Part shown: positions 1 to 64,000 of the stretch, one piece after another | Position numbering within the stretch: position 1 is the stretch's first letter | How the letters are laid out: the number at the start of each line of letters is the position of its first letter | From: Psychromonas sp. SA13A | Lineage (GTDB): Bacteria > Pseudomonadota > Gammaproteobacteria > Enterobacterales > Psychromonadaceae | Assembly: GCF_011378715.1 (NCBI RefSeq) | Contig: NZ_WTKU01000002.1 | Location: forward strand, 186,001 to 250,000 | Length of the DNA stretch: 64,000 nt | Direction: 5' to 3' | Notes under the pieces: model-generated | Databases searched by the model: none | Seen by the model: only the letters and a program-made list of their open reading frames with translations | Told to the model about the DNA's origin: nothing | Program-made: the position numbers and the translations under genes

Positions 1-1388
1 AAAACCAAAACCGAGAAGTGCAAAAGCGTGGCTTAGAAAATAGCTTAGCGGATTTGAAAATTGAAAAAAATAATTTAATCGGTGAGAAACAAAAACAATT
101 TAAGAAAGTATCACAACAATTAAATGACGATGCCGATCTGTTATTACAATTAGGGTTAGCGCAACGAGAGTGTGAGCAATACGGTATTGAAGCAACTTTA
201 AGTGAATCTGAACCGCATAACAGTGCCGATTTAACAGTAACATTCTGTGGCGATTGGATAAAACAATTCAGAACTATAGATAAACGATTACAAAGTCAAA
301 TCACTCAGTTTAATACCGCCTTTGCTAAGCATAATGCAAACAGTGAATTATATGAAAACTGGGTTAAATTAGTGTCTGATAATGATATTTATGAAGGCGC
401 TCGTAGTCTGTTTAAGTATCAGCATCCGATCGCTGACTTATTAAGTAGTGCCGCTCAAAAGCAAAAAAATACTTATCAACTAGTCACCGTCAATGCGAAT
501 ATGATCAATGAGTTTTATCAGCACATAGAAAATTTTGCGCGTCGCATTAAAAGCATTGGTAAACAGTTATCAAGTAACGTCACTAAGCTCGCTCATTTCG
601 AAGCATTAGCGGACATTAATGTTAATACTGTGATGAAACAAGAAGAGCTTGATTATTGGGGACCATTACAGCAATTTGCAAAATTGTTTGACAAATATCG
701 TGATGATTTACGTGAAGGAGTGGGTGATATTCCCGATGACTTGATTGTTGCGATGCAAAAATTGTCGACTTATCTACCTAGTGATGGTTTTGCATTAGCG
801 CATCATCAATTGTTTGATATAGAGTTTACTATCTCAGAAAAGGGGCAGTTAAAACACGCTCGTAATGCGCGACAGTTGAAAAAAATCAGTTCTACGGGCT
901 TATCCTACTTAGCGATGCTTTCTTTATATGCGGGTATTTTGGGTATGTTACGAGGTGAAAGCGATGCTAAAACACAAATCATCCTACCAGTGGATGAATT
1001 AGGTGAACTGGCAGCAGAAAATATCGACCTGTTATTGACTATGTTTAACGATAATGCGATCACTATGCTATCGGCTTCACCTTCTACGGATAGGCATATT
1101 TTATCTTTATATCAACGTCATTATAAGATTAAAGATAATAAGATTTTCCATGCGCATATTCCAACTTCTCGCTTAGATGAATTACTGCTACAACGTAAAA
1201 AAGTAGCCGAGCAGCTCAAGAACCAAGTAAATGAACATACAAGTACTAATGTAAGTACTCATGCAAGTACGGACGTAAGCGCTATTGAGAACTCACAAGA
1301 AAAACGTGAGCAAAGCAATACAGAGAGTGAGCAGGCGTCATCAAGTACTGATACAGATATGATCTCAAAGGAGCCTCAAAATGTTTAA
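1..1388 (+). CDS. SMC/MukB-like ATPase (JetC/MksB type), C-terminal part only
   Basis: The reading frame is open to the left edge (first full codon at base 3), so only the C-terminal half of a large SMC-type motor is present; a GTG at 18 is probably internal. Residues numbered from that GTG: a charged coiled coil (about 1-270), then a C-terminal ATPase lobe. A stretch near 290-300 reading STGLSYLAML resembles the MukB GTGMSILVMV region, and a Walker B-like segment has Asp326-Glu327 after ILPV. The last 55 residues are Ser/Thr/Glu-rich with a tetrapeptide repeat. The end overlaps the next gene by 8 bases. Known relatives entrap DNA and extrude loops (MukB) or restrict plasmids (JetC). Function here is inferred from the four-gene context; the Walker A lobe lies outside the window. 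Confidence 0.75.
   Translation, partial: NQNREVQKRGLENSLADLKIEKNNLIGEKQKQFKKVSQQLNDDADLLLQLGLAQRECEQYGIEATLSESEPHNSADLTVTFCGDWIKQFRTIDKRLQSQITQFNTAFAKHNANSELYENWVKLVSDNDIYEGARSLFKYQHPIADLLSSAAQKQKNTYQLVTVNANMINEFYQHIENFARRIKSIGKQLSSNVTKLAHFEALADINVNTVMKQEELDYWGPLQQFAKLFDKYRDDLREGVGDIPDDLIVAMQKLSTYLPSDGFALAHHQLFDIEFTISEKGQLKHARNARQLKKISSTGLSYLAMLSLYAGILGMLRGESDAKTQIILPVDELGELAAENIDLLLTMFNDNAITMLSASPSTDRHILSLYQRHYKIKDNKIFHAHIPTSRLDELLLQRKKVAEQLKNQVNEHTSTNVSTHASTDVSAIENSQEKREQSNTESEQASSSTDTDMISKEPQNV
1239..1286 (+). repeat. 12-base in-frame repeat in the SMC-like tail
   Basis: Four 12-base units (1239-1250, 1251-1262, 1263-1274, 1275-1286) share an AAGTACT-type core and encode the tetrapeptides TSTN, VSTH, ASTD, VSAI. 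The last unit is the most decayed. The array lies in the low-complexity C-terminal tail beyond the ATPase lobe. Confidence 0.7.
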
Positions 1389-2004
1389 GCAAACTGTTCA
1401 GCAACTATTAACAGGAGCGGTAATTTGTGAAACAGGGTTTGCCGATGAATTCCTCTATTTGCAGGCTCAATCTAATCAGGATCGTGTCTCGGATTTTTTA
1501 TCTAATTTAGACCGTGATTTAACGTACTTAGACAGTGCCGATGCCTATTATTGTACTTTTAACGAAGTAGACGCTAATAACAGTGCTGAACTGACCACTT
1601 TATTTACCGATATTAGAGGGATGTTTCGTCCGTTAGTAGAGTTCTTAGAGTTGATCCTCACTGCCAGTCAAACCGATTTACCTATCCATGCTAAATCAAT
1701 TATTAATATCAATGAGCTATTTGATCCCTTTGAACATGATCAAACTTTACGTGAACAACTGCGCCATTTAACCGCGATACGTCCTTTTAAAACGAATAAA
1801 TTAGAAAGCCGTGAGCAGCTGGTATTTGTTTTTCATAAACTTGAAGAGTTAGGATATTTTGTGCGTAAGAATGCTGGAAGTAGTCGCTATTTTGCGACGG
1901 CACGTTTCGATTTAATCTATTTATTGATTGAGTTTCTGAATGACTCAGAACGCATTGAGTTACCTGAAACTGAACAGCAACAACAAGAAGAGTTATTGTT
2001 TTAA
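1381..2004 (+). CDS. MukE/MksE-like (JetB-type) condensin subunit
   Basis: A 207-residue acidic helical protein. The C-terminal third (about 140-190) reads as a winged helix: a helix ending in KLEELGYFV, then a short hairpin RKNAGSSRYFATARFDLIYLL. MukE, MksE and JetB are small winged-helix proteins of about 200-240 residues that dimerise and bind the kleisin, so length and fold fit. The start has a strong AAGGAG about 6 bases upstream and overlaps the end of the SMC gene by 8 bases. The stop overlaps the next ATG (TAATG), indicating translational coupling. It ends in a Gln/Glu-rich tail. Identity rests on size, fold impression and position; sequence similarity alone is weak by eye. Confidence 0.62.
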   Translation: MFKQTVQQLLTGAVICETGFADEFLYLQAQSNQDRVSDFLSNLDRDLTYLDSADAYYCTFNEVDANNSAELTTLFTDIRGMFRPLVEFLELILTASQTDLPIHAKSIININELFDPFEHDQTLREQLRHLTAIRPFKTNKLESREQLVFVFHKLEELGYFVRKNAGSSRYFATARFDLIYLLIEFLNDSERIELPETEQQQQEELLF

Positions 2005-3248
2005 TGGCTGGCTACGATACCAAAGATGTTGCGGAGTTATTACGTCAACTTGGCTCAAATGACCAATTGCTTGCTGAAGCCTATGTATTTGGTTCGATAC
2101 AGGGCGACGGTGGTGATGCACGTAAAATTGCTGCTTTGCATAAAAAAGCGTTATTAAGGCCCGACGATGAACCGGGTGATTATCGTGTAAGTGCTGAATT
2201 AAAACGCATGCTAAACCGGTTAATGCGTAAACAAAGTAGTTACCGTCAACTTACTGATATGGGTAAAGTAATTGATGTATTGGAAGATACTGTCAACGAC
2301 TACCGTTTATCTGTGATTGGCGACCAGCAGGACGATGCAGAATACTATTTAGATCAACTTGATGATCTGCTTTATGAAGCAAAAGATAACTTAAATGTTA
2401 GCTTAGATAATATGCATTATGCCATTTCCAGTCAGTTTGGTTTTGTATCTACTATTAGTGCTAAGGTTCGTGAAAATGAACGTGCTTTAACCTATGCACA
2501 AAAGCTATTAACTGAGTTACAACAGATTGACCCTGAAACTTGTTATGAGTGGATGAATTGGGCTTGCCCGGTAGAACTGGCGCGTAAAATCAGTGGTTTC
2601 ATCTATTGGTTTAATCAGACTCTTCCAAGGTTACGTTACATCATTGACAGTATGCGCCTAAGTTTATTTAAATTACGACGCGATGAAAAACAGGCAAGCC
2701 TATTACGCAATATGGCGCGGTATCTTCACAAACACCCTGAATTTGAAATTAATGAACAGGTGTTTGAAGACAAAACTTTACCGAAACCATTACGTTTTGC
2801 TGCGCCGATGCCGATTAAGTCGTATATCAATGTTAAAGAAACAGCGCATGAAATTGCATTAATTGAAATTGTACAATCACTGCGTAAATTAAGTTCAGTG
2901 GTTAAACCTAATGCGCGTGAAACATCGGAAGTGGAATTGATTGCTAATGTTGCTATGAGTTTCAGTTACGATTACTTCGAAGAGCAGACAGAACGTTTAT
3001 TTGAACAAGCTATTACCACTGGAAACCCCGTTTCTGCTATTAAATATTGGCAACAAGCGTTACCAGAGTGGCATAGCGAACAACAGCATATCGACCCGAC
3101 ACCTTGGGTTGAGTTAGTGTTTAGTAGTTATTGTAAATTAACCAATATACAACAAGCATTGATAGATATTCGCCCTAAAGGCCAACAATTAAAGGGTATT
3201 TCCCATAATTGGTCGTACAGTGATATTGTCGTTAAAGTAAATAGTTAA
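2004..3248 (+). CDS. MukF/MksF-like kleisin (JetA-type) subunit
   Basis: A 414-residue, almost entirely helical protein that starts inside the previous stop codon (TAATG). Residues about 60-180 form long amphipathic helices with many acidic residues, as in the helical middle of MukF/JetA proteins; the C-terminal third is also helical. In MukBEF-like complexes the kleisin bridges the two SMC heads and carries the MukE-type dimers. Its place between the small winged-helix protein and the TOPRIM protein supports this role. I see no enzyme motif. JetA/MksF proteins are usually somewhat longer, so this one is compact. Assignment is by context and helical character, not by a diagnostic motif. Confidence 0.58.
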   Translation: MAGYDTKDVAELLRQLGSNDQLLAEAYVFGSIQGDGGDARKIAALHKKALLRPDDEPGDYRVSAELKRMLNRLMRKQSSYRQLTDMGKVIDVLEDTVNDYRLSVIGDQQDDAEYYLDQLDDLLYEAKDNLNVSLDNMHYAISSQFGFVSTISAKVRENERALTYAQKLLTELQQIDPETCYEWMNWACPVELARKISGFIYWFNQTLPRLRYIIDSMRLSLFKLRRDEKQASLLRNMARYLHKHPEFEINEQVFEDKTLPKPLRFAAPMPIKSYINVKETAHEIALIEIVQSLRKLSSVVKPNARETSEVELIANVAMSFSYDYFEEQTERLFEQAITTGNPVSAIKYWQQALPEWHSEQQHIDPTPWVELVFSSYCKLTNIQQALIDIRPKGQQLKGISHNWSYSDIVVKVNS

Positions 3249-3268
3249 GGTAAATAATTAAAATCAAC

Positions 3269-4153
3269 ATGAATCATTCCCGCTTTAATAAAATACAGTA
3301 TGATTTTTTTGCAAGACATCTTCGTGCTGATCTCGGGGCTGTAAAAGCAACCCAAAGTTGTCGTTGGATGGTTGATACTCATCGTCTCGGACGTATTCAT
3401 GATGGATTGTGGTTTTATACTGAACAAGATAGAGCAGCTATTATTGAATTAGTGCAACGAGAGTTACACATTAATTTACTTTTTGATCATTATCCGGATA
3501 AAAGTACTCGTGTAGATACCGCTCTTAGCCATAACAATGAAAAGTTTAATACCTTGTCCGTTAGCAATGACTTTGTATTGGTTAACGCAATGCAAACACT
3601 GCAACTTAATGGACAGCAGATAGAGGTAGGTGCGATTTCATCATTGGGGTTATATGTTGATGCATCTAAAATTAACAGTGTAGAGCATCAATATATTGTG
3701 TTGGTTGAAAACCTAGCGGTAATGGCTAATTTACAACATTTAGTATTAATGGATAATGCAGCACATTTAAAAAATGCCCTATGGCTGTATCGTGGTGATC
3801 AAAAATCAATACAAAGTACCCATCAAGCCTATGCGTTTTTTAGATCATTTAAAGCTTCACATCAGCTATTATGTTTTGCGGACGTAGACCCTAAAGGCTT
3901 AGAGATTGCTATAAGTAGCAGCGCAACTAAGATTTTAACTGTTGAAACAAGTATGGTTGAAACCTTTAACATTAGCGGTATTGAAAAAGATTTTTATAAC
4001 CAAATTAATTCAGTTAATTATCTGAAAAATATAACGTTATCAGCAGAAAGCCAAAACTTGGTTGCTACAATCTGTGAGCATAAAAAAACTATTAAACAAG
4101 AGCATATTTTAGCACACCAAATGCCCGTAGCAGTGGTTGAATTATTTAATTAA
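3269..4153 (+). CDS. JetD/MksG-like TOPRIM protein (DUF2220-type)
   Basis: A 294-residue protein 20 bases after the kleisin gene. The C-terminal half has a TOPRIM pattern: Glu147 in VLVENLAVM, a YRGD segment at 174-177, and an acidic pair Asp205/Asp207 in CFADVDPKGLEIA, with a later KQEHI motif (277-281) like the conserved Gln-Glu near the end of DUF2220 proteins. JetD and MksG carry a Spo11/topoisomerase VI-type TOPRIM nuclease domain that cleaves DNA in Wadjet anti-plasmid systems. The protein is shorter than typical JetD (about 380 residues), so the N-terminal arm is reduced. All acidic residues needed for metal binding appear present, so nuclease activity is plausible but inferred. Confidence 0.68.
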   Translation: MNHSRFNKIQYDFFARHLRADLGAVKATQSCRWMVDTHRLGRIHDGLWFYTEQDRAAIIELVQRELHINLLFDHYPDKSTRVDTALSHNNEKFNTLSVSNDFVLVNAMQTLQLNGQQIEVGAISSLGLYVDASKINSVEHQYIVLVENLAVMANLQHLVLMDNAAHLKNALWLYRGDQKSIQSTHQAYAFFRSFKASHQLLCFADVDPKGLEIAISSSATKILTVETSMVETFNISGIEKDFYNQINSVNYLKNITLSAESQNLVATICEHKKTIKQEHILAHQMPVAVVELFN

Positions 4154-4187
4154 GCCCATTAAGTGCTAGTAGGAGCAGAAACTATTC

Positions 4188-4308
4188 CTTAGTAAGATAG
4201 CTTAATAAAATACCTTAGTGGCAATTAGTCAGTAAAACGGCTTAGTAAAAACTAATCAGTAACAATAACTTAGTAAAATAACTTATTAACAATAATTTAA
4301 TAACAATA
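4188..4308. repeat. Degenerate tandem repeat, about 13-base period
   Basis: About nine imperfect copies of a unit close to CTTAGTAAAATAA follow one another, for example 4188-4200, 4201-4213, 4241-4255, 4256-4268, 4269-4281, 4282-4295. They fill most of the gap between the TOPRIM gene and slyD. No gene or clear terminator is seen within it. Confidence 0.6.
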
Positions 4309-4331
4309 TAAAAGATTAACAAGGATATACA

Positions 4332-4811
4332 ATGCAAATAGCTAAAAACAGTGTCGTTGAATTTCATTACCGCTTAACAGAAGGTAATGAGTTATTAGAA
4401 GACAGTAAAGATAATGAACCGCTTATTTATTTACACGGCGGCGGTGGTCTATTTGAAAAAATGGAGCAAGCCTTTGTCGATAAAACAGTGGGTGATAAAT
4501 TTGAAGTAACATTATCTCCTGAAGAGTCTTATGGTGAACGTCGTGAAGGTGCGTTACAACGTATTCCGATTAAACATTTACAAGGTGCAAAGAAATGGAC
4601 GGTTGGCATGACTGCAGTGGTTGAATCTAACCAAGGTAAGCAAGAAGTCACGATCGTCAAAGTAGGGCGTTTTAATGCAGATTGCGATTTGAATCATCCA
4701 TTCGCGGGTAAAACATTAACGTTTGCTATTGAAGTAATAAGTGTTCGTGCGGCAACTGAAGATGAGTTATCGCATGGTCATGCCCATGCAAAAGGTGGTT
4801 GTGGTCATTAG
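4332..4811 (+). CDS. slyD: SlyD-type FKBP peptidyl-prolyl isomerase
   Basis: A 159-residue cytoplasmic FKBP-type prolyl isomerase/chaperone. The N-terminal half-domain (about 1-70) ends in LSPEESYGERREG; the insert-in-flap chaperone domain follows, then the closing segment around LNHPFAGKTLTF, which is diagnostic for the SlyD/FkpB group. The C-terminus is short but rich in His, Gly and Cys (SHGHAHAKGGCGH), a reduced form of the metal-binding tail that in Escherichia coli SlyD delivers nickel to hydrogenase. The start has an AAGGA site about 8 bases upstream. It stands alone between the SMC operon and the glutaredoxin gene. Confidence 0.93.
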   Translation: MQIAKNSVVEFHYRLTEGNELLEDSKDNEPLIYLHGGGGLFEKMEQAFVDKTVGDKFEVTLSPEESYGERREGALQRIPIKHLQGAKKWTVGMTAVVESNQGKQEVTIVKVGRFNADCDLNHPFAGKTLTFAIEVISVRAATEDELSHGHAHAKGGCGH

Positions 4812-4987
4812 ACCATAAAGCGCAGTTAATTTTTACGTATATTTTACAGTGATTTTTTCGCGCTTTTACAAATATCGCCTGTGTATAGTGTTACTTTTCA
4901 TATGTTTATATACATTCTTAAGTACGCTATCACAGGCCTATTAACCTCAAGTCATGAAGCAATTATTTAAACCGAAGGAATACAAAA

Positions 4988-5218
4988 ATGAAACGTGTTT
5001 CATTATATACAATGGCGAATTGTCCTCATTGTAAAACAGCTAAACAATATCTTGAGCAACAAAAAATCACCTTCAGATTAGTTGATGTTAAAAGTGCTGC
5101 AGGCCAAAAAGAATTTGCGAAAACGGGATACCGTGGTGTACCTGTAGTGAAAATAGGCGATCAGTTCTTGAATGGTTTTAGTGTTAAAGGTTTCCTTAAC
5201 TTATACAAGAACGAATAA
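4988..5218 (+). CDS. Small glutaredoxin-family protein
   Basis: A 76-residue thioredoxin-fold protein with the redox motif CPHC near residues 12-15 and a cis-proline segment GYRGVPVVKIGDQFLNGF. This is the compact glutaredoxin/NrdH-like class, which passes electrons to cytoplasmic disulphide substrates such as ribonucleotide reductase. No nrdEF genes are nearby, so the partner is unknown. The start is supported by AAGGAA at 4975-4980. It is monocistronic: about 175 bases separate it from slyD and 306 from the next gene. Confidence 0.88.
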   Translation: MKRVSLYTMANCPHCKTAKQYLEQQKITFRLVDVKSAAGQKEFAKTGYRGVPVVKIGDQFLNGFSVKGFLNLYKNE

Positions 5219-5524
5219 TTTCTGTGGGGAGTGATTAGGAGTTGTCTAATTCTACTAATTGATAAAACCTATTTTGTTAATCCTAGACTCTATCACTCGA
5301 CATTCAATTTTATTTACAATGTCATGTTGCCGAACATCGAATTCGATTTTTCTTTTCATCAATAATCAATAATCATTTGTAAAATGCTTAACAACCGCTC
5401 ACTTTATTACTAATAAATGACCACTTAATGACAGTCGTTCAAAAATATAATTTTTTTATTAGGTAATTTAACATTTCGCTTTTATATTTGGATTTTTAAT
5501 ATTATCTATTATAAGGAGTGAGTT
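5219..5524. other. Gap upstream of the AraC-type gene
   Basis: 306 AT-rich bases with no ORF of note. The glutaredoxin gene ends at its left side and the AraC-type gene begins at its right with an AAGGAG site at 5512-5517. I see no confident terminator, promoter or operator. Confidence 0.5.
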
Positions 5525-6289
5525 ATGAATTTAATTGAAGCTGTTTTAATGCGACCGGCTGAAGTCATAACTTTACCCAATGAAATACAGCACCATGACC
5601 ACGATCATCATCAATTAGTGATTGCATTAAATGGTAACTCTGAATTTAGCATTGAAGGTATGCAGAATATTATTGTACCAGGCCAGGGCTGTGTGGTGAC
5701 TGCTTCATCTGATCATGCTTTTAATGGTTTAGGTTTTGCCGAAATACTAACGCTAAATTTACCTACTGAGTCTCAATTAGATAATTACACTGCTCAACAT
5801 ATTCAACCTTTGATTCATTCTAATCAATATTTTAAATTAGATAACCAGTTTCAGATATTATTACAATTATTAGTTAAAGAGATGCGCCAAGCCCCTGATG
5901 ATATATTGGTTGCAGAAGCATGCAAAAATACAATTATTGCTTTATTACAGCGTCATATTAAAACCGACCTAAGTAAAAAAAATCGCATTAATATAGAAGT
6001 GATTGATAATTTTATTATTCAACATATTACTACTAAAATCAGCGTCGCTCAGCTAGCAGGTTGTGTGTTCTTAGGCGAAAGTCAATTTCACTTATTGTTT
6101 AAACAACAAATGGGCATGACCCCGCATCAATACATAATGCAAGTACGACTGAATCTTGCAAAACAGTTATTAGAAGATCGCTCTTTGACATTAGCGATGA
6201 TTGCCAGTGCTAGTGGCTTTGCTAATCAAAGTAGTTTTACTCACACCTTCACTAAATTTCAGGGAACTTCCCCTTCTAGATATCGTTAA
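5525..6289 (+). CDS. AraC-family regulator next to the proline genes
   Basis: A 254-residue one-component regulator. The N-terminal part (about 1-110) is a cupin-like sensing domain beginning with a His-rich stretch HHDHDHH; the C-terminal about 100 residues hold two helix-turn-helix motifs, the second in LAMIASASGFANQSSFTHTFTKFQGTSPSRYR, the AraC signature. The ribosome site AAGGAG lies about 7 bases before the ATG. It is co-oriented with putA, 480 bases away. The adjoining PutA lacks the ribbon-helix-helix repressor domain, and in Pseudomonas an AraC-type protein (PruR) controls proline catabolism, so it is a good candidate activator of putA-putP. That link is inference. Confidence 0.85.
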   Translation: MNLIEAVLMRPAEVITLPNEIQHHDHDHHQLVIALNGNSEFSIEGMQNIIVPGQGCVVTASSDHAFNGLGFAEILTLNLPTESQLDNYTAQHIQPLIHSNQYFKLDNQFQILLQLLVKEMRQAPDDILVAEACKNTIIALLQRHIKTDLSKKNRINIEVIDNFIIQHITTKISVAQLAGCVFLGESQFHLLFKQQMGMTPHQYIMQVRLNLAKQLLEDRSLTLAMIASASGFANQSSFTHTFTKFQGTSPSRYR

Positions 6290-6390
6290 TAGTTCAATGC
6301 TCGAAGTTGCGTTGACAATGTTTCCTCCTCGAATTCATTAATGCCTCTGCATCAACTGAATCCTTTATTAGCCTACAAGTAGAGGTTTTA

Positions 6391-6455
6391 CTATACCTCT
6401 CAACTATACCTCTCAACTATGCATCTCAACTATATCTCGCAGCTATGCCTTTCAA
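6391..6455. repeat. 13-base tandem repeat, five units
   Basis: Five consecutive 13-base units: 6391-6403 and 6404-6416 are identical (CTATACCTCTCAA), and 6417-6429, 6430-6442 and 6443-6455 are variants. The array lies between the AraC-type gene and putA, about 155 bases before the CRP-like site. Confidence 0.85.
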
Positions 6456-6608
6456 CCCTCCCAATTAATCACTAAGCGTAAAGGTTACTGCGTTAGGCCT
6501 TATTTTATGTCCAGCCTAAGGGCGAATGACTGTATCAGAGTGCATAAGAGCTATTTACAGCCATTATTTATTCACTATTAATCATTTTTTTATAAAGCTG
6601 GATTGTAA

Positions 6609-6633
6609 TTTTCCGTGACGTTAATCACAAAAA
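6609..6633 (+). promoter_or_regulatory. CRP-like site upstream of putA
   Basis: The core CGTGACGTTAATCACA (6614-6629) matches the CRP consensus TGTGA-N6-TCACA at nine of ten defined positions, and is flanked by T- and A-rich bases as in the 22-base consensus. It lies about 140 bases before the putA start. Catabolite control of proline use is well known in gammaproteobacteria; binding here is predicted only. Confidence 0.5.
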
Positions 6634-6770
6634 AAAATCGACCGTACTTTTTGACATATAAATCGTAGTTTTAGGTAAGAACTTAAACGTTTTTAGCAAT
6701 ACTATCCGTGCTTAGTTACATTTGCATAACATAACATTAACAGGTGTTATGATTTTTAGGAGAGTCGGGT

Positions 6771-9700
6771 ATGTCATCATTTATTGCAACGGATGTGTTG
6801 CACAAAGATTTTATAAATACAGAGCTAGCAACGCTTTGGACACATATTTCACCATTGTATATGGCTGATGAGTCTGCTTGTTTAAAGCAACTAATACCAC
6901 TTGCTACACCATCAAAAGATGAATCAAATACGATGGCTGATTATGCCACGGATTTGATCAAGCGCGTGCGTAAAGATAAAAATGCTGTGCAGATGATTGA
7001 TGCATTATTACTGGAATACAGTTTAGATACCAAAGAAGGTATTTTATTAATGTGTTTAGCTGAAGCATTAATGCGTATTCCTGATTCAACAACGGCAGAT
7101 GCTTTAATTAAAGATAAACTCAGCGTTGCTGACTGGAAATCACATCTTAAAAAATCAGATTCTATTTTTGTAAATGCCTCAACGTGGGGCCTTCTATTAA
7201 CGGGTAAAATTGTTAATTTAAAAAAAACTAGAACCAATAGTACGACCAATGTTGTTAACAGCTTGGTTAATAAAATGTCTGAGCCTGTTATTCGTAAAGC
7301 AATGCATCAAGCGATGAAAATAATGGGGCACCAATTTGTATTGGGCCGCAATATCGATGAAGCACAAAAGAACGGTAAAGGGTTTACTAACAAAGGCTGT
7401 AGTTATTCCTTTGATATGCTTGGTGAATCAGCACTAACGGCCAGTGATGCAAAAAAATATTATGCGGCATATTTAACGGCGATTGAGTCAGTAGGCAGCA
7501 AGTCTATTAATAAAAATCAGGCAAATAATGCTGCGACGGTGTCGATTAAATTATCTGCGCTACATCCACGTTATGAACCTGCGAACAAACAACGTGTGAT
7601 GACTGAAATGTTTGACTCGGTGTTGTCATTAATAGAAAGAGCGCGTGCTTTAAATGTTGGCTTAACTATTGATGCTGAGGAAGCGGATCGTCTTGAGCTT
7701 TCATTGGCATTATTTGAAAAATTATACCGAGATCCAAAAACACAAGGCTGGGGAAAGTTCGGTATTGTGGTACAAGCTTACAGCAAACGCGCTTTACCTG
7801 TTTTAGTTTGGTTGGCTGCATTAGCTAAATCTCAAGGTGATGTTATTCCTTTACGCTTAGTGAAAGGTGCTTACTGGGATAGTGAAATCAAATTATCTCA
7901 ACAAAATGGTTACGCGGCTTATCCTGTTTATACGCGTAAAGAAGCAACTGATGTTTCTTATTTAGCCTGTGCACGTTTTCTTTTATGCGAACATGTTAAG
8001 GGGCTTATTTACCCACAATTTGCTAGCCATAATGCGCACACGATAGCCGCGATCAACTCAATGTCGACTCACAAAGAGTTTGAATTCCAAAGGTTACATG
8101 GCATGGGAGATGCGCTGTATAACCACGTAATGACCATGTCTAATAGTAATGTACGTATCTATGCTCCAGTAGGGAGCCACAAAGATCTATTACCTTATTT
8201 GGTGAGACGTTTATTAGAAAATGGCGCCAATAGCTCATTTGTACATCGTTTAGTTGATGCTGATTGCCCTATAGATGAATTAATTGAGCATCCTGTTGAT
8301 ACATTATTAAAGCGTCAATCATTACATAACAGTTTAATTGAATTACCACCTGCTATTTTCCCTGATCGCAAAAACTCGTTCAGTGTAAATATTGACATAG
8401 AAAGCGAAGCACTTCCTTTTGAGAAAAAAGTAGAAGTATTCACAGGCCATTTTTGGAAAATGGGGCCTATAGTTGACGGTACTCATTACAATGATGTTAC
8501 TGAGAAAACAGAAGTTTACCAATGTACTGCTCCCTACGACCGTACTATTAGTGTTGGATCAGTGGTTTTTTCTGAAACACAGATGATTGAAAAAGCACTA
8601 AGTACTGCACATCAATATTTTCCTGAGTGGTCTAATACGGAAGTACAGGAGCGTGCTCAGTACTTGTATAAACTTGCTGATTTACTTGAATCAAATATGC
8701 CTGAGTTAATTGCTTTATGTCACCACGAAGCCGGCAAAACAATTCATGACTGTATTGATGAAGTGCGAGAAGCTGTAGATTTCTGTCGTTATTATGCACA
8801 ACAGGCCGTTGATAACTTCTCTAACGCTGAAACAGATGTCAGCTTTGATGGAATAACGCAACAAATTCGCCATCAAGGTAAAGGCGTGTTTGTTTGTATC
8901 AGCCCATGGAACTTCCCATTAGCTATCTTCCTAGGTCAAATTGGTGCTGCGTTAGTGGCCGGTAATACGGTGATTGCGAAACCTGCGGAGCAAACTTCGT
9001 TAATTGCAGTACGCACTGTTTTATTAATGCTTGAAGCTGGATTCCCTAAACAATGTATTCAATTATTAACCGGTAATGGTGCTCAAATTGGTTCTGCGTT
9101 AACTGCTGACCACCGTATTGCTGGTGTTGTATTCACGGGCTCTACGGGGACCGCACAAGTGATTAACCGTAATCTAGCTAAACGACCATTATTACCCGCT
9201 ACCTTTGTAGCAGAAACCGGTGGGCAAAATGCAATGATCGTTGATAGCACTGCATTACCAGAGCAAGTTGCTCGTGATGTTGTTCGTTCAGCTTTTGCTT
9301 CTGCAGGGCAACGTTGTTCAGCATTAAGGGTGTTATTTATTCAACAAGATGTTGCAGAGCGTGTTATTGAATTAATTAAGGGAGCAATGCAAGAACTTGC
9401 TGTTGGTTTACCTTATCTTCATAGCACCGATGTGGGACCTGTTATTGATAAAACAGCAAAAGATAAGCTTAACGCGCATCTTCAAAAGATGATTGCTGAA
9501 CATAAACTGTTAGCACAAGTGGCTTTAAATGACAGTTGTGCAAAAGGTGACTTCATTTCACCTACAGCCATCGAAATTGATAATCTTGGACAATTAAGCG
9601 AAGAGCAGTTTGGTCCGATCTTACATGTGATCCGTTTTAAAGCGGCTGAATTAGATAACGTTATTGAACAGATCAATAATACTGGTTTTGGTCTAACGAT

Positions 9701-9905
9701 GGGTGTGCATAGCCGCAATGAGAGGGCTTATACACATATCGCAGAAATGAGCCGAGTCGGTAACTGTTATATCAATCGCGATCAAGTAGGTGCCGTAGTA
9801 GGAGTACAACCTTTTGGTGGGCAAGGTTTATCTGGTACTGGCCCCAAAGCCGGTGGCCCACGTTATTTACATCGTTTTACTCAACAAATCGTAAGTTCAT
9901 GTTAG
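6771..9905 (+). CDS. putA: Bifunctional proline dehydrogenase / P5C dehydrogenase PutA
   Basis: A 1044-residue enzyme that oxidises proline to glutamate in two steps with substrate channelling. An N-terminal helical arm precedes the FAD proline-dehydrogenase barrel (about 240-530; RLVKGAYWDSEIK and RRLLENGANSSFV motifs). The P5C dehydrogenase domain (about 570-1044) has general base Glu815 (VAETGGQN) and catalytic Cys849 (SAGQRCSALR). There is no ribbon-helix-helix domain at the N-terminus, and the length matches short type A PutA proteins, so it should not repress its own gene as the E. coli 1320-residue protein does. The start has AGGAG about 9 bases upstream. A CRP-like site precedes it, and the next two genes form its operon. 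Confidence 0.96.
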   Translation: MSSFIATDVLHKDFINTELATLWTHISPLYMADESACLKQLIPLATPSKDESNTMADYATDLIKRVRKDKNAVQMIDALLLEYSLDTKEGILLMCLAEALMRIPDSTTADALIKDKLSVADWKSHLKKSDSIFVNASTWGLLLTGKIVNLKKTRTNSTTNVVNSLVNKMSEPVIRKAMHQAMKIMGHQFVLGRNIDEAQKNGKGFTNKGCSYSFDMLGESALTASDAKKYYAAYLTAIESVGSKSINKNQANNAATVSIKLSALHPRYEPANKQRVMTEMFDSVLSLIERARALNVGLTIDAEEADRLELSLALFEKLYRDPKTQGWGKFGIVVQAYSKRALPVLVWLAALAKSQGDVIPLRLVKGAYWDSEIKLSQQNGYAAYPVYTRKEATDVSYLACARFLLCEHVKGLIYPQFASHNAHTIAAINSMSTHKEFEFQRLHGMGDALYNHVMTMSNSNVRIYAPVGSHKDLLPYLVRRLLENGANSSFVHRLVDADCPIDELIEHPVDTLLKRQSLHNSLIELPPAIFPDRKNSFSVNIDIESEALPFEKKVEVFTGHFWKMGPIVDGTHYNDVTEKTEVYQCTAPYDRTISVGSVVFSETQMIEKALSTAHQYFPEWSNTEVQERAQYLYKLADLLESNMPELIALCHHEAGKTIHDCIDEVREAVDFCRYYAQQAVDNFSNAETDVSFDGITQQIRHQGKGVFVCISPWNFPLAIFLGQIGAALVAGNTVIAKPAEQTSLIAVRTVLLMLEAGFPKQCIQLLTGNGAQIGSALTADHRIAGVVFTGSTGTAQVINRNLAKRPLLPATFVAETGGQNAMIVDSTALPEQVARDVVRSAFASAGQRCSALRVLFIQQDVAERVIELIKGAMQELAVGLPYLHSTDVGPVIDKTAKDKLNAHLQKMIAEHKLLAQVALNDSCAKGDFISPTAIEIDNLGQLSEEQFGPILHVIRFKAAELDNVIEQINNTGFGLTMGVHSRNERAYTHIAEMSRVGNCYINRDQVGAVVGVQPFGGQGLSGTGPKAGGPRYLHRFTQQIVSSC

Positions 9906-9916
9906 GAGAAAGTATC

Positions 9917-10630
9917 ATGTCAGAATCAATAACTGTAATGATCCAGCAAGCAAAAAAATCATGGTTAACATGGAATGAGATCAATATACATCAACGCATC
10001 GGGATCACTGCACAGTGGGGAGAGCGTTTAAAAGATAATCCTAATATTGGTGATATGCCGGCACACGTGATTGAATTTCATAATCGCCAAGCTATTTCGT
10101 TAATCGCAGAATCGCAAGTGATGCCTGGGCCAACGGGTGAGAGTAATATACTGAGCACCTCTGGTCGGGGTATATTTTTGATGATGATGGAAGAGGACTC
10201 CTCTATTCCAGCATTAGTGGGGCTATTAAACTGTGCATTAATTGCAGGCAATAGTGTTTTATTATTATCTAATTCTGTTAATAAGGAAATTGTCTCTAGT
10301 TTACAGCAAGCTTGTTCATTAACTGGTGTTGAAATGCCAGTGTTCATTGTTAAAGAGAAGGAAGCATTACAGGCTATCATTTCAGACCCTAGTATTGCCG
10401 GTGTTGGCTATGTAGGTAATGAGACACAGGCAATTAGTTTGAATCAAGCGTTAGCAGCTCGAACAGGACAAATTGCTCAATTAATTGCAGAAACAGATTT
10501 AGCACTGTTACCAACAGTACGAGATCAACATTTAGTATTACGCTTTATTACCGAAAAAACGCTGTCGACTAATGTCACTGCGGTAGGTGGTAACGCTACT
10601 TTATTAGCTTTAGGTTGCGGTGAGCAATAA
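9917..10630 (+). CDS. Short ALDH-like protein between putA and putP
   Basis: A 237-residue protein in the gap between putA and putP. Its sequence follows part of an aldehyde-dehydrogenase fold: a stretch LVGLLNCALIAGNSVLLLSN like the cofactor-binding region of PutA, then VGYVGNETQAISLNQALAARTGQIAQLIAETD, which mirrors the FTGSTGTAQVI and VAETGG segments. It stops before the catalytic Cys, so it is probably not an active dehydrogenase alone. Vibrio genomes carry a similar short protein here, often labelled P5C dehydrogenase. An ATG at 9899 inside the putA end is possible, but 9917 has GGAG at 9905-9908 and is preferred. A regulatory or structural partner of PutA is conceivable. Confidence 0.72.
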   Translation: MSESITVMIQQAKKSWLTWNEINIHQRIGITAQWGERLKDNPNIGDMPAHVIEFHNRQAISLIAESQVMPGPTGESNILSTSGRGIFLMMMEEDSSIPALVGLLNCALIAGNSVLLLSNSVNKEIVSSLQQACSLTGVEMPVFIVKEKEALQAIISDPSIAGVGYVGNETQAISLNQALAARTGQIAQLIAETDLALLPTVRDQHLVLRFITEKTLSTNVTAVGGNATLLALGCGEQ

Positions 10631-10660
10631 GAGCATTAACGATCAAAAACGGAGTGATCT

Positions 10661-12157
10661 ATGATAGAAAACAATTTTACTATAATAGCAACATTTATGG
10701 TGTACCTCGTCATGATGTTAGCTATTGGAATTTATGCTTATAAGCAAACCTCAGATGCTAAGGACTACTTCTTAGGTGGACGCCGCTTAGGGCCATGGCC
10801 AGCTGCATTATCTGCAGGTGCATCGGATATGAGTGGGTGGTTGTTGTTAGGGTTACCTGGTTATGCCTATGCTGCTGGTTTAGAATCATTATGGTTAGCA
10901 GGCGGTTTATTAGCAGGAACTTGGTTAAATTGGTTGATCGTCGCTAAGCGTTTACGTACTTATAGTATTACCGCTAACGATTCTTTAACTTTACCTGCGT
11001 TCTTATCACGTCGTTTTGCAGATAAAACAAAACTAGTGCAAAGTTTAGCGGCTTTCTTTATTCTTATGTTCTTCCTTTTCTATACCAGTTCAGGTTTAGT
11101 GGCTGGTGGTAAATTGTTTGAAACTGTATTCTCTATGGATTATACGGTCGCGGTAATTATTGGTACTGTCTGTGTTGTTTCATATACGTTGTTTGGTGGG
11201 TTTTTAGCGGTAGCATGGACCGACTTAGTACAAGGTTTATTAATGTCAGCCGCCTTGTTAATTGTACCGATTGCAGCGATGAACGGCGGCGTGGATCAAT
11301 TATCTTCTGACTTGTATGCAATTAACCCAGAGCTGTTATCAATTTGGAATGGTGTTGATGGTGAGCCTTTATCTTGGATTGCAATTGTGTCGTTGCTTGC
11401 GTGGGGTTTAGGCTATTTTGGACAGCCTCATATATTAGCGCGTTTTAAAGCAACACGTAGTAATAAAGATTTAACCACTGCACGTCGAATTGCTGTGGTA
11501 TGGACTGCATTATCAATGACAGGCGCGGTATTAGTCGGTTTAGTGGGTATGTTGTATATGAATGACTCATTAACTGGAGGTCTTGAAGATGGGGAAAAAA
11601 TATTCATGGTACTAGTGAATACTATTTTCCATCCAGCGATAGCAGGTATTTTATTAGCGGCTATTCTAGCGGCAATTATGAGTACTGCTGATTCACAATT
11701 ATTAGTTTCTTCGTCTGCTTTAGCTGAAGATTTCTATAAACAATTGATCAAACCTAATGCAACTTCTAGCGAAATTGTAATGGTAGGTCGTTTAGGTGTT
11801 GTGTTTATTTCTTTACTCGCTTTATATCTTGCAATGTCACCTGATAGTTCAGTATTAGGTCTTGTTTCTTATGCTTGGGCTGGATTTGGTGCTGCATTTG
11901 GACCGGTAATTATCTTAAGCTTATATTGGAAACGTATGAACCGAAGTGGAGCTATTGCAGGTATGTTAGTGGGTGGTATTACAATTGTGGTTTGGAAACA
12001 GTTATCAGGTGGTATATTCGATTTATATGAAATTGTACCAGGGGTAATTTTAGCGACTATCTCTATTGTCGCAGTGAGTTTATTCACTGATGAACCATCA
12101 GCTGAAGTAACAGCTCAGTTCGATAAATATGAAAGACAATTGAAAACACTTGATTAA
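10661..12157 (+). CDS. putP: Sodium/proline symporter PutP
   Basis: A 498-residue inner-membrane symporter of the SSS family with about 13 hydrophobic segments. Family features visible are DYFLGGRRLGPWPAALSAGASDMSGWLLLGLPG in the second segment region, the GYFGQPHILARFKA motif, and the ADSQLLVSSSALAEDFYK stretch in TM8-9 that forms the sodium site. It imports proline with Na+ for PutA. The start has GGAGTG about 7 bases upstream and the gene follows the short ALDH-like gene by 30 bases, with a strong terminator after it, so it is the last gene of the put operon. Confidence 0.96.
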   Translation: MIENNFTIIATFMVYLVMMLAIGIYAYKQTSDAKDYFLGGRRLGPWPAALSAGASDMSGWLLLGLPGYAYAAGLESLWLAGGLLAGTWLNWLIVAKRLRTYSITANDSLTLPAFLSRRFADKTKLVQSLAAFFILMFFLFYTSSGLVAGGKLFETVFSMDYTVAVIIGTVCVVSYTLFGGFLAVAWTDLVQGLLMSAALLIVPIAAMNGGVDQLSSDLYAINPELLSIWNGVDGEPLSWIAIVSLLAWGLGYFGQPHILARFKATRSNKDLTTARRIAVVWTALSMTGAVLVGLVGMLYMNDSLTGGLEDGEKIFMVLVNTIFHPAIAGILLAAILAAIMSTADSQLLVSSSALAEDFYKQLIKPNATSSEIVMVGRLGVVFISLLALYLAMSPDSSVLGLVSYAWAGFGAAFGPVIILSLYWKRMNRSGAIAGMLVGGITIVVWKQLSGGIFDLYEIVPGVILATISIVAVSLFTDEPSAEVTAQFDKYERQLKTLD

Positions 12158-12203
12158 TAAATGGTTTAACCGCTAGTCCATTAAGAGATTATTAGTTATT
12201 TAT

Positions 12204-12236
12204 AAAATGCCACTATTTATGAGTGGCATTTTTTTA
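12204..12236 (+). terminator. Rho-independent terminator of the put operon
   Basis: An 11-base perfect stem (12204-12214 with 12222-12232, core ATGCCACT/AGTGGCAT) followed by a T run, about 50 bases after putP. Confidence 0.85.
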
Positions 12237-12424
12237 TGCAAAATAAAAATGAGCTCTACCTACTTCGCTTGTAGATGAAGTGTGCGATCCTCTAGGGCTC
12301 TTATTAGGTTATAGCAATGGCATTGAATGCTTGTTTCTTTTGCAAAATCTCTAATCTAAGAGTTTCGTATTTTAACTAACAAGAATAATCAGCTATTTAG
12401 CAGAATTGCTTAGATAACAGGGTA

Positions 12425-12450
12425 TAAAAAAACCACACAGAGTGTGGTTT
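12425..12450 (-). terminator. Terminator of the YebC/YeeN-type gene
   Basis: A 9-base stem (12430-12438 with 12442-12450, AAACCACAC/GTGTGGTTT). Read on the minus strand it is followed by a T run, about 40 bases after the stop of the gene at 12491. Confidence 0.78.
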
Positions 12451-12490
12451 CATCACTTATATCAGTATCAGAGTCAGAAACTGTTAATAA

Positions 12491-13213
12491 TTAGTCTGGT
12501 AAGACTGCATTATGATATACATTTTGTACATCGTCACAATCTTCTAACATTTCAATAAATTTCTCGAATTTTTCAACATGTTCTTCAGTTATCTCAGTAT
12601 CCGTTTGCGGTACGTAAGTGATCTCTTCAACTTCAAGCTCTACATCTGGGTAACTAGCATGTAATGCAATTTTTGCGTTGTTAAACTCTGTGTGAGGACA
12701 AAACACTGAAATCTTTCCATCTTCACTAACTACGTCAACCACATCTACATCAGCCATCATAAGGTCTTCTAAAACGGCTTCATCGTCTTCACCTGAAAAT
12801 ACAAATACAGCTTGATGTTCAAACATATGTGCAACTGTGCCAGGTGAACCAATTTTAGCACCTGTTTTGTTAAAACAGTTACGTACATCAGTCCATGTAC
12901 GGTTACCGTTATCGGTTAGACAGTCTACAATGACAGAGCAACCGCCGGGTCCAAAACCTTCATAACTCGCACGTTCATAATCTTCACCGCCACCACCTTT
13001 TGCTTTTTCAATTGCACGTTCAATAACGTGAGCAGGTACTTGGTCTTTTTTAGCGCTATCGATCAAACGACGAAGTGTTAAATTGCCCTCTGGATCAAAG
13101 CCGCCATTTTTAGCCGCTACATAAAGCTCTTTACCGTATTTAGAATAAACTTTAGTTTTAGCGCCTGCAGTTTTAGCCATAGACTCTTTTTTGTTTTGGT
13201 ATGCTCTTCCCAT
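12491..13213 (-). CDS. YebC/TACO1-family protein (YeeN type)
   Basis: A 240-residue protein of the YebC/TACO1 family, which acts as a translation factor easing ribosome stalling and has also been described as a transcriptional regulator. The N-terminus [20 protein letters not shown], then [17 protein letters not shown], matches the YeeN branch (MGRKWANI...) rather than YebC (MAGHSKW). The family core [19 protein letters not shown] and the acidic C-terminal domain are intact. The frame is open 25 codons further upstream, but ATG at 13213 has AAGAGAG about 7 bases before it and is where family similarity begins. A terminator follows. Confidence 0.92.
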
Positions 13214-13402
13214 CTGAATGCTCTCTTGTTTTCTTAAAATGATTGTCTGGAAAAATAATGGCAAGAATTTTAGCCTGTAATCGCTCATGGTGCTAGTGGG
13301 GGATAGCTAATATTGATGGTTTAAATCATGATATTGTTAGTTTTGCACGTTAATAGGCATACTATGTCGTAAACAAGTTATCTGATTGATAATAAATTAT
13401 TC

Positions 13403-15118
13403 TTAATTGGGTTTATAAGGAGATACCTGCAGCGTTTTATTTAATAGAGAAATAGTACTCGGACCATATTCTTGATTACTAGACCAAGTTTGATGAGAGA
13501 ATGACACAGTAGTATCACTAAATAGCTTTTTAGTCGCGTTAATAAAAGAAGAAGTGTAACTTGCCTCTATGTTGGCTTTAGTTATTGCCATTTCTACTTG
13601 GATTCGATCGCTCTCATCTCGATACTGCTGTTTTTCTAGCATAATATTGCGCTTCGCTTTTTTGCGTTCGGCGATGTTTAATATAGAGTCTGCTTTTTTA
13701 TCTGCCTGTTTAAATTTATCTAAAATATTGTTTACTAGATGTAAATCATGTATCTGAATATTTTTCTTTTTTTCTAAATTAGAAACATCACCCTTTAAGT
13801 CAATAACCGTTTTTGTACCGCCACTGGTACCTATTATTGCCGTTATTATGCTGTTATTTACTTTAGTAACCCCACCAATGATCGACCCTTTTGTTAATGA
13901 CTTATTATGTACTTTAATTGAGCCATTACACTCAGTATCACAATGTATTAATTGACTACTTAATAACAGATCTTTACCGATTTTGAGACGAGCATACTGC
14001 GCGATAGTGCCAGAAAAGTTACCTTGGCAATTAATTTCACAACTGAATTTTTCCTCTTCAGTTTTTTTATGTTGGCCAATAACTGCTTGCTGAACGGTTA
14101 AGTCCCCACCACATGTTATGTGTGCAGAATCAACCATTCCCATCACAGTTACGTCACCGCGAACATTAACCTTCATGCCTTTTTCTACATTGCCAGTGAT
14201 CACTACGGTGCCGTTATATTCAACATGGCCTGTTTTGTTGGTGACTTCTTCTAGTAGCAGTACATCATCAATACTAATGAAGCCTTGCTTATCGATTGGC
14301 ACGCCGTATTTAGTCGCGATTAACTGCAGTGGGTTACTAGGGTTAATTTGAACATTATCATTTACGATAAAAGGGTGATCTATGCCTTGTTGTTGCTGAA
14401 TTGTTTCTGAGGTCACTGTTTTACCAGGCTCTCCTAAATAAACAGGTGTTTTTTGCATTAACACCGTTCCCATGTCAACTGTGATAAATTCACCAAGGTT
14501 AAGCATATCAACTTTGCCATTAGGAAGAGTAGAAGGAGCTGGTTTACGATGGTTACCGGTGCTGACTAATTGTTTAAACTGAGCATCGGTACCATCAATT
14601 GGGGCAACTCCTTTAGCTATCTTTAACGTATATATTCTGCCAGGGTAAGAGTGCCTACAAATATCTAACAGTTGAATTATATAAAGGGTAGATAGACCGA
14701 ACTTAATGTCTAATTGCTGACAACGCTTTTTTATATCATCTAAGGTGATTGATTTACCCCCATAGGCGACCGTAATTCTGGCGTAAGCGTTCATTTTATC
14801 GTTATCTAAATCAATATGTAATATGGCATCTACTTTATTAGCTATCACAATAGGTGGGAAATCGATACTTTGTTCTTGCTCACCTTCACCTTCACCTAAC
14901 CCTTCACGCAACATAGTAAAAGCGGCGATGGCTTTATTAACCCCATCAATATTGAGTTTATAGCGAGGCAGAGCAGGATTTTGTAATAGGCGAACAATAT
15001 CTTTAACAGAGATCACTGATTCAGTTTGAAAAATCTTTAATGTTAACTGTGAACTATCAGCAGACAACATTATATGTTGTACAGATAAAGAGAGTGTCTC
15101 GGTCATCGTTTCGCTCAT
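13403..15118 (-). CDS. FapA/DUF342-domain protein
   Basis: A 571-residue cytoplasmic protein of the DUF342 (now FapA) family, seen as a right-handed beta-helix. The central part (about 190-430) holds the repeats: GKTVTSETI, then successive turns such as GTVVITGNVEKGMKVNVRGDVTVMGMVDSAHITCGGDLTVQQAVIGQ. A helical segment with many Lys, Glu and Gln (about 460-520) follows. Family members occur near flagellar, chemotaxis or polar-organiser genes, but the biochemical role is poorly defined. Here it stands between the YebC-type gene and selO, all leftward. No flagellar genes are in the window, so no pathway can be assigned. Confidence 0.87.
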   Translation of the reverse strand: MSETMTETLSLSVQHIMLSADSSQLTLKIFQTESVISVKDIVRLLQNPALPRYKLNIDGVNKAIAAFTMLREGLGEGEGEQEQSIDFPPIVIANKVDAILHIDLDNDKMNAYARITVAYGGKSITLDDIKKRCQQLDIKFGLSTLYIIQLLDICRHSYPGRIYTLKIAKGVAPIDGTDAQFKQLVSTGNHRKPAPSTLPNGKVDMLNLGEFITVDMGTVLMQKTPVYLGEPGKTVTSETIQQQQGIDHPFIVNDNVQINPSNPLQLIATKYGVPIDKQGFISIDDVLLLEEVTNKTGHVEYNGTVVITGNVEKGMKVNVRGDVTVMGMVDSAHITCGGDLTVQQAVIGQHKKTEEEKFSCEINCQGNFSGTIAQYARLKIGKDLLLSSQLIHCDTECNGSIKVHNKSLTKGSIIGGVTKVNNSIITAIIGTSGGTKTVIDLKGDVSNLEKKKNIQIHDLHLVNNILDKFKQADKKADSILNIAERKKAKRNIMLEKQQYRDESDRIQVEMAITKANIEASYTSSFINATKKLFSDTTVSFSHQTWSSNQEYGPSTISLLNKTLQVSPYKPN

Positions 15119-15281
15119 AAGTACCTATTTAGGGATGAATATTAAGTGCTGATATGATTCTTATATCAACTCTAGTGTCAAATATCAATAGATGTCAACT
15201 AAAAGTCTACTAATTTAAAGTAGCATGAATTTAAATATTGAGGTTTATATTTATGCTGATATTGTGAGTTTACCTAATAAA

Positions 15282-16913
15282 CTATGAACTACATGAAAGG
15301 GCAGAACATCCAAATTTATTAGTCGCCCAATTCGGACGTTTTACTGAAAACTGTTGATACTGTTGCTGTTCTTGATAAGGTGTCTTTAATAATTCAGCCA
15401 AGGTTAATACCCTAGAATAATCCCCTTGCTCTGCTAGTTCTATCGCTTCCTGTACTTGAAAATTGCGTAAAATATAACAAGGATTCACTTTGTTCATGGC
15501 ATCTTTGCGCTGCTCATCTGTATTTTTTTGTTTGCTTAATCGTGTTTTATATTTACCTAGCCATTTGGCAAGTTGTTCTAAATATTCAGGCGTAATCTCT
15601 TCTAACTGATAAAAACACGTCGTAAAATGAGAGAGTAAGACAGTGTGGTCGGTAATATTTGTTTGCTGAGAAAAAGTAGCAAGGTGGCGATAAAATAATG
15701 TCATATCCGTATTAACTAATGACATTACTTTTTCTAACTCTTTACACAATAATAAATCCGTTTCATCCATTGTGCTATCTTCGCGCTTAGCTTCTAGGCC
15801 TAGTTTTGCTTGCATCATGGTTAACCATTTTTTCTGGTATACATGGTTGTAATCGTTTAATAAAGCCTGCAAAGGCTCTGCTTCTTCAATTAATGGATAA
15901 ATAGCATTGCCTAATTGGAACAAATTCCACTGTCCAATGTAAGCCTGTTGTCCAAAGCGATAACGTTTTTCTGCTGCATCGGATGTGTTTGGTGTCCAAT
16001 TTAAATCAAAATTATCAATCCAGCCATAGGGGCCAAAATCAATAGTTTCACCAATTAAAGACATATTATCGGTGTTTAATACACCGTGTACAAAACCTAC
16101 GCGCATCCATTCAACAATTAAATGAGCAGTGCGTTCACAGACTTCAGTGAACCATTGTAAATATACCGATTTATCAATCACCCCTGACTCAGGTATTAAT
16201 GCAGGATAGTCATGAGTGATACTGTATTCAATTGTTTGTTTCAATAAACCTAAATCACCACGAGAAGAGGGTAATTGAATTGAACCAAAACGTAAAAATG
16301 AAGGTGAAACACGGGCGACGATAGCGCAGGGCTCATAGGCGGCTCTACCATCGTATAATTTGTCACGTACGACTTCTTCACCGGTTAAGGTTAAGCTTAA
16401 TGCTCGAGTAGTGGGAATACCTAAATGGTACATAGCTTCTGAGCATAAATATTCACGGATAGATGAGCGGAGTACTGCCATGCCGTCAGCGCGACGAGAG
16501 TAGGGGGTTTGTCCAGCCCCTTTAAGTTGTAAAGTGGCGTATTCTTTTGTTTCTGTACCATTACTAGGCAACAAATATTGGCCTAAGTTGATCGCACGCC
16601 CATCACCTAACTGCCCAGCCCATTGGCCAAACTGATGTCCGCCGTAATTCATTGCATAGGGCTGCATTTTTGATAGTAAGTTATTACCACTGATTAATTC
16701 TGAAAATTCAGTTGATTGTAATGCCGCATTACTAAAGCCGAGTGTATAAGCAAGTTCATTATTGCAGCATATTATTTTAGAGAACTTAGTGGGTGTTGGG
16801 GGAACGTATGAGTAAGCAGCATGCTCCACACTACGGCAGGTATTACTTAACTCAGGATCTGCAGGTAATTGTGAAACAAATACAGGATGTAGTGTAGGCA
16901 ATAAAGAACTCAT
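15282..16913 (-). CDS. selO: Protein adenylyltransferase SelO (YdiU)
   Basis: A 543-residue pseudokinase-fold enzyme that transfers AMP from ATP to Ser/Thr/Tyr of target proteins and takes part in redox-stress responses. Hallmarks are NYGGHQFGQWAGQLGDGRAINLGQ, the LKGAGQTPYSRRADG segment, and the inverted active site around FVHGVLNTDNMSLIGETIDFGPYG with the metal-binding Asn and Asp. The C-terminus ends in a Cys-Ser-Ser motif, the position where some eukaryotic homologues have selenocysteine. The ATG at 16913 follows an AGGAAAA site. It is monocistronic, with an inverted repeat upstream. Confidence 0.95.
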   Translation of the reverse strand: MSSLLPTLHPVFVSQLPADPELSNTCRSVEHAAYSYVPPTPTKFSKIICCNNELAYTLGFSNAALQSTEFSELISGNNLLSKMQPYAMNYGGHQFGQWAGQLGDGRAINLGQYLLPSNGTETKEYATLQLKGAGQTPYSRRADGMAVLRSSIREYLCSEAMYHLGIPTTRALSLTLTGEEVVRDKLYDGRAAYEPCAIVARVSPSFLRFGSIQLPSSRGDLGLLKQTIEYSITHDYPALIPESGVIDKSVYLQWFTEVCERTAHLIVEWMRVGFVHGVLNTDNMSLIGETIDFGPYGWIDNFDLNWTPNTSDAAEKRYRFGQQAYIGQWNLFQLGNAIYPLIEEAEPLQALLNDYNHVYQKKWLTMMQAKLGLEAKREDSTMDETDLLLCKELEKVMSLVNTDMTLFYRHLATFSQQTNITDHTVLLSHFTTCFYQLEEITPEYLEQLAKWLGKYKTRLSKQKNTDEQRKDAMNKVNPCYILRNFQVQEAIELAEQGDYSRVLTLAELLKTPYQEQQQYQQFSVKRPNWATNKFGCSALSCSS

Positions 16914-16946
16914 TCTGTTTTCCTAACGGTAATAAAAGAGGGGAAA

Positions 16947-16992
16947 CATATCGATGCTATTACAGCATACAAGTACTATTAGCATCGATATG
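16947..16992. repeat. 13-base perfect inverted repeat upstream of selO
   Basis: CATATCGATGCTA (16947-16959) is exactly complementary to TAGCATCGATATG (16980-16992), leaving a 20-base spacer. It lies between ridA and selO, both on the minus strand. There is no T run, so it does not look like a plain terminator. Confidence 0.8.
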
Positions 16993-17049
16993 GGTATTCA
17001 GTATTATTTTTAACCAAGTAACATGTTAAAATAACTGTTTAAACGATAG

Positions 17050-17400
17050 TTATTTAACTGCTGCAATCACAGAAATTTCAACTAACAATACATCTCTTGC
17101 CATGCTTGCTTCAACACAAGCACGGGCGGGCGCATGACCTTCAGGAACCCATGCATCCCACACTTCGTTCATGCCAGCAAAGTGTAACGCCATATCTTTA
17201 ACGTAAATAGTGGCAGATAACATATGCTCACGTGAACTACCTGATTCTATTAATAGTTCATCTACTTTATCTAACATAGTCTGTGTTTGCTCTTTAATAT
17301 CTTTAGTCGCATCGGCACAGACCTGACCGCATAGATAAACAGTCCCGTTATGTTTTACTACACGGCTCATGCGTTGTTTAGTTTGTTGACGTTCAATCAT
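17050..17400 (-). CDS. RidA-family (YjgF/YER057c) protein
   Basis: A 116-residue protein of the RidA family, small trimeric enzymes that hydrolyse reactive enamine/imine intermediates made by PLP enzymes. The motif [26 protein letters not shown] contains the conserved Arg and the C-terminal strand of the family; [30 protein letters not shown] is the usual N-terminal block. It belongs to a YoaB-like branch, not the classic RidA. GAGAGAAG lies before the ATG. The target substrate cannot be told from context. Confidence 0.92.
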
Positions 17401-17870
17401 TGCTTCTCTCTCGTTGTTGTTATTTAAATATTAAATAATTGTAACGTGTCAGTATTAAAAGGCGAGTTTTTTAGGTTATTTATCCCCGTCACCATTAAAA
17501 TTTCTTTAAAAAAATGGAGGAGTAAGGAGGTAGTCTAAAATTAGAAGCATAATATAAGAAACGTTAATACAAGTAGGTGTTCTTTGAAGTGTAATTGCCG
17601 GTTTAAATGCTATGTTTTTGAAGGAAGCGTAATGCTTTCTGCTCGATATTTTTAGATCTCCTTTTGTATTTTGCTGCATCTGGTTCCATTGCTTTCCTAC
17701 CACTTGCGATTAAAGGGCTAGATTTGGTGGAAATTATACTGGCTCAATCTCCTGTAAAATTTGATGTTATCGCTGCTTAGCATCCACGATAAATGAAGAT
17801 GCGTTGCAACGTTAGGTGATTTTGTTACTTGATATTGAGTAAGCGCTAAGACCCTAAATTATCGGGCTTA
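17401..17870. other. Gap between the RidA and dioxygenase genes
   Basis: 470 bases without a convincing gene. A 65-codon minus-strand frame (17506-17703) has no homology I recognise. I see no strong hairpin or binding site. Confidence 0.5.
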
Positions 17871-18647
17871 TCAAATGCGCCCATAAAAAGTCATGCGTGC
17901 AGACTCAGATAAGGCAACATTAGGCTTTGAGTTGTAAGCTAATACCGTTAATATCCGAGTGGTCTCGCCTTCGGTAGGGGTCACACGATGAATGGCATTT
18001 CTTCCTCTAAATAATGTGAGCGTGCCTGCTTGTGCTATCAACGTTTTAACGGTTAATGCATTATCCAATACTTTTTCCACACCTTGATAATTCATTTCGC
18101 CTGCATCTGCATCGCGCATATTCTCAATATATTCAAAGGTTCCACCAGATTCTGGTGCTTGGATTAATAGGGTGACAGCAAACGAAGACTCATCGAAATG
18201 CCAACCTAGCTCTTGCCCTTGCTGCGCATAATGCAAGTTGATAGAAGATAGGTCATCTGCATAGTTATATAATCTAACTTCATTAAAAATAGTTGCTAGA
18301 AAGGTTCTAAATGCCGGATCATCATATAATGTTTTTAATGCTGAATTTTCTGGGATCTGGTCATCAGTTATACAACCTTTTGATGAGGTAATTTGTCTGT
18401 TTCTTGGATGTGCATCTGAATAAGTCGGGTCAGCTTCTCTTAGATAAACATTATGCTTTTTAGATGAATAGAAAGCGAGATGTTGATTAACTATTGCTTC
18501 CTGTGTGATTTCTTGGATCGCAATGTCAGATAAAAAGTCAACTAATACTAGCGCACCATCAGCATCTAGCTGATGTTTACATTGTTTTATAAACACCGGG
18601 TCAGTAATAGGAAATTTATCTAACTGTACAATTTGATTTAGCTTCAT
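17871..18647 (-). CDS. 2OG-Fe(II) dioxygenase, HalD/ArpA-like
   Basis: A 258-residue non-haem iron, 2-oxoglutarate-dependent oxygenase. The metal triad is visible: His150 and Asp152 in GWHFDESSFAVTLLIQ and distal His220 in GRNAIHRVTP, with Arg231 in TTRILTVLAY suited to bind 2-oxoglutarate. The block GGTFEYIENMR and the overall layout resemble the HalD/BesD amino-acid halogenase and hydroxylase family. Halogenases of that group have Gly in place of the Asp, so this should be a hydroxylase. It is divergent from a LysR-type gene over 252 bases, a common regulator-target layout. AAGGAATT precedes the ATG. The substrate is unknown; a free amino acid is plausible. Confidence 0.78.
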   Translation of the reverse strand: MKLNQIVQLDKFPITDPVFIKQCKHQLDADGALVLVDFLSDIAIQEITQEAIVNQHLAFYSSKKHNVYLREADPTYSDAHPRNRQITSSKGCITDDQIPENSALKTLYDDPAFRTFLATIFNEVRLYNYADDLSSINLHYAQQGQELGWHFDESSFAVTLLIQAPESGGTFEYIENMRDADAGEMNYQGVEKVLDNALTVKTLIAQAGTLTLFRGRNAIHRVTPTEGETTRILTVLAYNSKPNVALSESARMTFYGRI

Positions 18648-18899
18648 CTTAATTCCTTGATTATATTTAGTTTTATTTAAACCTTAAACTTCAAGCTATT
18701 TTGCTCAATCCAAGAAGTAATTATTGAGCTACTAAGTGACAATGAATAATGTCGACTTCTAACTTAACAAGAGAGCAACTTTTATTTAACATTAGAATAG
18801 TTAATGATAGCTACAGTTAAAAGTGATTATTTCTATCGTCAACCATAAGTAAAACTTAACACATGGTATTTAATCTGTATAAAATAATAATAAGGCAAC

Positions 18900-19607
18900 A
18901 TGATGAAGTCTCGTTTACCTCCCTTAGGCACATTATTAGCATTCGAGGCCGCAGCTGAACATAAAAGCTTTGCTAACGCCGCCAAATATTTATACGTCAC
19001 TCCTGCTGCGATCAGTCAACAGATACAAACATTAGAATCGCATTTAGATCTTGCCTTGTTTCATCGTTCGAAAACAGGCGTAAAATTAACCAGAGCAGGT
19101 GAAAGTTACCTACTGTTTGTGCAAGCAGGATTACATGAGTTGAGGTTAGGGCAACAGCATTTAACTCAATTTCGTCATCTAGATGTATTGACCATTAGCG
19201 CATTACCTTCAGTGGCACAAAAGTGGATAATGCCACTTGTTTTAGAGTGGATGGAGAAACATCCCGATATTGAAATTCGTATTCAAGCCGGCCATACAAA
19301 AATAAACTTTAATCATAGCGCTTCTGACATGTGTGTGAGTTTTGGTCAGAGTGGATACACAGGAATGCATAAACAAAAGTTATTTACTGATACTGTCACC
19401 ATGGTGGTTAGCCCTGAACTAACAAACGGGCTATTAAACGAACTATCAATTGGATCAGTAAGTAAGGAATTAAATGGCTCACTAAAGGAAAGCTCGAGTG
19501 TTGATGACTTACTAACCTTACCAATGATTCATATAGATTGGGGAGACGATAATAATAATTTACCACAATGGGACGAATGGCTGCGGCACCTAAGGTCAAT
19601 AAGGTAA
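18900..19607 (+). CDS. GcvA-like LysR regulator, C-terminally short
   Basis: A 235-residue LysR-type protein. The N-terminal winged helix-turn-helix (about 5-65: LLAFEAAAEHKSFANAAKYLYVTPAAISQQIQTLE) is intact and typical of the GcvA group. The effector domain begins normally (LTISALPSVAQKWIMPLVLEWMEKHPDIEIRI) but the frame ends about 65 residues short of the family's usual 300. The stop follows an odd stretch (WDEWLRHLRSIR), and no continuation is found in the other plus frames. It may be a decayed gene or retain DNA binding only. It is divergent from the 2OG oxygenase and probably controls it, or once did. Confidence 0.72.
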   Translation: MMKSRLPPLGTLLAFEAAAEHKSFANAAKYLYVTPAAISQQIQTLESHLDLALFHRSKTGVKLTRAGESYLLFVQAGLHELRLGQQHLTQFRHLDVLTISALPSVAQKWIMPLVLEWMEKHPDIEIRIQAGHTKINFNHSASDMCVSFGQSGYTGMHKQKLFTDTVTMVVSPELTNGLLNELSIGSVSKELNGSLKESSSVDDLLTLPMIHIDWGDDNNNLPQWDEWLRHLRSIR

Positions 19608-19747
19608 GGCCAATAAGTTTAGGGATGCTTAAATAGATGTGTAAAAAGTAATAATAACTTCTAAAAAGGCTATCAATATCAAATCCAATCTGAACTAATG
19701 CTATATATAATTGCACCGAACAAAGTGAAAATAGCGATTTTAAGCGA

Positions 19748-19815
19748 CTATATTCAAGTCACTATGCTCAAGTGACTATGCTCAAGTGACTATGTTCAGT
19801 GACTATGTTCAGTGA
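19748..19815. repeat. 13-14-base tandem repeat, five units
   Basis: Units at 19748-19761, 19762-19775, 19776-19789 (14 bases, CTATGCTCAAGTGA type) and 19790-19802, 19803-19815 (13 bases, CTATGTTCAGTGA). The second and third units are identical, as are the fourth and fifth. The array lies between the short LysR gene and sbmA. Confidence 0.87.
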
Positions 19816-19830
19816 CTTGAGAATAGCAAG

Positions 19831-19890
19831 AAAAGCCCCAAACTAAACTTTTGTAGTTGTAATAACATCAATAAAATTTCGAGAGGGGCT
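19831..19890 (-). terminator. Possible long-loop terminator of sbmA
   Basis: AGCCCC (19834-19839) pairs with GGGGCT (19885-19890). Read on the minus strand the hairpin is followed by TTTTCT. The loop of about 45 bases makes it uncertain. Confidence 0.3.
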
Positions 19891-19900
19891 GTAAAGACGT

Positions 19901-21136
19901 TTAGTCATTATCTAATGTTGATTCAAAAGCAGTGAGACGTTTTCGTACTGACAATAATTCAACGATGGTAGTCCAAGAATTTACTAAGTATTGGAATGAA
20001 TTACTAACTTGACCAAAGGCCGTTAGGATCTGCTGAAGAATACCGAAGGTGATTGCACCGACAACAATTGTAGGCACTAACAAAATAAACACAAAGATAT
20101 TATCTGCTTGTAAATACAACATGCGCGCTACGTTGAAGTACATATAATGGAAGTATAAACGGAAGTAATTCTTGCGTACATTTGAAAACAGTTCGTTTAA
20201 TGTAATGGGCATGGCACGTTCAACGTTATCTTCTCCATACACTAACTCTTTACGAAATGCCGCTTCCACTTTTTGGTTATTAAACTCTAACCCTGGCAAC
20301 TTAATACCAATTAATGCTAATAAACCAGTGCCAAAGATTGACCAAAATAATGCTGCATAGAAGAGGGGATGTGCAATTTCACCAACTACTGGTAACTCAG
20401 AGACGTATTCAGATAGACTCCATAGCACAGGTAGAAAAGCAAATAATGTCATTATCGCCTCCACTAATGCCACTCCAAGGTTTTCCATAATAGAGGCAAA
20501 ACGCATCGTATCTTCTTGAATACGCTGCGATGCCCCTTCAACTTTCCTTAATTTAAGCCAATGTGCAGTGTAATAATCATTCATGGCCGTTCGCCAGCGA
20601 AAGATATAATGGCTGACCAAGAAACGCGTTGCAACGAAGATGAAAATAGCTAAAAAAGCGATTTCTCCAAATACAATTAACAAATCGAATAATTGTCCAG
20701 TTGCTGTACTAGTGGCTTGTGCATTAACAGCTTCTATCGGTGCATCACTGCCAACAGGTTTTAATAATGATTGAATTAAATCAAAGAAGGGACGGCGCCA
20801 ATTATTAATCGCAACCGCCACTTGAACTGAGAAGTAAGTCGAAAACAATATGGTTGATGAGCCAATAATTGACCACCATTGCCACTTATGCGGAGACATC
20901 TTGAACCAAGCAACTGCAAACAACGCTGTACAGACAAAGTAATAACCGTAAAACAATATAAATGAATCTGTTACGAAATGTTTTAAGCCAATAACAGGTT
21001 CTGCGTCTGTTATATCAAGACCGAATAAAGCGGCCATCTGTTCATTGTACCCATACCAAACAGCGCAAGTAAGTCCGGAAAATATCAATACAGAGATGAA
21101 AAAAATCTTAGGATCGGGAAAAAAGGATTTAAACAT
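19901..21136 (-). CDS. sbmA: SbmA/BacA-family peptide transporter
   Basis: An inner-membrane protein of the SbmA/BacA family, proton-driven importers that take up peptide antibiotics and microcins and are related to ABC exporter membrane domains without an ATPase. Begun at Met [15 protein letters not shown] it has 411 residues, close to the 406 of E. coli SbmA whose start is nearly the same. The frame extends 28 codons upstream (to 21220) but without family similarity; neither start has a good ribosome site. Visible family blocks include [30 protein letters not shown] and the C-terminal [20 protein letters not shown]. It is monocistronic. Confidence 0.94.
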
Positions 21137-21426
21137 AGGTGAGTAGGCTCTTATAATTTTGTAGTGATTGTATAGGGTTAGGTTTGGCATCATTGCATTT
21201 TCAATAAAAAAGATAAACAAGTTCTCACCACTAAAAAATTAATCGTGTTTTAAGAAATGATCAGTAATTCGAGTAATTCCATAGTGATATTTTCCATTGG
21301 TCGATTAGTTAAATAGCGATACTTTGTTCAACTTAAGGTCATCGACTTTTGTAACCAATCATTATGTCTATTAGTAAAATTTAATAAGGTAGGGGCAAGG
21401 TGCTAATCCATGTTAATCAATAAATC

Positions 21427-22035
21427 GCATTGCTTGACGCAGGGCCTATTCAAAATAAACATATCACCGCTGAAGCTTGTGTACATCATCTTTGGTTTAG
21501 CAATAAAGATTATGCGCAGCTTGGCAAACAAATAAAATGCAACCCTGCCATTAAATATGGAAGTGATCGTGAGATGTTGTTAAAGGCATTGAATACCGAT
21601 CAAATCGATATTATTGCGACCGATCATGCTCCCCATACTTGGGATGAAAAACAAGTTCCTTATGCTTAAGCACCAGCAGGTTTACCTTTAGTTCAACATG
21701 CCTTGCTAAGTTTATTTGACCAAGTGAAAAAAGGGCACATGAGCATCGCTAAAATCGTTGAAAAAACCGCACATAATCCTGCTATTCGTTATCGGATTAA
21801 AGATCGTGGATTTATTCGAGAAGGTTTTTATGCCGACTTAGTCTTGGTAGATACAAAAACACCAACAGTGGTTAGCAATGAAAATAGTTTATATCACTGT
21901 GGTTGGTCGCCGTTTTCAGGGCACTCGTTTTCAGCACAAATCAAACATACCTGGGTCAATGGTGATTTGGTGTATGCAAATCAACAAGTGGACGGCAAAA
22001 CTGCTTCAGGAATGAGGTTACAGTTCGACGTTTAG
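21427..22035 (+). pseudogene. Dihydroorotase fragment (N-terminus missing, in-frame stop)
   Basis: Two in-frame pieces of one reading frame, 21430-21666 and 21670-22035, are separated by a TAA at 21667-21669. Together they encode about the last 200 residues of a dihydroorotase-family amidohydrolase: [16 protein letters not shown], the metal-site motif [14 protein letters not shown], then after the stop APAGLPLVQHALLSLF and the C-terminal GWSPFSGHSF block. The N-terminal half is absent: an in-frame stop lies at 21421, just before similarity begins. The gene is therefore both truncated and interrupted. It sits 355 bases before a COG0523 GTPase gene; such proteins often cluster with spare dihydroorotase copies in zinc-starvation gene sets, so this may be a relic of one. 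Confidence 0.88.
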
Positions 22036-22220
22036 TAGGACTCACTCCATAATGTAGATATCATTAATCACCTATGTGTATAATTAAGCCTTCATGGACA
22101 ACAGTTAATATATTTAGTACTAACAAACAATATCTATAAGTATCTGAGTAAAGTGCTTTCTGATACTAATGTTGTCATTCATTTAAAAACAGATTCCGCA
22201 GTTGTTATATGCGATCGATT

Positions 22221-22279
22221 TTCTATGATCATGGTTCTTCTATTAACACCGTTCTATTAACATAGTTCTATTACTCAAG
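22221..22279. repeat. 14-base degenerate tandem repeat
   Basis: Near-repeats TTCTATTAACACCG (22238-22251), TTCTATTAACATAG (22252-22265) and TTCTATTACTCAAG (22266-22279), preceded by a more distant copy at 22221-22234. The array lies in the 355-base gap before the COG0523 gene; the rest of that gap shows no gene. Confidence 0.65.
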
Positions 22280-22390
22280 GGTCGATAATTTTGAAAAATA
22301 TCTCGGTAGAACGGCCCAAGTCTTCAACTTTTTCAGAGTTTGTTGTGTCTGCAAATAAATCATTTGTACAAAGTTATAGGGGAATTATTA

Positions 22391-23407
22391 ATGAGCTTTG
22401 AAAATCAGCCGATTTTAGGGGTTCCAACTAATATTATTACAGGGTTTCTTGGCGTAGGGAAAACGTCGGCTATTTTGAATTTGCTTGCAAATAAACCTGA
22501 TGACGAACGTTGGGCCGTATTAGTTAATGAGTTTGGTGAGATTGGTGTCGATGGTAGTTTAGTGAAAGGGCAAAAAATTGATAAACAGAAAGTATTCATC
22601 CGTGAAGTCGCGGGTGGTTGCATGTGCTGCGCTGCTGGTTTACCCATGAAAATTGCACTTAATCAGTTGCTATTGAAAGCAAATCCAGATCGTTTATTGA
22701 TTGAGCCAACAGGACTAGGTCATCCAAAAGAGGTGATGGAAGTATTAACTTCAGCGCATTATCGTGACGTATTATCACTACACAAAAACATTACTTTAGT
22801 CGACGCACGTAATTTATCTGACGCACGATATACCAATCATGATACTTTCAACCAACAAATTGCCATTGCAGATACTGTTGTCGGTAACAAAGTGGATCTT
22901 TATCAAGCGGGAGATTTAGGCAAACTAACAGCTTATGTCGCAAGAGTGAGTCGCCCCAATACGAAAGTGATATTGGCAGAACACGGCGCCTTTTTGCTCG
23001 CGGAGCTTGAAGGCGATGCTATTATTCAGGAAAAATCTTCACATCATGAACACCATCACCACCATCATCATCATCTACATAGTAAACTACTTGCTTCAGA
23101 GGCGACTATTCCAGAGAGTGGCATGCTTAAAGCTATTAATGAAGGCGAAGGTTTTTATAGTATCGGCTGGCGTTTCTCATCTGATAAAGTATTTGAGTAT
23201 CAGAAGCTAACCTTGTTATTAACAGAATTAAAAGTTGATCGTATGAAAGCCGTTATGATTACCGATAACGGCCTTTTGGGGTATAATTTCACTGCAGGTC
23301 AACTTACTGAAGTTGTATTAGATGAGTGTTCGGAAAGTCGAGTTGAATTGATCAATAATACTATTGATGAGTTGTTTGAAATACAATTATTAAAGTGTAT
23401 TAAGTGA
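22391..23407 (+). CDS. COG0523 (CobW/ZNG1-like) metal-chaperone GTPase
   Basis: A 338-residue G3E-family GTPase. The P-loop GFLGVGKTS lies at 18-26, the family metal-binding CxCC motif is Cys77-Met-Cys-Cys80 in GGCMCCAAGLP, and the guanine-specificity motif NKVD is near 166-169. A histidine tract at 218-230 (11 of 13 residues His) links to the C-terminal CobW_C domain. Such proteins insert or deliver zinc and other metals to client enzymes; the His tract is a metal reservoir. ATG at 22391 has AGGGGAA about 8 bases upstream; the frame extends 17 codons further but without family similarity. The broken dihydroorotase gene upstream suggests a zinc role; no clear Zur box was found. Confidence 0.9.
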   Translation: MSFENQPILGVPTNIITGFLGVGKTSAILNLLANKPDDERWAVLVNEFGEIGVDGSLVKGQKIDKQKVFIREVAGGCMCCAAGLPMKIALNQLLLKANPDRLLIEPTGLGHPKEVMEVLTSAHYRDVLSLHKNITLVDARNLSDARYTNHDTFNQQIAIADTVVGNKVDLYQAGDLGKLTAYVARVSRPNTKVILAEHGAFLLAELEGDAIIQEKSSHHEHHHHHHHHLHSKLLASEATIPESGMLKAINEGEGFYSIGWRFSSDKVFEYQKLTLLLTELKVDRMKAVMITDNGLLGYNFTAGQLTEVVLDECSESRVELINNTIDELFEIQLLKCIK

Positions 23408-23413
23408 TTCCAC

Positions 23414-23437
23414 AAAAGGTCTTAACAGGCCTTTTTC
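23414..23437 (+). terminator. Terminator after the COG0523 gene
   Basis: Stem AAAAGGTC (23414-23421) with GGCCTTTT (23428-23435), one G-T pair, 6-base loop, then T residues, directly after the stop. The remaining bases to 23720 show no gene. Confidence 0.65.
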
Positions 23438-23720
23438 ACATATTTCGACTAATTAAACCTTCAAGGTCGTCCTTCACAGTTGTATATCATTAATAATTAC
23501 GTAAATAGCTGTTCAACTGAGTTTTTAATTTTAGTGACAAAACTGTAATAGAAAGTGTAATGAGACTGTTGATCGCCAGATAAACATGAGTGATTATAAA
23601 AAAGAAAGAGTAAAACGTTATTTTATAGAAACTCTACTGCCTTAACTTACTATTAAACTTATCATTACATGATTAAAAATATGTAAGTTATAATTTCATT
23701 ATTTACCTAAAGATTCGAAT

Positions 23721-24245
23721 ATGTCTAAACCATTAAATCAAGCTGCCACACTTAAATATCTTTCTGCGTACTCACCACAGGTGCAAACTCAAATACAGGC
23801 ACTACTCGAGCAAGATAAATTAGGGGAGTTTTTATTAAAAAAATACCCTGAACAACATAATATTAATAATGATAAATTATTGCGTGATTATGTAATGGAT
23901 ATTAAAAATCGTTATTTACGCAAGTCATCGCCGCTGAGTAAAATTATCTATGATAAAAAAATCCATGTAGTGAACAACGCACTGGGTTTACATACTTTTG
24001 TTTCAAGAGTACAGGGTAGTAAATTAAAAAGTAAAAACGAAATTCGTGTGAGCGAAGTTTTTAAAGTGGCGCCTGAACCTTTTTTAGAGATGATTGTGGT
24101 TCATGAATTAAGTCATATTCGTGAGAAAAATCATGATAAAGCTTTCTACCAATTGTGTGAGCATATGTTGCCGGATTACCATCAATTAGAGTTTGAAATG
24201 CGCTTATATCTAACGCAGTTGGAGTTCAAAGGTAGGATTTACTAG
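23721..24245 (+). CDS. YgjP-like metallopeptidase-domain protein (DUF45)
   Basis: A 174-residue protein with a zincin signature HELSHIREKNHDKAF: His128, Glu129, His132 and a further His138, as in the YgjP/DUF45 family of M48-related predicted zinc hydrolases. E. coli YgjP has been reported as a UTP pyrophosphatase, so peptidase activity should not be assumed. The N-terminal 60 residues are helical and charged. It is monocistronic between the COG0523 gene and the convergent ole cluster. Length is normal for the family. Confidence 0.83.
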   Translation: MSKPLNQAATLKYLSAYSPQVQTQIQALLEQDKLGEFLLKKYPEQHNINNDKLLRDYVMDIKNRYLRKSSPLSKIIYDKKIHVVNNALGLHTFVSRVQGSKLKSKNEIRVSEVFKVAPEPFLEMIVVHELSHIREKNHDKAFYQLCEHMLPDYHQLEFEMRLYLTQLEFKGRIY

Positions 24246-24349
24246 TTTATCTTCAACACTATCATAGTGTTCCGATAACAGAAGGCTAACTTATTTAGTG
24301 AGTCAGATTCAACTAAATGAAGCTAAATGAAATGCTGCTAATTTACCGC

Positions 24350-25423
24350 TTAGTCACTCGTTCTCAAATGATCTTTTAATTGCGCCATCCCCTGATCTAT
24401 TGTCACTAATGCTTGGTAGTTAAAGTCTTGTTTTGCCGCTCTTATATTAAAGTAATGGCTGGTGGAAAGTTGCTTTGCTACAAAACGAGTCATGATTGGT
24501 TCATTAGTATTGCCAGTGCGTAAGTACCACCATTCTAATAGTGTTCCAACTACATAGGCAAGGCGACTCGATACTCTGGCTGTGACTTTTGGTAAGTTAG
24601 CTGCTGATAATATATTATTAAGTATATCGGCCATTAAAATAGGCTCATCGTTACTTAAAAAATACGCTTTTCCAGCACACTGTGAGTTTTCTTTATTCAA
24701 TTCTACTGCAGCAAGTAGATGGGCATAAACGGCATTATCAATATAAATAGTATCCACCAATTTATCTATTTTCCCCACTAGTTTTAATTTACCTGCCTTA
24801 GCACGCTCAATTACTCTAGGCACTAAATGTGGATCGCCAGGTCCCCATATAAGATGTGGCCTTAAGGCAACTGTTTTTAATTCCGCTGTATTTTGTTGCA
24901 GCACTTTCTGTTCAGCGACGGCTTTTGATAAACCATAAAAATTGAGAAATTGTTTTGCATAGGGCTGTGATTCATCAATATTCGCTTCATCTTCGCCATT
25001 AAAAGTGACACTAGGTGTACTGGTATAAATTAGTCGTTCAATGTTGTTTATTCGACATGCTTCAATAACATTGTCAGTGCCTATTACATTGGGTTTGAAG
25101 TAACTTTGTTTGTTTCCCCATACGCCGGCTTTTGAGGCAACATGGAATACAAGAGAGCAGCCTTGCATTGCATTGATCAATGATTGTTTATCCTGCAAGT
25201 CACCTTGAATTAATGTTACACCAAGTGCTTGTAAATGCGGGTATTGACCACGAGCAAACCCAACGACGTTAATATTTGCTGCGCGTAAGCAACGGCATAA
25301 TGCTGTCCCTAAAAAACCACCTGCACCGGTAACGAGTACGCAATCAACCTGCTCGCTAAGCTCTGTTAGAACAAGTTGTAGCTTCGGGTGAAGCTCAGAA
25401 AAGAGAAGGGGAGTTATCGCCAT
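24350..25423 (-). CDS. oleD: OleD, 2-alkyl-3-ketoacid reductase
   Basis: A 357-residue extended-SDR enzyme. Rossmann motif TGAGGFLG is at 32-39 and the catalytic pair Tyr163/Lys167 is in YGLSK, with the upstream TSTPSV serine region. OleD reduces the 2-alkyl-3-keto acid made by OleA to the 2-alkyl-3-hydroxy acid, using NADPH, in long-chain olefin biosynthesis. It is the last gene of an oleABCD cluster transcribed leftward, 48 bases after oleC. The N-terminal about 25 residues before the Rossmann fold are usual for OleD. The assignment is firm because all four ole genes are contiguous. Confidence 0.92.
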   Translation of the reverse strand: MAITPLLFSELHPKLQLVLTELSEQVDCVLVTGAGGFLGTALCRCLRAANINVVGFARGQYPHLQALGVTLIQGDLQDKQSLINAMQGCSLVFHVASKAGVWGNKQSYFKPNVIGTDNVIEACRINNIERLIYTSTPSVTFNGEDEANIDESQPYAKQFLNFYGLSKAVAEQKVLQQNTAELKTVALRPHLIWGPGDPHLVPRVIERAKAGKLKLVGKIDKLVDTIYIDNAVYAHLLAAVELNKENSQCAGKAYFLSNDEPILMADILNNILSAANLPKVTARVSSRLAYVVGTLLEWWYLRTGNTNEPIMTRFVAKQLSTSHYFNIRAAKQDFNYQALVTIDQGMAQLKDHLRTSD

Positions 25424-25471
25424 AATTTATCTCATTGTCGCTAGTATTTGGCTAAGTGTGCCGTATTGAAT

Positions 25472-27169
25472 CTACTCAATTTGTTGCTGTGCCCATAGCG
25501 CTAATTTTTCTCTGAATATTTTAGCATTATGGCGAATATCCATGGGAAATTTTTTATGGATATAAAACAACTCAATACCTTCTGTTTGTGTATGTTGTTT
25601 AGCTATCTCTTGTAATTCATGAAATAAACGAGCTGAATCATAAGTATTACTGTTTTCAACTTCGATGCAAACAGCCGGAGTGACTTTTTTATCTATAACT
25701 ACAGCCACTAATGCACTTCGTTTAATGCTTTTATGTGTATTAAATATGCGCTCACAGGGAATTGAATAGTAAGGTTTATTACATTCACGGTGATTAGACA
25801 AAACTTGATGGGCTTTGCGACCACACATCCATAATTTACCTTGGTCGTCCAGATAACCTAAATCGCCCATACGGTGACGCACACTATTACCATCTTTAAT
25901 TTTAGCCTGTGTTGTTGCTTGCTGACGATGGTAATAGGCTGAACTGACCTGTGGACCTTTTACTACAATCTCACCTATTTCAAAGGGGGCTAATATTAAC
26001 TGATCGTACCATGTATTTATGTTTTGCTCAGTGTTCTTAATGATTTTTATATCAACATGTTCAATTGCATTACCCACACAAATTCCACCACCTTGTTCGG
26101 TAATATTAGTTGTGGTTAATAATTGTTGGCTACCGATTTTACTGATTGGTAATGATTCTGTCGCACCATATGAGTTAATCACTTCTGCATCATCACTTAA
26201 CATGCGACTAAATAGATTAATTGCGTCTAAAGAAGCGGGAGCTCCAGCAGAAATAACACGCTTAATAGTAGGTAAATTGTGTTGTTGTTTCTGTCCTGCT
26301 TGGCCTAACACATCTAATAAAGCGGGGTTTGCAAATAGATTACTACATTGATATTTTTCGATAGCGGCAAAAATATAGTTTGGATTAGCTTTAATGGGTT
26401 GACTGGCATCCATCTCAGGTACTATCGATGTCATTCCTAACGCGGGGCCGAATAGTGAAAATAATGGAAAAGTCGCTAAATCTGCCTCACCCGGTTGAAT
26501 TTGGTAATCATTTTTTAACACACTGATTTGCGCTTCAAACATGCTATGGCTATAAACTACACCTTTAGGCGTTCCTGTGCTACCACTAGTAAATAAAATA
26601 GCAGCTAACTGATGGGGCTTAAGTTGATGCATTGAGTAGGGTTTAGCACGAGGATACTTTTTTAATAAACTTGATAGTTGAATACCACCAAAAATGGCCG
26701 GACCATTAACATTAATAACGTGTTTAATGGTTTGCTTGCCCCATGAAAAAAGCAATCGTGCGAGATGTGCTTTTGGGATGCCGATAAAAGCATCGGGTTG
26801 CGACTCTTCAAAGCATTGCTTGAGATTCTTAACCCCCATTCCAGGGTCAACTAAGATGGGAATAATACCTGTTTTGAAGAGAGCAAAGGTAAGGTTAAAA
26901 AATGCGATACTTGGAGTAACCATTAATACCGCTTTGTCACCTGCTTTAAGCCCTAAGCCGTTTAGTGCATAAGCAATATCATCACTTTGTTGGTGTAACT
27001 CAGCAAAGCTTAGATGTTGATAAGTTAAGCCTTTTAATGTCTTTTTTTGTACGCTAACCGCAAGGTTTTCAGGAAACTCTTTCGAGGCTGTCACTAAGTG
27101 GCGGCACAAGTTTCCTTTGTTTTTTTGGTTTTTAGTGCTTTTTTTTAATGACTTACGTGCATTGTACAT
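25472..27169 (-). CDS. oleC: OleC, beta-lactone synthetase (AMP-ligase fold)
   Basis: A 565-residue ANL-superfamily enzyme. The nucleotide-binding loop [17 protein letters not shown], the INSYGATE motif and the [19 protein letters not shown] hinge block are all present. OleC uses ATP to convert the OleD product to a cis-beta-lactone rather than to an acyl-CoA. Its ATG follows the oleB stop with no gap (TAA directly next to ATG), so translation is coupled. Many bacteria have oleB and oleC separate, as here; in others they are fused. The C-terminal domain is complete. Confidence 0.93.
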
Positions 27170-28051
27170 TTATGGGTTCTTATCCATAAATTTTTTCACT
27201 ATATCGATCACTTCATGACTTGCGTCTTCAAGGATATAATGCCCGCAATCGGCGAACTCGTGTACCTGTGCGTGTGGCATTTTTTGTTTCCAAACACTTA
27301 AAAAATGTTTATCGAAAACAAAATCCTGCAGTCCCCAACAAATGACAGTCGGAATATTCTGAAATTGTTGTAAACCTGCATCAATACTTTCCACTAACTT
27401 ATAGTTACGATGGTGTGGTAATAACGGAATATCTTGCACAAATCTTAGTGTTGAAATACGATTTTTCCATGAGTTGAAAGGAGCAACATAGGCTTGACGA
27501 ATGTCATTAGGCATTTTATTACGTTTTACGCCTACGTATGAAGCGGCAGAGGAGAAGGCATTAAAGCCACGCACAAGTACCGTACCTAAATACGTATTTC
27601 TACAAATCCATAATGGGATAGGGAATTTTTTAGATTTTGGTAAATTAAACGCAGCTGTATTTAAAATAACTAAACGTTTAATTCGCTCTGGGTGACGTGC
27701 TGCATAACCCATTCCGATCATGCCTCCCCAATCATGTACGACTAGGGTGATATTTTTTTTTATATTAAGGCTATCCAATAAGGTTTCAAGGTCATCGATG
27801 CGTTGTACCAAGGTATAGTCATAGTCTTTATCCGATGGTTTGTCTGATAAACCACAACCGATATGATCCGGAACAATACATTGATATTGTGCACTTAACG
27901 CGCTCACTAAATTTCGGTAATAGAATGACCAACTAGGGTTACCATGTACCATCACAACCGGTTCGCCAGAACCTTCATTTAAGTAATGGTACTTTTGACC
28001 ATTTAGATCTAGAAAATTGCGTTTGAAGGGCAATAAATTATCAAGACTCAT
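27170..28051 (-). CDS. oleB: OleB, beta-lactone decarboxylase (alpha/beta hydrolase)
   Basis: A 293-residue alpha/beta hydrolase of the haloalkane dehalogenase group. The oxyanion block VHGNPSWSFYYRNL is followed by the nucleophile Asp107 in VVHDWGG and a C-terminal His in ADCGHYILED. OleB breaks the beta-lactone to the cis-olefin and CO2. An upstream start (28069) would overlap oleA and lacks a ribosome site; ATG at 28051 has GGAG 7 bases before it and begins one base after the oleA stop, so it is preferred. It is the second gene of the cluster. Confidence 0.92.
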   Translation of the reverse strand: MSLDNLLPFKRNFLDLNGQKYHYLNEGSGEPVVMVHGNPSWSFYYRNLVSALSAQYQCIVPDHIGCGLSDKPSDKDYDYTLVQRIDDLETLLDSLNIKKNITLVVHDWGGMIGMGYAARHPERIKRLVILNTAAFNLPKSKKFPIPLWICRNTYLGTVLVRGFNAFSSAASYVGVKRNKMPNDIRQAYVAPFNSWKNRISTLRFVQDIPLLPHHRNYKLVESIDAGLQQFQNIPTVICWGLQDFVFDKHFLSVWKQKMPHAQVHEFADCGHYILEDASHEVIDIVKKFMDKNP

Positions 28052-28052
28052 G

Positions 28053-29102
28053 TTACCACTCCAATCCAAGCATCATACAATTCAAACCACTGCCTATTCC
28101 TAAGAAGCTGACATTGTCACCTTTTTTTAGGAATCCTTGTTCATCTGCTAATGCAGCAGTAACCGGCAGTGAGACGGTTCCCATGTTACCGAGGTATTGA
28201 TAAGTCGGAAATTCTTTTTCCACGGGAATATTTAATGCAGCAAGTACCTGCTTTTGATTGGCAGAACCAACTTGGTGACAAATCACCTTATTGACGCTGT
28301 CTACTGTCCATTGTTGCTGTGTTAAAAAATGTTGCCAAGTATCAAGTGCTAAGGCGACACCTTCTTTCAGTAATGGGACTGCATTAGTACGCATAAATTC
28401 TCGGTGTAATTTAAGACCCACTTCTTGTAAGCCCCATTTACATAAATCATGATGTTGTGGCGCAGAGAGGTGGCTAGCACCTAATAGTTTATGTTGACGT
28501 TGGTTATCTAACTGCAATGAACCATCGGTCAGCAATACTGCTACCGCACCAGATCCGCCAGTTAAAGTGGCCAATGATTGTGAAAAGTTTTGAATGGTTG
28601 GGTTAGAAATCATGTTGTCGATAGTAATATCTACAATATGCCTTGCGGATTCGCACGAGACAACTAAACCGGCTTTTATCTGGCCTAATTCAATACGGTT
28701 TGCGATGTCCAAAATGCCCGATAACACACCTAAACATGCGTTACTAATATCGTAAATAGCGGTACTTTTATTAACACCAATTTCAGCAGCGATACGACAA
28801 GCTGTAGCAGGCTCATGTTGATCGCGACATACTCCCGTATAAACAACTGCTCCAATATCTTCTACATTAATGCCTGTTTCATTTAAAGATTTTTTTGCTG
28901 CTTCAATGGCTCCATCTGATAAGCGATGATCGCTAGGCCACCAACGTCTATCTTCAATGCCCGTTAACGCAGCGAGTTGACCAGCTGGTATACGTAATTT
29001 TTGATATAAAGGCGCAAGACGAGCTTCTAGATCTTTACTTGAAACGACTTCTGGGGCTAATTCATAAGCCATACTATTGATATAAACGCGGGAATATTTC
29101 AT
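28053..29102 (-). CDS. oleA: OleA, thiolase-fold acyl-chain condensing enzyme
   Basis: A 349-residue thiolase-superfamily enzyme that joins two fatty acyl-CoA chains head-to-head in a non-decarboxylative Claisen condensation, giving a 2-alkyl-3-keto acid. The catalytic triad is Cys123 (ISNACLG), His276 (ICHQVGSANQ) and Asn306 (YLGNMGTVSLP). Glu97 in RDQHEPATA matches the extra OleA glutamate that acts as base and separates it from FabH. It is the first gene of oleABCD. In Shewanella, Psychromonas and Colwellia relatives, ole products are long polyunsaturated hydrocarbons; which chains are used here cannot be read from the sequence. Confidence 0.95.
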   Translation of the reverse strand: MKYSRVYINSMAYELAPEVVSSKDLEARLAPLYQKLRIPAGQLAALTGIEDRRWWPSDHRLSDGAIEAAKKSLNETGINVEDIGAVVYTGVCRDQHEPATACRIAAEIGVNKSTAIYDISNACLGVLSGILDIANRIELGQIKAGLVVSCESARHIVDITIDNMISNPTIQNFSQSLATLTGGSGAVAVLLTDGSLQLDNQRQHKLLGASHLSAPQHHDLCKWGLQEVGLKLHREFMRTNAVPLLKEGVALALDTWQHFLTQQQWTVDSVNKVICHQVGSANQKQVLAALNIPVEKEFPTYQYLGNMGTVSLPVTAALADEQGFLKKGDNVSFLGIGSGLNCMMLGLEW

Positions 29103-29255
29103 TAAGTTGTAATTTTTCTCATTAATGCTTCAAAAAGGACCAATTTAATCAACCCTTAAACCGGAGGCGTAGGTTACCGTATATTCTGAGTTTAACAAAG
29201 TCCAATCCTAAACTGACTTCTAAATACTGTTAATTTTGATGAAAATTAGCTAGTT

Positions 29256-31409
29256 TTAAGCTTTTAACGGTTTGTTTTTGCTTATATAACTTAACCATTG
29301 ACGCGGAATTTTCATTTTTTCATCAATATAATTAGCAACAGGTAAGCTTTCTTTGTTTATTTTGCTTACTAAAATCTCTGCTAATAAAGGGGCACTGCAT
29401 AAACCTCGAGAACCTAAACCTGTCAATAGGTAAGCATTAGGTAGCGATGCTATAGGGTAGGTGAGAGACTCATTCATCTCATAACTTTTTTTCAGGCTAT
29501 CATAATCGCTTAATTCACCTACATAGGGGAAATGGTCTCGGGTTGTACAGCGGATAGCGGTATGGGCTTGATCATTTAACACAATATTATCTACCCATGT
29601 TTTGTCAGTAATACACTTTTTCAATTTTTGGTGATTATCGTTTTGCTCTGTTTCACGATAAGCCGTATCACTATCATGGCGCTTAAATGTCGCGCCCATA
29701 CAATGTTGCGCCGCTATTTCAGGTGTTAAATAACCCTCATGGCAAAGGGTTCGTTTTAACGCTGTCAGTTCAGGTGTCGAGTCGATATGGCTGACTTGAC
29801 CACGCGCAGCGGAAAGAGGAACGGCTCTACACTGTTGAAAATTAAGTGAATCAAAACCAGCCGCAATCACCAGAGTTTGATGTTTAAAGGTATCTGTATT
29901 TTCTGTTACGTTCTCTGTTTGGCTCTGCTCTGGGGTTGTCTGTAGTGATATATCTAAGGTATTTTCAGGTAGGGCATTTTTTGAAATACTAGTACGCTTT
30001 CTTTTTAATATCCATTGCTCATTATCATTTGCATGCTGGTTATAACTAATCTGTTCAATATGATGATTACAATGAATAGTGACATTGTCATATTCAGCTA
30101 ATAACTGCGCTAACGAGTTTATTAACTGTCGAGGGCTCAACCATCCTGCTCGTGGATAATATAAAGCAGGGTGGTCAATTTCTAGACCTGCTAATTGGTT
30201 TGTTGAGTTTGTATCTATCCAATGCACTAATTGTTCAGGCAAACCTGCTTCTTTTATCTTTTGTAATTTTTTCGTCGAGCTTGAGTCGTATGCGAGCTGA
30301 ATTAATCCATTAAATTGATGTGAAAAAGGATGATGTTGATTAACTTCATGATAAAAATTCAAAGCGAACTGATAGGCATTACTGAATAATTGTCCAAGTG
30401 CATCATGTTGTCCATTCAAAAGAGGATATAAGGCTCCTTGTAAATTACCAGACGCGCCTGTGCCTAATGTTGACTCCGCACAATAAACAGTTACTTTATG
30501 ATCGCGTTTTGCTAATGCAAGGGCGGAGCATAATCCTGCAATACCACCCCCAATGATAGCGATGTCATCTGCTTGCTTGGGGGTTGCTCTAGTTGTTCCT
30601 GTTGAGAACGCTACATGGTTATCAATGGGATTCGCTTCAGGAATATACCCTACAAGCATTTCACGTTTTTTCCCGTAACCTTTTCGCTTTTGCATAATAA
30701 AACCGGACTCGTTCAACGCTCTTCTTACAAAACCTGCCGCAGTAAAAGTGGCTAATGTTGCTTGAGGGTTAGATAATGCTACCATTTTTTTAAATAATGC
30801 TAGATGCCACATATCAGGATTAGTGCTGGGATTAAAACCATCGAGATACCAAGCATCAGCAATACCATTGTGGGTATTACTTAGGTTGTCGATTTGTTCA
30901 TTAATATCACCAAACCATAAATCCAAAATAATATTGCCACCATCAAAGAATAATCGATGACATCCGAGTAGTGGCATCGGATATTGCACCACAAGAGATT
31001 CAAGCAAGTTGCTAAATTGTGGCAATTTTTTAAGGCTTAACTGAATATCATTGCTAGTAAGTGGGTATTTTTCAAAGCTAATAAAATGTAAACGTTGCAG
31101 TGGTTTTTCTATATTGTTTTTTTTGAAATTGATGAATTGTTGCGCACTATTAAGAAAGTTGAGACCCGAACCAAAGCCAGTTTCTACAATACAGAACTGT
31201 TTTTGCTTAAAATTAACCCATCTGTGAGCTAAATGGTTGCCTTCAAAAAAAACATATTGAGATTCGCAGTGACCTTGATTATTATTAAAATAGATATCAT
31301 CAAACATAGTCGAATATGGCTCTGACTGATCTGACCAGTTAAGTTGTGCATGCTTAATTATATTGTTTTTGGCTTGAGACAAGTTATATTCCTCTATATA
31401 TGCGATCAT
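29256..31409 (-). CDS. mnmC: Bifunctional tRNA mnm5s2U methyltransferase/oxidoreductase MnmC
   Basis: A 717-residue two-domain enzyme for the last two steps of mnm5s2U34 synthesis in tRNA. The N-terminal methyltransferase (about 1-250) has the SAM loop VETGFGSGLNFL and the DAWYLDGFNPSTNPDMW block. The C-terminal FAD oxidoreductase (about 280-700) starts with DIAIIGGGIAGLCSALALAKR and ends with LLTGLGSRGLCSAPLLAE. It is somewhat longer than E. coli MnmC (668), with the extra length in the oxidase domain (about 480-510, Ser/Thr/Glu-rich). It is divergent from fabB, as in E. coli. Confidence 0.95.
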   Translation of the reverse strand: MIAYIEEYNLSQAKNNIIKHAQLNWSDQSEPYSTMFDDIYFNNNQGHCESQYVFFEGNHLAHRWVNFKQKQFCIVETGFGSGLNFLNSAQQFINFKKNNIEKPLQRLHFISFEKYPLTSNDIQLSLKKLPQFSNLLESLVVQYPMPLLGCHRLFFDGGNIILDLWFGDINEQIDNLSNTHNGIADAWYLDGFNPSTNPDMWHLALFKKMVALSNPQATLATFTAAGFVRRALNESGFIMQKRKGYGKKREMLVGYIPEANPIDNHVAFSTGTTRATPKQADDIAIIGGGIAGLCSALALAKRDHKVTVYCAESTLGTGASGNLQGALYPLLNGQHDALGQLFSNAYQFALNFYHEVNQHHPFSHQFNGLIQLAYDSSSTKKLQKIKEAGLPEQLVHWIDTNSTNQLAGLEIDHPALYYPRAGWLSPRQLINSLAQLLAEYDNVTIHCNHHIEQISYNQHANDNEQWILKRKRTSISKNALPENTLDISLQTTPEQSQTENVTENTDTFKHQTLVIAAGFDSLNFQQCRAVPLSAARGQVSHIDSTPELTALKRTLCHEGYLTPEIAAQHCMGATFKRHDSDTAYRETEQNDNHQKLKKCITDKTWVDNIVLNDQAHTAIRCTTRDHFPYVGELSDYDSLKKSYEMNESLTYPIASLPNAYLLTGLGSRGLCSAPLLAEILVSKINKESLPVANYIDEKMKIPRQWLSYISKNKPLKA

Positions 31410-31440
31410 ATTTCATAACAGTCAGGTTGATTTAAGAAAA

Positions 31441-31467
31441 TTGGTTTACTTTTGATGATCATATAAT
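31441..31467 (+). promoter_or_regulatory. Possible fabB promoter
   Basis: A perfect -10 hexamer TATAAT (31462-31467) lies about 28 bases before the fabB start, with TTGGTT (31441-31446) 15 bases upstream as a weak -35. No FadR or FabR site is recognised by eye. Confidence 0.35.
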
Positions 31468-31495
31468 TAGTCCCTCAAGCAATAAAGGCTTAATA

Positions 31496-32710
31496 ATGAA
31501 AAGAGCAGTAATTACAGGTATCGGTATTGTTTCTAGTATAGGTAACAATAAAGAAGAAGTATTAGCATCACTTAAAAGTGGCAAGTCAGGCATTACATTT
31601 TCTGAACAATTCAAAGAAGTTGGGATGCGTAGCCAAGTTTGGGGTGATTTAAAAATAAATCCTTCAGAGCATATTGATCGTAAAGTAATGCGTTTCATGG
31701 GTGATGCAGCTGCATACACTTATTTGTCAATGCAGCAAGCAGTTGCAGATGCTCAATTACCAGAAGACATGGTTTCTAATGTACGTACTGGTTTAGTGAC
31801 AGGCTCAGGCGGAGGTTCTTCAAAAAACCAAGTTGATGCATGCCAAATTATGAAAGACAAAGGCGTTCGTCGTGTTGGTCCTTATATGGTACCGCGTACG
31901 ATGGCGAGTACTACTTCGGCTTGTGTAGCGACACCATTTAAAATTAAAGGTATCAACTACTCAATGAGTTCTGCTTGTGCGACAAGTTCGCACTGTATTG
32001 GTCATGCCCTTGAACAGATCCAACTTGGCAAACAAGATATTGTTTTTGCCGGTGGTGGTGAAGAGTTAGATTGGACAATGGCTTGTGAGTTTGATGCAAT
32101 GGGCGCTCTTTCAAGTAAATATAATGAAACACCAGATAAAGCATCTCGTACTTATGATACAAAACGCGATGGTTTTGTTATCTCTGGCGGCGGCGGTATG
32201 GTTGTTGTTGAAGAATTAGAGCATGCCCTTGCTCGTGGCGCTAAAATCTATGCTGAAATCGTAGGTTACGGCGCAACGTCAGATGGTTACGACATGGTCG
32301 CGCCATCTGGTGAAGGAGCAATACGTTGTATGCAACAAGCACTTGCCACAGTTGAAGGTAAAGTTGATTACTTAAATACTCATGGTACATCAACCCCTGT
32401 TGGTGATGTTAAAGAGTTAGAAGCAATTAATGCTGTATTTGGTAACGATGCTCCCAAAATTAGCTCAACTAAATCACAAACAGGACACTCATTAGGTGCT
32501 GCGGGTGTTCATGAAGCAATTTACAGTATATTAATGATGGAAAATGACTTTATTTCTCCTTCTTGTAATATTGAAGAAGTTGATGAGAAAGCGCTTAACT
32601 TGCCAATCGTTAAAAATAAATCAGAAGCTGCTAAATTAGATATCGTTATGTCTAATAGCTTTGGTTTCGGTGGAACTAACGCAACATTAATTTTTAAACG
32701 TCATCAATAA
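31496..32710 (+). CDS. fabB: Beta-ketoacyl-ACP synthase I FabB
   Basis: A 404-residue condensing enzyme of type II fatty-acid synthesis, required for elongation of unsaturated chains. Catalytic Cys161 (SSACATSSH), His296 ([10 protein letters not shown]), Lys326 and His331 ([14 protein letters not shown]) match the KAS I pattern Cys-His-Lys-His. It works with FabA (45607-46146 in this window), which makes the cis-3-decenoyl precursor. It is divergent from mnmC, as in E. coli, and followed by a strong terminator. Confidence 0.97.
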
Positions 32711-32730
32711 AGTTTAATATTGTAATTAAA

Positions 32731-32756
32731 AAAGGAGCCTAGGCTCCTTTTTTTGT
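32731..32756 (+). terminator. Terminator of fabB
   Basis: A perfect 20-base palindrome (AAAGGAGCCT/AGGCTCCTTT, 32731-32750) followed by a T run, 20 bases after the fabB stop. Confidence 0.88.
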
Positions 32757-32961
32757 TTTACTAGTTTGTTAAAGCACTTAAGCTCAGCGTAGTTTTTGCT
32801 TATAGGCCATTAAAATAACTTAATTTCACTTATTTTTACTTAACTTGGCTCAATGTAACCTGACGGCTAAGAGTGGTTGTAATAAATGATTTTTTAAAAA
32901 GCAAAAGCGAATACTGGTTACTTCAATTCAAGATATGATTTGTACAAATTAAATTGGTTAA

Positions 32962-34107
32962 ATGAATATGAAAATTTATATTGACGAGAATATGCCGCAT
33001 GGCAAAGATTTCTTTAACAGTTTTGGGGAAGTCATTACTTTCTCTGGTCGTAATGTAACAGCAGAACAGTTAAAAGATGCTGATATCTTATTAGTACGTT
33101 CAATCACTAAGGTCAATGAAGGCTTACTTGCTCTGAACGAACGTATTCAGTTTGTTGGGACTGCAACTATCGGCACAGATCATATTGACCAAGCGTATTT
33201 AAAGCAACGTAATATTACTTTTAGTAGTGCGCCAGGCTGTAACAAAATTTCGGTTGCGGAATATGTACTTAGTGCTCTGTTAATTTTAGCAGAGCGTAAA
33301 CAGTTTGTATTAAATGATAAAACAGTGGCGATTGTTGGTGCTGGTAATACGGGTAGTGCGGTTTACGAGTGCTTAACGGCAGTTGGTGTGGCTTGTAAAT
33401 TGTATGATCCACTACTACAAGCTGCTGGTGATCAAAGAGAGTTTTGTGAGTTTGATGATGTTCTCGCTGCTGATATTATCTCTTTGCATGTGCCAAAAAC
33501 GATGGATGGCGAGTATAAAACATTTCATCTCTTTGACCAAGGTGTACTTCAGAAGTTGAACTGTGAACAAATATTAATCAATGCTTGTCGTGGTGAGGTA
33601 GTTGATAATCAATCTCTATTATCACTGGCACAACAAGAAAAGGCCCCCATATTAGTATTGGATGTGTGGGAAAATGAACCTAATATAGAAAAAGCATTAT
33701 TACCTTATGTTGAACTTGCAACGCCACATATAGCCGGTTATAGCTTAGATGGTCGTGTACGCGGCACTGAAATGTTATACCAAGCACTTAACCAACATTT
33801 AAATGTATCGCCAACTTTAAATAGTCTTGATTTTAAAGATAAAGCAAATATTACCGAAATAACTATTTCGGCTAGCATTAGTGCAGAATTGTTAAAATCT
33901 TTAGTACATTTAATATATGATGTGCGCAGAGATGATGCGTTATTTAGAGCAAAAGTAAATGATCTGAATGGCTTTGATCAAATGCGGAAAAATTATCCTG
34001 AGCGTAGGGAATTATCTACATTAACACTTACTTTAATAGATACTATTAGTCCTAGTTCGAAAGCAATTGATTTAAACAGAATCGGTTTTACAGTAAATAA
34101 AAAATAA
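32962..34107 (+). CDS. pdxB: Erythronate-4-phosphate dehydrogenase PdxB
   Basis: A 381-residue D-2-hydroxyacid dehydrogenase of pyridoxal-phosphate synthesis, oxidising 4-phosphoerythronate with NAD. The Rossmann motif VAIVGAGNTGSAVYE and the catalytic Arg, Glu and His blocks (INACRGEVVD, LDVWENEP, ATPHIAGYS) are present. The C-terminal about 90 residues form the PdxB-specific dimerisation domain. The order pdxB-usg-fimV is conserved in gammaproteobacteria. The frame starts at 32962 (MNMKIYIDENMP); a second ATG two codons on is equally possible. Confidence 0.96.
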   Translation: MNMKIYIDENMPHGKDFFNSFGEVITFSGRNVTAEQLKDADILLVRSITKVNEGLLALNERIQFVGTATIGTDHIDQAYLKQRNITFSSAPGCNKISVAEYVLSALLILAERKQFVLNDKTVAIVGAGNTGSAVYECLTAVGVACKLYDPLLQAAGDQREFCEFDDVLAADIISLHVPKTMDGEYKTFHLFDQGVLQKLNCEQILINACRGEVVDNQSLLSLAQQEKAPILVLDVWENEPNIEKALLPYVELATPHIAGYSLDGRVRGTEMLYQALNQHLNVSPTLNSLDFKDKANITEITISASISAELLKSLVHLIYDVRRDDALFRAKVNDLNGFDQMRKNYPERRELSTLTLTLIDTISPSSKAIDLNRIGFTVNKK

Positions 34108-34116
34108 AAGGTCGAC

Positions 34117-35130
34117 ATGAACAAAGAATATAACATTGCACTCATTGGTGAAATTGATGGTTGTATAGAAGCAACACTGGAAGTACTTTTAAAACGTGAC
34201 TTCCCAATTAATAACCTGTTCCCTCTCAGTATTGGTGAAAGCGATACAAACTCGGTGATGTATTCAGGCAAGCCTGTTGATGTTATTGAAATTGAATCTT
34301 TTGACTGGGAACAAGTGGATATTGCTTTATTTCTTTCTGGCCGTGATGTTGCAATGCAATGGATACCTGTAGCTAAAGAGCATTGTGTCGTGATCGATAT
34401 CAGTGGTTATTATTTAGAAGATCCAGCTGTGCCATTAGTGCAAATGGGAATTAATGAAGATGATATTACTCGTTATAGCGAGTCAAATATTATTGCGATC
34501 CCAAGTCCTGAAACAGCACAATTAACGCTGGCTATTAAACAAATCCATCAAGAAGTAGGTATTAAACGTGTCACCGTTGCTGGATTTCAATCAGTTTCTT
34601 GTATTGGTAAAGATGGCGTCACAGCATTGGCGGGAGAAACGGCACGATTATTGAATGCTAAAGGAATAGAGCAGCATAAATTTAAGCAACAAATCGCTTT
34701 TAATGTTGTTCCACAAATTGATGAGTTTGATGAAGATGGTATTGCTTTTTCTGAGCTACGTTTAATGGCTGAAACAAGACGTTTACTAAATGACCCTGAA
34801 ATGGTGGTGTCGACAACACAGGTTGTTGTACCTATGTTTTATGGTTGTTCGCAAGCGGTTCATGTTGTAACCCATTATCCTGTTGAGCTGAGCGAAGTTG
34901 CAAATGCGCTACACCATAGTGACAACATTGTATTATCAGAATCAGTTGGTGATTACGCTAATATGATTGATGATGTAGTCGGTAATGTTGAAGTTCACGT
35001 GGGGCGTTTACGTAAAGATACCTGTGATGCTGCTGGTATTAATATGTGGGTTTGTGCTGATAATGTTCATTACGGAATTGCAACTAATGCAGTGTTAGTA
35101 ATGGAAAAACTAGCTTTCACCTATCTATAA
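34117..35130 (+). CDS. usg: Usg, Asd-like protein without catalytic cysteine
   Basis: A 337-residue protein with the fold of aspartate-semialdehyde dehydrogenase, 9 bases after pdxB. The Asd active-site motif around an N-C-S/T is replaced: the matching stretch near residues 129-133 reads PSPET, so no cysteine nucleophile is present and dehydrogenase activity is unlikely. The N-terminus is a Rossmann-like region and the C-terminal HVGRLRKD segment corresponds to the Asd end. Usg is conserved between pdxB and fimV in many gammaproteobacteria, but its role is not established. Confidence 0.9.
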   Translation: MNKEYNIALIGEIDGCIEATLEVLLKRDFPINNLFPLSIGESDTNSVMYSGKPVDVIEIESFDWEQVDIALFLSGRDVAMQWIPVAKEHCVVIDISGYYLEDPAVPLVQMGINEDDITRYSESNIIAIPSPETAQLTLAIKQIHQEVGIKRVTVAGFQSVSCIGKDGVTALAGETARLLNAKGIEQHKFKQQIAFNVVPQIDEFDEDGIAFSELRLMAETRRLLNDPEMVVSTTQVVVPMFYGCSQAVHVVTHYPVELSEVANALHHSDNIVLSESVGDYANMIDDVVGNVEVHVGRLRKDTCDAAGINMWVCADNVHYGIATNAVLVMEKLAFTYL

Positions 35131-35154
35131 AGTTGTAGTAATTACGTTAAAGTG

Positions 35155-35180
35155 GGCTAGATCTCAATTCTAGCCTTATT
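35155..35180 (+). terminator. Weak terminator-like hairpin after usg
   Basis: Stem GGCTAGA/TCTAGCC (35155-35161 with 35169-35175) followed by TTATT. The T run is poor, so partial read-through to fimV is likely. Confidence 0.35.
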
Positions 35181-35262
35181 ACTTGCTTTAAACATCTTCT
35201 ATTACTTGTCCTAGTTTATTATATAGTCATTATTATTCAGCTTTTCCTCACAAGGAACGTTT

Positions 35263-38001
35263 ATGAAGCGCATTTTGCTTAGTCTAATTTTCTGTTCTCC
35301 ATTGTTATTCAATGTACCTCTTGTACAAAGTGTTGATTTAGTTGGTCCTAATGATCAAGACCAATTAACACAACCCGCTGAAACAATTCAAGTACCTTTG
35401 TCAAATACTACATCTACACCGGCCACTTCTCCGGTAATTTCAAAGTATGGACCTATCTCTTCTCGTGAAACTTTGTGGTCTATTGCGTCAAAATTGCGTC
35501 CCGATTCGAGTGTGTCTGTATTTCAGACTTTAGTGGCTATATACAAAGCAAATCCCAGTGCTTTTTATCAAAGTGACATTAATAGAATTATACCTAGATC
35601 GGTGATAACAATACCGAATAAAGCCTTTATAGCACAACAAACGAATAAAGAAGCAGAGCAGTTATTAAGACCACGTAAACCTGCACCAAAAGTAACAAAA
35701 CCAGTTGTTAAAAAAGAGATAATTGAAACTGCACCCGTTGAACCGGTGATTACACAGACTGAAAAATTACAAACACAAGTCAACGAAGATGAAACTAATA
35801 AAATTGAGGCTGAATCAACCGAGGTCGTTGAACCTGAAATTATTGATCAGTTAAAAAAAGAGGCGTTAGATAAAGCTTCTGCTTTAGAAGCAAAAAATCA
35901 GTTGTTAGTCGATCAAGAAAAAGAGTTCCAATTATTGAGCGAACAACTAATAGTTGCCACAGAAGCCAATCAAAGTTTAAAACTAAAATTACAACCATTA
36001 ACGGATCAAGTTAATAGCCTTGCACAACAAGTAGAGGAAGATATTGCCACTCAAGAAGAATTACAGGCAATAATTGACCAATACCGCCAACAAATAGAAG
36101 CTTTTGAAGAGCCTCCTTTTAGTGGCCCAGGTTTATTGAATGAAATATTACGGACCATGACTGCTTCTATTTCAAGCTTAATGCTAACAATTTTAGCCCC
36201 TTTATTATTCCTGATTGCTGTTTTCTTAATTTTCTTACGTTTAAAGTCTAAACGAGAGCTTGCATCAAGAGAGCAAGAGATTGCGGAGTCGACTTCTATT
36301 CTGATGGAAGAAGATGGTCAGTTTGATTCTTTATTAACAGATGATCTGGATGAAGATGAGGTAAACGAAGAAATCAGTAATGATATCGAGTTCACTGAAG
36401 ATGTTGAGCTTGCAGCAGTTCCTCTCGAAGCTGAACCGCAGGAATCAACAGAAGATGAAAGTTCACTGATCGCAGAAAGTGATAGTGATTTCGATATAGT
36501 TGATAGCGAGACTATTAATGATAATGAAGTTGTTGATGAAAGTGAAGTTGTTGATGACAATGAAGTTATCGACCTTGCTAGCTCTGATGATACTGAAATA
36601 GAAAGTTCAGTAATTGAAAATAATGATGAATTTACGCAACCTGAAACTAATGAAGATGATCCTTTTGGTATAGCAGAGTTAATTGATAGCGAAGATTTTG
36701 ACATCGATTCTCTAATTGAAGGTAAAGAAGAGGTTATCGAGTTATCTGAAGTTGACCTTTCATTAGATGCTGACATTAACCAAGAAGATTTAGATTTAGC
36801 AGCTGAATGGGAAACACAACTTGCCGAAGGCGCTGACACTGAAAAAGAAATAGAAGAAGATGTCGCTACCTCTATAGCTGATACTGATACTGAGCAAAAT
36901 GAAGTCGATACAGAAGAAGTCAAACCAGAAGATGTAAGTGAAACCGTAGACAATATCGATTCTCAAATAGAACAAGAAGCAGAAGTTGAATCTGAAGCTA
37001 AAGAAGACATTGCCAGTGAAGCAGTAGATGATATTGATGCACTGCTTGAGCAAGAAGCCGCTACTGAAATTAAGCCAGGAGCTGTAAGTGAAACCGTTGA
37101 TGATATTGATCCTATTATCAACCAAGAAGTTGAAGCGGCGAATGAGACTGTTGTTGAATCGGCTGAATTAGCCGAACCAACTGAATCAGTTAAACAAGAA
37201 GTTTCAAGTGAAACCGCTGATGATATCGATGAACTGATCAATCAAGAAGTTGAAGCGGCCAACGAGACTGTTGTTGAATCAACTGAATCAGGCGAACCAA
37301 CTGAAGCAGTTAAACCAGAAACTTCAAGTGAAGCCGTTGATGATATCGACGAACTGATTAATCAAGAAGTTGAAGCTGCGAATGAGACTGTTGTTGAATC
37401 AACAGAATCAACAGAATCAACAGAATCAGACGAGTCAAGTGAAACAGTTAATACAGATGACATTATTGACGACGATTTAAGTGAATTTGAAAATGTCGAT
37501 CTTTCGACTTTAAAAAGTGTTGACCAAAGCATTTCCGAGTTAGATGCAGCAGAAGAAGCTCAAACTGATGTAGAGCAATTAAGTGACCAATCAGATGATG
37601 AAGAATCAGATGATCAAGTCGGTGAAAGCGAAGAAAATTCTTTAGCAGAACAATTAAGTCAGGGTGCCTTTGATGAGGACGTTGAATTACCTACAATAGA
37701 TAAAAGTAAAGACGATGAATTTATTGATATCGACACATTATTAACAAGTAGTGGAGGCGATGTTATAAACGAAGAAGACTTTAATCTAGAGTTTGGTCTT
37801 GATGAATTCCCGGATGTGGTTGAATCATTCACCGAGTTTGATAGCGATGATGATGGTATGGCTGCACAGTTAGATTTGGCACGCGCTTATTTAGAAATCG
37901 ATGAAAAAGAAGGGGCCAAAGATATTTTAAACAAATTATTAACCACTGCGTCAGATGATAAATTAAAAGAGGTTCAAAAATTACTTGCAAGAATTAAATA
38001 A
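35263..38001 (+). CDS. fimV: FimV/TspA-like polar LysM protein
   Basis: A 912-residue membrane protein of the FimV family, which organises the cell pole and supports type IV pili and twitching in relatives. It has a signal peptide (about 1-23), a FimV N-terminal LysM-type domain at about 63-130 (YGPISSRETLWSIASKLRP), a coiled coil (about 200-285) and one membrane segment (about 303-327, SLMLTILAPLLFLIAVFLIFL). The cytoplasmic part (about 340-850) is extremely Asp/Glu-rich, and the C-terminal domain (about 860-912: AQLDLARAYLEIDEKEGAKDILNKLL) is the TPR-like FimV end. Three 40-residue repeats lie within the acidic part. It stands at the conserved usg-fimV position; truA is not seen after it. 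Confidence 0.9.
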   Translation: MKRILLSLIFCSPLLFNVPLVQSVDLVGPNDQDQLTQPAETIQVPLSNTTSTPATSPVISKYGPISSRETLWSIASKLRPDSSVSVFQTLVAIYKANPSAFYQSDINRIIPRSVITIPNKAFIAQQTNKEAEQLLRPRKPAPKVTKPVVKKEIIETAPVEPVITQTEKLQTQVNEDETNKIEAESTEVVEPEIIDQLKKEALDKASALEAKNQLLVDQEKEFQLLSEQLIVATEANQSLKLKLQPLTDQVNSLAQQVEEDIATQEELQAIIDQYRQQIEAFEEPPFSGPGLLNEILRTMTASISSLMLTILAPLLFLIAVFLIFLRLKSKRELASREQEIAESTSILMEEDGQFDSLLTDDLDEDEVNEEISNDIEFTEDVELAAVPLEAEPQESTEDESSLIAESDSDFDIVDSETINDNEVVDESEVVDDNEVIDLASSDDTEIESSVIENNDEFTQPETNEDDPFGIAELIDSEDFDIDSLIEGKEEVIELSEVDLSLDADINQEDLDLAAEWETQLAEGADTEKEIEEDVATSIADTDTEQNEVDTEEVKPEDVSETVDNIDSQIEQEAEVESEAKEDIASEAVDDIDALLEQEAATEIKPGAVSETVDDIDPIINQEVEAANETVVESAELAEPTESVKQEVSSETADDIDELINQEVEAANETVVESTESGEPTEAVKPETSSEAVDDIDELINQEVEAANETVVESTESTESTESDESSETVNTDDIIDDDLSEFENVDLSTLKSVDQSISELDAAEEAQTDVEQLSDQSDDEESDDQVGESEENSLAEQLSQGAFDEDVELPTIDKSKDDEFIDIDTLLTSSGGDVINEEDFNLEFGLDEFPDVVESFTEFDSDDDGMAAQLDLARAYLEIDEKEGAKDILNKLLTTASDDKLKEVQKLLARIK
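37081..37431 (+). repeat. Tandem 120-base (40-residue) repeats in FimV
   Basis: Three copies at 37081-37200, 37201-37320 and 37321-37431 encode near-identical units with SETVDDIDxLINQEVEAANE cores; a weaker related unit precedes them from about 36931. The last copy ends in a (TES)n run from a 9-base repeat (about 37399-37428). Confidence 0.9.
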
Positions 38002-38120
38002 TATTTTTAAATCAATCGATTAAACAGATAAACTAAGTATCTTAATTATCAGGAAAGCTAAATTGAGCAAATTTTTTTAAACATAGCTCACTAGTCTTTT
38101 AACCCGATATTTGTCTATCT

Positions 38121-38150
38121 AAAAAGCCAGCATTGCTGGTTTTTTTTTAA
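38121..38150 (+). terminator. Terminator of fimV
   Basis: A small stem CCAGC/GCTGG with a 3-base loop, flanked by an A run and followed by eight or more T residues, about 125 bases after the fimV stop. Confidence 0.68.
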
Positions 38151-38165
38151 ATTGGAATAAATAGT

Positions 38166-39185
38166 ATGCGACCAATTATTTTGGATGTGGAAGGGGTCTC
38201 TTTAACACCTTCAGAACAAGAATATTTAGCTCATCCCTTAGTGGCGGGGGTGATTTTGTTTACCCGTAATTTTGACAACATTGTGCAATTAAAAGAACTA
38301 GTGCAGCAAATCCGCTTTTATGCAAAACGCCAGATTATCATTGCTGTAGACCATGAAGGTGGGCGAGTGCAACGTTTCCGAGAAGGGTTTACATCGTTAC
38401 CTGCATGTGGAGACTTATTAACGCAATCTGATGATTTACAAGTAGCTGTGAAATTAGCAAAAGCCAGTGCTTTTGTGATGGCCAGTGAATTACTAGCCTG
38501 TGATATTGATTTAAGCTTTGCACCTGTGTTGGATATTAACGGAATTTCTGATGTTATTAGAGAACGTAGCTTTAGCCAACACCATGATCAAGTTAGTTTA
38601 ATAGCAAGTGCTTATATTGATGGAATGAGAGAAGCGGGTATGGCGAGTACAGGTAAGCATTTTCCTGGCCATGGTAGTGTTAAAGCAGACTCTCATATTG
38701 CATTGCCCGTTGATAAACGCAGTGAGTCGGAAATATTTAACAATGATATGCAACCCTTCATCGAGTTGATTAAAGCCGGTCAGTTAGATGCGGTCATGCC
38801 TTCACATGTTGTCTATTCTCAATGCGATGATTTACCCTGTGGATTTTCTGAGTATTGGCTGCAGAAAATCCTTAAGCAGCAATTAGGCTTTAAAGGCGCA
38901 ATAATTAGTGATGATATTTCAATGCATGGTGCTAGTTTTGTAGGTGATCACCTTTCAAGAGCTAAAAGTGCTATCAATGCTGGTTGCGATCTTATTTTAG
39001 CGTGTAATGACACACCTGCCGCGATGCAAATTTTAGACGGATTAACATTAACTGATGATAGAAATAATGAATCACTAATTCTGTCGCTACTTGCACAAAA
39101 AAACAAACTTAAATTGCCCTTACAAAAGAACCAAATTTGGTTGAAAAATAAGCGCTTACTACTTGAATTTTCTGATCAAAGTTAA
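38166..39185 (+). CDS. nagZ: Beta-N-acetylglucosaminidase NagZ
   Basis: A 339-residue cytoplasmic GH3 glycosidase that removes GlcNAc from anhydro-muropeptides in peptidoglycan recycling. The GH3 motif KHFPGHGSVKADSHIALP carries the His177-Asp175 dyad, and the nucleophile lies in AIISDDISMHG (248-250). IAVDHEGGRVQRF near 60-71 is also typical. The ATG at 38166 follows an AATAAATAGT leader with no strong ribosome site, but the N-terminus aligns with the family. nagZ-ycfP-ndh is the enterobacterial order. Confidence 0.96.
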   Translation: MRPIILDVEGVSLTPSEQEYLAHPLVAGVILFTRNFDNIVQLKELVQQIRFYAKRQIIIAVDHEGGRVQRFREGFTSLPACGDLLTQSDDLQVAVKLAKASAFVMASELLACDIDLSFAPVLDINGISDVIRERSFSQHHDQVSLIASAYIDGMREAGMASTGKHFPGHGSVKADSHIALPVDKRSESEIFNNDMQPFIELIKAGQLDAVMPSHVVYSQCDDLPCGFSEYWLQKILKQQLGFKGAIISDDISMHGASFVGDHLSRAKSAINAGCDLILACNDTPAAMQILDGLTLTDDRNNESLILSLLAQKNKLKLPLQKNQIWLKNKRLLLEFSDQS

Positions 39186-39448
39186 ATACTGCTAAGCGAG
39201 TCTAATTAGTATTAAGCAAGGCTTGCACTCTGAAACAATTTACTTAGACTAGATTAAGCTAGTTTGTGTGCCGGTTTTGAGAGCATTTTTTAATTTAGGC
39301 ACTAGCAATGAGATTTAGTTATACTACTAATATCACAATAAGACTTGCTCACTAATTTTTAAAAAATAAAATAACGTTAGCAAGCTTTATAGACTCAAAA
39401 GACAGATCGCTAAATAACAGTTAAGAATAATAAAGGCGGAATTTAAAA

Positions 39449-39988
39449 ATGATCATATATTTACACGGTTTTGATGCGACGAGCCCTGGTAATCACGAGA
39501 AAGTGATGCAATTAAAATTCATTGATCAAGATGTTCGTTTTGTTCATTACAGTACTATTCACCCTAAGCATGATATGAGCCACATCCTCAAAGAGGTACA
39601 TCAACATGTGCAAGATAGTGATGACAAATCTCCACTGATTTGTGGTGTAGGCTTAGGTGGATATTGGAGTGAACGTATAGGCTTTTTATGTGGTATTAAA
39701 CAAGTTATTTTTAATCCTAATTTGCACCCTGAAGATAATATGGTTGGTCGTATTGAATGGCCTGAAGAATATTTAGATATCGCAACTAAATGTGCTAGTG
39801 ACTTTAGAGAGCAAAATAAACCTAATTGTTTATGCATTTTATCTGCAACGGATTTGGTCAGAAACACCCAAATTGGTGATTATGAGTTATCGAATTATTA
39901 CCCTATTATTGTTGATGATAAACAAAGTCATAAATTTTCTGATATTGCAGCTCACCTTCAGACAATTAAAAAATTCAAAGATGATTGA
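39449..39988 (+). CDS. ycfP: YcfP-like (UPF0227) esterase-fold protein
   Basis: A 179-residue alpha/beta-hydrolase-like protein of the UPF0227 family. It begins [18 protein letters not shown], the family signature. The nucleophile-elbow position reads CGVGLGGYW, with Gly where the family usually has Ser, so catalysis is doubtful. A C-terminal QSHKF provides the His. It lies in the conserved order nagZ-ycfP-ndh. The 263 bases upstream show no other gene. Biochemical function in the family is not settled. Confidence 0.88.
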
Positions 39989-40141
39989 TATATAATCGGT
40001 ATATGTAGATATTTTGCACAGGATTTATCTACTCAATAAGTATAACATTCGCAGGCGTTAATCACTTTTTACGGTAATAATTTTACTTTTCCCAGCTAAA
40101 ATAGCTTTCAAGTAACATTATTGACAATCAAACTATAAAAT

Positions 40142-40167
40142 AAGGTGACTTGAGTCGCCTTTTTTTA
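40142..40167 (+). terminator. Terminator after ycfP
   Basis: Stem AAGGTGA/TCGCCTT (40142-40148 with 40155-40161, one G-T pair) with a 6-base loop and a T run. Confidence 0.6.
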
Positions 40168-40276
40168 TAACCTTAAATTCTTAATAATAAGATCTAGGTC
40201 AGTTTTTTTACAAAAGAATACTTTTTGTCACAAAATAAGTTGTTTTTCGTAAAAAAATTAAATTATTGAGGTGGTT

Positions 40277-41563
40277 ATGAAGAAAATAGTAATAGTTGGT
40301 GGTGGTGCTGGCGGGTTAGAGTTAGCAACTAAATTAGGCAATAAATTAGGGCGTAAACAAAAAGCGCATATCACGCTAGTGGATAAAAATAGTACTCACC
40401 TGTGGAAACCTCTTTTACATGAAGTTGCAGCCGGATCATTAGATGACGGTATTGATGCGGTAAGTTACCGTGCTCACGCAACTAACCATCATTTTAACTT
40501 CAAACTTGGCGCAATGCGTAATCTTGACCGCGTTAAAAAAACTATTTCAATTGACCCTTTGATAGATGAAGAAGGCACTATGATATTACCAGCTAGTGAA
40601 GTTGAGTATGATATTTTAGTGATGGCGTTAGGTAGTGTCAGTAATGATTTTAATACTAAAGGAGTGCGTGAACATTGCATTTTCTTAGACAGTCCACAAC
40701 AAGCCAAAAAATTCCATCATCGCATGTTAAACAAATACCTACAGTTAGGAGTTCAAGAAACAAAATCTGTAAATGTTTCAATTATCGGTGCTGGCGCAAC
40801 GGGTGTAGAGCTATCTGCGGAACTATATAATTCACTTAAACAAGTTTCTAGCTATGGGTTCTCACATATTAAAAGTGCAGATTTACATGTTAGCTTAATA
40901 GAAGCGGGTGATAGTATTTTACCTGCCTTACCTAAACGTATTTCAGCATCAGCACATCAAGAGTTACTAAAACTAGGTGTAGATGTACGTATTAATACTA
41001 TGGTTACTGAAGCAAACTCTGAAGGGTTGTTAACTAAATCTGGTGAGTTGATCAAAGCAGATCTGATCGTATGGGCGGCAGGCATTAAAGCACCTGATTA
41101 CATGAAATCATTGGCAGGTTTAGAAACCAATAGAATTAACCAGTTAATAGTTAAACAAACATTGCAAACTACCTTAGATAAAGATATCTATGCGATTGGT
41201 GACTGTGCAAGTTGTGCATTACCAAGTGGTGGCTTTGTTCCTCCTCGTGCCCAATCTGCTCATCAAATGGCATCGTTAGTGGGTAAAAATATTTTAGCTA
41301 CATTGAATAATAAACCATTAGTTGATTATAAATATACTGATTACGGTTCATTAGTTTCATTAAGTAACTACAGTACAGTGGGTAGTTTAATGGGGAATTT
41401 AATGAAAGGTTCTATGATGATAGAAGGGCGTTTAGCTCGTGTTGTCTATATTTCCTTATATCGTATGCACCAAGTTGCATTACATGGTTATATTCGAACT
41501 GGCTTAATGACTTTAGTTGAACGTATTAACCGTGTTTTACGTCCACGCTTAAAGTTACATTAA
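40277..41563 (+). CDS. ndh: Type II NADH dehydrogenase Ndh
   Basis: A 428-residue membrane-peripheral FAD enzyme that passes electrons from NADH to quinone without pumping protons. The FAD site is [16 protein letters not shown] at the N-terminus and the NADH site is [17 protein letters not shown] near residue 168; the IGDCA motif lies near 312. The frame starts with GTG at 40271, but ATG at 40277 has GAGGTG just upstream and begins with the usual [11 protein letters not shown] terminator shared with the convergent gene follows. Confidence 0.95.
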
Positions 41564-41633
41564 ATCTAAACTCTTAAAGTTTCATTATTTATTGCTAATG
41601 CGACTTATTTATTTTTAACGCTTTCAAAATAAT

Positions 41634-41664
41634 AAAATGCCTCACTTTGTTGAGGCATTTTTGT
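41634..41664. terminator. Bidirectional terminator between ndh and the DUF2919 gene
   Basis: An 11-base stem (41634-41644 with 41651-41661, AAAATGCCTCA/TGAGGCATTTT) with T runs in both directions, between convergent genes. Confidence 0.85.
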
Positions 41665-41674
41665 TCATGCCTTT

Positions 41675-42136
41675 TTAATTTGTAATGTTAAAGCAATCTC
41701 TTAGTTGTTTACTTTTGAACAGATATAAACAACTCCAGGTAACCAACACTATTTGTAAAGATGCAGTGACTGAATAGGTAAAATGCATCATATATAAATA
41801 ATATAACTGCAATGCTAAATCACTGAAAGTGGTTAATAAAATAAGAAAGAAACACCAAGGCCAACAACGTATTGCCCATTTGTCCTGTGCGTGACGACGT
41901 CCTGAAATAACAAAAATAAGTACTGGGAGTACGCCGACTGATAAGCCTAAATAGAAATGACTTTTTTCAGGATAAAAAATTTGGAGTAGTGTATTACCTG
42001 TTTGTTGTGAAGCGACAGAGATAATTAATAATACCCATGTCCTAGAAAGGAATAACAAAATAAATAACAGTATGGGAGGCGCCTTTAAATCACCGGATTC
42101 TGTATAATGATGTAATGCATATAAACGTTTTTTCAT
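41675..42136 (-). CDS. DUF2919 (YfeZ-like) membrane protein
   Basis: A 153-residue inner-membrane protein with four hydrophobic segments. The opening YTESGDLKAPPILLFILLFLSRTWVLLIISVASQQ matches the DUF2919/YfeZ family signature (LK.P..L......RTW). No function is known for the family. It is divergent from the mviM gene and convergent with ndh, sharing a terminator. Confidence 0.82.
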   Translation of the reverse strand: MKKRLYALHHYTESGDLKAPPILLFILLFLSRTWVLLIISVASQQTGNTLLQIFYPEKSHFYLGLSVGVLPVLIFVISGRRHAQDKWAIRCWPWCFFLILLTTFSDLALQLYYLYMMHFTYSVTASLQIVLVTWSCLYLFKSKQLRDCFNITN

Positions 42137-42202
42137 AGCTGACTCAATAATTTTTATCTCATTATTATTGAAAGTGCTGGTGAATACTAATAGGAATTGT
42201 TA

Positions 42203-43168
42203 ATGAGCGAAAATAATCTAATTAAAAAACGCATTGCGATGGTCGGGCTAGGTGATATTGCTCAAAAAGCATACTTGCCGATCATTGCGCATCATCCACT
42301 AATAACGCCCGTACTTTGTTCTAGAAATATTAACACATTGTCATTATTAGCAGATAAATATCGAATTGAAGAAGTGTTTGATGATTATCAGATGTTACTT
42401 AAAAGCAAACCTGATGCGATAATGATCCACGCCGCAACATCTGCTCATTATCATCTCGCAAAGCTTGCTATTGAGCATAATATTGCAGTCTATGTAGATA
42501 AACCTTTAAGCGATAACATTCAGCAAGTTAATTTATTAATACAATTAGCAGAGCAATATAATGTTTTAATCTTTGTGGGATTTAATCGTCGTTTCTCCCC
42601 ACTGGTGCAGAAAATTAAATCATCATTAAGTGAAAATGTTACTGCAAATAAAGATATCACAGTACAAAAAAATAGATTTAATTTGTCTGCTGCAGCTGAA
42701 ACTTTTATTTTTGACGACTTTATACATGTTATTGATACTGTGCGTTACTTAGAAGGTGAGTCTAATTTTCATCCCAAAAATATAAATGTAATGGCTCAAT
42801 TTGAATCCGATTCATTAGCAAATCTACAAGTATCGTGGCAGAGCCAATTTTCAATTGTGAATGCCAATATGAACCGTATCGCTGGAATCAATCAAGAAAG
42901 AATATCGGCAACCATTAAAGATAGTAGTTGGCAGGTTGACAACTTGAATGAAGGTGAGGTTTATCAACAACAACAATTCAAACGTTTATCGTTTAATGAT
43001 TGGGAGCAAACTTTATATAAGCGAGGTTTCGTTTCATTAATTGAAGATTGGTTACAGCAACTACAGATTGGTTTGTTTAATAAAAGTATTGCTGAGGACA
43101 TTTTGATCACGCACCAAATTTGTGATCAAGTATTAAAGCTGGTAAGCAATTTATCGCTGCACAAATAA
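42203..43168 (+). CDS. mviM: MviM/YceM-like Gfo/Idh/MocA oxidoreductase
   Basis: A 321-residue predicted NAD(P)-dependent oxidoreductase. The Rossmann motif AMVGLGDIAQKAYLP starts near residue 12, and VDKPLSDN replaces the family EKP signature, as in E. coli YceM; VGFNRRFSPL also matches YceM closely. Substrate is unknown. An in-frame TTG at 42197 is possible, but ATG at 42203 with AGGA about 7 bases upstream is preferred. E. coli mviM lies by murJ; that neighbour is absent here. Confidence 0.87.
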   Translation: MSENNLIKKRIAMVGLGDIAQKAYLPIIAHHPLITPVLCSRNINTLSLLADKYRIEEVFDDYQMLLKSKPDAIMIHAATSAHYHLAKLAIEHNIAVYVDKPLSDNIQQVNLLIQLAEQYNVLIFVGFNRRFSPLVQKIKSSLSENVTANKDITVQKNRFNLSAAAETFIFDDFIHVIDTVRYLEGESNFHPKNINVMAQFESDSLANLQVSWQSQFSIVNANMNRIAGINQERISATIKDSSWQVDNLNEGEVYQQQQFKRLSFNDWEQTLYKRGFVSLIEDWLQQLQIGLFNKSIAEDILITHQICDQVLKLVSNLSLHK

Positions 43169-43267
43169 GCCTTAACAATTTTGACTGACTGTGGAGTTAA
43201 AAAGTTTGCCTCACCATTACTTCAATAAGTGGTGATGAGACAAGTTTAAGCATGTTTTATTTTACGT

Positions 43268-45130
43268 TTAATCTATATTACATTGGGTACAGTAAATAAA
43301 ATGGTTCTTTGGATCATTTAAGCGTGTAATGAAGTTGCTTTGTTTCTCTAAACTAAGCAAAGCTTCAATTAAAGGCGAAGATTGCATGATCGCTGACGGT
43401 AAAAAGCTAATAGATTGCGATAGCAATTTATTGATGAATAGCTGCTTTGGTGATATTTCAGGTTGGATTGATACAATATCATATTCACTTAATGACGCTA
43501 ATTGTGCTGCTGAGTTGATCGCAGTTTGTAAATTTCCCAATTCATCAACTAAACCCAGTTTCAATGCGTCAACGCCTGTCCATACTCGACCTTGAGCGAC
43601 TTTATCTACTTCCTGCACTGTCATATCTCGTCCTTCAGCCACCACTTCTAAAAAGTTTTGATAGCCGTGCTCGATGCCTATCTGAAAAATTTCAGCAAGT
43701 TGAGGGTTAAGAGGTTGAGTTATACCAACGTTAGCTAATGGACTGGTCGATACACCATCTTGATGAATACCTATTTTATTTAAAGTTTTATCAATAGTGG
43801 CAAACATACCAAATATACCGATAGAGCCCGTTAAGGTGGTCGGGGAGGCAATTATTTTATCAGCCGCAGAGGCTATCCAATAACCACCTGAAGCGGTTAC
43901 TGACCCCATTGATACAACAACACTTTTTCCCTGTTCTTTTAATGCCAGTATCTGCTGACGTATCAACTCTGAAGCGGTTGCACTGCCTCCGGGTGTGTCC
44001 AGTCGAATAACAACGGCCTTTATCTGTTTATTTAAGCGGGCTTGCTTCAATAATGCATTAAAGCTTTTATCTGCAATCGATGTTGCATCGCTATTGCCTG
44101 AAACTATTTCTCCAGAACCATGAATAACAGCAATCTGATTGCTGCTACCGGTAAATGTATAAACTGGAGGTAAGGTTGACGCGTAGCGGTTATAACTAAT
44201 TCGATTTAGTGGTTTATTCTCCATATCTGCTTTAATCGGTAAATTAGCAATAAACTGCTCATGATAGGCAAGTTCATCTACTAAACCTACACTAATTGCG
44301 TACTGTGCGCCGTCGCCAGAGACTGCTTGTAATTGTTGTTTAAGCTGAAATAAAGTTGGGTTGATGGATTGTGTAGTTAAAGAGTCAATATTATTTCTTT
44401 GTACTAGCACATGGTCGATATAACCCTGCCACAATTGATCCAACCAATGTTTGTTTGCATCTTTACTGAATTGAGACATTTTTGTTTCAGTAAAAGGTTC
44501 AACAAAAGATTTATAAGTACCGACTTTGAAAATATGCGGTGTGATTAATAGTTCATCTAGTAAGTCTTTAAAATATAAACGATTAACGGCATAACCTTGT
44601 AAGATCACTAATCCATTGGGAGCAAGCGTTATATGGTCTGCATAGGCGGCAAGATAGTATTGCGTTTGGCTATAATTATCTGCATAAGCGTAAACTGGCT
44701 TACCTGACTTCTTGAACTCATTGATTGCTTCACCAACATCCGAAAGTTGATCTAAACTACCTGATATTAATCCGCTAAGCTCTAACACTAGACCAGTAAT
44801 TTTTTCATCTCGTTGTGCATGTTGAATTGTATTAATTAGTGTTTGTGTTTCGAATTCTTGTACCTGCTCTTGTTCAGTACCGGTTAGTTGATCGGTTATT
44901 TTTTGAGAAAGATCTGCAGGTTGTTTTTGCTCCACGATATAACCATTCAAGTTTATTTGCAGATAAGAGTTATCGGCAACATAGATTTTTTCTTCTGTAT
45001 CGTTGAATGAAACAACAATTAACAAAACGATAAAAATAAAGATGGTATTAAGTATGATTAAACGGAGGTAATTAATCAGTTTAAATAATTTTCTAAAAAG
45101 CTGGTTAATAAAGCGAAATATAAAAGCCAT
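43268..45130 (-). CDS. sppA: Signal peptide peptidase SppA, 67 kDa type
   Basis: A 620-residue inner-membrane serine protease that clears released signal peptides. It has an N-terminal membrane anchor (about 22-42) and two tandem SppA domains. The Lys/Ser dyad is split between them as in E. coli: Lys207 (KVGTYKSFVEPF) and Ser414 (TASGGYWIASAAD), spacing 207 against 200 in E. coli. The ATG has AAGGATC upstream. It is monocistronic and convergent with mviM. Confidence 0.96.
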   Translation of the reverse strand: MAFIFRFINQLFRKLFKLINYLRLIILNTIFIFIVLLIVVSFNDTEEKIYVADNSYLQINLNGYIVEQKQPADLSQKITDQLTGTEQEQVQEFETQTLINTIQHAQRDEKITGLVLELSGLISGSLDQLSDVGEAINEFKKSGKPVYAYADNYSQTQYYLAAYADHITLAPNGLVILQGYAVNRLYFKDLLDELLITPHIFKVGTYKSFVEPFTETKMSQFSKDANKHWLDQLWQGYIDHVLVQRNNIDSLTTQSINPTLFQLKQQLQAVSGDGAQYAISVGLVDELAYHEQFIANLPIKADMENKPLNRISYNRYASTLPPVYTFTGSSNQIAVIHGSGEIVSGNSDATSIADKSFNALLKQARLNKQIKAVVIRLDTPGGSATASELIRQQILALKEQGKSVVVSMGSVTASGGYWIASAADKIIASPTTLTGSIGIFGMFATIDKTLNKIGIHQDGVSTSPLANVGITQPLNPQLAEIFQIGIEHGYQNFLEVVAEGRDMTVQEVDKVAQGRVWTGVDALKLGLVDELGNLQTAINSAAQLASLSEYDIVSIQPEISPKQLFINKLLSQSISFLPSAIMQSSPLIEALLSLEKQSNFITRLNDPKNHFIYCTQCNID

Positions 45131-45606
45131 AGCTGATCCTTCAAATGCAGTGATGATTAATGTGAATTGAGAGAAAAAGGTGAGTGATAGTAAATTAGGT
45201 CACACTGATATTGCTCTTATAAGGTAGTTATAATAAACGTTTTTTAAGTTAAAAGTGCAATAAAGGTAAGATGTTAGATAACTTTTGGTAAATGGTTTGG
45301 TGCTTATGCGGCCCTGTAAATAATTCTGCCTAATAGCTGATCATTGTTGTTGCTTAAAATTCACCGTTTGTGCGTTATAAGTTTTACAAAGGGGACAAGC
45401 TGTTTGACGTAATTTCTATATTAAATTAATGGATTTTTCTTTGTTAATAATTGTCCATACACTTAATGAAATTGATATAAACACAGATAGGAACTAATAG
45501 TAACTATAAAAAAGCACCAATTATTTGAATAATTAGTGCTTTTTTAGCTAAAGTTTCTTCGCTAATTAATGCTTGGCCAATTTAAGTGTACTTAAATTAG
45601 TTAGTA
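45131..45606. other. Gap between sppA and fabA
   Basis: 476 bases. It holds the fabA terminator (45508-45546) at its right side and presumably the sppA promoter at its left; the middle shows no gene, repeat or clear site. Confidence 0.5.
45508..45546 (-). terminator. Terminator of fabA
   Basis: A long stem (AAAAAGCACCAATTATT with AATAATTAGTGCTTTTT, one mismatch) in the gap after fabA; T runs occur in both directions. It follows the fabA stop by about 60 bases. Confidence 0.78.
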
Positions 45607-46146
45607 TTAGAAACTTGAAGTATCAACAAATAAACCTACTTTTAGGTCTTCTGCTGTATAGATAACTTTTCCATCTACTTCTACAACACCGTCAGCAATA
45701 CCCATTACAAGTTTACGCATAATTAAACGTTTCATTGTGATGCGGTAGGTTACTTTCTTCGCGGTAGGTAATACTTGGCCTGTGAATTTTACGTTGCCTA
45801 CACCTAATGCACGTCCTTTACCCGGACCTCCGCTCCAACCTAAGAAGAAGCCAACTAGTTGCCACATTGCATCAAGTCCTAAACAGCCAGGCATAACAGG
45901 GTCATTAGGGAAGTGACATTGAAAAAACCATAAAGCTTTATCAATATCTAATTCAGCAATTAATTCACCTTTACCATGCTCTCCGCCATCGGAAGTAATA
46001 GAAATAATGCGATCCAGCATGAGCATGTTATCAACAGGTAGTTGACAGTTGCCTTCACCAAATAGCTCACCTTGACCACATTTAATAAGTTCTTCTTTGT
46101 TGTAAGAGTTTTTACCCAACTCTTTTTGGGATACGATTTTAGTCAT
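45607..46146 (-). CDS. fabA: 3-hydroxydecanoyl-ACP dehydratase/isomerase FabA
   Basis: A 179-residue hot-dog-fold enzyme that dehydrates 3-hydroxydecanoyl-ACP and isomerises the product to cis-3-decenoyl-ACP, the entry to unsaturated fatty acids. Catalytic His78 ([11 protein letters not shown]) and Asp92 (LGLDAMWQ) match E. coli His70/Asp84 spacing exactly. A GTG two codons upstream (46152) is possible; ATG at 46146 is preferred. It pairs functionally with fabB. The gene order fabA-lonH is as in E. coli. Confidence 0.97.
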
Positions 46147-46242
46147 AATCACTTTTCTTAAGATAATTGATAAGGTGAGGTATTAAAGAGGAAATTAACT
46201 TAATACCACGAAATAATGAGCGCCATACTGTATATGAGCTAG

Positions 46243-46278
46243 TAAAAACAATCAAGAATAATCAAAGTCCTTGATTGT
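46243..46278 (-). terminator. Terminator of lonH
   Basis: Stem ACAATCAAG/CTTGATTGT (46248-46256 with 46270-46278); read on the minus strand it is followed by TTTTT, shortly after the lonH stop. Confidence 0.72.
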
Positions 46279-46297
46279 ATTTTGTTTTTTTATTCTA

Positions 46298-48037
46298 CTA
46301 ATGAAAGATAGAGTCTTTTAGCCTAGAAAACAAGCCAGCTGATGTTTCTTCCATCTCTTCTTTAGCAGTGATCTCAATTCTTGTATTAATTGCTTTAATT
46401 ACTTGCTCAAAGGATTTTCCTAATAATAAAGGAAAAGCCTGATGGCAATGTGAAACTGAATGAATATTTATTTTACCTGATTCCACTAATGCTAAAGTAT
46501 TTAAATTAAGTGTTAAATTTATTTGGTTAGCCTTTGGCATTACGATTGAAATAGGATCATCTAACAAACCCAATTCAAATAAACGCGCAACAGCTTCTAT
46601 TTTTTGATTGATACCACCAATGGCGAGTACGTTACCATGTTGGTCTAATGACCCTGTTACAAAGATATTTTGCTTCACTGGAAATTGTGCATAGCAGGAG
46701 CTAACAGCTAGCAATATAGCTAATGAAGCGCTATCTCCATCACTTTCTTGATAAGATTGTTCAAAAACTAAATTACAAGAATATGGGAATGCGCTGATAT
46801 GGCTAAAGAAATGATTTAAATAACCCTGTACGATTAAGGTACTTTTTGCATGGATATTACCCGCAAGTTCAACTTTACGTTCAACATCTATAATTTCTCC
46901 ATCGCCAATCATATCACTGGCAGATATTCTAAATACTTCACCAAATTCACAGGGATAACCTAATAGCTCAACAACTGCTAAGCCATTAATTTGTCCAATA
47001 TTTTCACCCGATAACTGCAAGTTTACTTGTCCTTCAAGTAAGGATTGTTCACTGTACTTCCTAGCTAAAGACTGGGCTTGATCTATCTCTTCGAAATAAG
47101 CAATCAAATCAAGTTTAGTAATTTGTTTATTGTCAGTGAATAAGTTTGCATATTGCAATACTTGTTTGAATAATTCAGGTGAAAATAGCAATTGTTTTTG
47201 ATGTTCACATTGAATCGACAAAAAATTTAATAACGTCGCTAACGCTTCATCCTGTAGTGATTTTAAACCTAATTGCTGAGTTAAATTATGACAATAACTC
47301 ACAATCGCATTGACAGATTTTTGAGACACTGGTACTTGGTTTGCTAATTCACAAAATAATGAAGACACTTGTGTATATTCAGGATCGATTTGAATTAACT
47401 CTTCAAGCTGTAAGCGACTGGCGACTAAAATGATTTTGGTCGTAATAAGTTGAGTTGATAAATCAGGTAATACTTGTTTTATTCTTTCAGCATTAACGGC
47501 ATCACTCGCGAGTAAATGTTGACGTTGTAATACCGACTTAAGTTTAAACCATAGGCCAGGGTCAACTAATAAAGGACTAATGTTAAGAACTAGTAACCCT
47601 CCATTAGATTTTTTCAACTGTCCATCTGCAAAATTTAACTCGCCATCATTCATTAATGATATGCGTCCAAATAATGTCTCTTGATTAAAACTTAAAAGAT
47701 ACTGAGTAGGGTATGTATAAGGGATCACCTGTTTAAGCAGTTGCTCTGCACTTAACCAGTGACGACTATTAATTAATAACAGTGGTGTAGGCAACTTTAA
47801 ATAGTGCGAAACAATAGAAACAGCGTCGGGAAAGAGCTCTGCTAATTCATCCTTTTCAATTTCTTTATACTGTTTAAGGTAGGCTTCAAAATGTGTTGTA
47901 CATTGCTGTGCCGTCAGGGGAGATATTTGCTCACTAATCTGATCATTCTTGCTAGAGGCATTGCTTGAAGTTAAAGGCGAAATAGTTTTGGTCAAAATGT
48001 ATGCTCTAGTTAACGTTAAAGGAGGGCAATTTATCAC
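46298..48037 (-). CDS. LonH/YcbZ-type Lon protease homologue
   Basis: A 579-residue protein with an S16 Lon protease domain at about 340-540: Ser436 in ESDGDSASLAILLAV and Lys479 in AIGGINQKIEAV form the dyad. The N-terminal part (about 40-330) keeps the outline of an AAA module but I see no P-loop, as in the E. coli neighbour of fabA (YcbZ/LonH), so it is probably not ATP-driven in the usual way. The frame begins with GTG at 48037, preceded by AGGAGGGAT at rather short spacing; a TTG 14 codons later is an alternative. The fabA-lonH pairing supports the call. Confidence 0.87.
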   Translation of the reverse strand: MINCPPLTLTRAYILTKTISPLTSSNASSKNDQISEQISPLTAQQCTTHFEAYLKQYKEIEKDELAELFPDAVSIVSHYLKLPTPLLLINSRHWLSAEQLLKQVIPYTYPTQYLLSFNQETLFGRISLMNDGELNFADGQLKKSNGGLLVLNISPLLVDPGLWFKLKSVLQRQHLLASDAVNAERIKQVLPDLSTQLITTKIILVASRLQLEELIQIDPEYTQVSSLFCELANQVPVSQKSVNAIVSYCHNLTQQLGLKSLQDEALATLLNFLSIQCEHQKQLLFSPELFKQVLQYANLFTDNKQITKLDLIAYFEEIDQAQSLARKYSEQSLLEGQVNLQLSGENIGQINGLAVVELLGYPCEFGEVFRISASDMIGDGEIIDVERKVELAGNIHAKSTLIVQGYLNHFFSHISAFPYSCNLVFEQSYQESDGDSASLAILLAVSSCYAQFPVKQNIFVTGSLDQHGNVLAIGGINQKIEAVARLFELGLLDDPISIVMPKANQINLTLNLNTLALVESGKINIHSVSHCHQAFPLLLGKSFEQVIKAINTRIEITAKEEMEETSAGLFSRLKDSIFH

Positions 48038-48070
48038 ATCCCTCCTAATAAAGTTAACAATAAAATGTGC

Positions 48071-48478
48071 TTATAGTTTAAAACCCTTTACCTTTTGTTG
48101 TTGGTATTTAGTTTCGCAACTATCACAACGCTGTTTGGTTGGACATTCAAGGAGGGCATCAATGTCTAATTCTGTTTCGCAATCAGAACATAAACCATAT
48201 AACCCTAATTCCATACCTTGCAGGGCTGCATCTATGCTTTTTATTTGTTTTTTGTAGAGGTTAAGTGAATGACTTTCGCTGTGTACTAAGCTATCTATCA
48301 AAGTATCTGCATTCATATTATCTACCTGTGGAACTAAGTCATTAAGGTATGACTTTGATGAAGTAGCTAATCTTGCTTTCACTTTCTCTTTTAACACCGC
48401 AAACTCAGACAATAGGTGCTGCTGTAAAATATGTTGCTGCTCAGTTGTAATTTCTTGCATAGCAATTGCCTTACTCAT
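48071..48478 (-). CDS. TraR/DksA-family zinc-finger protein
   Basis: A 135-residue protein with an N-terminal helical hairpin and a C-terminal four-cysteine zinc site: Cys97-Cys100 (CSDC) and Cys118-Cys121 (CDSC), as in DksA and YbiI. True DksA binds RNA polymerase with ppGpp through acidic residues at the hairpin tip; here the tip region (about 50-65) reads PQVDNMNADTL, so the full DksA motif is not evident. It is a DksA-like accessory factor of unknown target. It is directly upstream of lonH on the same strand (33 bases). Confidence 0.85.
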   Translation of the reverse strand: MSKAIAMQEITTEQQHILQQHLLSEFAVLKEKVKARLATSSKSYLNDLVPQVDNMNADTLIDSLVHSESHSLNLYKKQIKSIDAALQGMELGLYGLCSDCETELDIDALLECPTKQRCDSCETKYQQQKVKGFKL

Positions 48479-48677
48479 TATTATGTACCCTTATAATAAG
48501 TAAGATTATTTAAAAGTTATTGATTTATATCAAATTGAACATCTTTTTTAGTACTATTTTTTGACATATTAACTAATCAATATGAAGTGCAATGTATCTG
48601 TTTAAGAGGCATACAATTTTAGATCATGTCTATTTTGATTTTTAGGCTCATTTTAAATAACAGCTAAAGTGCTGTGA

Positions 48678-49454
48678 CTACCATTTTTTCCTTTCAGCAA
48701 ATAAAGCATCTAAATCATTTTTATTTTCGGATTCTTTCTTCTGTATTGCTTGTAACTCTTCATTGCTCGTTTTAACTAAATGGGATCGTATTTCTTCTGC
48801 ATATTGTTTCAATTGTTGTTCTTTATTTTGCAGATAATTATCTTTGGTGGGCACAGAATCAATGGCTTTTAATACTCTGTTTATCATTTGATTCGCACTG
48901 CCAAATTGCTGTGCAGCTTTAGATTCGTTAATACGTTTAATGCTATTTTCTAAGTTTATTTTTAGCTGCATCATCTCAATTTGTTGTGCTTCTGCAACAA
49001 ATATATCAGTACTGATTTTACCTTTTGCATGCTCTGAGCGTAGCACAGCACGTATCTTTTTAGTGACTTGTAATAACGCCAGCGCTTCTTTGTTATCTTC
49101 TGGTGTTCTAAAACTATTACTATCGGGTGTAGTATAGTTTTCTCTAATTTGTTTAATTTGCGAATCAGTATTAGTGAGGTGCTCTCTAATAGCAGGGGTG
49201 CTAGGAAACAGATTTACCATGGTTAATAGCGCATTTCTAATTCTATTTTGCATTATTAATAGCAATGATTTAGTGAATGGAATTTTGGTTGCGTTTAATA
49301 GGAGTTCGTCGACCTCAGTAATGATCGCCCGTTGCTTACTCATAGTAATACGTTTTTCAGCTTCAGCTTTTTGTTTATATTGTTCAATTATGTTGTAACC
49401 AATTAAAACAAAAAGCAATAAAGCAATCAGACCAAAAATTATTGTATATAACAT
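48678..49454 (-). CDS. Membrane-anchored coiled-coil protein, unknown function
   Basis: I do not recognise this gene. It encodes 258 residues: one N-terminal membrane segment (about 3-24, IIFGLIALLLFVLIGYNII), then an entirely helical, charged cytoplasmic region (about 25-258) rich in Lys, Glu and Gln with coiled-coil character, and no catalytic motif. It lies 75 bases downstream of a soluble histidine kinase on the same strand, so the two may be co-transcribed and the protein could anchor or partner the kinase. That link is inference. Codon use and base composition match its neighbours. Confidence 0.7.
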   Translation of the reverse strand: MLYTIIFGLIALLLFVLIGYNIIEQYKQKAEAEKRITMSKQRAIITEVDELLLNATKIPFTKSLLLIMQNRIRNALLTMVNLFPSTPAIREHLTNTDSQIKQIRENYTTPDSNSFRTPEDNKEALALLQVTKKIRAVLRSEHAKGKISTDIFVAEAQQIEMMQLKINLENSIKRINESKAAQQFGSANQMINRVLKAIDSVPTKDNYLQNKEQQLKQYAEEIRSHLVKTSNEELQAIQKKESENKNDLDALFAERKKW

Positions 49455-49528
49455 AGAAACTCTTAAATAAAAAATGCGTTGAAAGGCAGAGTATAGAACA
49501 TTACCACCCCATCATGGGGATTATCTTA

Positions 49529-50221
49529 TTAAGGTATATGTAAGGTAAATATACTGCCGCGATTGTTAGGTTTATTTTCAAGTGAAATATAACCTTTATG
49601 TTGATTTGTTATATGCTGTTCTGCTATTTTTTTTGCAAATAAAAGCCCTAAACCACTGCGACCCTTATTGGCATTAAATGAATTTGATGTCCCATGATTG
49701 ACATCCAACATATGCTGCGGATAGCCATCACCATCATCCTCGACCTTAAAAACGAGATATGGTGGCGTTTGAACAACGGTTATAGCAACTAAACTTTTAG
49801 TATGACGTAACGCATTAATGAAAATGTCTGAGAGCAGATATTTTATTAAATCTAAATCAAAATAAGCGAATAAATCTTTATCTATATTAAGCGATACATC
49901 GATATGACGACTTTGAAAGTAGAGTCGATGACGCTCAACAATATCATTCATTAGATCATTAACTGAATTCTCTTCAATAAAAATAGGTAATTGTTTTTTT
50001 TCATCCCTGTATAAGGCTAATAACTGCATTAAAGTACCGTTAACACGAGAGGTTTGATAATGTAAATCAGCAACAGTTTGATGTTGATGTGCAGTCAAAT
50101 TATCTGCTAGATCTAAATCTTCTATTGACTGCATTAACATAAATAGTGAATTTTTCATGTCATGGATGCTAGTCGCTAATATTGTGCTGAAATCTAACTG
50201 ATCATTATTATCCATAGACAT
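49529..50221 (-). CDS. Soluble sensor histidine kinase without input domain
   Basis: A 230-residue histidine kinase made almost only of the transmitter core. The H-box His20 is in IHDMKNSL, the N-box reads INALRH, and the G1 and G2 boxes are VEDDGDGYP and SGLGLLFAKKIAEQH. No membrane segment or sensor domain is present and no response regulator gene is adjacent, so it is an orphan whose signal must come from a partner. The coiled-coil membrane protein just downstream is a candidate. It may act as kinase or as phosphatase. Confidence 0.85.
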   Translation of the reverse strand: MSMDNNDQLDFSTILATSIHDMKNSLFMLMQSIEDLDLADNLTAHQHQTVADLHYQTSRVNGTLMQLLALYRDEKKQLPIFIEENSVNDLMNDIVERHRLYFQSRHIDVSLNIDKDLFAYFDLDLIKYLLSDIFINALRHTKSLVAITVVQTPPYLVFKVEDDGDGYPQHMLDVNHGTSNSFNANKGRSGLGLLFAKKIAEQHITNQHKGYISLENKPNNRGSIFTLHIP

Positions 50222-50453
50222 ACCTCACGTTACATTATTAATTAGAACTATTTTTACAGAACTAGGGCCGTAAAAGCTGACTAATATTTGGATCTTTATA
50301 GTAACGGTTATAAATAACAAAACGAAACAGCGAATTCAATATTTAGTGTAAATATATGGTGGTATGCAAAATAGGAAAGTATAACTTTGTAAATATTAGA
50401 ACTCTGATAGAATTAAATGGAATAAGCCCTAATTTTAATTCATTGAATGATAA

Positions 50454-51434
<981 letters not shown>

Positions 51435-51471
51435 TTTCGCAATATTATTTAGCAGTACAGTATTAACTAAT

Positions 51472-51496
51472 AAAAGCCCATGATGGGCTTTTATTA
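51472..51496. terminator. Terminator between cysB and pabB
   Basis: A perfect 9-base stem AAAAGCCCA/TGGGCTTTT (51472-51480 with 51484-51492), 3-base loop, T-rich on both sides, between convergent genes. Confidence 0.8.
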
Positions 51497-51591
51497 TATA
51501 TTGTAGCAATTATATTCAGTAAGTTATTTTAACAAGCAAAAAAATAGGTTAATTAGTGTGATTGCTATTAAACCCTCTGTAACTAGATAAA

Positions 51592-53043
51592 TTAGTGATT
51601 GAGTTTGGCTAGCACGGGAAGAATTTTACTGACCTTATCGAAACACTCTTTATATTCACTTTCAACATTTGAATCTGCAACAATACCTCCGCCTGCCCAG
51701 CAATATATCTGTTGGTTCTTACACACTAAAGTTCGAATAGTAATACTGCTGTCCATATCGCCATTACCATTAATATACGCAATGCTGCCACAGTAAATTT
51801 CACGTTGAAATTTTTCTAGTTCACAAATGATTTCCATCGATCTTATTTTAGGCGCTCCAGTAATAGAACCGCCTGGAAAACATGCTCGTAGTAAATCTTC
51901 GCAACGATATTGAGCATCTAATTGACCTGTGACGGTGCTCACCAAATGATGCACGGCGGGAAAACTCTCAATATCAAATAATTTAGGCACAGAAACACTA
52001 CCTGACTTACAAACTCGACCTATATCATTACGTAATAGATCCACAATCATTAGGTTTTCCGCCTGGTCTTTTTCAGAATTCAACAATCGTTGCTTGTTAA
52101 TTGAATCCTGCTCAGGGTCTAAATGCCGTGGGGTTGTACCCTTAATGGGTTTGGTTTGAATCTGTTTACCTGATAGTAATAAAAAACGTTCAGGTGATAA
52201 GGATATAATCACTTGTTCAGGTAAACGAATGAAGGCTGCAAAAGGGGCCTGATTTTCCAGTAACAAAGCCTGATAGGCCTGATATTCATTACCTTGATAA
52301 GGTGCTTGAAATCGTTGAGCTAAATTAACTTGGTAGCAATCTCCACTTAAAATATAATCTTGTATTTTATTAAATGAAGCTCTGTATTCAGGCTCTGTAT
52401 AGTTAGACTGCCAAGATTCTTTTAAATTGAAAGTGCTTGCCGAGCTCAAAACACCTGATTTTTCTCCTGCAAGCAGTTCAAGCCAATGATATCGAGATTG
52501 CCAAAGATTTTCGACCGTTTTATTTTGATTGGTTGTCCGTTGCTGAACTAAAAAATATTGTTGCTGTTTAAGGTTATATAAAATTGCCCAGTCATAAAAA
52601 CCACAATGAAATGGGCCTAAGTTCAACCCAGAATTTTGTTGTTGTTTATGCAGTGACTCAAACACTTCACCCATCTCGTAATGATAAGCGGCGATTACGC
52701 CCCCTGTGAATGGATAATCGGATTGGACATCATGGTGAAATAATTGTTCACGCATCTTTTTTTGTGCAGTTAAAGGATCTTTTCCCATATTGCTTGTTGT
52801 ATCAGTAAGTCGGTCATGAAAAATCGCATCACTCTCTAAAGAGGTGAGTGTGGCAATTGGATCTGCTGTGAAAATAGACCAATTACTATCAACATGTTCA
52901 GGGCTAGCAGATTCCAAAAACATAGACCAGTTTAAGCAAGAAAGTTGTTGCTTAATGAGAGTGATTATCTTTTCAGAAAAAAATAGAGGTTTTATGAGTG
53001 TATTAGTTGATATATAAGTCATTTTTTCGTATTTAGGCAACAT
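51592..53043 (-). CDS. pabB: Aminodeoxychorismate synthase component I PabB
   Basis: A 483-residue chorismate-utilising enzyme that makes 4-amino-4-deoxychorismate for folate. The C-terminal catalytic region has QTKPIKGTTPR, with the Lys of the PIKGT motif that forms the covalent intermediate in PabB, and GGSITGAPKIRSMEII. PIKGT separates it from TrpE (PIAGT). An alternative ATG at 53022 lies seven codons in; neither start has a strong ribosome site. It is divergent from the fumarase gene. Confidence 0.92.
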   Translation of the reverse strand: MLPKYEKMTYISTNTLIKPLFFSEKIITLIKQQLSCLNWSMFLESASPEHVDSNWSIFTADPIATLTSLESDAIFHDRLTDTTSNMGKDPLTAQKKMREQLFHHDVQSDYPFTGGVIAAYHYEMGEVFESLHKQQQNSGLNLGPFHCGFYDWAILYNLKQQQYFLVQQRTTNQNKTVENLWQSRYHWLELLAGEKSGVLSSASTFNLKESWQSNYTEPEYRASFNKIQDYILSGDCYQVNLAQRFQAPYQGNEYQAYQALLLENQAPFAAFIRLPEQVIISLSPERFLLLSGKQIQTKPIKGTTPRHLDPEQDSINKQRLLNSEKDQAENLMIVDLLRNDIGRVCKSGSVSVPKLFDIESFPAVHHLVSTVTGQLDAQYRCEDLLRACFPGGSITGAPKIRSMEIICELEKFQREIYCGSIAYINGNGDMDSSITIRTLVCKNQQIYCWAGGGIVADSNVESEYKECFDKVSKILPVLAKLNH

Positions 53044-53129
53044 TCTTATAACAAAAAGTTAGGCGGATAAGGCCAATAATATTACCATTGTTTTATTGAA
53101 AACGGTTTACTATTTATTGGGAGCGACTG

Positions 53130-54671
53130 ATGACAGTCATTAAAGAGCAAGATTTTATTAACAGCGTTAAAAATTCACTGCAATTTATTTCATATTACCA
53201 CCCATTGGATTTTATCCAAGCCATGGATAAAGCTTATCAAGCAGAACAAAATCCGGCGGCTAAAGATGCAATAGCACAAATACTTATCAACTCTCGCATG
53301 TCAGCTGAAGGAAAACGTCCGATTTGTCAGGATACGGGGATTGTAACCGTGTTTGTTAAAATTGGCATGAAAGTATCCTTTGACACTGAGTTAACTGTAC
53401 AAGAGTTAGTAGATGAAGGCGTAAGACAAGCCTACAACGACCAAAGCAACCCTTTACGTGCTTCGATTGTCGCAGACCCTGCTGGTGCAAGAAAAAATAC
53501 TAAAGACAACACACCTTCTGTTGTGCATGTTGAAATGGTCAAAGGAAATAAGGTAGAAGTCATGGTTGCAGCTAAAGGCGGCGGCTCTGAAAATAAATCT
53601 AAGATGGCAATGCTGAATCCATCTGATTCTATTGAAGACTGGATCGAAAAAACAGTTCCTAGCATGGGGGCAGGTTGGTGCCCACCGGGTATGTTAGGCA
53701 TAGGTATTGGTGGTACTGCAGAAAAAGCAGCTGTTATGGCAAAAGAGTCATTAATGGAACCAGTAGATATTTTTGAGTTACAGGCTAAGGCAAAAGCTGA
53801 CCCTGAATCTTTAGATACCGATGAAAAGTTACGTTTAGAAATTTTCAAAAGAGTAAATAATCTTGGTATTGGTGCACAAGGGTTAGGCGGTTTAACTACA
53901 GTACTTGATATTAAAATTAAAAGTTGTCCAACTCATGCGGCTTCAAAACCTGTGGTTATGATCCCTAATTGTGCAGCCACAAGACACGCACATTTCACTT
54001 TGGATGGTTCAGGAGAAGCAACATTAACACCACCATCGTTGGATCAATGGCCAGAAATTACGCGAGAAGTTGGCGAAAATGTTAAACGCGTTAACGTTAA
54101 TGGTCTATCTAAAGAAGATATGAGCCAGTGGAAGAGTGGAGATACATTATTGCTGTCAGGTAAAATCTTAACTGGTCGTGATGCTGCACATAAACGTATT
54201 CAAGAATTGATCACCAGTGGTAAAGGCTTACCAGAGGGGGTTGATTTTAAAGGTCGCTTTATTTATTACGTAGGGCCTGTTGATGCAGTACGTGATGAAG
54301 TGGTCGGTCCTGCTGGTCCAACTACCGCTACTCGAATGGATAAGTTTACTGACTTTATGTTGGAAGAAACGGGCTTACTAGGCATGATTGGAAAATCTGA
54401 ACGTGGTCAACAAACGGTGGACTCAATTGCTAAGCATAAATCTGTTTATTTGATGGCCGTGGGCGGTGCAGCTTACCTAGTGGCTAAAGCAATTAAAAAA
54501 TCTCGTGTTGTTGCTTTTGATGACTTAGGTATGGAGGCTATCTATGAATTTGATGTTGAAGATATGCCTGTAACTGTTGCTGTTGATAGTCAAGGAAATA
54601 ACGTACATGAGCAAGGCCCTGCTATTTGGAAAGCGAAAATTGCCGAAATAGACAGCAAAATGTCAGAATAG
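53130..54671 (+). CDS. Class I (Fe-S) fumarate hydratase
   Basis: A 513-residue class I fumarase, the oxygen-sensitive [4Fe-4S] type that interconverts fumarate and malate. Probable cluster cysteines lie in RPICQDTG, MIPNCAATRH and the GAGWCPPGMLGIG stretch or its vicinity. The N-terminal alpha domain (about 1-290) and the C-terminal beta domain (about 320-510, SGKILTGRDAAHKR) are fused, as in FumA/FumB. The next gene, aspC, follows by 84 bases. Confidence 0.94.
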   Translation: MTVIKEQDFINSVKNSLQFISYYHPLDFIQAMDKAYQAEQNPAAKDAIAQILINSRMSAEGKRPICQDTGIVTVFVKIGMKVSFDTELTVQELVDEGVRQAYNDQSNPLRASIVADPAGARKNTKDNTPSVVHVEMVKGNKVEVMVAAKGGGSENKSKMAMLNPSDSIEDWIEKTVPSMGAGWCPPGMLGIGIGGTAEKAAVMAKESLMEPVDIFELQAKAKADPESLDTDEKLRLEIFKRVNNLGIGAQGLGGLTTVLDIKIKSCPTHAASKPVVMIPNCAATRHAHFTLDGSGEATLTPPSLDQWPEITREVGENVKRVNVNGLSKEDMSQWKSGDTLLLSGKILTGRDAAHKRIQELITSGKGLPEGVDFKGRFIYYVGPVDAVRDEVVGPAGPTTATRMDKFTDFMLEETGLLGMIGKSERGQQTVDSIAKHKSVYLMAVGGAAYLVAKAIKKSRVVAFDDLGMEAIYEFDVEDMPVTVAVDSQGNNVHEQGPAIWKAKIAEIDSKMSE

Positions 54672-54755
54672 TCATGAAATTGATTGATTGAAAAAGTAGT
54701 AATGGTATAAAAGCATCAACGTATAGATCTTATCATTACTAATAAAGGAATAAGT

Positions 54756-55946
54756 ATGTTTGAACAAGTAAGTATGGCGCCTGCAGATCCTATTTTAGGC
54801 TTAACAGATGCATTCAAAAAAGACGAACGCGATCATAAAATCAATCTAGGTGTTGGTATTTATAAAAATGAAATGGGTCAAACCCCAATTCTAGCGACAG
54901 TAAAAGAAGCTGAAAAACGTCTACTTGCTGAAGAAACCACCAAAAGCTACTTAACCATTGAAGGAATAGCAGCTTATGGTGAGGCTGTTCAGACACTATT
55001 ATTTGGTCAAGGCGCTGAAATAATATCTTCTAAACGTGCTCGTACTGCACAGGTTCCTGGTGGTACTGGCGCGTTACGTACCGGTGCTGATTTTGCTGTA
55101 AGCAAATTAGGTATTAAAAAGATTTGGGTAAGTAATCCAACATGGGCAAATCACGGCAACGTGTTTAAAACTGCTGGATTAGAAGTTGTTACTTATGATT
55201 ATTACGATCCGGAAACAAAAGATCTAGACTTTGATGCCATGATTGCTTCATTGCAATCTGTTGAACCCGGCGAGTTGGTATTATTCCATGGCTGTTGTCA
55301 TAATCCTACGGGTATTGATCCAACACCAGAGCAGTGGGATATCCTTGCTAAATTAATCGCTGAGCTAGGTGCTATTCCATTCTTTGATTTTGCTTATCAA
55401 GGTTTTGGTAATGGCGTTGAAGAAGATGCACAGGGGTTACGTAAATTTGCGCAATATAATAAAGAGCTTTTGATTGCTAATTCATTCTCTAAAAACTTCG
55501 GTTTATATAATGAACGTGTTGGCGGTATAACACTGGTAGCAGAAGACAGTGAAATAGCACAAGCTGCATTTAGCCAGGTTAAATCAGGTATACGCTCTAA
55601 CTACTCAAACCCACCTTGTCATGGTGCGGCTATTGTGACAACAATTTTGAACGACAAAGAATTGTATAAACAATGGGTACAAGAAGTTGCTGATATGCGT
55701 AACCGTATTCAAGAAATGCGCGATTTATTTGTAGCAACGCTTAAAGAGAAAGGTGTCCCTGGAGACTTTAGTTTCATTAGTCGTCAACTAGGTATGTTTT
55801 CTTTCTCTGGTTTGAGTGTTGAGCAAGTTAATCAACTTAAAGAAGAGTTTGCAGTTTACATTGTTGGTTCTGGCCGAATTTCAGTAGCCGGTATGACCAA
55901 AAATAACATGCAACCATTGTGTGATGCATTAGCAAAAGTTATCTAA
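54756..55946 (+). CDS. aspC: Aspartate aminotransferase AspC
   Basis: A 396-residue PLP-dependent aminotransferase of class I, converting oxaloacetate and glutamate to aspartate and 2-oxoglutarate. The PLP lysine is Lys246 ([15 protein letters not shown]), and [14 protein letters not shown] matches AspC rather than TyrB. Length equals E. coli AspC (396). An AAAGGAA site precedes the ATG. It lies 84 bases after the fumarase gene and may be co-transcribed with it. Confidence 0.94.
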
Positions 55947-55990
55947 TTAATAACGATTTATTGATGTGATTCAACAATAAAGCTAGATTT

Positions 55991-56048
55991 AAAAGCGAGT
56001 TTAATTAGGGCTGTCGTCACATAACAGTTAACTAAGAACTCGCTTTTT
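55991..56048 (+). terminator. Terminator after aspC
   Basis: An 11-base perfect stem AAAAGCGAGTT/AACTCGCTTTT (55991-56001 with 56037-56047) with a 35-base loop, then T residues, about 45 bases after the stop. The rest of the 317-base gap to pssA shows no gene. Confidence 0.62.
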
Positions 56049-56263
56049 ACAATCAGCACTATTGAGCATCTATTTATTTCATCGTTACAGTGATCTTTTG
56101 GCTGTCAGATATACCTTTTTGTATTTTTTCTGTTGTTTTATTTATCATCAATAGAATCGATCACTAGAAGATAAAAAGCAGCACATTATTGCAATCAAAA
56201 TATTGTTTTTATTCTCTTTATCTAGCTACACGAGATAAAGAGAATATGACATAATAGAGATCT

Positions 56264-57613
56264 ATGAGTAAAAAAATAAATCAAAGTCTTTCATTTTTAA
56301 AAAAATTGAAAAAGCTGCCAATATCTGCAGACGAAGTAAAATGCTTATTAACTACCACTGCATTTAAAACTGAGTTATTTAATCAAATTAATACAGCCAC
56401 CAAACGGATCTATATCGCAGCTCTATATTTAGAAGCAGACGAAGCTGGTGCAGAAGTATTGAATGCATTATATGCGGCAAAAATACGCCATCCAGAAATG
56501 GATATCACTGTTTGTATCGATTTTCATCGTGCACAACGAGGTTTGATTGGTTCTGTAAAGGGCGGAGAAACAAATACAACCTGGTATCAGCAGATTGCTA
56601 GTCTAAAAGGTCGCGGTGTTAAAATTATTGGCCTACCAGTAAAAAGAAAAGAATTATTTGGCGTCCAACACTTAAAAGGTTTTATTTTTGATGATATGGT
56701 TTTTTATAGTGGAGCCAGTATTAATAATATCTACCTTCATCAACAACAACGATACCGATTTGATCGTTATTGGTTGATTAAGGATCATGCTCTCGCTGAT
56801 TCGATGGTGGATTACCTGCAGCAAGTCATCATTAACAGTGAAGCCGTGGTTGAATTAAATGCGCCTAGTGTTCCAAAATTTAATGATTTTAAGAAACAAC
56901 ATAAAAATTTAAGTCGCAATTTAAAGTTAGCAGGATACCGTTTCGACCCAGTTTACACTGATGGTTTAGCTATCCGGCCATTAACAGGGATCGGGACCAA
57001 TAAAAATCTGTTAAACAAAGTTATTCGTGCCATTTTTCATTCTACAGAGAAAGAGTTAGTGTTGTTTACACCCTACTTTAATCTACCTACTGCTTTGTCG
57101 CGCGATATAACTGCATTACTAAAACGCAAAGTAAATATTACTATCGTTGTTGGCGATAAAACCGCGAATGATTTCTATATCCCTGAAGATAAACCATTTA
57201 AAACAATTGGTGCTTTACCTTTTTTATATGAAGTGAATTTAAGAAACTTTGCAAAAAAACATCATACTTCTATTTTACAAGGGCATCTTAATTTGCATTT
57301 ATGGAAGCATGATAGTAATAGTTTTCATTTAAAAGGCATTTATTCTGATCATAGATTTTCATTATTGACTGGGCATAATCTTAACCCTCGTGCTTGGCGC
57401 TTAGACCTAGAAAATGGACTGTTAGTAGATGATCCAAATCAACAGTTAGCAGGGCAAATGAATGAGGAGTTGAGTAATATTCTTGAACATACTCGACAAA
57501 TTGGTAGTTATAAAGGTATTGATGATATTGATACTTACCCTGATAAAGTTAAACAACTTATCTCTCGATTAAGAAGATTAAAAGCAGATAAGATAATCAA
57601 AGGTATCATTTAA
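56264..57613 (+). CDS. pssA: Phosphatidylserine synthase PssA
   Basis: A 449-residue enzyme of the phospholipase D superfamily that makes phosphatidylserine from CDP-diacylglycerol and serine, first step to phosphatidylethanolamine. The two HKD-type sites are HLKGFIFDD (near 137) and FHLKGIYSDH (near 364), the pattern of the gammaproteobacterial soluble PssA. Length is equal to E. coli PssA (451). The gene stands alone. Confidence 0.95.
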   Translation: MSKKINQSLSFLKKLKKLPISADEVKCLLTTTAFKTELFNQINTATKRIYIAALYLEADEAGAEVLNALYAAKIRHPEMDITVCIDFHRAQRGLIGSVKGGETNTTWYQQIASLKGRGVKIIGLPVKRKELFGVQHLKGFIFDDMVFYSGASINNIYLHQQQRYRFDRYWLIKDHALADSMVDYLQQVIINSEAVVELNAPSVPKFNDFKKQHKNLSRNLKLAGYRFDPVYTDGLAIRPLTGIGTNKNLLNKVIRAIFHSTEKELVLFTPYFNLPTALSRDITALLKRKVNITIVVGDKTANDFYIPEDKPFKTIGALPFLYEVNLRNFAKKHHTSILQGHLNLHLWKHDSNSFHLKGIYSDHRFSLLTGHNLNPRAWRLDLENGLLVDDPNQQLAGQMNEELSNILEHTRQIGSYKGIDDIDTYPDKVKQLISRLRRLKADKIIKGII

Positions 57614-58010
57614 GATATTTCCTAATCAAACGTTGTCGTTTAAGCTAACAGTGATGACGTTTTAATTTTTGCTCCCCTAAATTATTAAACTGAGTGAAAT
57701 AGTTAAACTGAATATAATAATTAGATAGTTCGCTGACTGTTCCAATTCTAATTATTAGCCGTATTCCCTCCATTTTACTAGGACACACTGGCAGTATTGT
57801 TATTTTCATAACAAGTCAATACTCATAAAATTAATCCATATTCCCCAAAAATCATTGCTACCTTAATTATTTATTCACAACACAAATTCATAGTGAGTGG
57901 TTTGATCCTGCTAATGCTCATATTTTGTGCTTCTAATTTAATAAAAATACTTATTTTTCAATAAACTGCTGACTATTTAATCGTTTGAACATAAAACTGT
58001 TATTTATCTA

Positions 58011-58038
58011 TTGAATTATCAATTGGCTTACGTATAAT
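58011..58038 (+). promoter_or_regulatory. Promoter of the 4.5S RNA gene
   Basis: TTGAAT (58011-58016) and a perfect TATAAT (58033-58038), spaced by 16 bases, are placed to start transcription near 58045, about 30 bases before the mature RNA. Confidence 0.6.
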
Positions 58039-58075
58039 TCCTCGCATCAAGTGTTAAGACTTGATGCAGTGACAA

Positions 58076-58186
58076 TGGTAGGCCTCTTGGTTTCTCGCAT
58101 TGATAACTTATTAACCTGGTCAGAGCCGGAAGGCAGCAGCCATAGTAGGTGATTCAAGTGCCGAGAGTTTGCTGGGAGGTCTACCA
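58076..58186 (+). ncRNA. ffs: 4.5S signal recognition particle RNA
   Basis: A 111-base sequence matching bacterial 4.5S RNA. The conserved apical region reads ACCTGGTCAG-AGCCGGAAGGCAGCAGCC (58114-58141), with the GGAA tetraloop and the asymmetric loop that Ffh binds. The ends pair: TGGTAGGCCTC (58076-58086) with GAGGTCTACCA (58176-58186). With Ffh this RNA targets membrane proteins to the translocon. Ends are judged from pairing. The remainder of 57614-58075 shows no gene. Confidence 0.94.
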
Positions 58187-58293
58187 CCCACATCACTCCA
58201 ATAGCACGTTAGAACTCAGTTAATTGAACTCACTCATTTAAATCCATATAATAATACACTTCCTACTCAACTTTAGTCTCTTAAGGTCTAATT

Positions 58294-59265
58294 ATGACCC
58301 AATATAATTCTCGATTTGATACATCCCTTAAAGCACAACATTTTCTACCAAAATATTGGGGAACATGGATTTTGTTAGGCCTACTATTCATAGCTAGCTT
58401 TATTCCGACTGGTATTAGAGATAAATTTGCAGCATGGTTGGCAGATCGCTTTTATAACGCAAAATTTCTCAATAAACGTAAAAAGATAGCTTTTATAAAT
58501 ATTGGCTTATGTTTTCCAGAATACAGTGAGCTTGAAAAAGATTTGTTGATGCGTGAAAATTTACGCTCAGTGGCTCAAATTACACTTGCCTTAGGTGAAA
58601 TTGCATTTCGTAGTCCTTCATTTCTAAAGAAACGTGTTAACTTTATCGGCGAACATTACGTAAAAGAAGCGGAAGCAGCAGGGCAAGCGATCATCTTTTT
58701 AGCGCCGCATTGTTATGGTCTTGATTTTGCGGGTGTCGCCGCTATTTCTGCGCGTGGTTATCCTCTATCAAGCATGTTTAATGATTACAAAAACCCTATT
58801 TTTGATTGGTTTGTTACAAATTATAGAACTCGTTTTAGCCGTCTTAATGATAAAGGCACCTTGTATCACCGTAGTGAAGGTTTGAAACCTTGTATTAAAA
58901 GCTTACGTGATAAAGCACATTTCTACTATTTGCCTGATGAAGATCATGGTCGAGATAGCAGTCTTTTTGCGTCATTTTTTGCTACACAAAAAGCAACCTT
59001 ACCAGTTATCGGTCGATTAGCGAAACTAGGGCGTGCTATCGTGATCCCTACCTATACGTCTTATAACGCCAAAACTGGTAAAGTGGATGTGATCTGTCAT
59101 GCACCATTAACTGACATTCCAAGTGGTGACGAGCAAAAGGATACTGACCTAATGAATGCTGCCATTGAACGTGTTGTTAATGAAAATAGGGCGCAGTACA
59201 TGTGGACTTTAAAACTCTTTAAAACAAGGCCTGAAGTTGGCTTGAAAATTTATAAGCAAGGATAA
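58294..59265 (+). CDS. lpxM: Lipid A late acyltransferase, LpxM-like
   Basis: A 323-residue inner-membrane acyltransferase of the LpxL/LpxM family that adds a secondary acyl chain to Kdo2-lipid A. One N-terminal membrane segment (about 22-40) anchors it. The catalytic HX4D motif is His139-Asp144 (APHCYGLDFAG). LPDEDHGRDSSLFASFFATQKATLPVIGRLAK matches LpxM (MsbB) closely, more than LpxL. Chain preference cannot be read from sequence. It follows the 4.5S RNA gene and is convergent with yciK. Confidence 0.9.
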   Translation: MTQYNSRFDTSLKAQHFLPKYWGTWILLGLLFIASFIPTGIRDKFAAWLADRFYNAKFLNKRKKIAFINIGLCFPEYSELEKDLLMRENLRSVAQITLALGEIAFRSPSFLKKRVNFIGEHYVKEAEAAGQAIIFLAPHCYGLDFAGVAAISARGYPLSSMFNDYKNPIFDWFVTNYRTRFSRLNDKGTLYHRSEGLKPCIKSLRDKAHFYYLPDEDHGRDSSLFASFFATQKATLPVIGRLAKLGRAIVIPTYTSYNAKTGKVDVICHAPLTDIPSGDEQKDTDLMNAAIERVVNENRAQYMWTLKLFKTRPEVGLKIYKQG

Positions 59266-59350
59266 TGCTAGGAGAGACTAATGCCAGTTATTCTCTTTAA
59301 AATTTTATAAAATTCTACATGTTTAAAAACTATTTCACATGTTTTAAAAA

Positions 59351-59378
59351 ATGAAAGACAGCTTACTGTCTTTCATTG
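59351..59378. terminator. Bidirectional terminator between lpxM and yciK
   Basis: An 11-base perfect stem (59351-59361 with 59366-59376, ATGAAAGACAG/CTGTCTTTCAT) with a 4-base loop, A/T-rich on both sides, between convergent genes. Confidence 0.7.
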
Positions 59379-59420
59379 TTATCCCTATCTAAGATAATCA
59401 AAAACGCTATAAAACCAATC

Positions 59421-60155
59421 TTATTGGGCGTTGAAGCGTTGTCCAGTGACTTCAATACTTTCATCACCTAACAAATATAAATAAACATTTAATATTTGTT
59501 CTGGTGTTTTTAATAAACTCACATCTTCAGCGGGATAAGCACTTGCTCGCATCGCGGTTTTTGTTGCGCCTGGATTAATCGCATTGAAGCGTAAGGTGCT
59601 ATTCTCGTACTCATCAGCGATAACTTGCATCATGCCTTCAGTTGCGAATTTAGACACGCTATAAGGGCCCCAGTAGGCTCTCCCTTTAAGTCCAACACTT
59701 GATGTCGTAAAAATAGTACTCGCGTGTGGAGCTTTTGCCAATACAGGTATCAGATACTTGGTCATTAAGAACGCAGCATTAACATTGGTTTGCATTACTT
59801 CATCCCACATTTTACTTTCAACTTGCGTAAATGGACTTAATACACCTAGTTGACTGGCATTATGAACAAGTGCATCAAGTTTTCCATATTCACGTAATAC
59901 CGTATCGGCAAGATCTCGATAGTGTTCTTCTGAAGCTCCATTTAAATCCACAGGTAAAATAGCTGCCGATTGTTTATTTAATGCTTCAATTTGGTCATAA
60001 ACAGCTTCTAATTTACTTACTGTTTTACCTAAAAGGATAACGTTAGCACCTAGTTCTGCACATTTGATGGCTAAGGTTTTACCTATACCTGCACCTGCAC
60101 CGGTGATCAGGATAGTTTTATTTTCTAATAAATTATCAGGCGCTATATAATCCAT
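59421..60155 (-). CDS. yciK: YciK-family short-chain dehydrogenase
   Basis: A 244-residue short-chain dehydrogenase/reductase. NAD(P) motif ITGAGAGIGKTLA, NASQLG in place of NNAG, and the catalytic Ser-Tyr-Lys in TSSVGLKGRAYWGPYSVSK are present. It is the YciK subfamily by the LVHNASQLG and PGATKTAMR blocks. The substrate is unknown. It is divergent from sohB, as in E. coli. Confidence 0.92.
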   Translation of the reverse strand: MDYIAPDNLLENKTILITGAGAGIGKTLAIKCAELGANVILLGKTVSKLEAVYDQIEALNKQSAAILPVDLNGASEEHYRDLADTVLREYGKLDALVHNASQLGVLSPFTQVESKMWDEVMQTNVNAAFLMTKYLIPVLAKAPHASTIFTTSSVGLKGRAYWGPYSVSKFATEGMMQVIADEYENSTLRFNAINPGATKTAMRASAYPAEDVSLLKTPEQILNVYLYLLGDESIEVTGQRFNAQ

Positions 60156-60282
60156 TTATTGTTCTCTTGTTGTTAAAAAAAACAATATGATAGCTTTTTT
60201 TAAAAAAAACTCACAATCTCTTTTGTAGGTTGAGACATTTTTTGTCATTATGAGCACAATTAATTTATAAAGAGGATTTATT

Positions 60283-61332
60283 TTGGATTATTTAATGCAG
60301 TATGGGCTATTTTTAGCCAAAGCCGTGACCTTTGTGATCACAATAGTGGCTGTTTTGATTGCTATTATTGCTTTAACCAGCAAGCAAAAAGCAAAGAAAG
60401 GTGAGTTGGAAATTACCGACTTATCAGAGCAAATTAATGACACTAAAACATCAATCAGCGAGCAATTATTAACACCCGCTCAATTAAAAGCAAAACATAA
60501 AGAAGACAAAAAAGCGCATAAAGCTGAGCAAAAAGAACAAAAGGCATTAGCAAAATCAGAGACCAAAACGACCATCAAACCTCAACTTTATGTACTTGAT
60601 TTTAAAGGTAGTATCGATGCAAAAGAAGTGGCGTCATTGCGAGAGGAAATCACCGCTATTGTGAGTGTTGCCTCAGAACAAGATGAAGTCTTTGTACGAC
60701 TTGAAAGTGGTGGTGGTATGGTTCATGGTTATGGACTAGCTGCTTCACAATTACAACGTTTAAAAGACAAAAATATTCCATTAACCATTGCTGTAGATAA
60801 AGTCGCAGCAAGTGGTGGATATATGATGGCATGTGTAGCAGATAAAGTGATTGCGGCGCCTTTTTCTATCATCGGTTCAATTGGAGTGATTGCACAAATT
60901 CCAAATTTTAATAAGTTACTTAAAAAACATGATGTTGAATTTGAACAATTAACGGCAGGACAATACAAACGTACGTTAACTATGTTTGGTGAGAACGATG
61001 ATCTTGGTCGTGAAAAATTTAAACAAGAGCTTGAAGAAACACACCAATTATTTAAACTCTTTGTAAGTGAGCATCGCCCGCAATTAAACATTGATAAAAT
61101 TGCAACGGGTGAACATTGGTATGGCACTCAGGCATTGGATTTAGAGTTAGTCGATAAGATTCAAACCAGTGATGATTATTTACTCGAACAGCTCGAATCT
61201 AAACATATTGTGCAAGTACAATACAAAAAAAGTAAAAAATTAGCTGAAAAGATAGGTAAGAGTGTCGCAACCTCTGTAGAATCCAGCTTATTACAAATTA
61301 TGCATACTAATATTTCTAGATTGTTTAAATAG
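60283..61332 (+). CDS. sohB: Predicted inner-membrane peptidase SohB
   Basis: A 349-residue S49-family serine peptidase. One N-terminal membrane segment (about 8-31) is followed by a Lys/Glu/Ala-rich linker (about 65-98) and the protease domain with Ser177 (KVAASGGYMMACVADK) and Lys229 (LTAGQYKRTLT) as the dyad. The start is a TTG: AGAGG lies 7 bases before it and MDYLMQYGLFLAK matches E. coli MELLSEYGLFLAK; the nearest ATG would cut off four residues. The order yciK-sohB-topA is conserved. Confidence 0.94.
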   Translation: MDYLMQYGLFLAKAVTFVITIVAVLIAIIALTSKQKAKKGELEITDLSEQINDTKTSISEQLLTPAQLKAKHKEDKKAHKAEQKEQKALAKSETKTTIKPQLYVLDFKGSIDAKEVASLREEITAIVSVASEQDEVFVRLESGGGMVHGYGLAASQLQRLKDKNIPLTIAVDKVAASGGYMMACVADKVIAAPFSIIGSIGVIAQIPNFNKLLKKHDVEFEQLTAGQYKRTLTMFGENDDLGREKFKQELEETHQLFKLFVSEHRPQLNIDKIATGEHWYGTQALDLELVDKIQTSDDYLLEQLESKHIVQVQYKKSKKLAEKIGKSVATSVESSLLQIMHTNISRLFK

Positions 61333-61351
61333 CTCACCTTGAAATAATTGC

Positions 61352-61385
61352 AAAAGCCGACTATGAACCAGTCGGCTTTTATTTT
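61352..61385 (+). terminator. Terminator of sohB
   Basis: An 11-base perfect stem AAAAGCCGACT/AGTCGGCTTTT (61352-61362 with 61370-61380) followed by ATTTTT, 20 bases after the stop. Confidence 0.87.
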
Positions 61386-61507
61386 TATTGTACAAAATGA
61401 AAGAAATAGGTTGCTATTCGTTAAAAGTTTGGATTATATAAAAAGAGAAATTCAGTGGACATGTTTACATTCCGTCTAAGACAAGACTATTTAGGTATCA
61501 AAGCAAT

Positions 61508-64000
61508 ATGAGCAAATCTCTAGTTATCGTAGAATCACCTGCCAAAGCAAAAACAATCAATAAATATCTTGGTAAAGATTTTATTGTTAAATCAAGTGTT
61601 GGTCACGTACGTGATTTACCAACAAGTGGCAGTGCCAAAAAATCAATCGATGCTAAAAAGAAAAAATCTTTAGCTGGCCTAACACCCGCGCAAAAAGCAA
61701 AAGAAACAGCGAAAAGAACGCAAGCTGCACTCGTTACGCGTATGGGCATTAACCCAAATAAAAACTGGGAAGCAAATTATGAGATTTTGCCTGGTAAAGA
61801 AAAAGTTGTCGATGAGTTACTCAAATTAGCTGCTGACGCTCCTACTATCTATCTCGCAACCGATTTGGATAGAGAGGGTGAAGCAATTGCATGGCACTTA
61901 AGAGAAATATTAGGTGGCGATGACAGTAAATATCAACGTGTTGTTTTTAATGAAATAACCGAATCTGCGATTCAAGAAGCTTTTAAGCATCCAACTGAAC
62001 TAAATATTGATGGTGTTAATGCACAACAAACACGTCGCTTCTTAGACCGACTTGTTGGTTTTATGGTTTCCCCTTTACTTTGGAAAAAAGTAGCACGTGG
62101 TTTGTCTGCCGGACGCGTTCAGTCTGTTGCAGTAAAACTATTAGTTGAACGTGAACGTTTAATTAAGGCGTTTAATCCCGTTGAATTTTGGGATCTACAT
62201 GCACAAACAGTTGCGCAGGATAAAACACAACTTCGCTTAGAAGTTTATAAACATAACGATAAAACATTTGCCCCAGTGACAGAACAAGAAACTGCAGTTG
62301 CTGTGGATGCCTTAAAAGAGGCAACCTTCACGTTACATGCACGTGAAGATAAACCAACTAAAAGTAAAGCAAGTGCACCTTTTATTACTTCTACACTGCA
62401 ACAAGCAGCGAGTACACGTTTAGGTTTTGGTGTTAAAAAAACCATGATGTTAGCACAACGTCTGTATGAAGCGGGTTACATTACCTATATGCGTACTGAC
62501 TCTACAAACTTGAGTAAAGATGCGGTTGCCTCTGCTCGTGATTTTATAGAAAAAGAGTTTGGTAGTAATTATTTACCGGAAGCGGCTGTTTCTTACAGCA
62601 GTAAAGCCGGAGCACAAGAAGCCCATGAAGCCATTCGACCATCGGATGTATTACAACGTGCTGAGCTGATTGATGTAACCGATAAAGATGCAAAACGTTT
62701 ATATGAATTAATTTGGCGTCAGTTCCTTGCATGTCAAATGTTACCTGCACTTTATGACTCTTCTACCTTGGTCATTGAAGCAGGTGATTACAAATTACGT
62801 GCAAAAGGCCGTACATTACGTTTTGCGGGTTGGACAAAAGCTCAACCTGTTACAAAAAGTAAAGCAGATGAAGTTAATTTACCAGACTTAAAAGTGGGTG
62901 AAGTATTAACATTAGTTGAGCTTGAGCCTTTACAACATTTTACTAAACCGCCAGCGCGTTTTTCTGAAGCGGCATTAGTAAAAGAGCTTGAAAAGCAAGG
63001 TATTGGTCGACCTTCAACTTATGCGAACATTATTTCTACTATCCAAGATCGTGGTTATGTAAAAGTCGATAAACGCCGTTTCTTTGCGGTTAAAATGGGT
63101 GAAATTGTAACGGATCGCTTAACAGAAAATTTCACCGATTTAATGAGCTATGACTTTACTGCGGCAATGGAAGAAAAACTGGATGCCATTGCCGAAGGCA
63201 AAGCTGATTGGCATAAAGAGTTAGACCGTTTCTATAAAAACTTAACCACTCAACTTGATACTGCCGAGTTACCCGTAGAAGAAGGTGGCATGCGTCTTAA
63301 TGATCCGGTGATCATTGATGATGTCTCATGTCCAACCTGTGGGCGACCTATGGGTATCCGCACTGCAAGTACCGGTGTGTTTTTAGGATGTTCTGGTTAT
63401 GCATTACCACCCAAAGAGCGCTGTAAAACAACCATCAATTTAGTTGATGGTGAAGAAGTTGAAGATATTTTAAGTTCAGAAGATCTTGAAACTGCTGCAT
63501 TAATGGCAAAACATCGTTGTCCTAAATGTGATACCGCGATGGATAGCTACTTAATTGATGAAACCCGTAAATTGCATGTTTGTGGTAATAATCCATTGTG
63601 TGATGGACATACGGTTGAAGTCGGTGAGTTCAAAATTAAAGGTTATGACGGCCCAGTTGTTGAATGTGACAAATGTGGTTCTGATATGCAGCTTAAAGAT
63701 GGTCGTTTTGGTAAATATATGGACTGTACTAATGAGGAATGTAAGAACACGCGTAAAATTCTACGTAGTGGTGAAGTTGCTCCTCCTAAAGAAGATGCGG
63801 TTCATTTGCCTGAATTAGAATGTGAACAAAGTGATGCTTACTTTATTTTACGTGATGGCGCTGCAGGTATCTTTTTAGCCGCGAGTACATTCCCTCGTTC
63901 GCGAGAAACACGTGCACCTAAAGTGGTTGAATTAGCAAAATTCCGCGATAGAATTTCTGAAAAGTTTTACTATTTAGCTGATGCGCCACAACAAGATCCC
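61508..64000 (+). CDS. topA: DNA topoisomerase I TopA (3' end beyond window)
   Basis: The first 831 codons of a type IA topoisomerase, which relaxes negative supercoils. The TOPRIM domain starts [17 protein letters not shown] with the acidic triad in [17 protein letters not shown]; the nucleophile is Tyr327 ([11 protein letters not shown]). The C-terminal zinc-finger repeats are seen as paired cysteines CPTC, CPKC, CDKC with their partners (about 600-750). An open frame continues off the right edge; relatives have about 870 residues, so only the last few dozen are missing. It has no in-frame stop and follows sohB, as in E. coli. Confidence 0.96.

Follow-up and report, generated by a model that had tools for sequence, protein, structure and literature searches.

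Complexes built from an SMC ATPase, a kleisin and a KITE protein extrude DNA loops, and in systems that carry a further subunit, MksG or JetD, that subunit cuts circular DNA (PMC10123090, PMC10512200, PMC10586767). Chromosomal activity is undocumented for JetABCD, and a review speculates that the condensins MukBEF and MksBEF descend from Wadjet (PMC10586767). An operon that combines these four parts, and whose known relatives destroy plasmids that enter the cell, lies at the start of the window analysed here, i.e., a 64,000-nucleotide stretch (bases 186,001-250,000 of contig NZ_WTKU01000002.1) of the 4.57 Mb genome of Psychromonas sp. SA13A, and it raises the question of whether such an operon defends its host against plasmids or organises the host's own chromosome.

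The four genes lie on the + strand in the order SMC (B), KITE (E), kleisin (F) and TOPRIM (G), and they are closely spaced, with B and E overlapping by 8 bases, E and F overlapping by 1 base and a gap of 20 bases between F and G, in agreement with the layout given in an earlier note on this DNA. The window holds the C-terminal 461 codons of the SMC gene (1..1388). Completing the gene upstream, as that note had proposed, recovered a whole frame of 3852 bases and 1283 aa, including the Walker A motif, that starts 2,464 bases 5' of window base 1 (L002 7537-11388), which rules out a lone truncated SMC fragment. Promoter-like sites were fewer at the operon than in shuffles, i.e., there was no promoter support.

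The first gene had been taken for an SMC-type ATPase from its C-terminal lobe, and the profile searches bear this out. The protein matches PF12128 (DUF3584) over its full length in the Pfam scan (1051.7 bits) and carries three ATPase motifs, namely a Walker A GTNGAGKT (residues 35-42), a signature SSTG (residues 1118-1121; window about 888-899) and a Walker B ending in DE (residues 1153-1154; window about 993-998), the residues of which are unchanged in every genome of the window's genus where they are readable. Its orthologues match JetC models (best JetC3, 1.2e-7), which PADLOC itself describes as 'DUF3584 domain; MukB-like'. Weak LmuB matches were also found, and AAA_23 and SbcC_Walker_B were weakly matched in one orthologue. 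Orthology of this SMC to MukB was ruled out, the window genome (G000) having no match to the MukB N-terminal domain PF04310, as was its orthology to Smc, since no genome of the genus exceeds the Smc cut-off.

The second gene (1381..2004, + strand) encodes a 207-aa protein, described earlier as a small winged-helix protein, which has no direct family match in Pfam; among its orthologues 27/38 match MksE PF21980 (best 3.1e-9) and 14/38 match DUF4194, and it is through these relatives that the protein is recognised as an MksE/JetB-like KITE subunit of the MksE family. The third gene (2004..3248, + strand; 414 aa), for which a helical, kleisin-like product and a structural comparison with JetA and MukF had been suggested, matched no sequence family. 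Its AlphaFold model (mean pLDDT 74.8) comprises an N-terminal winged helix, a helical middle domain, a disordered linker at about 297-320 and a C-terminal domain, and the ten top-ranked Foldseek matches all belong to MukF or JetA, led by MukF 9gm7_C (1.9e-4) and JetA 8as8_E (1.0e-3), with low whole-chain TM. A second, alignment-based comparison with MukF gave a Z of about 12 over the helical domain, a value that helical bundles can reach by chance, and the kleisin call therefore takes the Foldseek ranking and the order of the domains as its basis. On the strength of this model the protein is classed as an MksF/MukF/JetA-like kleisin whose best structural matches are MukF and JetA. An NCBIfam scan returned no match to B, E or F and gave noise only for G, and PDB sequence profiles provided no direct link of B to MukB or JetC, nor of F to MukF or JetA. 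Since such direct profile searches of the PDB with B, E and F returned coiled-coil or unrelated noise only, the kinship of these three proteins rests on their folds and on the profile matches of their orthologues.

The fourth gene (3269..4153, + strand) encodes a 294-aa, nuclease-like protein matching DUF7281 (PF23947, 3.2e-40). The E...DxD pattern noticed earlier corresponds to E147 (3707-3709), D205 (3881-3883) and D207 (3887-3889), all read on the + strand; these three residues are invariant in 21/21 proteins of the window's genus and, together with N148, G210, R81 and K92, in 27 aligned TOPRIM proteins that share 16-87% identity with the window protein. In Foldseek, the AlphaFold model (mean pLDDT 87.3) matched Topo VI-A (1d3y, 3.9e-6), Spo11, MksG (1.5e-3) and JetD (3.1e-3), and its Z of 12.1 both to Topo VI-A (VIA, 177 residues) and to MksG (160 residues) stands far above unrelated rows. 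Orthologues match the JetD model JetD1 (6.8e-9) and also DUF2399. No DUF3322 match was found in the Pfam scan, and residues 1-90 are modelled as a small helix-strand domain. As modelled, G is a TOPRIM subunit with the Topo VI-A/MksG/JetD fold.

All four roles proposed in the earlier note are supported, and so are the kinship to Wadjet and MksBEFG and the unusual gene order that it described. The published order is mksFEBG, with jetABCD as its counterpart (PMC10123090). No readable locus of the operon family follows this F-E-B-G (A-B-C-D) order; all show B-E-F-(G), i.e., the C-B-A-D arrangement, with B-E-F constant in 39/39 first loci and in the later readable loci, and in most of them G follows F immediately. 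The arrangement is not due to chance, because the B-E-F order is the same at every readable locus of about 60 genomes, plasmids and a phage. While the operon shares with MksBEFG/Wadjet the same four functional parts, the orthologue matches to MksE, DUF4194, JetC, JetD and DUF2399 models and the fold of G, it differs in its gene order, in a G without detectable DUF3322 and in not being recognised by PADLOC. The operon is thus a divergent clade of MksBEFG/Wadjet that PADLOC does not recognise. A literature search on Psychromonas and condensins returned nothing relevant; the founding MksBEF survey (Petrushenko 2011) was outside its scope and may list some of the proteins.

The DUF3584 SMC is present in 24/24 genomes of the window's genus (f1), a marine one, in one copy each, including a genome of 1.7 Mb. 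The neighbours of the operon in the genus, read from sequence, are patatin, DUF1415, slyD and glutaredoxin genes, which we take to be housekeeping genes, and a recent mobile insertion in the window genome is ruled out by this context and by the presence of the SMC in all 24 genomes. Smc above the TIGR02168 cut-off was found in 0/24 of them, all 8/8 positive comparison genomes scoring >900 bits, and DUF4194-type KITE proteins, for which C. glutamicum provided the positive control, in 0/24. In the nine of the 24 genomes that were searched for true MukB, ScpA and MatP, none of the three was found (0/9 each); a single 23.8-bit MukB match fell in a 544-aa frame of G125. With one copy of this SMC in each of the 24 genomes and no Smc, DUF4194 KITE, MukB or ScpA recovered by these searches, the SMC is probably the sole condensin that the genus has, as far as sequence searches can tell, and the earlier suggestion that the operon replaces ordinary MukBEF in this lineage agrees with the nine genomes in which MukB was sought. 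The same note had favoured a defence system, adding that a lack of any other condensin in genomes with this operon would point to chromosome organisation. These searches detected no other condensin in the genus, so a plain defence system is disfavoured and a chromosome-organising role becomes the more likely one in the window's genus.

Across the order, 149 genomes were scanned for DUF3584, true MukB and ScpA, which were present in 59, 49 and 73 genomes, respectively. DUF3584 is family-wide in several families, mostly alongside ScpA, whereas it occurs together with MukB in one genome only (G114; 1/149). The named relatives are from Shewanella, Salinimonas and Billgrantia, and at the level of the class 10/369 genomes have DUF3584 over the cut-off. 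None of the three proteins was detected in 17/149 genomes of the order, some of which belong to tiny symbionts or may encode SMCs of other kinds, and for this reason the lack of other condensins does not prove a chromosome role. In three genomes (G050:C13, G133:C1 and G026:C55) there are frames some 1180-1250 aa long that match the N-terminal domain of MukB weakly (21-23 bits) and are perhaps further divergent MukB/MksB-like SMCs. Genomes of two other families (f12 and f25) have MukB without a MatP match, and five of f25 carry both MukB and ScpA.

The near mutual exclusion with MukB is one likeness to MukBEF, a dedicated condensin, and the best structural matches of the kleisin model to MukF are another. 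Unlike MukBEF, the operon has a TOPRIM partner, and its SMC lacks the MukB N-terminal match and is shorter, at 1283 aa, than the MukB open frames of the survey (about 1490 aa); MatP is absent from the nine genomes of the genus mentioned above, and the E. coli order, mukFEB, differs from B-E-F. The MksBEF of Pseudomonas, a Wadjet-like condensin without a TOPRIM subunit, contributes to chromosome organisation (PMC10586767, PMC7485682), and the G-less members of the operon family resemble it. However, MksBEF in Pseudomonas accompanies Smc-ScpAB, while Smc was found in no genome of the window's genus. The genus likewise departs from MksBEFG/Wadjet in that its operon is a single-copy core locus and the probable sole condensin, and in the operon family as a whole G is often absent.

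Relatives of the operon also occur on mobile elements and in defence islands. The B-E-F-G order is found on plasmids of Enterobacter, Acinetobacter, Azospira, Marinobacter and Vibrio, some of the relatives' plasmids being conjugative. In the annotations, the proteins of the plasmid and phage copies are either ATP-binding or hypothetical, apart from one plasmid G called DUF2399. The conjugative IncC plasmid pVIM-Exn692 of Enterobacter hormaechei (L156, NZ_OR497351.1 135959-154663) carries a B-E-F-G operon in which E, F and G are annotated as hypothetical and an IS256-like element lies within the SMC gene; a Tn7-like TnsD and a WYL gene flank it on one side and a CBASS-like cluster on the other. 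Dolichospermum phage Dfl-JY45 (L161, PP438435.1 80940-96524) carries the operon complete, as DUF3584-MksE-kleisin-DUF7281, with the gene order unchanged and every product labelled hypothetical. In the MukB-bearing genome G114 (L067), B-E-F-G adjoins DarG (1.5e-101), a WYL regulator, an HD protein and a PLD/ZacB-like protein. A further locus (G079, L073, f16) has flanks 51-90% identical to those of its f16 relatives around an operon of the Psychromonas type (SMC 47%, kleisin 56% and KITE 67% identical to the window), an apparent in-place replacement by a foreign copy. The context in G114 and on the Enterobacter plasmid, set against the housekeeping context in the genus, indicates that the family has both mobile, defence-island members and core members; a defence role is likely for the former, and it is possible for the TOPRIM subunit.

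That subunit is also the one that can be lost. A profile search found G in 22/24 genomes of the genus. The two exceptions are G155 (1.7 Mb, 3 contigs) and G158, whose completeness is estimated at 100%; a hidden copy was looked for throughout both genomes without success, and G was likewise absent genome-wide in 23/23 genomes of other families picked as G-less. The kleisin gene of G158 runs straight on to slyD, which in relatives comes after G. Within the genus G has been lost twice, once cleanly, with B-E-F retained. On the SMC tree the state of G changes 11 times, two of them inside the genus, although this count is approximate, since the tree was built by a quick method and its branches are long. 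In two other loci G is set apart from the kleisin: in G110 (L147 5882-10532) kbl, tdh and further genes occupy the roughly 4.9 kb before an intact G, and in G157 (L140) a similar gap measures about 5.4 kb. Median identity within the genus is 65% for B, 77% for E, 68% for F and 42% for G, and in five close pairs dN/dS was 0.009-0.051 for B, E and F vs 0.072-0.132 for G, which evolves at two to seven times the pace of the core. Judged by these ratios, all four genes are under purifying selection, with the B-E-F core far more constrained than G.

The best explanation, to which we give a probability of about 0.62, is that B-E-F is a condensin that organises the chromosome and that G is an optional plasmid-cutting subunit. 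B-E-F would act as an ATP-driven, loop-extruding condensin that most likely organises and segregates the Psychromonas chromosome, a role that we infer because no other condensin was found in the genus, and it would do the job that Smc-ScpAB or MukBEF does in neighbouring families. G would work with this condensin, most likely by cleaving small DNA circles once the motor has extruded them completely, and it would be detachable, i.e., it could be lost while the core stays.

A special case of this explanation, whose chances we put somewhat below even, is that the same loaded complex both folds the chromosome and, via G, cuts small circles, so that Psychromonas would have preserved the proposed intermediate between Wadjet and MukBEF. 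It accords with an operon that is the sole condensin by the tests made and still has a conserved nuclease gene in 22 of the 24 genomes, and with the speculation that MukBEF and MksBEF came from Wadjet (PMC10586767). However, tight coupling of G to B-E-F is not required, since G is separated from the core by about 4.9-5.4 kb in two species and lost in two.

Clearly less likely is that the operon is only a plasmid or phage defence, a new Wadjet subtype fixed in the genus, with the chromosome managed without a condensin. The invariant TOPRIM active site, the retention of G in most genomes of the genus and the relatives that reside on conjugative plasmids, in a phage or next to WYL, CBASS and DarG in defence islands would all suit such a role, and the 17 genomes of the order with none of the three condensins suggest that bacteria can live without one. 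Against it stand the single SMC copy in every genome of the genus, kept even in one of 1.7 Mb, the retention of B-E-F where G, the executing part, has been lost (G155, G158 and many other families) and the much stronger constraint on the core than on G. It is improbable that G is instead a topoisomerase- or recombinase-like strand-cutting partner on the host chromosome, since, while its best fold matches are Topo VI subunit A and Spo11, the operon has no gene for a Topo VI-B partner and encodes G alongside an SMC complex, the MksG and JetD nucleases have the same fold, and G is dispensable and fast-evolving, with mobile relatives in defence islands. A Rad50/SbcCD-like DNA-repair ATPase with a nuclease is hardly credible, for the weak AAA_23, SbcC_Walker_B and LmuB matches are set against the presence of kleisin and KITE subunits, the lack of an MRE11-type nuclease in the operon and the separate SbcC/SbcD-type genes in the P. 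ingrahamii annotation (PMC2405808).

The preferred reading, a chromosomal condensin with an optional nuclease, suggests that in the window's genus a defence weapon has been turned into basic chromosome upkeep. The analysis also shows that the models now used to detect defence systems overlook an entire clade of Wadjet-like systems, among them copies carried by conjugative plasmids. The origin of condensins such as MukBEF from anti-plasmid systems has so far been speculative (PMC10586767). In this family, close relatives differ at the very points at issue, ranging from mobile defence-island forms and core forms beside Smc-ScpAB to the window's genus, where the complex is the apparent sole condensin with a nuclease and where two species have kept the motor and dropped the nuclease, and the question of an anti-plasmid origin thereby becomes testable in culturable strains. 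If both jobs are indeed combined in one complex, the operon would show, in living cells, the step that has been proposed to lead from an anti-plasmid system to MukBEF and MksBEF.

Follow-up and report, generated by a model that had tools for sequence, protein, structure and literature searches.

An intact oleABCD operon of Psychromonas sp. SA13A, probably coupled to the pfa genes of the same genome

INTRODUCTION

The closest described counterparts of the locus analyzed here are found in Shewanella, Photobacterium profundum, and Xanthomonas. In Shewanella (S. oneidensis MR-1 and S. pealeana), the same four ole genes lie in the same order, and the genome contains pfa as well. The sections of two papers drawn on here (PMC6463001 and PMC4882568) report that Shewanella OleA takes 16:4n-3 from the carrier domains of PfaA, that OleD, OleC, and OleB complete the hydrocarbon C31:9, and that C31:9 rises in the cold; OleA was shown to be the link to Pfa in E. 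coli and Shewanella (Allemann and others 2019, PMC6463001). P. profundum SS9 has the same gene set, PfaT included, with ole, pfaT, and pfa adjacent, but made no C31:9 that could be detected (PMC6463001). The OleABCD enzymes of Xanthomonas campestris share folds and residues with those described below and use type II FAS chains (PMC6463001, in part). Co-occurrence of pfa and ole has previously been reported, in 44/80 genomes (Shulse and Allen 2011, PMC3098273, in part).

Here we describe an ole locus from Psychromonas sp. SA13A. The window, meaning the whole 64,000-nucleotide stretch of DNA that was analyzed, covers positions 186001-250000 of its contig in a genome of 4.57 Mb that is 99.98% complete. 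An earlier note, made from the sequence alone, had proposed a complete olefin cluster in this window.

RESULTS

An intact oleABCD operon. Window positions 24350-29102 hold the oleABCD operon of a Psychromonas species; the operon is chromosomal, intact, and of a kind already known. ORF calls gave all four genes intact on the minus strand, in the order oleA, oleB, oleC, oleD (Table 1); with OleC and OleD over their model cut-offs and OleB recognized by fold, residues, and position, the cluster is complete, as the earlier note had claimed. The likely start of oleB is an ATG at 28051, and the listed ORF start, a TTG at 28069, lies inside oleA and need not be invoked. The intergenic gaps are 1 bp (oleA/oleB), 0 bp (oleB/oleC, abutting), and 48 bp (oleC/oleD), the first two agreeing with the earlier note. 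Because of this last gap, close coupling is suggested for oleA-oleB-oleC only. In contrast to this tight spacing, the oleA-oleB gaps of 14 Shewanella loci span 47-172 bp.

Table 1. Positions of the features discussed (window coordinates unless marked as contig)
Feature	Position	Strand	Description
oleA	28053-29102	-	349 aa; thiolase-fold enzyme, head-to-head condensation of two acyl chains
oleB	27170-28051	-	293 aa; beta-lactone decarboxylase with haloalkane dehalogenase-like fold; named by fold, residues, and position
oleC	25472-27169	-	565 aa; olefin beta-lactone synthetase; NF045785 match and motifs
oleD	24350-25423	-	357 aa; 2-alkyl-3-oxoalkanoate reductase; NF042423 match and motifs
mnmC-oleA intergenic stretch	29103-29255	-	Holds block conserved among Psychromonas
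Promoter-like site	29198-29193 (TTGTTA), 29176-29171 (TAACCT)	-	16-bp spacer; in aligned Psychromonas block
mnmC	29256-31409
fabB	31496-32710
fabA	45607-46152
Frame behind putA	9899-10630	+	243 aa
LysR/GcvA-like regulator	18900-19607	+	235 aa
Dihydroorotase-like remnant	21221-22035	+
Small SRP RNA	58085-58180	+	Bacterial type
pfaR-like gene	137921-138814 (contig)	+	Directly before pfaA; named by position
pfaA, pfaB, pfaC, pfaD	138836-157706 (contig)

Family assignment and catalytic residues. On NCBI's olefin-specific models, OleC scored 951.5 bits on NF045785 (cut-off 850) and OleD 597.1 bits on NF042423 (cut-off 580), so that both pass the Shewanella-type models, whereas both remain below the cut-offs of the Xanthomonas-type models (562.6 bits against 900 for OleC; 394.6 against 580 for OleD). 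OleA reached 507.4 bits on the broad model PRK09258 (cut-off 285), and the best model for OleB was haloalkane dehalogenase, at 163.8 bits, under its cut-off of 241, with no OleB-specific model matching. Among solved structures, the twelve best matches of OleA (E <= 2.1e-50; next match, 1.2e-19) are titled "3-oxoacyl synthase III" and are, we assume, Xanthomonas OleA.

The earlier note's statement that catalytic residues are intact in all four enzymes was borne out across 29 scored loci, the window locus among them. All 29 keep OleA E97, C123, H276, and N306, OleB D107, D243, and H271, and OleC SYGATE and K550; the OleC P-loop is likewise kept in 29/29, save for T200, found in 23/29. OleD Y163 and K167 are kept in 28/29, the exception being L043, because the start finder shortened that ORF. 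This count comprises 28 distinct loci, L053 and L029 being the same record, and leaves aside L013-L022 (ten loci, all partial) as well as L046, which is distant at 22% identity. The roles of the scored residues other than OleA C123 are presumed; a C123 mutant was inactive (PMC6463001).

Mean identity to the 7 named Psychromonas loci was 93.2% for OleA, 87.0% for OleB, 78.9% for OleC, and 77.8% for OleD, and to 14 named Shewanella loci 79.4, 74.7, 60.9, and 62.5%, respectively. OleA is the best conserved of the four enzymes, which would be in line with its docking on the Pfa synthase as well.

A genus-specific neighborhood. As the earlier note had observed, the cluster lies near mnmC and fabB, with fabA in the same window. 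The order fabB, mnmC, oleA, oleB, oleC, oleD, ygjP-like recurs in 7/7 named Psychromonas loci, and the ole-fabB distance is 5.6-5.7 kb in four more Psychromonas genomes (three single-contig, one two-contig). By OleC, the nearest named relative is Psychromonas arctica DSM 14288 (91%). Position behind mnmC distinguishes the operon from its Shewanella counterparts: only 1/14 named Shewanella loci has mnmC and fabB inside the fetched flank, differently arranged, and for this reason the adjacency is a genus trait and no sign of function. A shared neighborhood with Shewanella algicola (L041) was considered and judged independent, since ole there faces mnmC from the opposite side. OleC exceeds its cut-off in 21/24 Psychromonas genomes; the three others have an 841-bit match, a split gene, and, in a genome 51% complete, no strong match.

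Several other features of the window were seen (Table 1). The dihydroorotase-like remnant is open in its C-terminal part alone, with in-frame stops upstream; the frame behind putA resembles part of the aldehyde dehydrogenase domain of PutA, at 72 bits against a cut-off of 747; the LysR/GcvA-like regulator appears shortened, its match stopping at residue 177; and the small SRP RNA is the sole Rfam match above gathering score in the window.

The region upstream of oleA. In an alignment of 10 Psychromonas sequences, 8 show the block upstream of oleA clearly and the other 2 show it in part, and the promoter-like site within it is a putative oleA promoter. A consensus promoter/terminator scan, whose list lacks this site, performed at chance level (16 found against 18.1 expected, and 3 against 3.9). 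An element close to TTTTCTTGYTCMAATG lies upstream of oleA in Shewanella and Motilimonas-like loci (L030-L045, L050, and L052). No such element was seen upstream of Psychromonas oleA, where a different conserved block takes its place; this distinction between the two is possibly a new point. Shared control of ole and pfa through the Psychromonas block was rejected: the block was not found in the stretches fetched around pfaR, pfaA, and pfaT (closest matches, 3-4/15 mismatches), and a search of the window allowing up to 3 mismatches gave no more matches than expected by chance (2 found against 2.2 expected).

The upstream difference bears on whether the operon is used at all. An intact operon that, in ordinary growth, yields hydrocarbon sparingly or not at all would resemble P. 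profundum SS9, in which oleABCD stands beside pfa and no product was detected (PMC6463001), and an oleA upstream region unlike those of Shewanella and Motilimonas would suit such a state. However, use is suggested by conservation of the upstream block within Psychromonas, by the mean OleA identity within the genus, and by the presence of OleC over cut-off in most genus genomes, and we regard a near-silent operon as improbable.

pfa genes on the same contig. The genome search for pfa genes that the earlier note had proposed found pfaABCD on the contig of the ole operon, with the end of pfaD ~53 kb from oleD, and pfaT with a PUFA-type pfaE a further ~45 kb away. PfaA, with six ACP domains, PfaB, and PfaD exceed their model cut-offs, and PfaC is named by position and a partial match. 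The PfaT homologue has the ORF6 thioesterase as its best solved match (E 5.5e-71). The pfaT and PPTase genes stand side by side at ~91-93 kb of the contig (L056), ~45 kb before pfaR, their matches 0.8 kb apart. The PPTase has the three motifs given by Shulse and Allen (PMC3098273) for PUFA-type PPTases, provided that the first motif may have a cysteine at a hydrophobic position. Thus, unlike in SS9, where these genes are adjacent, pfaT/PPTase, pfaR-pfaABCD, and ole form three pieces within ~124 kb. Separately, the pfaR-like gene scores 76 bits on an IS481 transposase model (cut-off 224), hinting at a transposase origin. In two genomes of genus g12 (L050 and L052), the same parts are contiguous, running from oleDCBA through pfaT, a PPTase, and a pfaR-like gene to pfa; we take g12 as Motilimonas-like because its oleA upstream region nearly equals that of named Motilimonas loci.

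Co-occurrence of ole and pfa. Presence across the order was scored in 394 genomes from 118 genera, each genome at least 90% complete, with thresholds of E <= 1e-150 for OleC and E <= 1e-100 for PfaD. OleC was present in 60/394 genomes (55 over cut-off) and 6/118 genera, and PfaD in 81/394 genomes, 21 of them without OleC. All 60 OleC genomes have PfaD (Fisher p 2e-53, uncorrected for relatedness and drawn from 6 genera only), all 60 have PfaT, and in 29/60 ole and pfaD share a contig.

These counts weigh on the source of the OleA substrate. OleA could instead condense type II FAS chains (16:1, 16:0, and 14:0) to mono- and di-unsaturated C27-C31 olefins, in the manner of Xanthomonas and Stenotrophomonas; the window does hold fabA and fabB, which serve monounsaturated chains. 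Xanthomonas OleA works in this way (PMC6463001, in part), but the OleC and OleD scores fall on the Shewanella side, and ole without pfa occurred in 0/60 OleC genomes of the order sample, so that we consider such a product quite unlikely here. The fabA/fabB system that the earlier note had associated with the cluster is not the likely source of OleA chains and would not be required for C31:9, because PUFA producers have been reported to use 16:4n-3 made by Pfa as the precursor (PMC6463001), and this portion of the note found no support.

Physical nearness of ole and pfa was considered as a selected trait. Across 15 single-contig genomes, which are related and mostly of rounded size (the two-contig G017 omitted), the median ole-pfa distance was 0.163 of the maximum, compared with 0.353 for gyrA-pfa and 0.488 for fabB-pfa. 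However, gyrA-pfa distances depart from uniform as clearly as ole-pfa distances do (KS p 0.00035 and 0.00067, respectively), and in genus g6 the ole-pfa distance is 0.23 or more in 5/10 genomes. Together with relatedness and rounded sizes, these results weaken the case that nearness was selected for, though it may have been.

PPTases in Psychromonas. No AcpS exceeded the model cut-off in any of 24 Psychromonas genomes; in controls, the same model matched 8/14 genomes, 5 of them over cut-off. A PF01648 search of the SA13A genome found one PPTase, and the PUFA-type enzyme beside pfaT may be the only one, although a divergent AcpS may have escaped the model. Weak AcpS-model matches were present in 19 Psychromonas genomes, and the position of pfaT was known in 16 of these. 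The match, a putative PfaE, lay 0.2-10.3 kb from pfaT in 12/16; of the remaining four pairs, one is separated by 1.5 Mb and the other three are split between contigs. Psychromonas pfaT has been stated to be unlinked to the pfa or ole operon (Allemann and others, PMC6463001, in part). Closeness of pfaT to a PPTase in most Psychromonas genomes tested is possibly new, as is the lack of any AcpS over cut-off in the 24 genomes; in the parts of the literature on pfaE in Psychromonas and on sole PPTases that were covered, no such Psychromonas report was noticed.

DISCUSSION

We think it probable, by analogy with published Shewanella work on substrate, step order, product, and cold response, that this operon condenses Pfa-made 16:4 into hentriacontanonaene (C31:9). 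OleA would take two such chains and condense them, OleD would reduce the beta-keto acid, OleC would close the beta-lactone, and OleB would remove CO2 to give C31:9, the output of which would probably be higher in the cold. Pfa-made 16:4 is the most likely substrate because pfa is present in the same genome and every OleC genome of the order sample has PfaD and PfaT. The polyunsaturated C31 product foreseen in the earlier note is well supported, if indirectly, by pfaABCD, pfaT, the PUFA-type PPTase, and the published OleA-Pfa link, and is tempered by P. profundum SS9, in which no product was detected. Shulse and Allen (PMC3098273) note that DHA was scarce or lacking in the Psychromonas strains that had been studied. 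In the mostly open-access literature covered, PMC6463001 was the only paper to mention both Psychromonas and polyunsaturated hydrocarbon, and no hydrocarbon measurement for Psychromonas was seen in the sections covered.

A broader and more tentative model, which we hold to be somewhat less probable than its negation, is that Psychromonas has a scattered regional ole-PUFA system in which PfaE has replaced AcpS. As the sole PPTase, PfaE would then have to activate, in addition, the carrier protein used in essential fatty acid synthesis. Bacteria with a single PPTase exist, Pseudomonas with PcpS being one example.

In sum, the coupling of PUFA and hydrocarbon synthesis already known from marine bacteria of cold waters gains a clear example here that spans a genus, with no case of ole without pfa among the 394 sampled genomes of the order. 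If the broader model is true, a single activating enzyme would underlie both the polyunsaturated pathway and basic lipid synthesis. Should PfaE be the only PPTase, Psychromonas would offer a simple test bed for how one such enzyme serves essential lipids as well as special ones.
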